From Candidatus Zixiibacteriota bacterium (lineage in GTDB: Bacteria; RBG-13-66-14; B26-G2; WVWN01): a stretch of 35,294 nucleotides of DNA. Numbering within the stretch: position 1 is the first letter of the stretch; the number at the start of each line of letters is the position of its first letter. The stretch lies in the NCBI GenBank assembly GCA_030613505.1, contig JAUWLW010000031.1, positions 1-35,294 on the forward strand, written 5' to 3'. The position numbers were made by a program, and so were the translations under genes. This document shows, piece by piece, positions 1 to 35,294 of this stretch. The notes under the pieces were generated by a model that was not told where the DNA came from, did no database searches, and saw only the letters and a list, made by a program, of their open reading frames with translations.

Positions 1-262
1 TGCCGAAGACGAATATTGTACCTCGCATTATGCGGCCCACGGTAGGCACCCACCCGTAGTCGGAGACGTGTTCGAAAGCCGCCGCCGCGAGCAATAGGAG
101 GAAGATGTTGACCGTAACCCGGAGCCCTTCTAACTTTAGAATCCTCCTGAGTACGGCAAAGACGGCGCGGCCGCCGACGAAAACGAGCGCGGCGAGAGCG
201 AGCGACGAGAGCGCGTCGCCCATGGTGGCGCCAAGAAATTCTTTAAACGTATCCGGGAGCAT
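1..262 (-). CDS. Membrane protein of unknown function, 3' end outside window
   Basis: The reading frame is open from an ATG at 262 (minus strand) to the window edge, giving 87 residues with no stop. An AAGGAA ribosome binding site lies just upstream of the ATG. The visible N-terminus begins MLPDTFKEFLG and has two or three hydrophobic stretches, around residues 17-36, 52-63 and possibly 78-87, separated by a short basic loop (VLRRILK). This looks like the start of a polytopic inner-membrane protein. The arrangement is compatible with a small channel, but no family motif is visible in the part present, so no function is assigned. Its start region lies head to head with the tRNA-Val promoter. 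Confidence 0.6.
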   Translation of the reverse strand, partial: MLPDTFKEFLGATMGDALSSLALAALVFVGGRAVFAVLRRILKLEGLRVTVNIFLLLLAAAAFEHVSDYGWVPTVGRIMRGTIFVFG

Positions 263-271
263 AATTCCTTC

Positions 272-300
272 TTGACGTTCGAACTAAACTTGGATATACT
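272..300 (+). promoter_or_regulatory. Sigma70-type promoter of the tRNA-Val gene
   Basis: TTGACG (272-277) and TATACT (295-300) are separated by 17 bp. The -10 box ends 11 nt before the tRNA, which fits a start about 5 nt upstream of the mature 5' end. It overlaps the translation start region of the divergent membrane protein. Confidence 0.75.
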
Positions 301-311
301 AACACTGCTAA

Positions 312-385
312 GGGCGATTAGCTCAGTTGGCTAGAGTACTTGCTTGACATGCAAGGGGTCGCAGGTTCAAGTCCTGCATCGCCCA
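312..385 (+). tRNA. tRNA-Val (anticodon GAC)
   Basis: A complete cloverleaf can be drawn. The acceptor stem GGGCGAT pairs perfectly with ATCGCCC, with discriminator A at 385. The D-arm starts GCTCAGTTGG. The anticodon stem is CTTGC/GCAAG around loop TTGACAT, so the anticodon is GAC (valine). The T-arm is GCAGG-TTCAAGT-CCTGC. CCA is not encoded. The 3' part from the first anticodon-loop base (344) to the discriminator is repeated at 2339-2380, which marks this gene as an integration target. A promoter lies immediately upstream and an intrinsic terminator follows at 405-434. Confidence 0.95.
344..385 (+). repeat. Left attachment-site repeat (3' half of tRNA-Val)
   Basis: These 42 bp are identical to 2339-2380. 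The identity begins at the first base of the anticodon loop and ends at the discriminator base. The bases before and after differ between the copies. This is the classic position for tyrosine-recombinase crossover in a tRNA gene. The copy here completes the functional tRNA. Confidence 0.85.
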
Positions 386-404
386 ATAAAGGCAAGGGTT
401 TTTC

Positions 405-434
405 GGGCCGGGTTTTTCCCCGGCCCTCTTTTGT
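405..434 (+). terminator. Intrinsic terminator after tRNA-Val
   Basis: An 8-bp stem GGGCCGGG/CCCGGCCC (405-412 with 419-426) around a 6-nt loop is followed by TCTTTT. It lies 20 nt downstream of the tRNA, inside the inserted element. On the opposite strand the stem is followed by GAAAAA, so it is unlikely to terminate the minus-strand genes. Confidence 0.8.
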
Positions 435-506
435 ACCTTATTTATGCCGTTATAAAACCGCCAAAACAATTCTAAAAATTATTATAGATTTATTTTCTCC
501 CCGAAC

Positions 507-1019
507 CTATTTAAAATCTATAGGGATTATAGTCCGGTTACTGGCATCCACTTCGAATTTCAAAGGAAGAGGTTTAGGTTTAAAGAAATCACCTTCGTAA
601 CTGATTATTATCTTCCATTCTCCTTTATAATTATACGGCCTCTCATCGTTACGCTTGCGAAATATAATCATAAATTGGTCTCCGGGAGCAAGGGCAGATT
701 TTGAAAAATAGAATTCCCCTTGTGGCCCTCTTGGGTTAAAAAGGTATTCCCCCCTAATATCGAATTCCCCTATCGATTCTTTATCATATTTAGGTTCTTC
801 TATTTTTTTAACACGAGTAGGCCCATCGTTTCTTAAAACGAAATGAAATGAATTAAAATCACCTTTCCACCCATAACGGGTTAATGTCGGAGCTTGTTCT
901 TCCTTTTCTCTTTTATTTTTTCGGCGGTGTAAAATTATCGGAACGAATATAGCGGCCAATAAAGCTAAAAACCCCACTACTAATATTATGAGGTTTATTT
1001 GATTTTCGCATAGCTCCAT
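507..1019 (-). CDS. Single-pass membrane protein of unknown function (island paralogue A)
   Basis: The product has 170 residues. An N-terminal transmembrane helix (about 9-31, NLIILVVGFLALLAAIF) is followed by a basic stop-transfer segment (HRRKNKREK) and a mostly beta-type soluble domain (about 43-170). The family was not recognised. It is clearly related to the next gene (1052-1516): RNDGPT (63-68) matches KNYGPT there, and the block at 133-158 (GEWKIIISYEGDF...) matches GILKVIIDFESEF.... The ATG at 1019 has an upstream AAGGACGGG. Codon and base composition are AT-rich compared with the rest of the window, consistent with horizontal acquisition. It is the last of three same-strand genes in the tRNA-Val element. 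The NxGPT plus late beta-strand pattern is reminiscent of Ig-like envelope domains, but that is only an impression. Confidence 0.75.
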   Translation of the reverse strand: MELCENQINLIILVVGFLALLAAIFVPIILHRRKNKREKEEQAPTLTRYGWKGDFNSFHFVLRNDGPTRVKKIEEPKYDKESIGEFDIRGEYLFNPRGPQGEFYFSKSALAPGDQFMIIFRKRNDERPYNYKGEWKIIISYEGDFFKPKPLPLKFEVDASNRTIIPIDFK

Positions 1020-1051
1020 AATCCCGTCCTTATACGGTTATCCTCAGACTT

Positions 1052-1516
1052 CTAAATAAGGCTTAATGAACCTTTATCAATAGCTACGTGAAACTCAAAA
1101 GGTTCCGGTTCTAAGAACTCGCTTTCGAAATCGATTATAACCTTTAATATACCCTGATAGTGTTCTGGTAGAGGTTCCTCAAGATTATAGTCGAAAAAGA
1201 CTAAAATCTCCTCGCGTTGAGCTAATGTTTCTTCCTTACCTCGAATACTAAACGACCCATCAGGAATTGTAAATTCCCCTTCGTGAGTAATAAAATCATA
1301 TATTTCATACCTAAATTCTAATTCCTTAGCTAAGGTTGGGCCGTAGTTCTTTAAATGAAAACGAAAACCGGGAAAGCGTAATGGCATAAAATTAAGATAT
1401 TTTAATACGGGAGTACGTGCCTTATTCGCTTGTGTTTCTCCTCTTAGTAATAAACATATTGTAATGGAGCCGAGAACTACCAATACGCCGGTTAGTATCA
1501 GAATCGCTAACATCAT
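1052..1516 (-). CDS. Single-pass membrane protein of unknown function (island paralogue B)
   Basis: The product has 154 residues with an N-terminal helix (about 2-24, MLAILILTGVLVVLGSITIC) and a soluble domain of about 120 residues. Shared blocks with the neighbour at 507-1019 are FHLKNYGPT (53-61) and GILKVIIDFESEFLEPEPF (122-140), in the same order and with similar spacing, so the two arose by duplication. The start is one of two adjacent ATGs (1516 or 1513), preceded by GGGAGG inside a 41-bp sequence also found upstream of the 1557-2213 gene. No catalytic motif is visible. The single-pass topology with an extracytoplasmic or cytoplasmic beta domain gives no firm function. It is probably co-transcribed with its neighbours, with a gap of 32 nt to the downstream gene. 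Confidence 0.75.
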   Translation of the reverse strand: MMLAILILTGVLVVLGSITICLLLRGETQANKARTPVLKYLNFMPLRFPGFRFHLKNYGPTLAKELEFRYEIYDFITHEGEFTIPDGSFSIRGKEETLAQREEILVFFDYNLEEPLPEHYQGILKVIIDFESEFLEPEPFEFHVAIDKGSLSLI

Positions 1517-1556
1517 TTCGGCCTCCCGCTTTGCCTTATTTTTGACACCTTCCGGC
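1516..1556. repeat. 41-bp duplicated leader sequence, copy 1
   Basis: Matches 2224-2264 in 40 of 41 positions (TTTCGGCCTCCCGC at its plus-strand left end). On the minus strand it carries the GGGAGG ribosome binding site of the 1052-1516 gene and ends against that gene's start codon. Confidence 0.85.
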
Positions 1557-2213
1557 TTAATCCTGAATCGCCGTTACTACTCCATTTTCGAAATAAACGT
1601 AACAACCTAATCCATATACCCATTGCTCGGATGTTCCATATCGAGTAGTAGTCCTGTTAATATCTTCCGGCTCACCCCAAGCTTCAAGGACTATTTTTTT
1701 TGTATCTCCTATATAAATATACCCCTCTAATACACGGGCTATCCTCTTATCTGTCCAGCCGTAGGATTTTAATCTTTTAATCCTAATTGCATGCAAATCT
1801 TCATCGAATATTTTTAACCATTCATCCTTACTATACCAAATTCCATCAACCCATCTGGCGAGGCAATCATTACATATTCCAACCCTTTCAGTGCTTTCTA
1901 AATTTTCACTCCCGCAGTAAGGACACTCAGTTCCAAATGAAGTACTACCTTTACCGCGAAGAAGTGGAACACGACCCTGCTCTTCCCACTTTTTGCCGAA
2001 CTCCTCCGAGGAATACCAAGTTCCATCAAAACAACGCGCAAGACAACCCAACCCCACACATATATATCCTTCTTTGTATGGAATAACAGGGTCTTCAGTT
2101 GGTGGAGGTAGTTCTCTTACGAATTCGTTAGTTTCACAATAAGGACAAGTAGGAGCCTCGGCTAAGGCAAAACTCACCGAAACTAATAGTGCTAATGGTA
2201 GTAGCTTTTTCAT
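1557..2213 (-). CDS. Secreted protein with two Cys-rich ribbon-like repeats and a SmpA/BamE-like C-terminus
   Basis: The product has 218 residues. A Sec signal peptide (1-19, MKKLLPLALLVSVSFALA) is followed by two related modules. Module 1 has CPYC (23-26) ... CVGLGC (52-57) with FDGTWYS. Module 2 has CPYC (97-100) ... CNDC (114-117) with VDGIWYS. The second is a normal four-cysteine ribbon. In the first the second knuckle is expanded (CxxxxC), so metal binding there is less certain. The C-terminal part (about 160-218: YIYIGDTKKIVLEAWGEP, then EQWVYG, then YVYFENGVVTAIQ) resembles the SmpA/OmlA-BamE or DUF2845 fold of small periplasmic proteins. The function is unknown. It is the first gene of the island's three-gene minus-strand set. 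The ATG at 2213 follows GGAGCGGGAG. Confidence 0.75.
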   Translation of the reverse strand: MKKLLPLALLVSVSFALAEAPTCPYCETNEFVRELPPPTEDPVIPYKEGYICVGLGCLARCFDGTWYSSEEFGKKWEEQGRVPLLRGKGSTSFGTECPYCGSENLESTERVGICNDCLARWVDGIWYSKDEWLKIFDEDLHAIRIKRLKSYGWTDKRIARVLEGYIYIGDTKKIVLEAWGEPEDINRTTTRYGTSEQWVYGLGCYVYFENGVVTAIQD

Positions 2214-2223
2214 CTCCCGCTCC

Positions 2224-2264
2224 TTTCGGCCTCCCGCTTTGCCTTATTTTTGCCACCTTCCGGC
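2224..2264. repeat. 41-bp duplicated leader sequence, copy 2
   Basis: Partner of 1516-1556 with one mismatch (C instead of A at the 30th base). It lies 10 bp upstream of the 1557-2213 start on the minus strand. The leader and ribosome binding site were apparently duplicated along with an island gene. Confidence 0.85.
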
Positions 2265-2338
2265 CTTTTTAGAAATCTTAAATCGAAAAAACCCTTATTA
2301 TTTCAGGATTATTTTTGCTCGATATCCTACAGAATCGG

Positions 2339-2380
2339 TTGACATGCAAGGGGTCGCAGGTTCAAGTCCTGCATCGCCCA
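2339..2380 (+). repeat. Right attachment-site repeat (displaced tRNA-Val 3' half)
   Basis: Identical to 344-385 but without a 5' tRNA half in front: upstream is AT-rich sequence that cannot form an acceptor or D-arm. It is the displaced original 3' end of the tRNA gene and is still followed by the original terminator. Confidence 0.85.
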
Positions 2381-2384
2381 CAAA

Positions 2385-2405
2385 GCCCCCGTTCGGGGGC
2401 TTTTT
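2385..2405 (+). terminator. Intrinsic terminator, originally of tRNA-Val
   Basis: Stem GCCCCC/GGGGGC (2385-2390 with 2395-2400), loop GTTC, then TTTTT. It lies 4 nt after the displaced tRNA 3' half. Read on the minus strand, the same hairpin is followed by only TTTG, so it may weakly end the PorV operon as well. A second hairpin, GCGCCG/CGGCGC (2424-2440), has no U-tract. Confidence 0.8.
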
Positions 2406-2458
2406 ATTGGTCCAAAGGCCGTTGCGCCGTCGTTCGGCGCGTCCCGCCCTCGCCGTTA

Positions 2459-3568
2459 TCACGGCCCTTCCGAACTCTCCTCGAACAATTCGTCGATTCC
2501 GGGTATCCCCGGGCCGCTTTCAGTTTCTTCTTCGGCTTCGCCGCTTTCTCCTTCGGGCGACGGTTCTTCTTCCGGCTCGAACTCGATGTACCCCTCCTCT
2601 TCCGGCACGACGACGTCGAGCGGGGGCTCAACGCCGCCGAAGAGCAGCGATACCGAGGCCAGGTGCGAATCGCCCAAGGGTCCCCCGATACGCATGCCGT
2701 AGTCGAAGCGGAAATTACCCAAAGCGAAGCCCAGACCAGCCCGCGGCCTTTCGTCGCCCGTGTAGTACCCGCCGCGAAGGGCGACGTATTTAACGGGCGT
2801 AATCTCTACGCCGGCGCCGACGTCGTAAAACGCCTCTCGCGTAATTTCGAACGACGCCACCGGCGATACTACGTTAAAGCAGTAGTAGCTCGCGCCGACC
2901 TCGAGCGTCAACGGCGGCGCGTTTTTCAACGCTTTTAAGCGGAAATTGGGAGCTATGACGTTCCGGAAGACGGCACCCAACGTGAGGTCGCCGAGGGGCT
3001 TGTAAGTAGCGCCGAAGTCCAGGCCGAAGCCGGAGTCGCTGTAGTCGGCGACGCCCCGGGTAACGTTTTTAAGGGCCAGGCCGAAAGCCCCTTTGGCTCC
3101 CAACGTATGAGCATAGCCCAGGTACAGTTCGAAGTCGGTGTTGGCGAAAGTGCGGCCGGTGGGGCCGGCTTCGTTGGCCTCGCGTATGTCGCCCGCTCGC
3201 CGGAACGCTACCGCCGCCGCGAGCGTCCCCAGGGAACCGGCGCCGCCCGCTGTCTCTCCCATGGAGTAAAGCAGCGGCTTCGCTATGACGGCGTCGCCCA
3301 AGGCCACGTCGCCCACGTCGCCGAATGGGGCGCCGTAGGCGAAGGCGAACTCGGTGCGCTCCAGGGCGGCTAGGCCGGCCGGGTTCCAATACAAGGCCGC
3401 GGCGTCGTCCGCCAGCGCCGCGTACGCCCGGCCCAAGGCTTCCGCCCGCGCTCCCAGCCCCCAGCCGGCGGCCGCGCCCGCGGCGCCGCCCGGGTTCCTT
3501 TCGAAACCGACGGCAATTCCCGCCGAAGCGACGGCCAAGGCCGTTATTACGGTTATTCTCGTCGGCAT
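2459..3568 (-). CDS. PorV/UPF0164-type outer-membrane beta-barrel protein with acidic C-terminal tail
   Basis: The product has 369 residues with a signal peptide (about 1-21). It is followed by the family hallmark GARAEALGRAYAALADDAAA and LYWNPAGLA, the N-terminal pattern of PorV/PorQ/UPF0164 barrels (FadL-like fold). Alternating beta-strands with glycine/aromatic turns continue to SVSLLFGG near residue 312. PorV is the outer-membrane shuttle of the type IX secretion attachment complex in Bacteroidetes, but many FCB bacteria carry several relatives with other or unknown roles. A proline/glutamate-rich tail of about 55 residues after the last strand is unusual, because barrels normally end at the last strand. 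It is the last gene of a minus-strand operon behind DUF3307 (3-nt gap) and a CRP-type regulator. The subfamily assignment is tentative. Confidence 0.8.
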   Translation of the reverse strand: MPTRITVITALAVASAGIAVGFERNPGGAAGAAAGWGLGARAEALGRAYAALADDAAALYWNPAGLAALERTEFAFAYGAPFGDVGDVALGDAVIAKPLLYSMGETAGGAGSLGTLAAAVAFRRAGDIREANEAGPTGRTFANTDFELYLGYAHTLGAKGAFGLALKNVTRGVADYSDSGFGLDFGATYKPLGDLTLGAVFRNVIAPNFRLKALKNAPPLTLEVGASYYCFNVVSPVASFEITREAFYDVGAGVEITPVKYVALRGGYYTGDERPRAGLGFALGNFRFDYGMRIGGPLGDSHLASVSLLFGGVEPPLDVVVPEEEGYIEFEPEEEPSPEGESGEAEEETESGPGIPGIDELFEESSEGP

Positions 3569-3571
3569 AAT

Positions 3572-4291
3572 TTATACGAAAGCGAGCGCGACGCCTATGG
3601 CTGCGGCGTATAGGAACGAGATTAATACGTCGGCGGGGTATACGCCTTTATAGTGACGCTCGTCGCCCCGTAACGTTACTACCTGGTAGAGGCGGAGTAG
3701 GTCCGGAACCGGCGCGACGAAGAAGAAGGCCGGCGTGAGTTTGAAACCCAATATTATCGCGGTGACGACTATGGCCCGGGATAAGACGCCGGTAGTTTTT
3801 TCGTAAAGCAATATGGGGCGAGTTTGGTAGTCTTTTTGGAACGTCGCCTTTACGAAAAAGACGAAAATAGTCCCGGCGAACGTCGCCGCCAGGTAACCTA
3901 TTACGTATAACGCGAAAGGTACGTTAAAGTAGTACTTCGCGACGACGTCGGGCAGCGGTACCGGTTGCAGATTCCGGCATAGAAGCGCCACGCCCGCGAT
4001 CAACGCGACGTGCGCCGCCTGGTCGGCGAGCCACATAAAGATGTTGGTTTTGCTTACGGTGTCGATGAAATAATGGAGGACGATCGTGGCGCCGAACGCG
4101 ACCCAAATTTGCCAGTGAACGAGGAAAGGGTATAATAGGAAAAGGCCTGCTAGGGCGTGAATGGCGACGTGCAGTAACCCCCCGAACTTGTATTTATAGC
4201 GGATCTCGAAGACTAAGTTCGATTGTAGCGGATAGTCCGCGAATAAAAACGCGGCGCTCAACCACAGTAGGATGTATTTAAATTGGTCCAA
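3572..4291 (-). CDS. DUF3307 polytopic membrane protein
   Basis: The product has 239 residues with about six hydrophobic segments. The N-terminal half carries the DUF3307 pattern: FADYPLQSN (17-25), HVAIHALAG (41-49), HYFIDTVSK (78-86) and WLADQAAH (92-99). The D/Q, H, D/K and DQ-H residues recur in the family and may form a polar or metal site in the membrane. No biochemical role is established that I know of. The gene lies 22 nt downstream of the CRP-type regulator gene and 3 nt upstream of the PorV-like barrel, so the three are probably co-transcribed. The C-terminal half (about 120-239) is hydrophobic with less recognisable sequence. Confidence 0.8.
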   Translation of the reverse strand: MDQFKYILLWLSAAFLFADYPLQSNLVFEIRYKYKFGGLLHVAIHALAGLFLLYPFLVHWQIWVAFGATIVLHYFIDTVSKTNIFMWLADQAAHVALIAGVALLCRNLQPVPLPDVVAKYYFNVPFALYVIGYLAATFAGTIFVFFVKATFQKDYQTRPILLYEKTTGVLSRAIVVTAIILGFKLTPAFFFVAPVPDLLRLYQVVTLRGDERHYKGVYPADVLISFLYAAAIGVALAFV

Positions 4292-4313
4292 CGCTCACGA
4301 GGGGTTAAAAGCC

Positions 4314-4970
4314 TTATAGGCCGAACTCTTCTTTCATCTCCAAGTAGTTCATAAAACGTTCCAGGCTGTCGGCCGATTTGACCATCATAACGTTGTTCTC
4401 GAACCTGACGATTCCGGCTCGACGCAACGTCTCCAGTACTTCCTCGGCTTTTTCCAACGGCAAGCCTGTCATGCTTACTAGTTCTTCGAGCGTCTCTTTG
4501 CGATCTATCACGACGCCCTGTTCGGAAGGGGTCCCCCGCTTGGACATTAGCAGCAGAAGCGTGCCCGTCACGCGGGAATGGTTGTCGCGCATGAGGAGGG
4601 TTTTTATCTGTCGGTCGGCGGCGCGCAGGCGTTCGCTCATTTTTCTCAGGATCGACATTATTATTTTCGGGTTGGTCTTTATCTGCGACTCGAATATGTC
4701 CTTGGAGAGCACCAGGATTTTGGATTCGGCCGCCGTCGTGGCGCTGGCGGAACGAGGTTCCTTATCGATAATCGCCATCTCGCCGAAGAAATCGCCCGCT
4801 TTGAGGACGGCCAACGTCGTCTCGCGGTCGCGAATTCGTTTGTGGATCCTGACTTCGCCCGTTTGGATTATGAACATCGATTCGCCCACGTCGCCTTCCC
4901 GGACGACTACCTCGCCCGGTTGGTAGACCCGCCCGTACCTTTTGAAAACCTCTTCGCTAACATTGAGCAT
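4314..4970 (-). CDS. CRP/FNR-family transcription regulator with cyclic-nucleotide-binding domain
   Basis: The product has 218 residues. Residues about 8-115 form a cNMP-binding fold: GEVVVREGDVGESMFII, then FFGEMAIIDKEPRSASA (61-77). The phosphate-binding cassette keeps GEM and the RS pair (R73, S74), so binding of a cyclic nucleotide is plausible. A long helix (about 103-126) would mediate dimerisation. The C-terminal part (about 130-200) is a winged-helix region (ETLEELVSMTGL, then ETLRRAGIV). The length is normal for the family. It has a near-consensus promoter (5006-5034) and heads the operon with DUF3307 and the PorV-like barrel, so it may regulate its own operon. It has no FNR-type N-terminal cysteines, so an oxygen-sensing FeS cluster is unlikely. 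Confidence 0.88.
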   Translation of the reverse strand: MLNVSEEVFKRYGRVYQPGEVVVREGDVGESMFIIQTGEVRIHKRIRDRETTLAVLKAGDFFGEMAIIDKEPRSASATTAAESKILVLSKDIFESQIKTNPKIIMSILRKMSERLRAADRQIKTLLMRDNHSRVTGTLLLLMSKRGTPSEQGVVIDRKETLEELVSMTGLPLEKAEEVLETLRRAGIVRFENNVMMVKSADSLERFMNYLEMKEEFGL

Positions 4971-5005
4971 AAGGCGTACCTCTCGTTTGATTTTAATTCC
5001 CGGCG

Positions 5006-5034
5006 ATTATAGTATTTCAGCGGCTTTTTGTAAA
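5006..5034 (-). promoter_or_regulatory. Sigma70-type promoter for the CRP-DUF3307-PorV operon
   Basis: Read on the minus strand: TTTACA (5034-5029), 17 bp, TATAAT (5011-5006). The expected start is near 5000, leaving a leader of about 30 nt before the ATG at 4970. Confidence 0.8.
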
Positions 5035-5216
5035 GGGCAAACAAATGGTCGGGGCGGTAAGCGCTGGAGGGAGGTGGCGAGCGAGGAGAAAAACAGGAAT
5101 TTCCGCTTGACGGCGGGACCCTTTTTTGCTACGTTTGCTCCCGCGTTCGGCGGGTAAAGAACGCTATATTGAACATATTAGCCGGGTGAAGGATTTAAAA
5201 GGAGGAATGCCGAAAA

Positions 5217-5396
5217 ATGGCATACAAGATAACCGAAGACTGCATCGCGTGCGGCGCGTGCATCCCGGAGTGTCCGGAAGAGGCTATCACGGAAGAGGAC
5301 CCCATCTACATCATCGACCCCGAAAAATGCGACGATTGTGGTTCGTGCGCGGACGTCTGCCCGGTTGACTGCTGCATTCCGGAAGAAGAGGGTTAG
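5217..5396 (+). CDS. 2[4Fe-4S] clostridial-type ferredoxin
   Basis: The product has 59 residues and is an electron carrier. Two complete cluster motifs are visible: C9-x2-C12-x2-C15-x3-C19-P and C38-x2-C41-x2-C44-x3-C48-P. In this family the fourth cysteine of each motif ligates the other cluster. Two extra cysteines follow (C52, C53). The ATG at 5217 has AAAGGAGG 11 nt upstream. A second ATG at 5207 is closer to the ribosome binding site but opens a different frame and is not used for this protein. The length and acidic composition are typical. It is followed by a hairpin and then the DUF116 gene. Its redox partner is not evident in the window. Confidence 0.93.
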   Translation: MAYKITEDCIACGACIPECPEEAITEEDPIYIIDPEKCDDCGSCADVCPVDCCIPEEEG

Positions 5397-5436
5397 GAAT
5401 TCACTCTTGGGCGTCGTCATCGCCCGGTAATAAACG

Positions 5437-5468
5437 GCGCCGTCCGCTCCCGGGCGGCGCGTTATTTT
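5437..5468 (+). terminator. Terminator or attenuator between ferredoxin and DUF116 genes
   Basis: A 10-bp GC stem (5437-5446 with 5451-5460, one G-T pair), loop CTCC, is followed by GTTATTTT. The U-rich tail runs directly into the ATG of the DUF116 gene at 5469, so the hairpin either ends the ferredoxin transcript or partly controls entry into the next gene. Confidence 0.65.
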
Positions 5469-6359
5469 ATGGCCGGCCCGTCAACGGATAAAACGTCCAT
5501 CAACGACGAGGATACCAGTTATCTGGGTGATCCCTGGCGCGACGCCGGCGCGTTGACCGGCTTCGAACCCGCCATCGAACAAGGGCCGGGCCTTTTCTTG
5601 GCGGCGGTAGGCATCCTTATCGCGGGTGCCGCGGCCCTGTTCGTTCTATTTTGGTATTCTATCGCGCCGCGGCTCGAGGCGTTTTCGCCGTCACTACCAG
5701 TTGCGGTCTTATTGGCCGGCGGCGTCTTAGTTTCGTATATATTTTTAGAATATCTAGGGATAATCGCGACAACGTACACCGGGAGGGCGTTGCTCCTACC
5801 GCTCGGGCGCTCGAGCCGGGTGACCATAAAACTGGTTGCGCCGGCCCGTAGGTTAGCGAAGCTTTTAGGCTCGAGCGCCGACCGGATGGCGCATTCCGCG
5901 GTCCGGGTATCTAACGCCGTTACGCACGCTACGGCAAGAGGTTTTAAAAAGCCCGGCCCGGTTCTCGTTCTGCTGCCGCGTTGCCTACAGCGGCCTGAGT
6001 GCAGCCAACCGCTCGTCGAGGACGTGGACAGCTGCCGCCGTTGCGGCGAGTGTCCCGTCGCGGAAATCTTGTCCCTCCGCGAGGAATACGACGACGTCGT
6101 GATGGCGGTACTTACGGGCGGCAGCGTCGTTCCGTCGGTGGTGCGGCATTTCGACCCGCGCGCCGTAATTGGCGTCGCGTGCGAACGGGAGCTGATAACC
6201 GGTATCTACGTTGTGAGCAAACGGCCCGTGTTGGGCGTAGCCAACCAAAGGCCGGAGGGGCCGTGCCGCCGTACGGCTCTGGACGTGGCCGAGCTCCGCG
6301 CCGCCGTCGAAACTTTCGTGCCCGGCGTAACGGACGTTGAAAAGCTTGATCGGGAATAG
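5469..6359 (+). CDS. DUF116 family membrane protein with conserved cysteines
   Basis: The product has 296 residues. An N-terminal tail of about 40 residues is followed by two transmembrane helices (about 41-64 and 76-101) and a cytoplasmic DUF116 domain. The domain shows VLVLLPRCLQ (165-174), C178, CRRCGEC (189-195), a VVPSVVRHFDP block, C238 and C266 in RPEGPCRRT. The cysteine pattern is the DUF116 hallmark and could bind a metal or FeS cluster; the function is unknown. The neighbouring ferredoxin makes a redox role thinkable. The ATG at 5469 has no visible ribosome binding site and follows a hairpin directly. No other ATG exists in frame before the helices, so translation may be weak, coupled or leaderless. 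Confidence 0.82.
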   Translation: MAGPSTDKTSINDEDTSYLGDPWRDAGALTGFEPAIEQGPGLFLAAVGILIAGAAALFVLFWYSIAPRLEAFSPSLPVAVLLAGGVLVSYIFLEYLGIIATTYTGRALLLPLGRSSRVTIKLVAPARRLAKLLGSSADRMAHSAVRVSNAVTHATARGFKKPGPVLVLLPRCLQRPECSQPLVEDVDSCRRCGECPVAEILSLREEYDDVVMAVLTGGSVVPSVVRHFDPRAVIGVACERELITGIYVVSKRPVLGVANQRPEGPCRRTALDVAELRAAVETFVPGVTDVEKLDRE

Positions 6360-6521
6360 ATGCGGAGAACGGGGCCTCGTCGCGGGTCGGTATTCCCGCT
6401 CCTCGGCTAACGTAAATGGCCCTGCGTCGGCGAGATTAACGGGCTACGTTTCGTTGTTTGAACCGATTAACGTTAACGCTAACGATCACGTACTGCTACA
6501 TTGCTTCCCGGGAGAAATCAT

Positions 6522-8738
6522 ATGCGTTCGAGGTTTACGTTGGGTATTATCGCGGCGGCCGCCGGTTCCGCTATCGCGTTATTTAACCCGGCAACGGATA
6601 CGGTGGACGACCCACGGTTTTTCGTACCGCACCTCTACGACGGCGCGAAGGGTACGAGCGACGTCACGCCGGTCCCGCACGACTACGACGTCCGCGAGTA
6701 CGTAATAGACGTGAAGCTCCACGACGTCGAAAAGAAAATTTCGGGGAATTGCAAAATAACCGCCTCGAGCTCGAAGAACGACCTCCGCAAGGTTCAGTTT
6801 AATTTTGCAAACGACATGAACGTCTCGGCCGTAAAACAGGACGGCAAGAACTGCACCTTCAAACACGCTAACGACGTGCTGGAGATAACGCTCCTAACGC
6901 CGAAACAGAAAGGCGAAAAGTTCGCGGTAACCGCGTTCTATAGCGGCAAACCCCAGGACGGCCTTTACTTTACCAGTAAGGGTGCCTACGTCTGCTCGGC
7001 CATGGAGGAGGCGCAGCATTGGTTCCCCTGTTACGACTTGCCGAACGATAAAGCCGACCGCGTGGAGTTGAAAGTCACGTGTCGCGACGACTGGTACGTC
7101 GCGGCCAACGGCGTTCTAAAGGGCGAGAAGAGCAACCCCGGCGGGACTAAGACGTTTACGTGGGTTACGACGAACCGCATCGCAACGTACCTCGTCAGCA
7201 TTTCCGGCGCGTACAAATATTCCCGCTTCGGCACTAGCTGGGGAGGCATCCCGATACGGTATTACGTCTTCCCGGAACACCGCGCCAGCGCCGAGATATG
7301 CTTCGAGTACACGCCGCGGATGATGAACTTCTTCTCCAACAGGTTCTGGCGGTATCCGTTCGACGACGAGAAGTACGGCATCGCCGAGGCCGAGATGGGG
7401 TACTTCGGCGGGATGGAAAACCAAACCTGCATAACGCTGAACTCGCCGTACGTGCGGCCCGACCATAGTTCGGACCATATCCTGGCCCACGAGCTGAGCC
7501 ACATGTGGTGGGGCGATTGCATATCGCCCGGTACCTGGAAGGACCTGTGGTTGAACGAAGGTTTCGCCACTTATTGCGACGCGTTATGGGAGGAGCACGA
7601 TAAGGGTAAACAGGCTTTCCGTGCCCGGATGCAACTTTTCGCAAACACCTACTTCGCCGAGGACGCGCGGCATCGGTTTCCCGTCTACGCCCCGGAGTCG
7701 CCGTGGAGCGCGACCGTATATCAAAAGGGCGCGTGGGTTATGCACATGCTGCGCCACGTCCTGGGAGAAGAGAAGTTCTTCCGCGCCTGGAATAAGTACG
7801 GCCGCGCCCACGAGTACAGCCACGCTTTCACGTACGAGCTCCAGCGCGCAATGGAAGCCGAATACGGCAAGAGCCTCCAGGAATTTTTCGACGATTGGGT
7901 CTATAGAGCCGGTTACCCGGTATACGAGTACGACTGGACGACCGCCGGCAACTCGGTGACGGTTAATATCTGTCAGGTCCAGAAGCAGAGCCGCCTTACG
8001 CCGCTGTTCGACATGCCTATCGACCTCACCATAACGACGCGGGGCGACGGCACCCACGTCGAGACCGTCTTCGTCAAGGACCGTCATCACCGCTTCAAGT
8101 TCGCGTACGGCAGCCCGGTGACGAACGTCGAGTTCGATAAATACGGCTGGGTATTGTGCAAGAAGAGCAACGTCGTCGACGTCCCGGTAGCGTCGTTCGA
8201 AGCGCAGCCGGCCCGCGGCGCCGTCAAACTAACGTGGAAGACAAACCCGGGTGCGCGCGCCGCGGGGTTTAATGTTTACCGGGCGCCGACGGCCGGCGGC
8301 GACGAAGGCCGCACCAAGCTGAACGCCGAGCTCATAACCGGCCGCTCACCCTACGCGTATCTGGACCGCGACGTCGAAGCCGAGGAGAGGTACCGTTATT
8401 GGCTCGAGGCCGCGAAGTTGAGCGGGGGCAGTGAGACCTTCGGGCCGGTGGAATGCGAGGCCGGTAAACGTGCCTCGACGTTCGCTCTTGAGCAGAACTA
8501 TCCCAACCCCGCTCGGGACGTAACGACGGTAAGGTTCTCGCTGCCGGTGCCGGCCGAAACTACGCTTAGCGTTTACGACCTGGCCGGTAGAAAGGTGCGG
8601 ACGAGTCGCATAACCGCTTGTTCCGAAGGGGAGAATGAAACGGCGGTCGACGTATCGAGCCTCGCGCCGGGGGTTTATACGTACCGCCTCGAGGCGGGCG
8701 GCGCGGTGGCGGCGCGGAAGATGGTCGTAGTAAAATAA
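6522..8738 (+). CDS. Secreted M1-family zinc aminopeptidase with C-terminal sorting tail
   Basis: The product has 738 residues. The start is the ATG at 6522, preceded by GGGAG at normal distance; an upstream in-frame TTG at 6501 is less likely. A signal peptide (about 1-22) precedes an N-terminal beta domain and the catalytic domain: GGMEN (296-300, exopeptidase motif), zinc site H323-E-x-x-H327 plus E346, and Tyr400 in VYQKGAW as the likely transition-state tyrosine. After the catalytic part comes a beta-sandwich Fn3-like module (about 560-650: VKLTWKT, GFNVYRA) and a FlgD-like/T9SS type-A tail (about 655-738: NYPNPA, VYDLAGRKV, LAPGVYTYRLE, ARKMVVVK). It should cleave N-terminal residues from peptides outside the cell or at the cell surface. 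It is followed by a terminator, so it is probably monocistronic. Confidence 0.92.
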   Translation: MRSRFTLGIIAAAAGSAIALFNPATDTVDDPRFFVPHLYDGAKGTSDVTPVPHDYDVREYVIDVKLHDVEKKISGNCKITASSSKNDLRKVQFNFANDMNVSAVKQDGKNCTFKHANDVLEITLLTPKQKGEKFAVTAFYSGKPQDGLYFTSKGAYVCSAMEEAQHWFPCYDLPNDKADRVELKVTCRDDWYVAANGVLKGEKSNPGGTKTFTWVTTNRIATYLVSISGAYKYSRFGTSWGGIPIRYYVFPEHRASAEICFEYTPRMMNFFSNRFWRYPFDDEKYGIAEAEMGYFGGMENQTCITLNSPYVRPDHSSDHILAHELSHMWWGDCISPGTWKDLWLNEGFATYCDALWEEHDKGKQAFRARMQLFANTYFAEDARHRFPVYAPESPWSATVYQKGAWVMHMLRHVLGEEKFFRAWNKYGRAHEYSHAFTYELQRAMEAEYGKSLQEFFDDWVYRAGYPVYEYDWTTAGNSVTVNICQVQKQSRLTPLFDMPIDLTITTRGDGTHVETVFVKDRHHRFKFAYGSPVTNVEFDKYGWVLCKKSNVVDVPVASFEAQPARGAVKLTWKTNPGARAAGFNVYRAPTAGGDEGRTKLNAELITGRSPYAYLDRDVEAEERYRYWLEAAKLSGGSETFGPVECEAGKRASTFALEQNYPNPARDVTTVRFSLPVPAETTLSVYDLAGRKVRTSRITACSEGENETAVDVSSLAPGVYTYRLEAGGAVAARKMVVVK

Positions 8739-8767
8739 CCTAACTTATGTTATTATATAAGAAAAGC

Positions 8768-8795
8768 CCCGGCCTAACCGAGCGCCGGGTTTTTT
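8768..8795 (+). terminator. Intrinsic terminator after the M1 peptidase gene
   Basis: Stem CCCGGC/GCCGGG (8768-8773 with 8784-8789), a 10-nt loop, then TTTTTT. Confidence 0.8.
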
Positions 8796-8820
8796 CGGCT
8801 TTGGGAACTGGGTGATGTAG

Positions 8821-9996
8821 ATGGGTTTAATCTACCTCGACCACGCGGCGACGACGCGGCCCGACCCGCGCGTCGTAGAGGTTATGCAGCCCTATTTCAG
8901 GGAGTACTTCGGTAACCCCCTCTCGACGCATCCCTTCGGCGAGAAGCCGCGGGAGGCGCTCGAGCGAGCCCGCGGACAACTCGCCTCGCTGCTCGGTTGC
9001 GAGAGCCGCGAGCTTATATTCACGTCGTCGGGAAGCGAGGCGAATAACCTCGCCGTCAAGGGGGTCGCGCTCGCGCGCGAGAATAAGGGCAAGCACGTCG
9101 TCATCTCCGCGCTCGAGCACCGGTCGGTGACGAACGCGGCGCAGAGCCTGGCCAAGCGCGGTTGGGAGGTGACGACGGTACCGGTCGACTGCTACGGCAT
9201 CGTCGACCCCGACGACCTTAGAGCGGCGTTGCGCGCCGACACGACGCTCGTATGCATCAACCTCGCCAACCTCGAGATAGGGACTATAGAGCCCATAGCC
9301 GAATTAGTGAAGGTAGTAAAGGAGAACTCGAGCGCGGCGTTCCACGCCGACGCGGTACAGGCGGTTGGGCATATACCGGTAGACGTCGGCGAACTGGGCG
9401 TCGATTTGCTATCGGTATCAGGTCACCGCTTCTACGGCCCCAAGGGCTCGGGCGCGCTGTACTTCAAGAAGGGCGTGAGGGTTCAGCCGCTGATCGACGG
9501 CGGCATTCAGGAAGGGGGCCGCCGCGCGGGAACCGAGGATGTCCCCGCCGTCGTCGGCCTGGGCGAGGCGGCTCGCATCGCCGAGGAAGAAATGGAGCAG
9601 CGCTCGGCCCACGTACGGGCTCTTCGCGACCGGCTGCACGACGGCTTGTTCGAACGCATACCCCACCTACACCTAAACGGCCATCCCGAACGGCGCCTGC
9701 CGATGCACGAGTCCGTGTGCGTGGAATACGTAGAGGGCGAGGCGATGATACTCTTCCTCGTTCGGGAGGGAGTTTGCGCGTCGAGCGGTTCGACTTGCTC
9801 GTCGCGGGCACTCAAGGCGTCGCACGTTCTTTTGGCTTGTGGCCTCGACCCGGCGGTAGCGCAAGGTTCTCTCCAGTTCACGCTGGGGTGGGAAAACAAC
9901 TCTGAAGAAATTGAAAAAGTCCTCAACGTACTGCCGGAGGTGGCGAAACGTCTTCGCGCAATGTCGCCCATTTACCCGGGCGATGACAAAGCTTAA
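8821..9996 (+). CDS. Cysteine desulfurase (IscS/NifS) homologue lacking the PLP lysine; probable pseudoenzyme
   Basis: The product has 391 residues and aligns end to end with group I cysteine desulfurases: YLDHAATT at the N-terminus, GSEANNLAVKG, the PLP-stacking His100 (ALEHRSV), Asp177 and Gln180 (HADAVQAVG), His202, the GGRRAGTED loop and the mobile loop with Cys326 (SSGSTCSS). Three key residues differ. The Schiff-base lysine (SGHK in E. coli IscS, K206) is Arg203 here. The Asn of NNEIG (N155 in IscS) is Leu151. The arginine expected in the SxRF strand that holds the substrate carboxylate is Gln352. The frame is intact and otherwise conserved, so the fold is maintained. Normal PLP chemistry seems impossible; a sulfur-relay, scaffold or regulatory role is a guess. 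No IscU, SufU or thiolation gene is nearby. Confidence 0.85.
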   Translation: MGLIYLDHAATTRPDPRVVEVMQPYFREYFGNPLSTHPFGEKPREALERARGQLASLLGCESRELIFTSSGSEANNLAVKGVALARENKGKHVVISALEHRSVTNAAQSLAKRGWEVTTVPVDCYGIVDPDDLRAALRADTTLVCINLANLEIGTIEPIAELVKVVKENSSAAFHADAVQAVGHIPVDVGELGVDLLSVSGHRFYGPKGSGALYFKKGVRVQPLIDGGIQEGGRRAGTEDVPAVVGLGEAARIAEEEMEQRSAHVRALRDRLHDGLFERIPHLHLNGHPERRLPMHESVCVEYVEGEAMILFLVREGVCASSGSTCSSRALKASHVLLACGLDPAVAQGSLQFTLGWENNSEEIEKVLNVLPEVAKRLRAMSPIYPGDDKA

Positions 9997-10121
9997 CGTA
10001 AGGTCGGCTCAGGCCGCAGCGTCGTGGCGCTTAGTTTTATTTTATTTCTTCAGTTTAGCGGTTGCGCTAACCACAGGTCCCGGGAAACATTTGTTTTTTC
10101 TTGTTGAGGACGTTTTTTCGC

Positions 10122-10149
10122 TTGACAAACGTCGCAGAATATATAAAAT
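10122..10149 (+). promoter_or_regulatory. Sigma70-type promoter of the M23 peptidase gene
   Basis: TTGACA (10122-10127), 16 bp, TAAAAT (10144-10149). It lies 23 nt before the GTG start at 10173. Confidence 0.75.
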
Positions 10150-10172
10150 TAGGCTCCTAAGGGAAGAACCGC

Positions 10173-11114
10173 GTGACCCGATCCACACGCATACGTGAGA
10201 GCGTACGACGGCTTCGCAAGAAGCACGTCTCGGTTGTGTTTGCCCCCAGCGGTACGGGGGTAAGTCGTACGTTTCGCGTTTCTATCTTTAGGTGTTACGT
10301 CGTTGCCGCCGCGTTGTGCTTCTTCGCGGCGGGTCTTCTTGTCATAAGTCTCCAGTACGCTTCTCGCAAGGAACTTGCAAATCGCTTAGATCAACTGAAG
10401 AGCCTAGCGGGCGCGCGCGATACCCGTTTCGACGAAATCGCCCGCGAGAGAAGCCGTCTTCAAAGAGAGTTGTCGTCGCTCGCCAGTTTCGACGATTCGT
10501 TGCGGGTGATACACGACCTCGAAACTGTGCCGGCCGACGTCAGGGAAGCCGGCGTCGGCGGCCCTCTTACGAACATTACCCAAATGATAAAGTTCGGCCG
10601 CGACAAGAACGTCGACGACCTCGAGCTGGCGCTCCGACAAGCTCAACTTCAAAACGATTCCTTTGGAGAGATTATTACCGCGCAAACCCGTACCCGCCAT
10701 ATCTTCGACCACACGCCCGCCATAAAACCGTGTAGCGGCCATATTTGTTCGGGTTTCTGTTGGCGGCGCAACCCGATCTTCGGCGGCGTCCAATTCCATA
10801 AGGGCATAGATATCGCGATTCCTACGGGCGCGCCGATTGTGGCGCCCGCCAACGGCGTAGTGACCTTTGCCGGGATGAAGGGTGGCTACGGTTATTGCGT
10901 GTTTATTAGGCACGGCTACGGCTTCGAAACGCGCTACGGCCACTGTTCAGTTTTAACCGTTGGCGAAGGCCAACCGGTGAGCCGGGGCGACATCATCGCG
11001 TACGTTGGCGCTACGGGGTGGGCCACCGGTCCCCACCTCCACTACGAAGTCCTCGTCGGCAGGACGCACGTCGACCCGGCGCAGTACATCCTTCCCGATT
11101 ATTTAATCGATTGA
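10173..11114 (+). CDS. Membrane-anchored M23 (LytM-type) metallopeptidase
   Basis: The product has 313 residues. A short basic cytoplasmic tail is followed by one transmembrane helix (about 42-63), a coiled-coil region (about 66-115, rich in K/R/E with leucine spacing) and a C-terminal M23 domain (about 185-305). The zinc ligands are H209 and D213 (HKGID) and H290 of the HLH pair (288-290), with YGHC before it. All motif positions are intact, so peptidoglycan cross-bridge cleavage in the periplasm is expected; the coiled coil also resembles regulators of division amidases. The start is GTG at 10173 with GGGAAG upstream and a good promoter. Odd: five cysteines sit in the extracytoplasmic domain at positions that are rarely cysteine in this family (three within CSGHICSGFC). 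Confidence 0.9.
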   Translation: MTRSTRIRESVRRLRKKHVSVVFAPSGTGVSRTFRVSIFRCYVVAAALCFFAAGLLVISLQYASRKELANRLDQLKSLAGARDTRFDEIARERSRLQRELSSLASFDDSLRVIHDLETVPADVREAGVGGPLTNITQMIKFGRDKNVDDLELALRQAQLQNDSFGEIITAQTRTRHIFDHTPAIKPCSGHICSGFCWRRNPIFGGVQFHKGIDIAIPTGAPIVAPANGVVTFAGMKGGYGYCVFIRHGYGFETRYGHCSVLTVGEGQPVSRGDIIAYVGATGWATGPHLHYEVLVGRTHVDPAQYILPDYLID

Positions 11115-11132
11115 TTTCAGGTAAAAGTTAAA

Positions 11133-11157
11133 AGGCGGCCCGGCGGGCCGCCTTTTT
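11133..11157 (+). terminator. Intrinsic terminator between convergent genes
   Basis: A 9-bp stem AGGCGGCCC/GGGCCGCCT (11133-11141 with 11145-11153) is followed by a T-tract. On the minus strand the hairpin is followed by TTTTAACTTTTAC, so it probably serves the convergent gene at 11175-15044 as well. Confidence 0.85.
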
Positions 11158-11174
11158 GATTATGGCAGGTTAGC

Positions 11175-14100
11175 TCACCGCACTTTTTGGATTATTACCG
11201 GCTCGTTCTCCCAATCGTCTACGTTCAAACAGAACTCGCGAAACGCGGCGTAATCGTCGGGTCGGATACGCTGCGCGTATAGCTCCAGCTCATGTTTAAT
11301 GGAAACGCGGTTCCCCTCGGCGCGGACGTCGATGGCCAAGGTTCCGAAGGGCGAACGGAATTCTTTAGCCAAGGGCAGGGCGGCGAACGCGTACCCTTTA
11401 GGGATAATATAAGTTAACTCTGCAACGGCCTTCTGGTTTTCGCGGAGTATTAAAGGCCAACGGCGTGACGCTTTTTTTCCGTAACGGGCGAGCAAGTTAG
11501 ATTTGTGGACGACGGCGTCGAGGTGGACGCGCACGCCGGCCGGGTCGTACAGCCGTTTGACCACGGCGTCGTATTCCGTGCGTACCGGTTGCGAGAGGTC
11601 GGATATGTCGGAGAACTTCTCGTTGAAGACCTTGGTGCCCGGAAAAAGGCCATTCCAATATTCCTCGATTACTGCTTTTCGCTTCGCCTCCACTTGAAAG
11701 CGTTCTCGCTGGTAGGGCGCGTCGGCGGCGCCGTACTCCACGACGCGGTGGACGTGGGCGTCCCCGCCCGGTTGGAGGACGAAGGTGGTTCTGGTTTTTA
11801 TGCGGTTCTCTTCGAGAGATAAAACAAGCGTACGGAGGAACGTCGCCCGGTCGGCGAAGACAACCAGCGCGTCGATGCCCTGGTCGCCGGCGGGCAGCTC
11901 GCGGTACGAGTGGTATTCGGCCGTGCCGTCGAGGAAGAACGTGCGGCCGTCGGGGAGCTTAACGTACGAAATCATATGATTGAAAAGGCCCAGGATGGGT
12001 AGCTCGTAGTCCAGCTCGCCCAAGCCCGCGGTTCTTATCAGCGCCGGATACGCCTCGAAGCCCATGAGGCGGTAGAGGGTGTTCATGAGCGTAGCCTTGT
12101 CTTTACAATCGCCGTAATGGGATTCGAGACACTGTTTGGGGGTATGAGGGCGGTAACCGCCGATCCCGAACTCCAGGCCCACGTACCGGATCCGGCTAAC
12201 GGCGAAGTCGTATACGCGTTGGAGTTTCGTCAAGTCGTCCGGGGCATCCGTGGCGAGTTTGGCGGCTAGAACCTCGATTTCAGGGGAGGGTCGGAATACG
12301 TCTTTAATCAAACCGTTGTACCAACGCCCAACATCGTCCCAGCTGGCGAAAGTCGATACCTGAAAGCTCGGGAGGATTTCCGCCAACGCCGGCATATAGG
12401 GTTCTTCATTGATCGCCGGTAAGTCTTCCATCCTGTAGACGTACGTGGTCTTTCCGTCGCGCCGTATAGTCTCGGCCGGCGGAGCGCCCCGCAGACGCTC
12501 AAAATAGTAGTCCTTGCCTTTAGGGAAGGTAACGGCGTAGCGCGCGACAATGGTCGAGTTCTTGTCGCCGAAGTAATAAAAGTCGCCGAAATACCCGGCG
12601 AAGAGGTTTTTGCCCGTCTGGCTTATTTTATATTCGACATCCAGGGTGTCGCCGGGCGACAAGCTCGGCATCGTTATGACTTTGTTTACGTAGCTGTAAT
12701 AGAGCCGGCTCCAAACGTCGAAGACGTTGTATTCTTTGATCTGGCTCGCGGTAATCTCGGTCCCGTCGGCTTTTAAAACCGCGGTGCGCTTTAGCTCCAC
12801 GTTTTCTAAACCCGGGGAGTAACTGACGTTTATATTTCGGAACTTCTCCGCGCCCTCGGCCGTCAGGATTTTTACGACGTAGTGTACTGTCCGCGTACTC
12901 GTACCGTTTTCGAATACTTCGACGTGGCGGTCGTCCAGCAGCCACACCGCGGAATCGTGCGGAAAAGCGCCGTCGCCGGGGTAGACGGCGAGCAGCTCGT
13001 ACGCGTCCAGCCGCGGGACCGCGTGCCGTTCCGAGGACGGCTCGAGGTAGTTGAGATAATTTTCTAAAGCGGGGTAGTTGCGTTTGAAAGTTATCGCTTT
13101 TCTATACGCGTCGCGAGCCGGTGCTTCCCGGCCCAATTTCTCCAAGGACGTTCCCCTGTAGCGCCAGAGCTCGTAATCTTCCGGCCGGAACTCGAGCGCG
13201 GCTTTAGCTTCGGCCAGGGCTTCGGCGTGGAGGTCGTAATGGTCAAGCGCCGCGATCAATATTTTGCGCGCGCCAACGTCGTAAGGGTCAGCTTTTAAGG
13301 CGCGGCGCATTACCGTCGTTGCCTCGTCGAAATTGTCCTTTTCTAAAAGGAGTTTAAATAGTTCGTCCCGCGCGCTCGTCGAATAAACGTCGACTTCGTA
13401 AATCGTACGCCAAATTTCCGTCGCCCGCGCGAAGTCGCCGTAGTTCGTTTCGAACAAAGCTTCGACCATCTTGCTGAACGGGTAATTCGGTAGCCGGTCG
13501 CTGAGCTCGCCGGCTACGCGCGCGGCGTCGTAGGCGTAACCTGATTCCCAGTATAATTTGGCGCGGTATTGCTCGGCCTCGACGAACGTCGGATTGCGGT
13601 TTAGGACGTCGTCGACGACGTCCAGGGCGGCTTCCGGGCGATCGAGCGCGTAGAAATATTTCGCCAGCTCAAGCCGCGCTTGGTTATGTCGAGGCGCCAG
13701 CTTAAGGGCTCGAGTCAGGCTGGCACGTATCCGTGATTCCTCTTCTTCGGTAATGCCGACGTAATAGTGGAAGTCCGCGGCCTCCGGTATCGCCGATTGC
13801 GCGGCGAGCATTAACTTAGTCGGGACCTCTTCTTTCTCGTCGGTATCGGCCCGGGCGTAGTGCTCGAGCGCCCCGTAGTAGTAATCGAACGCGTCCGCGT
13901 TGCCTTGCATAATGCGGCGGTCGAAGTATTTGAGTTCGTCGTAGGGCGGGGGCGGAAGGCCGGCGGCGCGGGAGGCGGCGGCGAGGGCTGCCGTGCCGGC
14001 GTCGTAGGTAACGTCGGTTAGCGGTTCACCGTCGTTCCCTAAGAACCGGGCGCCGAAACCCCAGCGTTCGTCGTCGCCGCAGACTTTTACCAGTAGGAGA

Positions 14101-15044
14101 TTGTAGCCCGGCAATAAGGGCGCTGGCGCGACGTACTGGTCAAAGTAGCCTTCGTGGTAAGCGTCTCGCGCGAAAATTTCTACGCCGTTGAGCCAAGCCT
14201 TGACCGCGCCGGCCGCGGCCATCGCGACGAAAGCGTCTCTTTGGGCCGGCGACTTTACCGCGACCGCGGCGTACGCGACGCATTTATCGGCGGGTGCGAA
14301 GACCGTCGTGAAATCTAAGAAGCCGGTAGGTAATGGCGTGGGAAGGCGCCGCCAACTCACGGCCCGGGCTTTCCCGTCGTAAGTCGCCGCGAGCGAAAAT
14401 TCGTTCTCCGGAGGATAAACCTTGTCGAACCCTTCTTTTCCTTCGTTATCGAAGGGCCCGACGATTTGCCAGTCCCGCACGAAATTGAGGGACGATAACA
14501 ACCTTTCGGCCTCGCCCGGGTCGGTGGCGCGGTGAACCCGGTCGAAGAGGAAAAGGGTGGCCTTGGCTTTTATCGCGGGCGGTACGTCGTCCCGATTTAG
14601 GAGCGAGGCGAGAGATTCAAGGAAGTAGTCCCGGCCATCGGTGTCTTCTTCCAAAACGTGGCACCGATGCAGGTATATGTGCGCCGCCGGGTGGTCCGGC
14701 GCCGCGGCGACGAAGTCGAGGTACGCCCGGAGCGCGCCGGAATAATCTCCCGATATCTCGAGCGACCGGCCGTAACCTTCGAGGGCGCGGGGCAGAGACG
14801 GCTCGAGAGCCAAGGCTCGCTCGAAGTACTCGCGGCCTTTTTCGTAATCGTTTTCGACGAATAGAGCTAGCCAACCGGCGTCGGCCCACGCCTTGGCCGA
14901 CGCCCCCGGTCCGGGCGTACCGGCTCGTTTCGCGCGTTCGATAGCAACGGCCGGACTTTCGTACGTTGAAGTTGCCCCGGCGTTGACGGCTAAAGCCGCC
15001 CACGTGAAGGCGTACACCACGAGAGCCGATTTGAGGAGTTTCAT
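11175..15044 (-). CDS. Large exported TPR + DUF3857 + transglutaminase-like protein
   Basis: The product has 1,289 residues with a signal peptide (about 1-24). Residues about 45-640 are mainly tetratricopeptide-type helices (for example YEKGREYFERALALEPSLP and further repeats at about 450-640), interrupted near 190-345 by a beta-rich module. Next is a DUF3857 region (about 680-850: VHYVVKILTAEGAEKFRNI). A transglutaminase-like domain follows with a visible triad C980 (YGDCKDKA), H1023 (LFNHMI) and D1039 (FLDGTAEY). A C-terminal beta domain (about 1060-1289, DUF3858-like) ends the protein. DUF3857/transglutaminase proteins are periplasmic and common in Bacteroidetes-type genomes, with no agreed substrate. 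The intact triad suggests peptide hydrolysis or crosslinking. It stands alone between terminators. The size is well above the usual 600-700 residues because of the TPR part. Confidence 0.88.
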   Translation of the reverse strand: MKLLKSALVVYAFTWAALAVNAGATSTYESPAVAIERAKRAGTPGPGASAKAWADAGWLALFVENDYEKGREYFERALALEPSLPRALEGYGRSLEISGDYSGALRAYLDFVAAAPDHPAAHIYLHRCHVLEEDTDGRDYFLESLASLLNRDDVPPAIKAKATLFLFDRVHRATDPGEAERLLSSLNFVRDWQIVGPFDNEGKEGFDKVYPPENEFSLAATYDGKARAVSWRRLPTPLPTGFLDFTTVFAPADKCVAYAAVAVKSPAQRDAFVAMAAAGAVKAWLNGVEIFARDAYHEGYFDQYVAPAPLLPGYNLLLVKVCGDDERWGFGARFLGNDGEPLTDVTYDAGTAALAAASRAAGLPPPPYDELKYFDRRIMQGNADAFDYYYGALEHYARADTDEKEEVPTKLMLAAQSAIPEAADFHYYVGITEEEESRIRASLTRALKLAPRHNQARLELAKYFYALDRPEAALDVVDDVLNRNPTFVEAEQYRAKLYWESGYAYDAARVAGELSDRLPNYPFSKMVEALFETNYGDFARATEIWRTIYEVDVYSTSARDELFKLLLEKDNFDEATTVMRRALKADPYDVGARKILIAALDHYDLHAEALAEAKAALEFRPEDYELWRYRGTSLEKLGREAPARDAYRKAITFKRNYPALENYLNYLEPSSERHAVPRLDAYELLAVYPGDGAFPHDSAVWLLDDRHVEVFENGTSTRTVHYVVKILTAEGAEKFRNINVSYSPGLENVELKRTAVLKADGTEITASQIKEYNVFDVWSRLYYSYVNKVITMPSLSPGDTLDVEYKISQTGKNLFAGYFGDFYYFGDKNSTIVARYAVTFPKGKDYYFERLRGAPPAETIRRDGKTTYVYRMEDLPAINEEPYMPALAEILPSFQVSTFASWDDVGRWYNGLIKDVFRPSPEIEVLAAKLATDAPDDLTKLQRVYDFAVSRIRYVGLEFGIGGYRPHTPKQCLESHYGDCKDKATLMNTLYRLMGFEAYPALIRTAGLGELDYELPILGLFNHMISYVKLPDGRTFFLDGTAEYHSYRELPAGDQGIDALVVFADRATFLRTLVLSLEENRIKTRTTFVLQPGGDAHVHRVVEYGAADAPYQRERFQVEAKRKAVIEEYWNGLFPGTKVFNEKFSDISDLSQPVRTEYDAVVKRLYDPAGVRVHLDAVVHKSNLLARYGKKASRRWPLILRENQKAVAELTYIIPKGYAFAALPLAKEFRSPFGTLAIDVRAEGNRVSIKHELELYAQRIRPDDYAAFREFCLNVDDWENEPVIIQKVR

Positions 15045-15064
15045 CTTCTCAATTCGCGGTTAAT

Positions 15065-15090
15065 AAAAACCCCGCCCCTCGGGGCAGGGC
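15065..15090 (-). terminator. Intrinsic terminator of the glycan cluster
   Basis: Read on the minus strand, a GC-rich stem of about 8 bp (15089-15070, one G-T pair, loop CGAG) is followed by TTTTT (15069-15065). It lies 39 nt after the stop codon of the small membrane peptide. Confidence 0.75.
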
Positions 15091-15128
15091 AGCGGCGGGA
15101 GCCCCGCCATAAGCCGTTATTAAAGCCG

Positions 15129-15257
15129 TTAGCGAGTTTCGGTGAAAGTCGCTTTGATAGCTCCTATCGGCCTTTCGACAACGGTGCTCGCTACTACCAA
15201 CGCCGCGAGGACCGCTAACATCACGATCAATATCACTGCGGCTATCTTCTTATTCAT
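15129..15257 (-). CDS. Small single-pass membrane peptide, 42 residues
   Basis: A short ORF with an ATG at 15257, a CGGAGG ribosome binding site 7 nt upstream and stop TAA at 15129. The peptide starts MNKKIAAVILIVML, has one hydrophobic helix (about 5-27) with a positive-inside KK, and ends in a short hydrophilic tail (VERPIGAIKATFTETR). A dedicated terminator follows at 15065-15090. It lies 63 nt downstream of the GT4 gene on the same strand and is probably the last gene of that operon. No homologue was recognised. The good ribosome binding site, clean topology and terminator argue for a real gene. It could be a small accessory subunit of the membrane enzymes upstream, which is inference. 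Confidence 0.65.
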   Translation of the reverse strand: MNKKIAAVILIVMLAVLAALVVASTVVERPIGAIKATFTETR

Positions 15258-15320
15258 GCGTTACCTCCGAGTGAACCTCGGTATTAGTATTCATAAAGGC
15301 TCTACGGTTACAATTTTAGC

Positions 15321-16520
15321 CTATTTTAACCCTTTGTGCAAGTCTTTTCGCCTTTGGACGGCCTCCCGTAGGTACCCTTCGAGTATTTCGCAATGCTGGC
15401 GCCACCCGAATTCCTGTTTGACGATTTCTTCGCCGTAGCGCCCCATTTCTTGGGGGTTTTCGGCCCGGGCGAGGCCGGCCAGGCGATCCGCGAACGCGCC
15501 GGCGTCTCCGGCCGGAACGAGGTATCCCGAACGCCCTTCCTCCACCATTTCGTCGAGTACCGGGTACCGGCTCGAGACGACGGGTAGGCCGCTGGCCAAA
15601 CACTCGAGAACCTTCGTCGGCGCCCAGAAGAAGCCGAAATCGCGTAGCGGGGGGTAGTAGGCGTCGTTGAAGGGAGCAACCGCGGCGTCGGCTGCGGCCA
15701 TCACGTACGGTAGTTCGCGGTGCCGGCGCCACCCTAAGAATCGGGCCGCACGCGCGACGCCGAGTTTTTTGATTTCGTCTTCGACACGGGGCCGTTCGTC
15801 GCCGTCTCCCACTATCCAGAACAAGGCCTTCGGCGCCGCCTCGACGGTTCGAGCGATTATGGCCGGAAGGTCACGCGCTCCCTGCCACGGCCGGAAGGAC
15901 CCCACGAATAAAATGACGAACCGGCCCGTGCCGCCGGCTTTTTCGCGAAAAGATCTCGCGCGCGGCGAGGCGGCCAGCGCGGATGAAAACTGTTCTTCGT
16001 TGACGCCCCAGATTATCTTTCGCGCTCTGGCCCGGGCGATAGGCCGGACGATATTGACGTTCGGCGCGCAGGCGCCGTCGGCTCGAGCGAACTGCCGGTC
16101 CACCCACCATTCCAGGATTTTGGCGCGGTAGGTCCCGGCGAGCCGCCACCGGTACGTTACTTCTTCAACGTGGGGGCCGTTTACTTCGACGTAGTAGGGG
16201 AGCTTCTTCGTCGCGGCGAAGAGGTAGCCGAGGCCGTTGAGCGTCAAGTACCTTTCCATGACGACGTCGTAGCGGCCCGGTAACAAACGGGCGAGGATGA
16301 GCGCGGCCATTAAGTTGCACTTCACGCCCGCGAGCCGCGAGCGTCGCCTGAATATCGATACGCCGTCACGCTTCTCTTGCGCGGGTAACCCGGCGGCCGC
16401 GGCGGACACCAGCGTGACGTGGTGGCCGCGTCGCGCTAAGCCGCGAGCCACTTCCCAGGTGTGGACCGCGCCGGCGTGGGACGCCGGGACGTCTTCGTTC
16501 GAAAAATATATTATCCTCAA
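15321..16520 (-). CDS. GT4-family glycosyltransferase (GT-B fold)
   Basis: The product has 399 residues. The N-terminal half begins MRIIYFSNEDVPASHAGAVH, with a substrate-side loop typical of GT4 enzymes and EVARGLARRGHHVTLVS. The C-terminal half contains the nucleotide-sugar site: FVILFVGSFRPWQGARDL (about 202-219), a VGDGDERP turn, and PTKVLECLASGLPVVSS (about 305-321) with the conserved Glu. It should transfer a sugar from an NDP-sugar to a lipid-linked or polysaccharide acceptor at the cytoplasmic face. The gene overlaps the upstream GT-C gene by 4 nt (ATGA), so translation is probably coupled. With the GT-C, YfhO and phosphatase-fold genes it forms a surface-glycan cluster. Donor and acceptor cannot be told from the sequence. 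Confidence 0.9.
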   Translation of the reverse strand: MRIIYFSNEDVPASHAGAVHTWEVARGLARRGHHVTLVSAAAAGLPAQEKRDGVSIFRRRSRLAGVKCNLMAALILARLLPGRYDVVMERYLTLNGLGYLFAATKKLPYYVEVNGPHVEEVTYRWRLAGTYRAKILEWWVDRQFARADGACAPNVNIVRPIARARARKIIWGVNEEQFSSALAASPRARSFREKAGGTGRFVILFVGSFRPWQGARDLPAIIARTVEAAPKALFWIVGDGDERPRVEDEIKKLGVARAARFLGWRRHRELPYVMAAADAAVAPFNDAYYPPLRDFGFFWAPTKVLECLASGLPVVSSRYPVLDEMVEEGRSGYLVPAGDAGAFADRLAGLARAENPQEMGRYGEEIVKQEFGWRQHCEILEGYLREAVQRRKDLHKGLK

Positions 16521-18130
16521 TTTAACCTGTATATTTCGACCGTCGGGCCGGGGCGGTCAGCGCCGCGGAAGCGTTTTACGAAGTAGCCGTTGCCGCGCAG
16601 GAACCGCGAATATTCATCGGCCCAAGGCGCCAACGTTATCCCGTACGGCTTGGCCTGTTCGGCGTAGAAGTCGCGGTCGTCCGGCAGCGTCCGTAACGCG
16701 TAGGCCGGCCGGGGCGGGTTTGTAAAGTCCCGCAATTCGGCGACGAGGTACGTATCATATGTCTTTAGGCCGAAGGGGTAGTTAGGATTTTTTAATTGGT
16801 ACGCGTACCGGCCCGGTGAACCGCCGCCGGTTACGCGGTAATATTTTAAGAGTCTTTCGAGAGCGGGTTTGGAAGACCGAAGCGGTGGCCCGTCCACGTC
16901 CGGCGGTAGCGTTTCAACGATCACCGCCGTTTCCGGTGGAATCTCCGCGGCGACCCATTTGGCCGCGGCGGTACGCGTGTCTTCCCGCCAGGCCCAGGCA
17001 ACGTGGCTTACGTCTACGGCTAACGCGGCTCCGAAGAGAACCGCGAGGGTTACGGTTGCTATCGTTTTATAGATTCGCTTTTTTAAATTCGCGGCGCCGG
17101 CGGCTGCTGCGGCTGCGGCTATGGCTAACGGGGGTACGAGCGGCAGGAGGTGTCTGGGCGGCAGCGGCCTTATTAGCGCCGCAACTACGAAAGGCGTGGC
17201 CGCGAGCGCCGCGACGAGGGCGAAGCGGTCGCGCCGGCGAATCAGCGATACGATGCCCGCGACGGCTATTGCGACCAGCGGCCAACCTAACGTCAAGGGG
17301 AACGTCGTGCCGAAGGTGTACGCGGGCGACGGCAACCACCGGACCATTCCCGGCCGGCGCGCCATTAACGTAACGTCCGATATAAAAGTAGGCGCGTCCA
17401 GAATGGCGAACGGGCACGCCAGTAAGAACGCCGCCACGGCGGCCGCCGTCGCGGCGGCGAACGTTTTCGCTTTACCCGGCTCGTTGCGGCCGGTTAGGAA
17501 GGGGCAGGAAATTAACGCCGGCACGTACAACAATACGTGGTACTTAGCGGCTGCGGCAAGGCCGAGCATGAACCCGGATATCACGAAGTACCGCAACTTC
17601 GGTTCGCGTGCGAACCGTACGCCGTAGGCCAGCGACGCCGTGCCGAGCGCGACGGCGGCCATATCGGGAAGGGCTATAGCGCTCGCCTTCACGGCGGCGG
17701 GCGCCAACGCGACGAAGGTCGCCGCGGCAAAACCGGCGACCGTGCCAAAGGATTCCCGCGCCCAACGCCACGTCATGAAGACGGCGAGTACGCCGAAGGC
17801 CGAAGAGACGGCGCGGCCGATGAAGTAAAAGAGGCTTGGCTCGTGCCAATATAAGTTAGCGAAAGCGGCGGCGGTGTTTACGAACCCCGCTACTTTGGCG
17901 ATCACGAAGTAACAGGCAAACGCCAAGAAGTTTAAATATATGACGAGCGTTCCGGGCCACGTAAAGAGACCCGGGTTAAGTTCGCCCGCGCCGATGCGGA
18001 GCGCCCGCTCGACGATTTGGAACTCGTCGGCTTGATAGTGGTAGGGGAGTTGTGCCGCGGCCAGCACAAACCTAAGTGCTAACGCGGAGGCCGCGATCGC
18101 CCACAACGCCCGGCTACGTTTTTTCGACAC
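16517..18130 (-). CDS. GT-C membrane glycosyltransferase (ArnT/PMT-like)
   Basis: The product has 537 residues with about ten to twelve hydrophobic helices in the first 400 and a soluble C-terminal part. The first periplasmic loop has YHYQADEFQIVERA (about 30-43). The Asp-Glu pair there is the usual catalytic or metal-site position in GT-C enzymes that use polyprenyl-phosphate sugars (dolichol-type mannosyltransferases, ArnT). LPPRHLLPLVPPLA (about 322-335) resembles the late conserved loop of the family. It probably transfers a sugar from a lipid-phosphate donor on the periplasmic side. It overlaps the upstream YfhO gene by 17 nt and the downstream GT4 gene by 4 nt, so the three are tightly coupled. 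The acceptor is unknown. Confidence 0.85.
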   Translation of the reverse strand: MSKKRSRALWAIAASALALRFVLAAAQLPYHYQADEFQIVERALRIGAGELNPGLFTWPGTLVIYLNFLAFACYFVIAKVAGFVNTAAAFANLYWHEPSLFYFIGRAVSSAFGVLAVFMTWRWARESFGTVAGFAAATFVALAPAAVKASAIALPDMAAVALGTASLAYGVRFAREPKLRYFVISGFMLGLAAAAKYHVLLYVPALISCPFLTGRNEPGKAKTFAAATAAAVAAFLLACPFAILDAPTFISDVTLMARRPGMVRWLPSPAYTFGTTFPLTLGWPLVAIAVAGIVSLIRRRDRFALVAALAATPFVVAALIRPLPPRHLLPLVPPLAIAAAAAAAGAANLKKRIYKTIATVTLAVLFGAALAVDVSHVAWAWREDTRTAAAKWVAAEIPPETAVIVETLPPDVDGPPLRSSKPALERLLKYYRVTGGGSPGRYAYQLKNPNYPFGLKTYDTYLVAELRDFTNPPRPAYALRTLPDDRDFYAEQAKPYGITLAPWADEYSRFLRGNGYFVKRFRGADRPGPTVEIYRLN

Positions 18131-20516
18131 GTGCGTGCTTAAGCCGGCGCAGCGTTAGGACGGTTATTCCGGTTAGCGCCGCGACCCAGGTAAGAAGTGA
18201 TATCGCGAGGCCGGCGTAAAAATACTTCGGCCTATAATCGAATGTTACGGTATGCCGACCCGCCGGTACGATGACCGCCCGCGAGATTACGTTCGCGCGG
18301 TGTATATCCGTTTTTTGGCCGTCGATTTTCGCTGTCCAACCCGGATAAAATAATTCATCCAAGCACAAAAGCGACGGCCCCTCGAGCCGACAGCGGACGG
18401 CGAGCGGCGTGCGGCGCTCCAGTAGTACCGGTGCCTGCGGAGTTCCCCCCGGCTCAAATCCCTTAGGTTCCGCGGCGAGGATTACAGCGCGGTTTGGGTC
18501 GAACTCGTCGCTGAGCATCATTCCCAACGCCGCGTCGTCGCCTTCGACCAATCGGTATTCCGTTACCGCTCGAACTCGAGTTGCCGCGTGGACGTTCGCG
18601 TACACGTAATATGGCGGTACGTGCGCAACGGGCGCGATTCCGTCGCCGCGCCACGGCGTCAAGCGCACGAAGTACTTTATACCGTACGCGCCGAATATTT
18701 TCGTATCGGGTGCCGTCGGCCTCGCGAACCGCTTACCGCCCGGTTCCGGCGCCGTAGTATATAGGTCTTCCAATTTTTCAAAAACCCGAACCGCGTAGCC
18801 GGGGCGGAGCGACGCTCGCGGAACGAGTAAGTCGTAACCCCAAATAGCGTGCGTGTTTTCATGGATAAGGCCCAGGCCCAGTTGTTTATTAGGGCCGAGT
18901 GAGAAACCGCTCGAGTAGATTCGTGCGTCCGCCGGCCGTCCGAAAGCCGCGGTGACCGGGGGAGGTTTATTGACCAGCGCGGCCGGAACGGTGGGGTTTA
19001 GGCCCGCGCCGTAACGGTAGAGGTCGGCCGCAGTTATTATTATAAATATGTACGGGGCGGCTGCTGCTACGGCGCGGTTGCGGCGCGCCCCCCAGAAGAC
19101 GACCACGGCTGCGCCCAGCACCGCGAATTGAAACCACGTCGCGCGGTTGCGGAGCCGGCTCGAGTGTGCGGCCTTTCGGAATATAGTCCTACTTTTATCC
19201 GCGTAATACTCGCGTACCGCTTCCACTTTCTTGTACCGGGACGCCGCGACCTCCGCCTTGGCGGCCGCCGTTGTCTCTATGGCGTTTTTGAGTTGGGGGA
19301 GCGTAAACCTGAAGGTTAACGCGAGGGCCGCGGCCGCTAGCGCGACGCCGAGAGCGGTCATAATGTATGCTCGGCTGCGCGACCGTACGAAGTAGTCCAG
19401 GCCGTCGCCGGCGAATACGGCGAGCGCGAGTGTCGCGTACAATAATAGTCGGCTCGGCGCGCGGAACAGGCCGAAAGGTGGTATGTATTTATAGAGTTTG
19501 AACAGCGGCGTGTGGATACCGCAAGCGAACGCCGCGGCCAGTATCGCTAATACAATGAAGAACCAACGGCGCTTTTTCGCCAGGCCGACGGCGGCCAGAA
19601 GAAGGGGGAATATGCCGACGTAAAACGCCGATTCGACGAACGAGCTTCGTCCCCAGTAGTTGTCGATTTGCGCTCCACCGAGCGGGGCGAAAGCGGGGTG
19701 GGGCGCGCGCCCGAACAGGTCCGGGAGTACCAGCTGCAGAAACTGAGGGGGCCAAAAAGAGTACTCGCCGGCGCGAGTATCGCCCGCCCGTTCGCTCAGC
19801 CGCCACAGTTCGTACGTGGGCAATAATTGCACGGCGGCGAGGGCGAGCGGCAGGGCGCCGAAACAGAGTACCGCGGTGACCGCGTTTTTCCGGGGGCGGG
19901 AGTAAATCGCCGCGTACGCCGCGGCGGCGACGACGACATAGCTCGCCAGCTGGAACTGGCCGGCGAGGAGGGCGAGCGCGCCCCCCATACCCCCGGCGAG
20001 CGCGTACCTGAAGTCCCCCGTTTTTGCGAAGCGGCCGCCGAGCCAGAATAAAGCCGGCAACCACACGCCGTTGGTCACGATGGTATAGATGCCGAACCGC
20101 GCGAGGAAGAAAGCGCTTAGCGCGAAAGTCGGCGCCGCGAGGGCCGCGGCGAGCCTACTCTGACCGAGGTCGCGGCATAGCAAGTACGTGAATATTAAGC
20201 CGGCGTATAAGTGAACCAGCAGGAATAAATTCGAGGCGGCCGGCGCCGGCAGCAACGCGAAGAGCAAAAGGGCCAGCGGGTGGGCGAAGGCACCTTGGCC
20301 TTCGGCGAAAAGCGGCGAGTTGAGGTGGGTGGACCAGAGCGGGAAGTGTCCGTCGCGGAGGGCGCGCGATAGCTCAAGCTGGGCGGGATAAGAGAAGGTC
20401 AGTGTATCTTTCGCCGCCGGGAGGTGGGCGAGAGAAACGAGTCTCGGGAAAAAAATTAAGATAAGTACGCCGAAGAAGACGAAGGGCGCGATGCGTCGAA
20501 CGGTCGCTGTTTTCAC
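18114..20516 (-). CDS. YfhO-family polytopic membrane protein
   Basis: The product has 800 residues with at least twelve hydrophobic segments, including a final helix near 770-790. The N-terminus shows the YfhO pattern: KDTLTFSYPAQLELSRALRD, GHFPLWSTHLNSPLFAEGQ (D/W/GQG-type loop residues), then PTFALSAFFLARFG. The C-terminal soluble domain ends with DELFYPGWTAKIDGQ and VIVPAGRHTVTFDYRP, both characteristic of the family. Studied YfhO relatives are GT-C-like proteins that assist lipoteichoic-acid or lipid glycosylation, so a role in decorating a surface glycan is likely. It lies 8 nt after the alkaline-phosphatase-fold gene and overlaps the next transferase. Confidence 0.88.
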   Translation of the reverse strand: MKTATVRRIAPFVFFGVLILIFFPRLVSLAHLPAAKDTLTFSYPAQLELSRALRDGHFPLWSTHLNSPLFAEGQGAFAHPLALLLFALLPAPAASNLFLLVHLYAGLIFTYLLCRDLGQSRLAAALAAPTFALSAFFLARFGIYTIVTNGVWLPALFWLGGRFAKTGDFRYALAGGMGGALALLAGQFQLASYVVVAAAAYAAIYSRPRKNAVTAVLCFGALPLALAAVQLLPTYELWRLSERAGDTRAGEYSFWPPQFLQLVLPDLFGRAPHPAFAPLGGAQIDNYWGRSSFVESAFYVGIFPLLLAAVGLAKKRRWFFIVLAILAAAFACGIHTPLFKLYKYIPPFGLFRAPSRLLLYATLALAVFAGDGLDYFVRSRSRAYIMTALGVALAAAALALTFRFTLPQLKNAIETTAAAKAEVAASRYKKVEAVREYYADKSRTIFRKAAHSSRLRNRATWFQFAVLGAAVVVFWGARRNRAVAAAAPYIFIIITAADLYRYGAGLNPTVPAALVNKPPPVTAAFGRPADARIYSSGFSLGPNKQLGLGLIHENTHAIWGYDLLVPRASLRPGYAVRVFEKLEDLYTTAPEPGGKRFARPTAPDTKIFGAYGIKYFVRLTPWRGDGIAPVAHVPPYYVYANVHAATRVRAVTEYRLVEGDDAALGMMLSDEFDPNRAVILAAEPKGFEPGGTPQAPVLLERRTPLAVRCRLEGPSLLCLDELFYPGWTAKIDGQKTDIHRANVISRAVIVPAGRHTVTFDYRPKYFYAGLAISLLTWVAALTGITVLTLRRLKHARVEKT

Positions 20517-20524
20517 CGCGGCGA

Positions 20525-22333
20525 TTATTTAATGTAACCCAAAGCGCGCAGTTTGTCTATAGTCTCCGGGTCGGTGCTGAAGGTGGGCGCCGGCGCCGGT
20601 TCCACGCTTGCCCGTATACGTTCCAGCGTAGCGAGCAGCTCCGCAACGCGTTCCGGTTTCTCGTCAACCAGGTCTTCCTTTTCGTACGGGTCCTCCGCCA
20701 GGTCGTAGTATTCGGCGGCGCCGGCCCCGTGAACGATCAACTTCTCTTCCGGCGTTACGAGCGCGTCTAACCGCCCGATTGCGTATCTGCTTTTTCTGCG
20801 CACCTCGGGTACGCATATACAATAGGCCGCGGGCGCGGGTGCCACGTTCCTAAATAGCGCCCGGCCCCGCATAGAGGAGGGGACCGGTATGCCGGCGAGG
20901 TCGAGTACGGTGGGAGCGACGTCGAGGGTAGAAGCGGCCCCCGGGGCGTCGGGAAGGGGCGGCAGGTTACCGCCCAGGTCACATATTATCAGCGGAACTT
21001 CGATCTCTTCGCGATATAGCCGGAAACCATGGTATTTGGTCCCGTGCTCGCCGAACGCTTCGCCGTGGTCCGCTACGACGACGACCGTGGTCCTTTGCGC
21101 CATTCCCATGTCGTCGAGCGCGTCGAGGAAGCGGCCGATCTCGGCGTCCATAAAAGCGATTTCGCCGTCGTAGAGCGCGGCAATACGGGCCGGTAGCTTC
21201 GGCCCGCCTTTGCCCTCGGCCCAGTTTTTATTTATCCTCTCCTGTAGAGGACGGCCGCTTAACCCGGGCGGCGCGAAGTCGGCGGGCGGGAGGTAATCGT
21301 CGTGAGGGTCGAAGTAGTGCAACCACATGAAGAAAGGCCGTTGCCGGTGGCGTTTCAACCACCTCAGCGCCGCGTCCGTGACCTCGTTCGCCGGCCTTTC
21401 GGCGCTGTTGTCATCCTTGGCGAGAAGGGATAGTTTTTCGGCCGCGGCCAACGGCATCATAGGAGACGGACGGTACCCGTCGCGAGGGGTCACCGCGTCG
21501 TCGTAGAGTTCGAACCCACGGGCGAGGGCGGTATCGCGGGCGGAGACTGAGCTGGCGGCCACGAAAGCCGCCGTAGCGTAGCCGACTTCTAGGAACTGTT
21601 CGCTCAGCGTTGGTACGTCGGGACGCAATTTCATTCCGTTTAAAACGACGCCCGTAGTCTCCGGGTAGAGTGAAGTCATAATCGTCGCGTGCGAAGGCGC
21701 CGTCAAGGGCTCCAGGCATAACGCGCGTTCGAACTTCGCCCCTGCTTCGGCCAAGCGATCGAGGTTGGGCGTTCGGGCGTCGCGGTAGCCGTAACAACCT
21801 ATGCGATCTGCACGGGTCGTATCCAGCGTAATTAGGACGACGTTGGCGCGGTCCGGCTCGAGCGGCCGCGTCCGCTCCAGCAGGTTGGAGGCCGTGAAGA
21901 CAAACAAAACGACGACGGCCGCCGCCGCAAGCGCCGTCGCGACTCGCCGGCGCCGGAGCAGCGCGGCTAAGCCGGCGCCGACAAAGGGCGCGACTATGAC
22001 GCTTATGGCCAGGGCCGCGGCCCAGGATAGTCTAGCCTGCGGCAAAGCCGCGCGCGCGGCGAACCATAGGAAAGGCGCAGCGATTGCCGCGTAAGCGGCG
22101 GGGGTAGGCTCGACGAAGGTATCCCGTCGGCGCCGTATTATCCGGAAGGCCGCTGCGTACACCCAGAATAGGGCGGCCGTAACGGCCCACGCGACGAGCG
22201 CTTCCGCGGCGACCGTGCGCCATATAGGCGGCCGTAAAACGGCGTAATTGTGGGCCAACTGCCAGGACGCCTCGAAGGCGGCGCCTAACGCTCCCGTTGC
22301 CAAGGCAGCTTGTAAATAACGGACGTTAAACAT
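20525..22333 (-). CDS. Membrane-anchored alkaline-phosphatase/sulfatase-fold enzyme with Thr at the nucleophile position
   Basis: The product has 602 residues from the ATG at 22333; a GTG at 22336 would add one residue. Four or five N-terminal helices (about 1-150) precede a periplasmic catalytic domain: VVLITLDTTRADRIGCYG with the metal Asp, the active-site stretch PLTAPSHATIMTS (about 209-221), and VVVVADHGEAFGEHG with the metal Asp-His. In true S1 sulfatases the active-site motif is CxPSR or SxPSR, with Cys/Ser converted to formylglycine. Here it reads T-A-P-S-H, so formylglycine cannot form; a threonine nucleophile is typical of phosphoethanolamine or phosphoglycerol transferases. The N-terminal membrane domain fits a phospho-group transferase. 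It is the first gene of the glycan operon and begins 12 nt after a terminator stem. Confidence 0.85.
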   Translation of the reverse strand: MFNVRYLQAALATGALGAAFEASWQLAHNYAVLRPPIWRTVAAEALVAWAVTAALFWVYAAAFRIIRRRRDTFVEPTPAAYAAIAAPFLWFAARAALPQARLSWAAALAISVIVAPFVGAGLAALLRRRRVATALAAAAVVVLFVFTASNLLERTRPLEPDRANVVLITLDTTRADRIGCYGYRDARTPNLDRLAEAGAKFERALCLEPLTAPSHATIMTSLYPETTGVVLNGMKLRPDVPTLSEQFLEVGYATAAFVAASSVSARDTALARGFELYDDAVTPRDGYRPSPMMPLAAAEKLSLLAKDDNSAERPANEVTDAALRWLKRHRQRPFFMWLHYFDPHDDYLPPADFAPPGLSGRPLQERINKNWAEGKGGPKLPARIAALYDGEIAFMDAEIGRFLDALDDMGMAQRTTVVVVADHGEAFGEHGTKYHGFRLYREEIEVPLIICDLGGNLPPLPDAPGAASTLDVAPTVLDLAGIPVPSSMRGRALFRNVAPAPAAYCICVPEVRRKSRYAIGRLDALVTPEEKLIVHGAGAAEYYDLAEDPYEKEDLVDEKPERVAELLATLERIRASVEPAPAPTFSTDPETIDKLRALGYIK

Positions 22334-22347
22334 CACGTTTTCCCGAT

Positions 22348-22371
22348 AAAAAAAAACCTCCCGAAGGGAGG
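22348..22371 (-). terminator. Intrinsic terminator of the PH-domain gene
   Basis: Read on the minus strand: CCTCCC, loop TTC, GGGAGG (22371-22357), then a tract of nine Ts (22356-22348). It ends only 15 nt before the next start codon (22333). Confidence 0.9.
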
Positions 22372-22390
22372 CGCTCCACGTTGATTACGA

Positions 22391-22870
22391 CTACGGACCT
22401 TTTACAGCCACATCCCTGGCGAACGTAACTATCTCGCTGAAGGTTGCGTGGTCCGGGACTTTATCGCACATAATCACGCCCACCTCGCGTTCGCCGTCTA
22501 CCAATAATTGGTCGCCGTGCTCGGGCGTCATCTCGATTCGTACCGTACCGTACTTATCCGTAGCTCGACTAAGCAGTTTAACGCCGACGATATTTTTGAG
22601 CGGTACCGCAACGATATTGTGGTGGGGATTAAATTGCTCGCGAATGAAACGCTCGTTGGTAATTATGAAGCGGTTTCGCCGCTTACGTTTAAAATAAATG
22701 GGGAGGAAGGCGATTATGCCGGCCAACGCTACCCACCATATCTGGACGATAATGGCGGCGGCGACGGCGAGTAGTAAAATTACTACCGATAGGATTACGG
22801 TCCTATAAATAAACGAAATGTGCTCGTAAAATATCCGTTCAACTTGTTCGGATTTGTTACCGTTCAGCAT
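22391..22870 (-). CDS. Bacterial PH-domain (YdbS/bPH2-like) membrane protein
   Basis: The product has 159 residues. Two transmembrane helices form a hairpin (about 23-43 and 46-60). They are followed by a bPH2-type domain: FIITNERFIREQ (about 73-84, the TNxR pattern), VPLKNIVGVKLLSR (about 94-107) and a C-terminal helix. YdbS-like proteins have this two-helix plus PH architecture. Their function is poorly known; some protect against peptides or support membrane integrity. The ATG at 22870 has GGAGG upstream. It is monocistronic, with a perfect consensus promoter and a strong terminator, suggesting high constitutive expression. Confidence 0.85.
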   Translation of the reverse strand: MLNGNKSEQVERIFYEHISFIYRTVILSVVILLLAVAAAIIVQIWWVALAGIIAFLPIYFKRKRRNRFIITNERFIREQFNPHHNIVAVPLKNIVGVKLLSRATDKYGTVRIEMTPEHGDQLLVDGEREVGVIMCDKVPDHATFSEIVTFARDVAVKGP

Positions 22871-22922
22871 ACGTCCTCCGTGGCACGCAGGAAGGGATTA
22901 ATAGGAGCTGCCTCCCAAAAAT

Positions 22923-22951
22923 ATTATACACGCTACCCCCTATGTTGTCAA
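22923..22951 (-). promoter_or_regulatory. Perfect consensus sigma70 promoter for the PH-domain gene
   Basis: Read on the minus strand: TTGACA (22951-22946), 17 bp, TATAAT (22928-22923). All twelve consensus positions match with ideal spacing. The leader to the ATG at 22870 is about 45 nt. Confidence 0.92.
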
Positions 22952-22968
22952 GCTAAACCTTCCACGTA

Positions 22969-23562
22969 TTAAAAATTTGTTTCGACGTTAAGGCCGGCGC
23001 GGCCTGCGTTGGCCGTTTCCCGGAGGAGGCGTTCGATTTCGGCCCGGAGGTACCGATATACGACCTCGTTTCGATAGCGTCGGAATAGCTTTTCCAAGGC
23101 AACCCGGTCCCGCGGCGGCCTTTTTGTAAAGAGAGACGGGCGCTCGAGGAAATATCCCAAGAGTTCCTTATCGTCGACCTTTATTCGGGGGAAGACGTAA
23201 AGGTCGATATATTTAGCAATAACGATTTCTTCCGCCAGGTAACCGCGAAAACTCATAGCATTGACGTCTCCGCCAGGTCGGTGTGCTTTGGCGGCGAGCG
23301 CGGTGGCCCGGTTCACTTCGTCGCTCGAGGCTGCCAGCGCTTTATTCTTCGCCAGCGAGAGGACGATCTCACGCTGGATCCAGGTCTCGACGGCCTCGCG
23401 TAAGGCTTCGCCCTCCGGCATATAGCCGGCGGCGGCGATGACGTCGGCGTCGGTGATAACCTCGCCTCCTACCGACGCCAAGACCTTCCCCCGGCATGCC
23501 CCGGCCGAGATCGCGAAGAAGATTACCAGCCCGGCGAAAGCTTTTTTGGGGATAGTGCTCAT
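22969..23562 (-). CDS. SurA_N-like periplasmic lipoprotein chaperone without PPIase domain
   Basis: The product has 197 residues. A hydrophobic N-terminus ends in ISAGAC (C23), a plausible though not ideal lipobox. The mature part begins KVLASVGGEVITDADVIAAA, the opening of the SurA/PpiC/PrsA N-terminal chaperone fold (A-VNG-x-I-T-x-x-D). A long helical segment follows with KVDDKELLGYFLERPSLF, the usual lead-in to the parvulin domain. Where the PPIase domain should follow, the sequence goes straight to the last helix (RNEVVYRYLRAEIERLL). So it looks like a mini-chaperone that lacks isomerase activity. The start overlaps the end of the GHL10 hydrolase gene by 4 nt, so the two are co-translated, perhaps as partner and cargo. 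Confidence 0.75.
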   Translation of the reverse strand: MSTIPKKAFAGLVIFFAISAGACRGKVLASVGGEVITDADVIAAAGYMPEGEALREAVETWIQREIVLSLAKNKALAASSDEVNRATALAAKAHRPGGDVNAMSFRGYLAEEIVIAKYIDLYVFPRIKVDDKELLGYFLERPSLFTKRPPRDRVALEKLFRRYRNEVVYRYLRAEIERLLRETANAGRAGLNVETNF

Positions 23563-24782
23563 TCGCCCTTGGTCCTTTCACGAGGAGCGGTTTCCGCCAA
23601 CGCCGGTAAGACAGCCGGCTTCCGCCAGCACGAGCCGTAGTCGAAGAGGATTATGCCGTCGACCGGCGAGGCCGAGAGGCCGGCTGCGATCATCGAGGGG
23701 TACGACGCGTCGTGGTTAAAAGCGCCGACGCCTAAAAGTAGGCGGGCGCCGCCGCGCCGCGCCTCGAGCCTGTCGGCCAACGCCGCCAGCTTGGCCGCGT
23801 TACCCCAGTACGTCATGGGGCATATGATGTCGACCAGGCCGCGATCCAACCAACCGAGCCAATCCTGGCCTACGTAGCGGTAAGCGTGCTCCGGGTCGGC
23901 CCAGGGCGCGGCGGAGAATTGTACGTCCGGGTCGGCCGCCTTGACCGCTCGCTTGGCGGCGGCGACGACCCGCGTCACCTGGTCCGCGCGCCAATCCAGC
24001 CACTCCAACTCGTGGAGGTCGAACCAGCGGGCGGCGAGGCCGTCGTAACCTACCGCGGGGCTGTACACCGTGCCGTCGAGTTTATGGTAGCCGAGGAGGA
24101 TCGGGTCTTGGCGGCCGCGTTCCTTGAGGTATCGGCTGCGACTATTCTTGCCGTACCCGAATCGGTAATTTGGGTAACGGATGAAGTCGAGGTGTACGCC
24201 GTCGACGTCGTATTCGCGAGCGACTTCGGCCGCGACGGCGGCAAAGTATTCGGCGAAGCCTTCAGCCGCGGGGTCCACGTACCACCCTTCGGTATCGCCG
24301 CCGGCCATTTCGCGCTTGGTATAACGCGTCAGGCGCCGACTATCCCGGCCCACCGCGATCCATTCCGGCCGCCGGTTCGCGATGTGCCGTTGCATCGGCG
24401 GCATCTCGGGCCCGGGCCAAATGTAGTTTACGTTCAACCACGCGTGCACTTCGACGCCGAACAATTTAGCGCAGCTGATGACCTCGGCGAGAGGGTCGAA
24501 AGCGTCGGGTTGACTTTCCAGTTTCCGTGATCGCGGCTCGGTTGGGGATTCGTAGTACGCGTCGCCGGCCCGGCGTACCTGGACGAATAGCGCGTCGACG
24601 TCGTAGGCCGCGGCAGTAGCGACTAGGCGCTCGATTTCCTCTTGATTGTAGAGCGACTCGGTGGTGACCCACAACGCGCGGACTTGCGGGCCCTGTTCGC
24701 CGGTAGACGCCACGGCGGCAGCCGAGATAGTTAACAAGGCCGCGGCGACCGCGCGCGTTACTGCTCTTGCCCGAGCGGGCAT
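23559..24782 (-). CDS. GHL10/DUF187 (YngK-like) exported glycoside hydrolase
   Basis: The product has 407 residues with a signal peptide (about 1-26). A TIM-barrel follows with the family sequences VRALWVTTESL (34-44), DALFVQVRRAGDAYYES (63-79), VEVHAWLNVNYIWPG (110-124), DGVHLDFIRYPNY (194-206; Asp199 is the likely catalytic or substrate residue) and IICPMTYWG (about 313-321). GHL10 enzymes are related to glycoside hydrolases, and some are reported to act on peptidoglycan-derived or acidic glycans; the exact substrate is open. It is the first gene of a two-gene unit with the SurA-like protein. An AT-rich stretch at 24790-24806 probably holds the -10 element, but no good -35 is visible. Confidence 0.87.
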   Translation of the reverse strand: MPARARAVTRAVAAALLTISAAAVASTGEQGPQVRALWVTTESLYNQEEIERLVATAAAYDVDALFVQVRRAGDAYYESPTEPRSRKLESQPDAFDPLAEVISCAKLFGVEVHAWLNVNYIWPGPEMPPMQRHIANRRPEWIAVGRDSRRLTRYTKREMAGGDTEGWYVDPAAEGFAEYFAAVAAEVAREYDVDGVHLDFIRYPNYRFGYGKNSRSRYLKERGRQDPILLGYHKLDGTVYSPAVGYDGLAARWFDLHELEWLDWRADQVTRVVAAAKRAVKAADPDVQFSAAPWADPEHAYRYVGQDWLGWLDRGLVDIICPMTYWGNAAKLAALADRLEARRGGARLLLGVGAFNHDASYPSMIAAGLSASPVDGIILFDYGSCWRKPAVLPALAETAPRERTKGE

Positions 24783-24892
24783 AACGGCATATTATTATTA
24801 TATATGACTGGAAGTTGCAAGCTTAAACGTAGGTCTCGCCGACCGATTTGTATCAGCCGACGGTCGTTTAGTCGCGGCGAAACAGTTTCCCC

Positions 24893-24920
24893 TTGAAACG
24901 GGTCCACGTTATAGTATCAT
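24893..24920 (+). promoter_or_regulatory. Sigma70-type promoter of the DUF302-ferritin unit
   Basis: TTGAAA (24893-24898), 16 bp, TATCAT (24915-24920). A start near 24927 leaves about 33 nt of leader containing GGAGG before the ATG at 24960. Confidence 0.7.
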
Positions 24921-24959
24921 GAAATTAAGGTAGTCGCCCATCCAACGAACGGAGGCACT

Positions 24960-25346
24960 ATGAGTTATTATTTCAGCAAGGAATTGAACGTATCCTTCGA
25001 CGAGGCGGTGGAAAAGGTGCGTGACTCGCTCGCGGCCGAGGGCTTCGGCGTCTTGACTGAGATCGATGTAAAGGCGACCCTTAAGAAAAAGCTCGACGTC
25101 GAATTCAGGCCGTATAAAATTTTGGGGGCGTGCCACCCGGAATCCGCCTACCGGGCGCTCCAGGCCGAGGATAAGATAGGCCTTATGTTACCGTGCAACG
25201 TCGTCGTCCAGGAGCGCGAGCCAGGCCAGGCCGAAGTGTCGGCGATCGACCCCGTAGCATCTATGGCCGCGGTAGATAACCCGAACCTGGCTGAAGTCGC
25301 CGAAGGCGTGCGCAAGAAACTCGCGAGCGTAATCGATAAACTTTGA
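24960..25346 (+). CDS. DUF302 family protein
   Basis: The product has 128 residues, the usual length for a stand-alone DUF302 protein. It shows the family pattern: YFSKELNVSFDEAVEKV, a GFGVLTEIDVKATLKKKLD block (about 28-46), FRPYKILGACHPESAYRAL (about 49-67), LMLPCNVVVQE (about 75-85), and a C-terminal helix after SAIDPVASM. The protein is soluble and cytoplasmic. Its biochemical role is not established. It is read with the half-ferritin gene 36 nt downstream, which suggests a metal- or oxidative-stress-related context. The ATG follows GGAGG at the usual distance. Confidence 0.88.
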   Translation: MSYYFSKELNVSFDEAVEKVRDSLAAEGFGVLTEIDVKATLKKKLDVEFRPYKILGACHPESAYRALQAEDKIGLMLPCNVVVQEREPGQAEVSAIDPVASMAAVDNPNLAEVAEGVRKKLASVIDKL

Positions 25347-25382
25347 ACGGGATGCGTTAGGCGTTCAGAAAGGAGGTAAGCC

Positions 25383-25685
25383 ATGCCCGAGTTCGGCAAT
25401 CCCTTCGCGGGCGTTAAGCACGACCGCAAATTAACCGACGAGGAGTTGGTCCGCGCTATCCGCTTTATGGTCGCCGCGGAGTACGAAGCCGTACAGCTTT
25501 ACACGCAGCTCGCTGAATCTATCGACAACGAGCTTGCCCGGGCCGTACTTAAAGACATAGCGGACGAGGAGCGCGTCCACGCCGGCGAGTTCTTGCGCCT
25601 CCTGAAAGAGTTGGCGCCGGACGAGGTCAAATTTTACGATGAGGGAGCCGAGGAGGTCGAAGATATAATAAAAGAGACCGGATAA
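25383..25685 (+). CDS. Short two-helix ferritin-like protein (encapsulated-ferritin-like)
   Basis: The product has 100 residues. One helix carries AAEYEAVQLY with E33 and the next carries DEERVHAGEF with E63-x-x-H66. This half of a ferritin four-helix bundle must dimerise to complete a di-iron site. The positions match E32, E62 and H65 of encapsulated ferritin from Rhodospirillum rubrum within one residue, although overall similarity to that protein is not obvious. The acidic C-terminus (EEVEDIIKETG) could be a targeting peptide. A strong AAAGGAGG precedes the ATG at 25383. No encapsulin shell gene lies in the window. The expected role is iron oxidation or detoxification. Rubrerythrin-like is the alternative label. 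Confidence 0.82.
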   Translation: MPEFGNPFAGVKHDRKLTDEELVRAIRFMVAAEYEAVQLYTQLAESIDNELARAVLKDIADEERVHAGEFLRLLKELAPDEVKFYDEGAEEVEDIIKETG

Positions 25686-25759
25686 TTCCGAGGGCGGGGC
25701 GCCGACACCGTTCAATAGTTTAGCACGGGAGGTAAATATGTCTTGTTAGGTTATATTTA

Positions 25760-25788
25760 TTGACAGCGCTGGGGAAAAATGTTAGAAT
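25760..25788 (+). promoter_or_regulatory. Sigma70-type promoter for the subtilase leader RNA
   Basis: TTGACA (25760-25765), 17 bp, TAGAAT (25783-25788). The expected start is near 25795, about 227 nt upstream of the subtilase ATG. The region 25686-25759 before it holds only a mini-ORF (ATG at 25738, MSC then stop). Confidence 0.8.
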
Positions 25789-25794
25789 TAAAGC

Positions 25795-26021
25795 AGTCCA
25801 CCGCCATTGGGGGTGTAGAATCGGGGAGCTTGGGTGTAGCGGTGAGAACCTGATATAATTGCGTGAAGGCCGGCTCGAGGAGTAACCCGGGTGGATATAA
25901 ATTCTCCATCAGTCGAGGGGTTTTAATACTGTGGCCTTAGCGTAAGGGGATACCCGGGCGTAAGGAATTACGCCCTAGACAAGTCTAAAAACCTGCGTTA
26001 ACCAAAAGGGGTAGAAAAAGG
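25795..26021 (+). ncRNA. Long structured 5' leader of the subtilase gene, candidate regulatory RNA
   Basis: No gene fits the 336-nt gap 25686-26021, but the promoter-to-ATG part is rich in local helices. Visible are GGT-GAGA-ACC with a GNRA loop near 25841-25850, CCTTA-GCG-TAAGG (25935-25947) closed by GGGT/ACCC (25918-25921 with 25952-25955), GGGCGTAA-GGAA-TTACGCCC (25956-25975) and TAGAC-AA-GTCTA (25976-25987). GCGTAAGG occurs twice (25940-25947 and 25958-25965), so TTACGC at 25968-25973 can pair with either copy, giving mutually exclusive folds. No known riboswitch class was recognised. That it is a cis-acting RNA is inference. Confidence 0.5.
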
Positions 26022-28058
26022 ATGAGAACGAGTTTGGTGAAATGGGCCGCGGTAGCGGCGTATCTCGCGTTGGCCGGCGTTGCGAGCGCCGCGGCCGAGA
26101 TTTCGCCGGCGTTAGTAGAGCATCTGGCGACGGCCGGGGCCGACGAATTTGTACCCGTGATGTTTGCGCTCGACGGTGCCTTGGCGCCCGAAGCTCTCGA
26201 GGCTATGACGGCGGGGCTGAACAAAGACGCGGCCCGCGAGCTGGTACGTAGCATCGGGAAGGAGCGCGCCGCAAAAAGCCAAAAAGACCTTGTGGCGGCG
26301 TTGGAGGAAGGCGAGAGCCGCGGCCGGGCGCGGGACGTCAAGGCGCTCTGGGCGCCGAACGTCGTCGCCGCCGAAGTGCGGGCGTCGTACCTCACGAGCC
26401 TGGTCGCCTTTAAAGGCGTGCAGCGCATAAACCTGGACGTCGAATACAACGTTACCTGTGCGCTCGCTTGGGGCGTCGCGAAAATCGGCGCCGACCGCGT
26501 ATGGAGCGAGCTGTCCGTTAATGGTGACGGCGTCGTCGTGGCGGTTACCGATACCGGCGTCGATTACGAGCACACGGACCTCCGCGAGCGCGACTGGGTG
26601 AACATCGGCGAGATCCCCGACAACGGCATCGACGACGACAATAACGGCTACATCGACGATTACCACGGGTGGAACACGTACAACGACTCGAAAGAGACGC
26701 GTGGAGGCTCGGGCGGCCACGGCAGCCACTGCGCCGGGTCGGTATGCGGCGACGGCGCGGCCGGAACGCAGACGGGCGTCGCGCCGGGCGCGCTCGTGAT
26801 GCCGGTGCAGGTACTGTCCAACTCCGGGTCCGGCAACCAAACCGACACCTGGGAAGGCATGCAGTACGCCTTCGACAACGGCGCCGACGTGACCAGCATG
26901 TCGCTCGGGTGGACGAGGACCATGGGTCCCGATTGGGCGAAATGGCGTCAAACGTGCGAGACCCTCGTCGCGGGCGGTATGGTGTATTCGATAGCCGCGG
27001 GTAACGAGCGGCGATACTCGTCGCTACCGGCGCCCTATAATATACGCACTCCCGGGACCGTACCGGCGGTCATAACCGTCGGCGCGACTACCCAGGACGA
27101 CGTCTACGCTTATTTCTCGTCGTACGGGCCCGTGACGTGGCAGGATATCTCGCCTTGGTATGACTACCCGTACCCGCCGGGCCTTACGAAACCGGACGTC
27201 TGCGGCCCCGGTTACCAAATCACTTCAGTGCGCGGTATAACCGGCGGGTATAGCGTCATGAGCGGTACGTCGATGGCCACGCCGCACGTAGCCGGCTTCG
27301 CGGCGCTTATCCTGCAAGTGGACCCCAACCTCACCAACGCCCAAGTCCGGAAATGGATGGAGGATTACGCGTTGGACCTCGGCACGCCGGGTAAAGATAA
27401 CGACTACGGCTCCGGCCGCATTCGCTGTTACGAAACGATTTCGGCGATGCAGGCCACGTCGGTTACTATAAAGTCGTTCGCCGCGGAAGCCACGCGGAAA
27501 GGTATCCGCGTACGGTGGGCGACTTCTTCCGAAAAGATGTTGGCCGGGTTCAACCTCTATCGCCGCGCCGTGTTCGATAACGAAGGGCCCTCGGCTCAGG
27601 CCGATGCGGCGCTTTCGTACGAGAAACTGAACGGCGCCCTTATCAAGGGTAGGAGCCCGTACGTTTACGACGACGGGGACGTCGAAGCCGGTTCGCGGTA
27701 TGAGTATTTACTCGAAGATGTTGACGTTCTGGGTCGTCCGCACACTCACGGGCCCGTAGAAGTTCGCGCGGGCGGCAAAGCGTTACCGGTCACGTATTGG
27801 CTGGCGCAAACCGCACCCAACCCGGCTCGCGAGAGCACGGTCGTTAAATTCGGCCTGGCCGACGGGTTTGCCGGTCGGACCGTCATTGAAGTTTACGATT
27901 TAAGCGGGCGTCGCATACAGACGCCGGTAGACAGCAACTACCAAGCGGGCGTATACGAAGTCGCGATCGATACCGCGTCTTTAGCCCCTGGCGTTTACGT
28001 TTACCGTATGTCCGCCGGGCCTTTCCACGCGGCGAAGCGCATGGTCGTGATTCGGTAG
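26022..28058 (+). CDS. Secreted subtilisin-like serine protease (S8) with C-terminal sorting tail
   Basis: The product has 678 residues. A signal peptide (about 1-24, ending VASAAA) is followed by a propeptide-like region (about 25-150) and the S8 catalytic domain: Asp177 (VTDTGVD), His233 (GHGSHCAGS), oxyanion Asn328 (AAGNE) and Ser417 (SGTSMATPHVAG). All four are intact. An insertion with an acidic, Asn-rich loop (GIDDDNNGYIDDY, about 205-217) may bind calcium. After residue about 480 come an Fn3-like module (IRVRWATSS, GFNLYRR) and a FlgD-like/T9SS type-A tail (PNPARES, VYDLSGRRI, LAPGVYVYRM, AKRMVVIR), the same pair of modules as in the M1 aminopeptidase. It should degrade proteins outside the cell. 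A long structured leader precedes it. Confidence 0.93.
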   Translation: MRTSLVKWAAVAAYLALAGVASAAAEISPALVEHLATAGADEFVPVMFALDGALAPEALEAMTAGLNKDAARELVRSIGKERAAKSQKDLVAALEEGESRGRARDVKALWAPNVVAAEVRASYLTSLVAFKGVQRINLDVEYNVTCALAWGVAKIGADRVWSELSVNGDGVVVAVTDTGVDYEHTDLRERDWVNIGEIPDNGIDDDNNGYIDDYHGWNTYNDSKETRGGSGGHGSHCAGSVCGDGAAGTQTGVAPGALVMPVQVLSNSGSGNQTDTWEGMQYAFDNGADVTSMSLGWTRTMGPDWAKWRQTCETLVAGGMVYSIAAGNERRYSSLPAPYNIRTPGTVPAVITVGATTQDDVYAYFSSYGPVTWQDISPWYDYPYPPGLTKPDVCGPGYQITSVRGITGGYSVMSGTSMATPHVAGFAALILQVDPNLTNAQVRKWMEDYALDLGTPGKDNDYGSGRIRCYETISAMQATSVTIKSFAAEATRKGIRVRWATSSEKMLAGFNLYRRAVFDNEGPSAQADAALSYEKLNGALIKGRSPYVYDDGDVEAGSRYEYLLEDVDVLGRPHTHGPVEVRAGGKALPVTYWLAQTAPNPARESTVVKFGLADGFAGRTVIEVYDLSGRRIQTPVDSNYQAGVYEVAIDTASLAPGVYVYRMSAGPFHAAKRMVVIR

Positions 28059-28130
28059 CCGCCGGCCCGGCGCCTACGTTACATCATTATTGCCTTTTTC
28101 CGGGATCGGCCAACGATTCCCGTAAAAAAC

Positions 28131-28154
28131 GTACCGGCCTTTGCAGGCCGGTAT
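28131..28154. promoter_or_regulatory. Inverted repeat abutting the htrA -10 element
   Basis: ACCGGCC-TTTGCA-GGCCGGT (28133-28152) extends outward to about 12 bp with one G-T pair. On the plus strand no U-tract follows, because the right arm runs into the extended -10 box. On the minus strand it is followed by TTTTTT. It could end the subtilase transcript inefficiently, or be a protein-binding operator over the promoter. Confidence 0.5.
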
Positions 28155-28162
28155 GTTATAAT
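28154..28162 (+). promoter_or_regulatory. Extended -10 promoter of the htrA operon
   Basis: TGT then TATAAT (28157-28162) matches the TGn extended -10 rule with a perfect hexamer. The region at -35 is occupied by the inverted-repeat arm and has no TTGACA-like hexamer. The start would lie near 28169, 31 nt before the ATG. Confidence 0.65.
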
Positions 28163-28199
28163 GGCCTAGAGCAATACGTTTTCACGGTGGAGGTCGCAT

Positions 28200-29675
28200 A
28201 TGAGCTTTAACTTTAAAACTAAAGGCGCCCTCGTAGCGGTGGCGGTCTCTTGTTTCGTGGCGGGCGCGGTCGTTACCGGGATATTGGATTTGACGCCCCG
28301 AGGGGCGGCCGAGTCGCAACCGTCGGGGGACCTCGAGGCGCTGCGGCGCATCGGCCAGGGATTCTCCCAGGTCGTAAAGGAAGTTTCCCCGTCGGTAGTA
28401 AACGTCAGGGTTTCCAAAGCGGTCAAGATGAGGCATCCGCCGCCGGGCGGGTCTCCCTTCGATTTCTTCGGCGAAAGCCCCTTCGGTAAGTTTTTCGAGT
28501 GGCCCGAAGGAGAGGATTTCCTACAAAAGGGTTCCGGGTCAGGCGTGATAGTAAGCAAAGACGGTTATATCCTAACCAATAACCACGTAATCGAAGGGGC
28601 GGACGAGATTACGGTGGTATACGGCGACGGCGACAAGTACGAGGCCAAGGTCGTGGGGACGGATCCTCGGACGGACCTCGCCGTCATAAAAATCGACGGG
28701 AAGGATTTTCCGGCGGCGACGTTGGGAGACTCCGACAAAATAGAAGTAGGTGAATGGGTGTTGGCCGTCGGGAACCCGTTCGAGCTTCAGAATACGGTGA
28801 CGGCCGGCATAATTTCGGCGCGCGGCCGGTCGAACGTGGGCCTGGCCGACTACGAGGACTTCATTCAGACCGACGCCGCCATTAACCCGGGCAACTCCGG
28901 CGGGCCGCTGGTCAACCTCGACGGAGAAGTTATCGGTATCAACACCGCCATCGCGACGCGGACCGGGGGTAACATGGGCATCGGCTTCGCGATTCCCATA
29001 AACATGGCCAAACAGATTATGGCCCAACTCATAAAAACGGGCAAGGTTACCCGCGGGTGGCTGGGCGTTCATATTCAACTGGTTACGCCCGAGCTCAAGC
29101 AACAGTTTAAACTCAAGTCTACCGACGGTGCTCTCGTCGCGGACGTAACGGAGGGCGGGCCGGCTAAAAAGGCCGGTATGCAACGCGGCGACGTTATCGT
29201 CGGATACCAGGGCGAGAAGATAGAGGATACCGGCCACTTACGCAACTTGGTCGCCGCGACCGACGTAGGCGCCGTGGCCGACGTCAAGGTAATCCGCGAA
29301 GGCCGAGAAAAAACGCTGAAGGTCAAGATCGGCGAACTGCCGGAAGAAGAAGCGGTAATCGGACGTCAGTTCGGTGAAGGTTCGGAACGCGACGTGGGTT
29401 TTAGCGTGAGCAACCTGTCACCCTCGGTGAGGAAACAACTGGGCCTGCCGGAAACCCAGGAGGGCGTCGTCGTCCGCGACGTTAAGAAGACGAGCGACGC
29501 CTATCAGAAAGGGCTCCGCGAAGGCGACGTCATTTTGGAGGTCAACCGGGCCCCGGTCTCAAGCGTGGGCGGCTTCAACGGCGTTATCTCGCGGGTTGGG
29601 ACCGGCGACGAGGTTCTCCTTCTCGTGATAACAGAGGGCCATACGAGGTACGTAACTTTCGAGATGGAAAAATAA
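28200..29675 (+). CDS. htrA: HtrA/DegP-family periplasmic serine protease
   Basis: The product has 491 residues. An N-terminal signal anchor (about 9-29) is followed by a trypsin-like domain with triad His129 (NNHVIEG), Asp159 (TDLAVIK) and Ser233 (NPGNSGGPL). Two PDZ domains follow (about 270-370 with KVTRGWLGVHIQ and GAL...KKAGMQRGDVIVGYQGEKI, and about 395-488 with GVVVRDV and GLREGDVILEVNRAPV). The length and architecture match DegP/DegQ. It degrades or refolds damaged periplasmic proteins, including barrel precursors. The ATG at 28200 follows GGAGG. It is the first gene of a tight operon with DnaJ 6 nt downstream, fitting a protein-quality-control unit. Confidence 0.96.
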   Translation: MSFNFKTKGALVAVAVSCFVAGAVVTGILDLTPRGAAESQPSGDLEALRRIGQGFSQVVKEVSPSVVNVRVSKAVKMRHPPPGGSPFDFFGESPFGKFFEWPEGEDFLQKGSGSGVIVSKDGYILTNNHVIEGADEITVVYGDGDKYEAKVVGTDPRTDLAVIKIDGKDFPAATLGDSDKIEVGEWVLAVGNPFELQNTVTAGIISARGRSNVGLADYEDFIQTDAAINPGNSGGPLVNLDGEVIGINTAIATRTGGNMGIGFAIPINMAKQIMAQLIKTGKVTRGWLGVHIQLVTPELKQQFKLKSTDGALVADVTEGGPAKKAGMQRGDVIVGYQGEKIEDTGHLRNLVAATDVGAVADVKVIREGREKTLKVKIGELPEEEAVIGRQFGEGSERDVGFSVSNLSPSVRKQLGLPETQEGVVVRDVKKTSDAYQKGLREGDVILEVNRAPVSSVGGFNGVISRVGTGDEVLLLVITEGHTRYVTFEMEK

Positions 29676-29681
29676 TCGGTT

Positions 29682-30761
29682 ATGGCCTCAAGAACTACCC
29701 GCGACTACTACGAGGTCTTGGGCGTATCCCGCGACGCCCCGCTGGACGAGATCAAGAGGGCGTACCGTCGCCTCGCGTTGCAGTACCACCCCGACCGCGA
29801 CCCGTCCCCGGAAGCGACCGAGAAATTTAAAGAGGCCTCGGAAGCTTTCGAAGTCCTAGCCGACCGCGATAAACGGCGCATCTACGACGGGTACGGGTAC
29901 GAGGGGCTGCAAGGCCGCGGCTACGGCGGCATCACCGACCTCGACGACGTATTCGAGCGCTTCTTCTCCGCGGGCGGTATCTTCGGCGATTTATTATCCG
30001 ATTTGTTCGGGACGCGCCCGGCGCGCCGCCGCAGGGCCAGGCGCGGTTCCGACCTCTTGGCGCGCGTTACGCTCGAGTTCGAGGAAGCGGCTCGCGGCGC
30101 CGAGCGCGAGGTCGACGTCGAACGGTTGCGCACCTGCGGCGACTGCGACGGTACGGGCGGTGTCGACGGCAAGTCCCCCGAAACGTGTCCGGCGTGCCAC
30201 GGCGCGGGCGAGATCGTCCAGCGACACGGCTTCTTCAGCGTAGGTATGCCTTGTCCCCGCTGCCGGGGAGAGGGCGAGGTGATCGGCGACCCGTGTGAGA
30301 AATGCGGCGGCCGGGGCGTCCGCCTCGAGCGCCGCGCGATTAAGGTCGACCTACCCGCGGGCGTCGACGACGGTATGCGCGTACGGCTCGTTGGCGAGGG
30401 TGAGAGCGGCCGCTACGGCGGCGCCCCGGGAGACCTGTACGTCGAGGCGCGCGTCAAACCGCATAAAGTATTCCAACGCGACCGCGACAATATCCTGTAC
30501 GAACTCGCGATCTCGCCCGCGCGCGCGGCCTTGGGCGGCGACGTGGTCGTGCCAACGCTCAAGGGTGATGAGAAGGCGAAGGTGCGGGCTGGCAGTCAGG
30601 ACGGCGACGTTATTAAAATTAGAGGGGCCGGCGTACCGCGGCCCGGCACCAACGCGGTGGGCGACCAGGTGGTGACGTTACGGGTAGGAATACCCAAGAA
30701 ACTTAAGAGACGGGCGAAAAAACTTTACGAAGAACTCCTAACTTTGGAAGGCGAGGAATAG
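29682..30761 (+). CDS. dnaJ: DnaJ-type (class A) Hsp40 co-chaperone
   Basis: The product has 359 residues. The J-domain (about 8-70) includes HPD at 36-38. A short glycine/phenylalanine-rich linker follows (about 72-110). The zinc-binding domain has four CxxCxGxG-type repeats: CGDCDGTG, CPACHGAG, CPRCRGEG and CEKCGGRG (about 152-215). The C-terminal substrate-binding domains have DLPAGVDDGMRVRLVGEGE and GDLYVEARVKPH. All hallmark residues are intact, so it should stimulate a DnaK ATPase and bind unfolded clients in the cytoplasm. No dnaK or grpE lies nearby. Pairing with htrA in one operon is uncommon. The stop codon shares its last base with the GTG of the next gene. Confidence 0.95.
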   Translation: MASRTTRDYYEVLGVSRDAPLDEIKRAYRRLALQYHPDRDPSPEATEKFKEASEAFEVLADRDKRRIYDGYGYEGLQGRGYGGITDLDDVFERFFSAGGIFGDLLSDLFGTRPARRRRARRGSDLLARVTLEFEEAARGAEREVDVERLRTCGDCDGTGGVDGKSPETCPACHGAGEIVQRHGFFSVGMPCPRCRGEGEVIGDPCEKCGGRGVRLERRAIKVDLPAGVDDGMRVRLVGEGESGRYGGAPGDLYVEARVKPHKVFQRDRDNILYELAISPARAALGGDVVVPTLKGDEKAKVRAGSQDGDVIKIRGAGVPRPGTNAVGDQVVTLRVGIPKKLKRRAKKLYEELLTLEGEE

Positions 30762-31771
30762 TGTACAAGGACACCGTACGAGTGGCTACGGCGACGGCGG
30801 TTGCGTTCTTTATGCTCGTCGCGACCGGTTGCGGAAAAAAGGCGGACCCGGGGGCCGAACTCAACGCCGGAGCCCAGACGCTATACGCGGACGGCGATTA
30901 CGACGGCGCGGTGCGCCTTTACGATAGACTGCTCGCCGATCACCCTGCCTGGGCCGCGGAGAATAACGTGGCCGAGGCGCGGAAGTTGGCGCGAGCCAAA
31001 GTCCTATTCAACGCCGCTCGCAAAGCGGCCCGCTCCGGCCGCTACGAGGAGGCGGGCGACGCCCTCGGCGAAGCCTTAGCGCTCGCCCCTGACGACGTCG
31101 AAGTAAATTACGGCATCGGATGGGTTTACGTAGAGATGGCAGTGCAATATCGAACGAAGGCCCAAATGACGAGGGGGGCGTCACGGGTCGACTACATATT
31201 GCTGGCGGACGCCCACGTCGACCTCGCCCGGGACCGCTTCGAACGCAGCATCAAGCTGGGGCCCGAGCACTGGGCCGGTTATCGCGGTATGGCGGTATAC
31301 CATATATACCGCGGTGAAAACGACGAGGCGTTGGAAACGTTGGATAAAGCGGACAAGTATTCCGAAAAAGCCGAGGACAAGATCGCCGTCGCCCGGCTGC
31401 GGATCCGCGCGTACGTCGCCACGGAAAATTCCGACAAGGCAAAGGAAACGCTCGACGCTTTGATTGAAAAATACCCCACAAGCGGCGAAGCTTATTTTGC
31501 GCTCGGCGAATATTACCTCCTCGCTGATAAACCTGATATCGACGAGGCTGTTAAAGCATTCGAAGTGGGCCTTGCCAAGGAATTTGAAGACGCGGGGACG
31601 CGAAACCAGATGTACGTAATGCTGTCGCGTTTGCGGATGAGGAAGGGAGATTACGACGGCGCGCTGGCCGCGGTAAAATCCGCGTTGGCGACGGATCCCT
31701 TCAACGGCATGTTTACGGACGAGTACGCCATAGCGTGGGGTGCTAAAAAACTATCCGAGAGGAAGAAATAA
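30761..31771 (+). CDS. TPR-repeat lipoprotein
   Basis: The product has 336 residues. It starts at a GTG that overlaps the dnaJ stop by 1 nt. A lipoprotein signal ends LVATGC (C24). The mature part is built of tetratricopeptide-like helical hairpins: [20 protein letters not shown] (about 41-60), [20 protein letters not shown] (about 91-110), [20 protein letters not shown] and [23 protein letters not shown] lipoproteins act as scaffolds at the inner face of the outer membrane, and BamD is the best known case, but this one is longer and its partners are unknown. The position after htrA and dnaJ suggests a role in envelope assembly or quality control. Confidence 0.87.
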
Positions 31772-31799
31772 ATCCCAATCTTCGTATACAGGAGGGCAT

Positions 31800-32639
31800 A
31801 TGCGCATCGCAGCGGTTATAGTTTTGGCGGCCTTTGCCGTTGCTGCTTTCGGCTTATATCCCGGCAAGATCGCCTTCACCTCGAACCGGGACGGAAACCG
31901 GGAGATATACGTGATGCAGGCCGACGGCTCGGACATAGTCCGTCTTACCAACAACAAAGCCTACGACGACCAACCGGCGGTTTCGCCCGACGGGGCTTGG
32001 GTCGTGTTCGTGAGCAACCGCGACGGCAATCACGAACTCTACTTAATGGGCGTGGACCGTAAAGAGTTACGGCGTTTAACCGATACGCCGTATTCGGAGA
32101 TAGACCCGTCTTTTTCGCCGGACGGGCGGTGGGTAATTTATACCGCGATGGCCGAGGGCGATAAAGATATCTGGCGGTTAAACGTTGAAAGCGGCGAAAC
32201 CGAGGTGTTGGTCACCGGCGGGGGGGACCAGTTCATGGCCCGTATGGCGCCGGACGGCGCGTTAGCGTACGTGGAGGACGGCGGCGACAACGAGATCTTG
32301 TTGCTCGAGGACGGCGTCAAGACGAATTTATCCCGTTCGCCGGCGATAGATACGATGCCGACGTTTTCGCCGGACGGCGGGACGGTCTACTACACTACCA
32401 ACCGGGGCGGCGATTACGACTTGATGGCCGTCAACCGCGACGGATCCGGCCTACGAGAACTGATCACGTTGGAGAGTACGGAGGGGCGAGCTTGGCCTTC
32501 CCCGGACGGCCTGTACGTCGCGGTGGCCTCGGATAAAGACGGCGACCTGGAAATTTATATCTTTTCGCCCGAAGGCGAGTTGCTCGAGCAAATAACCGAC
32601 AACGAGTACGAGGATTACGAACCCTCCTGGAGTAAATAG
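31800..32639 (+). CDS. TolB-like exported beta-propeller (PD40 repeats)
   Basis: The product has 279 residues. The start is the ATG at 31800 with AGGAGGG just upstream; a longer in-frame ORF exists but lacks a ribosome binding site. A signal peptide (about 1-18) is followed by repeats with the PD40 signature: [20 protein letters not shown], then [53 protein letters not shown] and [18 protein letters not shown]. This covers the propeller of TolB but not its N-terminal alpha/beta domain (TolB is about 430 residues). It probably acts as a periplasmic binding propeller rather than a true TolB, and no TolA, TolQ or Pal gene is adjacent. It belongs to the htrA operon. Confidence 0.88.
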
Positions 32640-32680
32640 GCCGGGAAGCGAGACTTAGACTCCTCCGGACGGTGTTTTAT

Positions 32681-32872
32681 ATGAAAAGGCTCGCGGACGT
32701 CTTCATCGTATTAGGTTTTATCGGTTGGATCGTGGCGATATTAACGCGCCTCGTAAACCGTGACTTTATATTCCCGGCGGTGCAGCTACCGGCGCAGACG
32801 TATTTGGATTTTGGCTGGACCTGTTTTATGGCGGCCGCCGTTTTGTTGCTACGCCAAATGAGGGATAAGTAA
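32681..32872 (+). CDS. Small two-helix membrane protein, 63 residues
   Basis: The ATG at 32681 is taken as start; a GTG at 32672 would add three residues. The ribosome binding site is weak. Two hydrophobic segments are visible (about 5-22, VFIVLGFIGWIVAIL, and about 41-57, FGWTCFMAAAVLLL), with a loop carrying RLVNRDFIFPAVQLPAQTY. It ends 1 nt before the GTG of the epimerase gene, so the two are translationally coupled. No family recognised. The position between the TolB-like propeller and the epimerase within a continuous operon supports a real gene. Confidence 0.72.
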   Translation: MKRLADVFIVLGFIGWIVAILTRLVNRDFIFPAVQLPAQTYLDFGWTCFMAAAVLLLRQMRDK

Positions 32873-32873
32873 G

Positions 32874-33806
32874 GTGAAAATATTAGTCACAGGCGGCGCC
32901 GGTTTCATAGGCTCCCACGTCGCGGAGAGGTACCTCTCTGCGGGGTGGAAAGTCGCGGTAGTAGACAACCTCTCGTCGGGACGGCGGGACAACGTGCCGG
33001 AGGACGCGGCGTTCTACGAGCTCGACATCCGCGATATGGAATTCGGCGAGGTCGTAGCCGCGGAGCGGCCGGACGTAATCAGTCATCACGCCGCCCAAAT
33101 GGACGTTCGCATCTCTACAACGGAACCGGCCTTCGACGCCGACGTCAACATCGTGGGGTCGATCAAGGTCGTCGAGGCCGCGCTGGCGGTCGGCGTCAAG
33201 AAATTTATCTTTGCCTCTACCGGCGGCGCCGTTTACGGCGAGCCCGAAGAGTTACCGGTGACCGAGGAAACGCCGGCGCGGCCTATTTCCCAATACGGCT
33301 GCTCCAAGCTGGCCGTGGAGCGGTATCTATATCTGTACAATGTCCAACGGGGCCTGGATTACGTCGCGCTGCGGTATCCCAACGTCTACGGGCCGCGGCA
33401 GAACCCCCACGGCGAGGCGGGCGTGACCGCTATCTTCGCGTTGAAGATGCTCGACGGGGAGCCCTGCAATATATACGGCGACGGGACCGAGTCGCGCGAC
33501 TACGTTTATATAGATGACGTAGTGGACGCGCACGTGCTCGCGGCCGACGGCGACTTTAACGGCGTTTTATGCATCGGCTCGGGCAAAGAGACGACCGTCC
33601 CAGAAATATTCGACGAACTTTCGGCGTTAACCGGCAACGACGTCGAACCGCGGCGAGAGCCGCTTCGCCCGGGCGAGATCCACCGCATCTGCGTCTCGGG
33701 CGCCAAGGCCAAAGAAATATTAGGTTGGGAACCTAAAGTGTCGTTTGAGGAAGGGCTGGCGCGGTTGGTAGAATATATAAAGGGGAATAAGGAAAGGTAC
33801 CGATAA
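32874..33806 (+). CDS. NAD-dependent sugar-nucleotide epimerase (GalE-like extended SDR)
   Basis: The product has 310 residues from a GTG start. A Rossmann fold opens with KILVTGGAGFIGSHVAERYL (TGxxGFxG). DNLSSGRRDNVP is the NAD-ribose and adenine loop, HHAAQMDV the following strand, and ASTGGAVYGEP carries the catalytic Ser/Thr. YGCSKLAVE carries the Tyr-x-x-x-Lys pair, and NVYGPRQNPHGEAGV, YGDGTESRDYVYIDDVVDA line the sugar-nucleotide site. This matches UDP-glucose 4-epimerase and related enzymes of extended SDR type. The exact epimer pair (Glc/Gal, GlcNAc/GalNAc or uronic acid) cannot be fixed. It would feed sugars to surface glycans. It is the last gene of the htrA operon, followed by a terminator. 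Confidence 0.9.
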   Translation: MKILVTGGAGFIGSHVAERYLSAGWKVAVVDNLSSGRRDNVPEDAAFYELDIRDMEFGEVVAAERPDVISHHAAQMDVRISTTEPAFDADVNIVGSIKVVEAALAVGVKKFIFASTGGAVYGEPEELPVTEETPARPISQYGCSKLAVERYLYLYNVQRGLDYVALRYPNVYGPRQNPHGEAGVTAIFALKMLDGEPCNIYGDGTESRDYVYIDDVVDAHVLAADGDFNGVLCIGSGKETTVPEIFDELSALTGNDVEPRREPLRPGEIHRICVSGAKAKEILGWEPKVSFEEGLARLVEYIKGNKERYR

Positions 33807-33830
33807 CGGCGCTTGACGGGGAAATGTTAA

Positions 33831-33854
33831 AGCCGGCCGCAGGGCCGGCTTTTT
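33831..33854 (+). terminator. Intrinsic terminator after the htrA operon
   Basis: Stem AGCCGGCC/GGCCGGCT (33831-33838 with 33843-33850), loop GCAG, then TTTT. On the minus strand the stem is followed by TTAACATTT, so it may also serve the convergent porin gene. Confidence 0.85.
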
Positions 33855-33898
33855 ATTATCGGCGATTTTAACGATCCCACGTTACTAAGCCTACATCG

Positions 33899-34966
33899 TC
33901 AGAACATCACCTGGAACTCGCTGGCGATTACGTCGTTGGACGTGCGGTATTCGTCCTCGAGTATGCGCGTATAGTCGCTGCGAAACATGAGGTTGCGGCC
34001 GAGGAAATGGAACGCCAGGCCCGCCGTGTAGCGGTCTTCTGAGATATCGCCTGGGTGAAGGACGGCGGGGTCCCACCGCTCGTAACGCGCGTACGGCGCG
34101 AAATCCTGGAAGTTGCGCCAGGGCAGCGGTTGGGTATAAGTCAGCGTGCCGAAGTAGCCGCGCTCGTACGTATCCTTATAAACGTAATACGGCTCTCGAT
34201 ACCCGGGCGTAGGGATCGGGTAATCGTTGAAAAAACGTTGCATATACTCGGCAAGGAATTCGAAACGCCAAGCCGCAAACGAGAGGTCGGCGCCGGCGCG
34301 GGGTTCCGAAAGGTAATGTTCTTCGTCGGGTGCGTACCGCCGGTATTTTTCCCGGCGCGTTTTGGCGCAGAAATAAGAGACTCCAAATTCAAGGTTTCTG
34401 ACCCCCGGTACCGGCGTCCCATAAATCCGGCCGGCGCCGTTAATCAGCGGGCCGCTGCCGTTGAATACGCCCGCCGCGGCGCCGATTTTATAAGGCCAAA
34501 CGTCGCGCTCGAGGAGGTAGTCGAAGCGGACGCCATAGTTTCGGCCGGGCGCGATTGCGTCCGACGTAACGGTTCTGGAGCTGCAGGTTAGATAACCCTC
34601 GTACGTAGTGGCCTCGACGCCGAAGGGGACGAAAAAGCGGCCTACCTTGGCTGAAAAACCTGCTGGTAACACGGTTCCTATAAAAGCTTCCCGTAAGTAA
34701 ACGCGGCCGTAGATCGAAAAGGAAGGTTTTAAGTCGTATTCGACCTTATCGAATACCCGGCCGTAAACGCGTAGCTCCGCTTCCGGAATGACGAAGTCGC
34801 TTTTATCAAGGTGGTAACGACCTAAGTTGTGATATTCGTAGCGATGGCCGGCTTGCAGTAGCAACCCGAGGTTAACGGTAACCTCGTCGAGCGGGACGTT
34901 GACCTGTACGGCGTACGCGGCGCCGGTAAAGGTCGCCGCGAAAAAAAGAATTCGTATATAACGCAT
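33899..34966 (-). CDS. Outer-membrane porin-like barrel (porin O/P-like), copy 1
   Basis: The product has 355 residues with a signal peptide (about 1-19, ending GAAYA). Amphipathic beta-strands with aromatic girdles run through the whole protein, and it ends VIASEFQVMF with a C-terminal phenylalanine, the usual barrel-assembly signal. The N-terminal pattern (FVIPEAELRVYGRVFDKVEY, then RYGRVYLREAFI-like strands and VGRFFVPFGVEATT) resembles phosphate-selective porin O/P and related short-chain porins. It probably lets small anions or nutrients through the outer membrane; selectivity is unknown. AGGAGG precedes the ATG at 34966. The partial gene upstream at 35030-35294 encodes a close paralogue. 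Confidence 0.83.
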   Translation of the reverse strand: MRYIRILFFAATFTGAAYAVQVNVPLDEVTVNLGLLLQAGHRYEYHNLGRYHLDKSDFVIPEAELRVYGRVFDKVEYDLKPSFSIYGRVYLREAFIGTVLPAGFSAKVGRFFVPFGVEATTYEGYLTCSSRTVTSDAIAPGRNYGVRFDYLLERDVWPYKIGAAAGVFNGSGPLINGAGRIYGTPVPGVRNLEFGVSYFCAKTRREKYRRYAPDEEHYLSEPRAGADLSFAAWRFEFLAEYMQRFFNDYPIPTPGYREPYYVYKDTYERGYFGTLTYTQPLPWRNFQDFAPYARYERWDPAVLHPGDISEDRYTAGLAFHFLGRNLMFRSDYTRILEDEYRTSNDVIASEFQVMF

Positions 34967-35029
34967 GCGGGCCCTCCTAAATAAGGCCTGTATTAAAAGG
35001 CGGTTCCGGTTTATATTTGAGGAATCACT

Positions 35030-35294
35030 TTAAAACATCACCTGGAATAGACTTTCTATTTCGTCGTTCGTACGACGCTGTTCTTCCTCTAGGATGCGGG
35101 TATAGTCGGCTTTGAACATGAGGTTGCGGCCTATAAAGTAAAGTGCGAAGCCTCCCGTATAACGGTCTTCGGGCGACCAACCCCGCCGGAACACCGCCGG
35201 GTCGTAGCGTTCGTAACGGATATAGGGTTCGACGGAATTGAGGTAACGCCAAGGTAGCTGGTGAGTATAACCGGCTGTGGCGAAGCCGCCGCGG
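35030..35294 (-). CDS. Outer-membrane porin-like barrel, copy 2 (C-terminal part only)
   Basis: The frame is open from the window edge to TAA at 35030-35032, giving 87 residues. It matches the end of the 33899-34966 protein: RYERYDPAVF with RYERWDPAVL, EDRYTGGFALYFIGRNLMFK with EDRYTAGLAFHFLGRNLMFR, YTRILEEE with YTRILEDE, and the same FQVMF ending. This is therefore the C-terminal quarter of a tandem paralogue, lying 63 nt upstream of copy 1 on the same strand. The N-terminus is outside the window. Confidence 0.85.
   Translation of the reverse strand, partial: RGGFATAGYTHQLPWRYLNSVEPYIRYERYDPAVFRRGWSPEDRYTGGFALYFIGRNLMFKADYTRILEEEQRRTNDEIESLFQVMF

Follow-up and report, generated by a model that had tools for sequence, protein, structure and literature searches.

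Phage attachment cores of 42-44 bp are known that extend from the anticodon loop to the 3' end of a tRNA gene, restore the tRNA at attL and are flanked by arms (PMC10865867). Islander lists 2,083 anticodon-centred islands, and displacement of the 5' half of the tRNA is the rarer type in this collection (159 of about 3,900 islands; PMC4383910). An integrase gene is required for an island to be listed, so that integrase-less passengers of 1-2 kb are filtered out by design. Cargo bounded by att sites but lacking an integrase has been described as classical CIMEs of 1.2-13 kb, solitary examples of which are acknowledged to be missed (PMC7563491). Finally, hitcher genetic elements, including MITEs, CALINs and PICMI satellites, depend on a helper enzyme that recognizes DNA motifs (PMC11389934).

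The locus described here, a 2-kb element in a tRNA-Val(GAC) gene, shares features with each of these systems. Like CIMEs, it carries cargo between intact att sites without integrase or transfer genes, and its size falls inside their range (PMC7563491); unlike them, it is solitary rather than in tandem with an ICE or IME, it bears no trace of a conjugative ancestor, and its arm motif is shared with an integrase locus at another tRNA. With anticodon-loop islands and prophages (Islander; mycobacteriophages Boilgate and Omega) it has in common a core of 42-44 bp, a tRNA restored at attL and putative arms (PMC10865867, PMC4383910), whereas the integrase gene that has to lie inside an Islander island is missing. 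It may be likened to hitcher elements, yet it is neither a transposon nor an attC cassette but an att element of the tyrosine-integrase type, present in one copy and carrying protein-coding genes. Nor is an integron cassette or CALIN indicated: one repeat is a tRNA half, the other a 44-bp block, and the repeat search listed no inverted repeats of attC type. The element is thus of a known kind; what is unusual is the combination of a solitary 2-kb element, a complete two-armed putative attP and an arm motif matching a resident integrase at another tRNA.

The window analysed (35,294 bp) corresponds to contig C97 in the draft assembly of genome G000, which totals 2.86 Mb in 100 contigs, and the tRNA-Val(GAC) locus begins 312 bp from the contig start. 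Comparisons were made within a phylum set of 14 genomes, G000 and 13 others, among which G001 and G003 belong to the same genus and have the tRNA-Val site, while G004 belongs to the same order. Features of the locus are collected in the table.

Table. Features of the tRNA-Val(GAC) locus (window positions) and of related loci elsewhere.
Feature	Position	Strand	Remarks
tRNA-Val(GAC), reconstituted	312..385	+	ARAGORN; Rfam tRNA 69.4 bits
attL core, 42 bp, anticodon loop to discriminator	344..385	+	perfect direct repeat
Element-borne tRNA terminator hairpin, core stem 405-426	392..434	+	terminator scan; -22.1 kcal/mol, z -3.2
Left arm-like site TGTACCTTATTTATGCCG	432..449	+	14/18 to arm motif, 81 bp after anticodon loop
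Cargo gene 1, 170 aa, N-terminal membrane helix	507..1019	-	open reading frame; BatA N-terminal match weak, below cut-off
Cargo gene 2, 154 aa, paralogue of gene 1	1052..1516	-	27% identity, E 1e-13 to gene 1
44-bp repeat R1, arm motif TTTGCCTTATTTTTGACA at 1530-1547	1513..1556	.	internal repeat
Cargo gene 3, 218 aa, signal peptide, two Cys-rich zinc-ribbon-like repeats, DUF2845-like C-terminus	1557..2213	-	
44-bp repeat R2, right arm motif TTTGCCTTATTTTTGCCA at 2238-2255	2221..2264	.	motif 83 bp before attR loop
attR core, displaced native tRNA-Val 3' half	2339..2380	+	perfect direct repeat
Native tRNA-Val terminator	2382..2403	+	terminator scan; similar sequence, same position at G001/G003 empty sites
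tRNA-fragment runs	G003 C36 fetched stretch 1081-1330; G002 fetched stretch 8660-8860	G002: minus	

As the preliminary description had it, the two copies of the 42-bp direct repeat are 100% identical. The repeat is not one base longer at either side; its first base is the first base of the anticodon loop (TTGACAT, 344-350; anticodon 346-348) and its last is the discriminator A. The element accordingly measures 1,995 bp, that is, one att copy plus 1,953 bp. Both att copies have an A (positions 369 and 2364) where G001 and G003 have a G (GGTTCAAGTCC vs GGTTCGAGTCC), so the att of the element exactly matches the host's own tRNA variant. GC content is 0.39 in the 1,953 bp between the repeats (386-2338) vs 0.60 in 2381-35294, and third-position GC is 0.30-0.32 in the three cargo genes vs 0.68-0.77 in the three flanking genes measured.

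Joining the window flanks at one att copy restores a sequence that aligns contiguously to both sister genomes (4,011 columns at 83% for G001; 4,045 columns at 74% for G003), whose tRNA-Val genes are uninterrupted. The interior (386-2338) has no match in the tRNA-Val loci of G001 and G003, and gene searches of the 14 phylum genomes found the cargo genes in G000 alone (0 of the 13 others). Two empty sites within the genus, together with the absence of the cargo from these 13 genomes, identify a real and lineage-specific insertion: the 2-kb segment is foreign DNA inserted site-specifically into tRNA-Val(GAC). The suggestion that the element brings a replacement tRNA 3' end is thereby supported, and the tRNA at 312-385 can be read as a native promoter and 5' half completed by an element-borne 3' half. 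A separate tRNA terminator had also been proposed for each side, and both hairpins are present, but their origins need correcting. Downstream of the tRNA, G001 and G003 have a terminator of the CCCCCG..CGGGGG type, the type now found 3' of attR, whereas the left hairpin is absent from both empty sites; the right terminator is therefore native and the left one came with the element.

Two other accounts of the locus can be weighed against these data. The second tRNA half might stem from a local duplication, or ordinary vertically inherited genes might lie between two tRNA halves by chance. The source genome does hold a tandem tRNA-Val(CAC) duplication, on contig C7, where two such genes lie 1,092 bp apart on the minus strand (fetched stretch 3798-3870 and 4890-4962), each followed by a near-identical gene for an exported or membrane protein, so that tRNA and gene were duplicated together; a 6-kb stretch fetched from G001 has one tRNA-Val(CAC) copy. 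At tRNA-Val(GAC), the empty site in both sister genomes, the absence of the cargo from the rest of the phylum set and the drop in GC from 60% to 39%, mirrored at third positions, make this account scarcely credible. The preliminary description had itself named the same three genes in relatives, or a simple local duplication, as telling against an insertion; among the 14 phylum genomes the genes occur in G000 only, and the sister sites are empty. Alternatively, the assembly could have joined an extrachromosomal element to the chromosome contig through a shared 42-bp tRNA 3' end. A draft of 100 contigs and a locus 312 bp from a contig start invite such a suspicion, but the flanks on either side keep their synteny with G001 and G003 through the junction, a 42-bp repeat is below usual assembly word sizes, and the left terminator and arm are placed exactly as at other integrated ends (see below), so we consider an artefact improbable.

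In agreement with the preliminary description, the AT-rich segment holds three open reading frames, all with hydrophobic or signal-like N-termini, and no recombinase match. Profile searches detected no recombinase, relaxase, VirB4 or phage structural gene among the three, and intergenic stretches do not exceed about 125 bp. Genes 1 and 2 encode paralogous membrane proteins, each with one predicted N-terminal hydrophobic stretch; gene 2 had no family match in profile searches. The product of gene 3 contains CPYC-type Cys-rich motifs, and its DUF2845 match (E 0.0017) is below the cut-off, while residues 177-218 match phrog_11546 (E 2.6e-13), a phage family without assigned function. In the AlphaFold model of gene 1 the N-terminal helix reaches a pLDDT of about 80 and the remainder is low; confidence in the cargo models was too low for a structure search. 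There was no PADLOC match that would point to a defence role. None of the cargo genes was found in viral contigs, phages, plasmids or GTDB contigs in scans covering at least one collection per gene, the pattern scans reaching close relatives only. The three envelope-type proteins make up the cargo of the element.

The preliminary description missed a 44-bp repeat inside the element (R1 and R2), each copy of which carries an arm-like motif that contains two direct TTTGCC-like units. The exact 18-mer TTTGCCTTATTTTTGCCA occurs in G000 only at the right end of the element and at an integrase locus on contig C68, with a one-base variant also in the element; similarly, TTTGCCTTATTTTTGNCA is restricted to the element (twice, in the 44-bp repeats) and C68:5636-5653. 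Near the left end there is a 14/18 match; shuffling predicts matches of this quality on that strand at about 2e-5 per position. A 13-mer version of the motif has exactly three places in G000, namely both element ends and the integrase locus. The reversed control of this 13-mer gives two matches in G000, so weight is placed on the positions of the matches and not on their count. By sequence and spacing, the core is flanked by putative arm-type sites on both sides of the attP. The left copy, 81 bp from the loop and behind the terminator, together with the right motif, suggests that the element keeps a two-armed attP; once excised, it would have a complete putative attP in the order arm, 83 bp, core, 81 bp, arm. 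Gene 3 and one arm-bearing 44-bp repeat form a 708-bp unit flanked by the other repeat copy (1513-2264), as though capture of the gene had brought in a second element end with it. A further motif-like sequence, CCTTATTTATGCC at C6:4687 of G001, lies in reverse orientation by a terminator with no tRNA, and was taken as chance since a reversed-pattern control gave a similar number.

What the motif marks is illustrated by displaced halves of tRNA-Pro in this genus. On contigs C36 of G003, C1 of G002 and C50 of G000, the motif lies 3' of a terminator that itself lies 3' of a decayed tRNA-Pro 5' half; the C50 copy has two mismatches, at its end. Counted from the last anticodon-loop base, the motif starts after 81 bp in G003, G000 C50 and copy a of G002, and after 82 bp in copy b of G002. 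From the loop through the motif, the left end of the tRNA-Val element and the displaced tRNA-Pro ends align without gaps. These halves were initially considered as RNA genes in their own right, an idea that was dropped because synteny between C50 and G001 shows them to be integration remnants: C50 keeps the tRNA-Pro left flank of G001, with the protein end FVFSSG.EPK.VE.VPRRIGEK and the adjacent terminator, and this native flank indicates that displaced tRNA-Pro halves mark real integrations. A single contig of G003 has a decayed half and, 19.5 kb away, a live tRNA-Pro, and the promoter region is present in duplicate. We read the displaced halves as probable boundaries of elements that entered tRNA-Pro at its anticodon loop and displaced the 5' half. 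Left ends carry the motif 3' of their terminator and the right end carries it next to the integrase; both kinds of element end thus have it, which is what arm-type sites would be expected to show.

The preliminary description had looked to a tyrosine recombinase elsewhere in the genome, and six such loci are present in G000, one of them next to the 18-bp motif of the element. This integrase gene (C68:4627-5634; Pfam Phage_integrase; phrog_1, E 2e-67) adjoins an XRE regulator gene and is upstream of tRNA-Pro(TGG) at 5752; a DnaG-type primase gene is located farther upstream on C68. The motif begins 1 bp past the integrase stop codon. Within 3-4 mismatches, no arm motif was found near the other fetched integrase loci of G000, and this speaks against its being a motif of local integrases in general. 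No close relatives of the C68 integrase were found in GTDB and viral contigs, and within the phylum only a contig-end fragment in G003 (50% identical) and an integrase on C83 of G000 were recovered. The latter, a second tyrosine integrase (fetched stretch 6014-7979) that is 35% identical to that of C68, lies on the 5' side of tRNA-Leu(CAA), without the arm motif.

The XRE-Int elements at tRNA-Pro (C68/C50 of G000 and C36 of G003) resemble the tRNA-Val element in the arm motif, in crossover at the anticodon loop and in a left arm located behind the terminator at 81 bp from the loop. They differ in that the 5' half of the tRNA is displaced and that an integrase is encoded by the one in G000; in the tRNA-Val element it is the 3' half that is displaced, and there is no integrase gene. 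Right-hand spacing from arm to loop is 83 bp at tRNA-Val vs 130 bp at C68; outside the arm the two right ends show no significant similarity, arm and core being separated by unrelated DNA. Target choice by tyrosine integrases requires that the attP overlap match the target and that the core half-sites be acceptable; the anticodon stems of tRNA-Val and tRNA-Pro both read TGC-N7-GCA around the loop.

Since the ends of the element carry the motif found beside a resident integrase, it was probably moved by a helper. At a rough probability of 0.55, we favour the reading that the tRNA-Val element is an integrase-less integrative passenger inserted in trans by the C68 integrase or a sibling. Its circular form would contain the 42-bp core, that is, the tRNA-Val 3' half followed by its own terminator, between the two arm-type sites. 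A tyrosine integrase supplied in trans, most likely by the XRE-Int module on C68 beside tRNA-Pro or a close sibling, would bind the arms and carry out the crossover within the tRNA-Val(GAC) anticodon loop, leaving a working tRNA at the left and a displaced 3' half at the right. On this reading the motif would be an Int arm site, the C68 integrase would accept the tRNA-Val core, and the element could presumably still excise. Movement in trans had already been proposed; the shared 18-bp motif strengthens it beyond what was then available, while the integrase responsible is a candidate. Several observations count against helper-mediated insertion, including the differences in right-end spacing and sequence from C68 noted above. 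The target of the putative helper is tRNA-Pro, not tRNA-Val. Parts of the helper element lie on two contigs, C50 and C68, and the element may itself be old, since the tRNA-Pro half that it displaced has decayed. The further copies anticipated in the preliminary description did not materialize, as no second element with tRNA-Val repeats is present in G000. The exact 42-bp att is absent from the viral contigs searched.

Deletion of an integrase after the event offers a different history. In that case the element that integrated at tRNA-Val would have encoded an integrase of the same arm-site family and later lost the gene, leaving a solitary CIME, cargo between intact att sites that is now immobile unless a helper arrives. 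CIMEs of this att-bounded type (1.2-13 kb) are common elsewhere (PMC7563491; PMC5704250), the C68 integrase directly precedes the right arm, the position taken by gene 3 in the tRNA-Val element, and the duplicated R1/R2 block shows that the right end has been rearranged. On the other hand, no piece of an integrase gene was found, stretches of spare DNA reach about 125 bp at most, the two arms and the two cores are undamaged, and the sister genomes that have the site both lack the insertion. The element contains no ICE or IME remnants and has the arm motif in common with the XRE-Int module; in its present state the window holds no neighbouring integrase element at tRNA-Val. With arms, cores and the three open reading frames intact and almost no spare DNA, no scar of a lost integrase is visible. 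We regard such a loss as a serious but less probable explanation than passage in trans.

If insertion in trans is confirmed, tyrosine integrases would have parasitic mini-elements, as transposases and integron integrases do, and such mini-elements could switch their target tRNA while keeping the arm sites of the helper. The locus provides a concrete search signature for passengers, a tRNA fragment, terminator and arm motif at fixed offset with no integrase, and the C68 integrase can be named as resident helper candidate. A more speculative and rather doubtful proposal is that minimal cargo cassettes form a class of their own, retaining no more than a two-armed attP and relying on the integrase of an element resident at one tRNA, which they would use with a different core. 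Cassettes of this kind would colonize other tRNA genes without competing for the site of the helper. For the compact class envisaged in the preliminary description, the only candidate parallels are two units at tRNA-Pro remnants of G002. On the minus strand of C1 (fetched stretch 9040-11640), three successive displaced tRNA-Pro 5' halves delimit one unit of 1.7 kb with a transglutaminase-like gene and one of 1.0 kb with an LptE-like gene, neither with an integrase. These single-gene units are possible further passenger elements, and were the class real, they would be members of it as combinations of a gene and a tRNA half.

Traces of other integrations were seen as well. In G004, the genome from the same order, a lone tRNA 3' half is followed by a terminator (fetched stretch 3854-3915), and the 8 kb retrieved contain no tRNA gene; we read it as the mark left by a further integration. 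Beside the displaced tRNA-Pro halves of G002 and G003 there are runs of short fragments resembling tRNA anticodon arms and T arms (e.g. GCAGAAGGTCGG), which look like a graveyard of repeated integrations.

Follow-up and report, generated by a model that had tools for sequence, protein, structure and literature searches.

Lysine-less proteins of the IscS type, namely IscS2 of Archaeoglobus fulgidus and, by sequence, IscS1 of Methanosarcina acetivorans, have been known already, and hence the loss of the lysine alone is not new. In A. fulgidus IscS2 (PDB 4eb5, 4eb7, 4hvk), which has been crystallised with IscU, Asp199 stands in place of the lysine and Leu in place of the substrate arginine, with the cysteine kept; the protein is described as having no desulfurase activity, its cysteine serving as a ligand to the cluster of IscU without supplying sulfur (PMC7585200). 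PDB entry 4r5f represents the D199K mutant of the same protein. M. acetivorans IscS1, likewise archaeal and uncharacterised, reportedly lacks the catalytic lysine and was suggested to function in the manner of A. fulgidus IscS (PMC7585200). Meanwhile in E. coli the K206A variant of IscS shows no desulfurase activity, yet retains some PLP, and R354K is active (PMC9978102). E. coli IscS binds both IscU and TusA at differing sites (PMC11302665, PMC2854127) and a heterocomplex of the three is possible, though TusA competes with IscU and at a high level lowers cluster formation (PMC11302665). The matter bears on how anaerobes provide their Fe-S clusters with sulfur without, or beside, the desulfuration of cysteine; in M. 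jannaschii, for instance, SMS is reported to use sulfide (PMC12192291).

The window, i.e. the whole stretch of 35,294 nucleotides analysed here, contains a gene for a NifS-like protein, P0001, in which both the lysine and the arginine are replaced and the cysteine is kept, as in A. fulgidus IscS2. Its features are as follows.

5469-6359: DUF116 protein, two genes upstream of the pseudo-NifS gene
6501-8738: peptidase of the M1 type bearing a C-terminal T9SS sorting domain; immediately precedes the pseudo-NifS gene
8821-9996, + strand: NifS-like protein lacking Lys and Arg (P0001, 391 aa), from translation, PF00266, TIGR03402, clade and dN/dS
9118-9120, + strand: codon of His100 (E. coli His104), kept; invariant in the family and in intact rows
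9271-9273, + strand: codon of Leu151 (which we take to be Asn155 in E. coli IscS); CTC or CTG in four species
9349-9351, + strand: codon of Asp177 (E. coli Asp180), kept, from translation and alignment
9358-9360, + strand: codon of Gln180 (E. coli Gln183), kept in P0001; Ala in 23 of 40 Lys-less rows
9427-9429, + strand: codon of Arg203, replacing the PLP lysine (E. coli Lys206); CGC in four species, Lys in 46 of 46 intact rows
9796-9798, + strand: codon of Cys326, the sulfur-carrying cysteine (E. coli Cys328), kept in 44 of 44 family rows
9814-9816, + strand: codon of Lys332, family-specific, six residues past the cysteine; Lys in 40 of 40 Lys-less rows
9874-9876, + strand: codon of Gln352, replacing Arg (E. 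coli Arg354); Arg in 46 of 46 intact rows and in none of 44 family rows

The E. coli IscS numbering of Lys206, Arg354, His104, Asp180, Gln183 and Cys328 is that of PMC9978102. The reading frame is unbroken, and its product matches PF00266 (aminotransferase class V) with 254 bits; the nearest NCBIfam entry is NifS TIGR03402, with 487.8 bits against an equivalog cut-off of 530.75. Both the length and the whole fold are IscS-like (VIA-align Z 45-46 to IscS and human NFS1), and the fold was confirmed by an AlphaFold model with pLDDT 80.5 and pTM 0.81, in which the geometry of the cysteine loop is unusable because pLDDT falls below 50 at residues 325-335 (as it does at 225-229 and 231-236). P0001 was aligned to the top solved desulfurase structures and to 46 dereplicated intact relatives, the latter having K (46/46), R (46/46) and N (45/46) at columns 203, 352 and 151, respectively. 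Translation and alignment thus bear out the residue assignments of the sequence-only reading, according to which Arg203, Leu151 and Gln352 are replacements and Cys326, His100, Asp177 and Gln180 are kept. Leu151 lies within CINLANLEIGTIEP, Arg203 within DLLSVSGHRFYGPKG, the mobile-loop, persulfide-forming Cys326 within CASSGSTCSSRALKASHVL and Gln352 within AQGSLQFTLG. The CGC codon at position 203 is three base changes away from either AAA or AAG. The PLP pocket itself largely remains (H100, D177, Q180, S200, H202), and the His, Asp and Gln of this pocket, together with the cysteine loop, are shared with E. coli IscS and human NFS1, from which P0001 differs in lacking the PLP lysine and the substrate arginine, and in having Lys332 past the cysteine. 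The replacement of Asn by Leu151 stands as first read; the PLP-contact role given to that position does not, since we take the Asn of column 151, like the Arg of column 352, to be a ligand of the substrate carboxylate rather than a PLP anchor. With both of them replaced, substrate handling would presumably be lost as well.

Leu151, Arg203 and Gln352 are common to four species of the genus of the window (the window genome, G000, and G001-G003, whose versions of P0001 are 79-89% identical to it), and each of the four uses CGC at codon 203. G004, a member of another family of the same order (62% identity), has R203 and Q352 with Gln at position 151. The recurrence of all three residues across the genus, and of R203 and Q352 in G004, indicates that the loss is due neither to a sequencing error nor to chance decay. 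Sequencing error was rejected on the grounds of identical residues in four assemblies and of dN/dS (Nei-Gojobori), which lies at 0.08-0.14 in the six pairwise comparisons among G000-G003; the intact paralogue gives 0.17-0.25 in these comparisons. Between G004 and the genus synonymous sites are near saturation. The window genome harbours three further homologues: one on contig C3 (47% identity) with Lys, Asn and Arg, and two distant ones carrying Lys. The second, intact desulfurase which had been proposed as a check is therefore present, and at least one intact copy was also found in each of the nine other family-carrying genomes examined.

Relatives were collected by a profile search based on eleven Lys-less proteins. 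Five of 14 genomes of the window's own phylum were positive, all belonging to one order. Elsewhere, Lys-less proteins were detected in 11 out of 301 genomes sampled from the phylum of G062 (with a Chloroflexota record among the loci; E 1e-165) and in 4 of 4 genomes of the phylum of G055. In the phylum of G024, 27 of 30 genomes matched, and all of the 25 that were read for residues proved to be Lys-less. In the phylum of G065 (a Nitrospirota record), 88 of 245 genomes matched the profile; the first 25 read for residues comprised 20 Lys-less proteins and 5 with Lys but without Arg, and seven further ones comprised 6 Lys-less proteins and one keeping Lys. G065 itself has Lys and no Arg. Given the strict thresholds, these phylum counts are lower bounds, and the genomes drawn are samples.

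Matches scoring less than 500 to P0001, as well as those without a residue at 203 or 352, were excluded before rows were counted. Removal of 57 near-copies at 85% identity then reduced the 148 rows to 91, from which an IQ-TREE phylogeny was built with columns 151, 180, 202, 203 and 352 omitted. A single branch with 100/100 support unites 44 bacterial rows, P0001 among them: 40 lack both Lys and Arg and four lack Arg but keep Lys, so that arginine is absent from all 44. The alignment of homologues called for by the sequence-only reading thus shows R203, L151 and Q352 to be shared by the genus within a wider, fully supported clade; its notion of three independent losses in this gene does not hold, for the arginine is missing throughout the clade and the lysine in most of it. 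Since the four rows that keep Lys group together (88/86) within the unresolved base of the clade, the order of events suggested is the loss of Arg before that of Lys. At three loci (L195-L197) a CO dehydrogenase gene lies directly upstream of such a Lys-keeping, Arg-less NifS, followed by IscU, TusA and Fur; this NifS possibly represents an intermediate state. A. fulgidus IscS2, structurally close to P0001 (VIA-align Z 45.2-45.8, rmsd 1.9, 43% identity), is placed outside the 44-row clade at an unresolved fork, and its inclusion is not rejected by the AU test (p 0.296).

Residue 203 varies freely among the 40 Lys-less rows (Q 24, R 10, T 2, A 2, S 1, I 1). At the thresholds used, six columns split the Lys-less from the intact rows, i.e. 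203 and 352, where the residue is lost, and 102, 261, 309 and 332. Column 332 is Lys in 40/40 Lys-less rows, in 3/4 of the Lys-keeping, Arg-less rows and in 2/46 intact rows, 34 of the 46 having Glu instead; A. fulgidus IscS2 has Gln. That this lysine has become newly invariant in the sulfur-delivery loop argues for a continued use of the loop.

In the rows dereplicated at 85%, neighbouring same-strand genes were counted up to a distance of 1.5 kb. TusA adjoins 34/40 Lys-less and 3/4 Arg-less, Lys-keeping genes, as opposed to 0/46 intact close relatives (73/82, 6/10 and 0/55 loci before dereplication). DsrE2 shows a similar restriction (14/40, 0/4 and 0/46), whereas IscU (31/40, 4/4 and 20/46) and Rrf2 (16/40, 2/4 and 12/46) occur beside intact genes as well. 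For TusA and DsrE2 the search profiles derive from neighbours of the family genes; the TusA test was repeated with outside seeds. A relaxed search of the 55 intact loci, eight of which are shorter than 4 kb, returned neither TusA nor DsrE2 apart from one TusA match with E 0.0024. No TusA was found nearby in 6/40 Lys-less rows, three of them in the genus of the window. It must be borne in mind that the absence of TusA beside intact enzymes applies to close relatives only, because in G002-G004 a distant intact NifS-like gene, of a type outside the 46 intact rows, does adjoin TusA. There, the distant Lys- and Arg-keeping gene is immediately preceded on its 5' side by a member of the TusA family (G002:C1:1211758, G003:C26:42515 and G004:C1:785445; L225, L223 and L224); no such second TusA is listed for G000 or G001. 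In addition, since the link to TusA follows a single clade, it counts effectively as one evolutionary association and not as many independent ones.

Typical gene orders are Rrf2-TusA-NifS-IscU, NifS-IscU-DsrE2-TusA and DsrE2-NifS-IscU-TusA. The partners keep their key cysteines: the three ligand cysteines are present in 31/31 IscU proteins, the CP cysteine in 31/31 TusA proteins and the DsrE2 cysteine in 11/11. Genes adjoining the cassette include nadA at three loci and CO dehydrogenase with Fur at three; a radical SAM gene is close by at three loci and, more weakly, at a fourth. All of these encode Fe-S proteins or iron regulators. The quinolinate synthase gene (nadA) is found directly upstream of Lys-less NifS-IscU in three genomes (L188, L189, L190).

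In the case of the window itself, a search for the cassette genes TusA, IscU, DsrE2 and Rrf2 revealed none, and neither TusA nor IscU adjoins the pseudo-NifS gene in G000-G003. All parts of the presumed relay are nevertheless present in the window genome, dispersed over contigs: a DsrE2-TusA pair, likewise paired in G001-G003, is located on C90, and Rrf2, IscU, ThiS-like and MIP18-like genes lie together on C43. In G004 the DsrE2-TusA pair directly follows the pseudo-NifS gene. The IscU tree gives the IscU of the window genome no supported placement with either NifS. As for the local neighbours, namely the DUF116 protein, the T9SS-sorted M1 peptidase and a further M23 peptidase, the inference of a function from them was abandoned, no link to sulfur or Fe-S being seen. 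Genes matching these neighbours in length recur at L055, L174 and L034, with a gene of DUF116-like length in the same order at L055 and L034.

The reading we prefer, with a probability of roughly 0.5, is that P0001 is a maintained pseudo-desulfurase acting as an adaptor, which would move persulfide from TusA/DsrE2 through Cys326 to IscU. The protein would be unable to form the Lys-PLP aldimine or to clamp the carboxylate of cysteine, and because of these two losses it should not desulfurate cysteine. Persulfide sulfur of TusA/DsrE2 would then be taken onto Cys326 and handed to IscU, the direction of transfer being our assumption. Judging by homology, the surfaces at which IscU and TusA dock are retained and both partners may bind, and the scattered genes of the window genome would have to cooperate. 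With loop and fold kept, cysteine no longer usable as a substrate, and a carrier and a scaffold as gene company, an adaptor between the two appears to be the simplest solution. The two partners would be the same as those of E. coli IscS, which serves here as the model for docking (PMC2854127); unlike the protein proposed here, E. coli IscS makes persulfide from cysteine and TusA is its acceptor. That P0001 is a maintained pseudoenzyme, as surmised from the sequence at the outset, is well supported by the conserved clade, by purifying selection and by the presence of another, intact desulfurase in the genome. As regards the accompanying suggestion of a persulfide relay or desulfurase partner, the company of TusA, DsrE2 and IscU in relatives speaks in its favour, and the relay as such is a prediction from sequence. 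Against it stand the lack of any adjoining cassette gene in the genus of the window and the behaviour of E. coli TusA, which is an acceptor and at a high level lowers cluster formation.

The main rival, drawn by analogy, is a structural role of the A. fulgidus IscS2 type, in which P0001 would dock IscU and Cys326 would ligate a [2Fe-2S] cluster formed from sulfide, no relay being needed. The pattern of loss in A. fulgidus IscS2 is the same (Lys to Asp199, Arg to Leu, and also Gln to Ala), that protein is described as inactive and as the provider of a cysteine ligand (PMC7585200), IscU-dependent assembly can run on H2S in E. coli without IscS (PMC13015791), and IscU stands beside 31/40 Lys-less genes. 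However, such a role leaves unexplained the association of TusA, and often of DsrE2, with the clade, and A. fulgidus IscS2 itself is not recovered as a member of the clade, even if the AU test does not reject forcing it in. We regard this role as possible, yet rather unlikely. Since TusA normally accepts sulfur from IscS, the flow may also run the opposite way, with persulfide passing from the intact desulfurase or IscU through P0001 to TusA/DsrE2, which would then serve tRNA thiolation, Moco or thiamine. Apart from the acceptor role of E. coli TusA (PMC2854127), this agrees with the ThiM-like and ThiE-like genes after NifS-DsrE2-TusA in G004 (L054, 6724-8231) and, in the window genome, with the ThiS-like gene (L050, 600-800) located 3' of IscU. 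On the other hand, the commoner company consists of IscU, Rrf2 and Fe-S enzyme genes, and TusA could be loaded directly by the intact desulfurase, which makes the reverse flow distinctly improbable.

Delivery of selenium by P0001 and TusA to SelD or other acceptors seems very unlikely. The TusA relative YedF has a selenium link, going by NCBIfam names, and SelD exceeds the cut-off in 33/43 family-carrying genomes against 2/14 control genomes, a rate that cannot be weighed because the controls were not matched by phylum. Nevertheless, SelD above the cut-off is absent from 10/43, including all four genomes of the phylum of G055, whose cassettes are intact; the 53 neighbourhoods contain no true SelD and only two weak matches; and the SelD-NifS fusion of G014 keeps both Lys and Arg. 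An enzyme which is still active, with R203 or another residue substituting for the lysine, is just as hard to accept: PLP may still bind, given that His100, Asp177, Gln180, Ser200 and His202 are kept and that E. coli K206A retains some of it (PMC9978102), but K206A is inactive according to the same source, position 203 is free to vary in the family, the substrate arginine is absent from 44/44 rows and Gln180 has given way to Ala in 23/40. Finally, the disappearance of three catalytic residues might be taken as a sign of a decaying pseudogene, the chance of which is practically negligible, as the frame is open, dN/dS is lower than that of the intact paralogue and contradicts decay, and the clade spans several phyla.

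SelD matches in genomes with a Lys-less NifS mostly contain one in-frame TGA. The fusion in G014 (C74; L072, L233) is a 748-aa frame joining SelD to an intact NifS-like domain with Lys and Arg.

In the literature searched, from which subscription journals were mostly absent, no description was found of a TusA-linked, Arg-less and Lys-less bacterial NifS clade with an invariant Lys332. More tentatively, and short of calling it probable, it may be proposed that several bacterial phyla carry out a cysteine-independent, ISC-type Fe-S assembly, in which a desulfurase that has lost Arg and then Lys would serve as a TusA/DsrE2-fed adaptor of IscU and clusters would be built with sulfur from a carrier pool. 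A clade of several phyla that has lost its chemistry and stands beside a sulfur carrier and a scaffold offers a directly testable system. The finding has a bearing on annotation, too. The TIGR03402 cut-off fails to separate Lys-less from intact proteins, because the Lys-less relative L009 passes it with 540.2 bits and the intact paralogue L002, with 516.6 bits, does not. Automatic annotation would hence misname L009 as "cysteine desulfurase NifS", and genome counts of desulfurases may include proteins that do not desulfurate.
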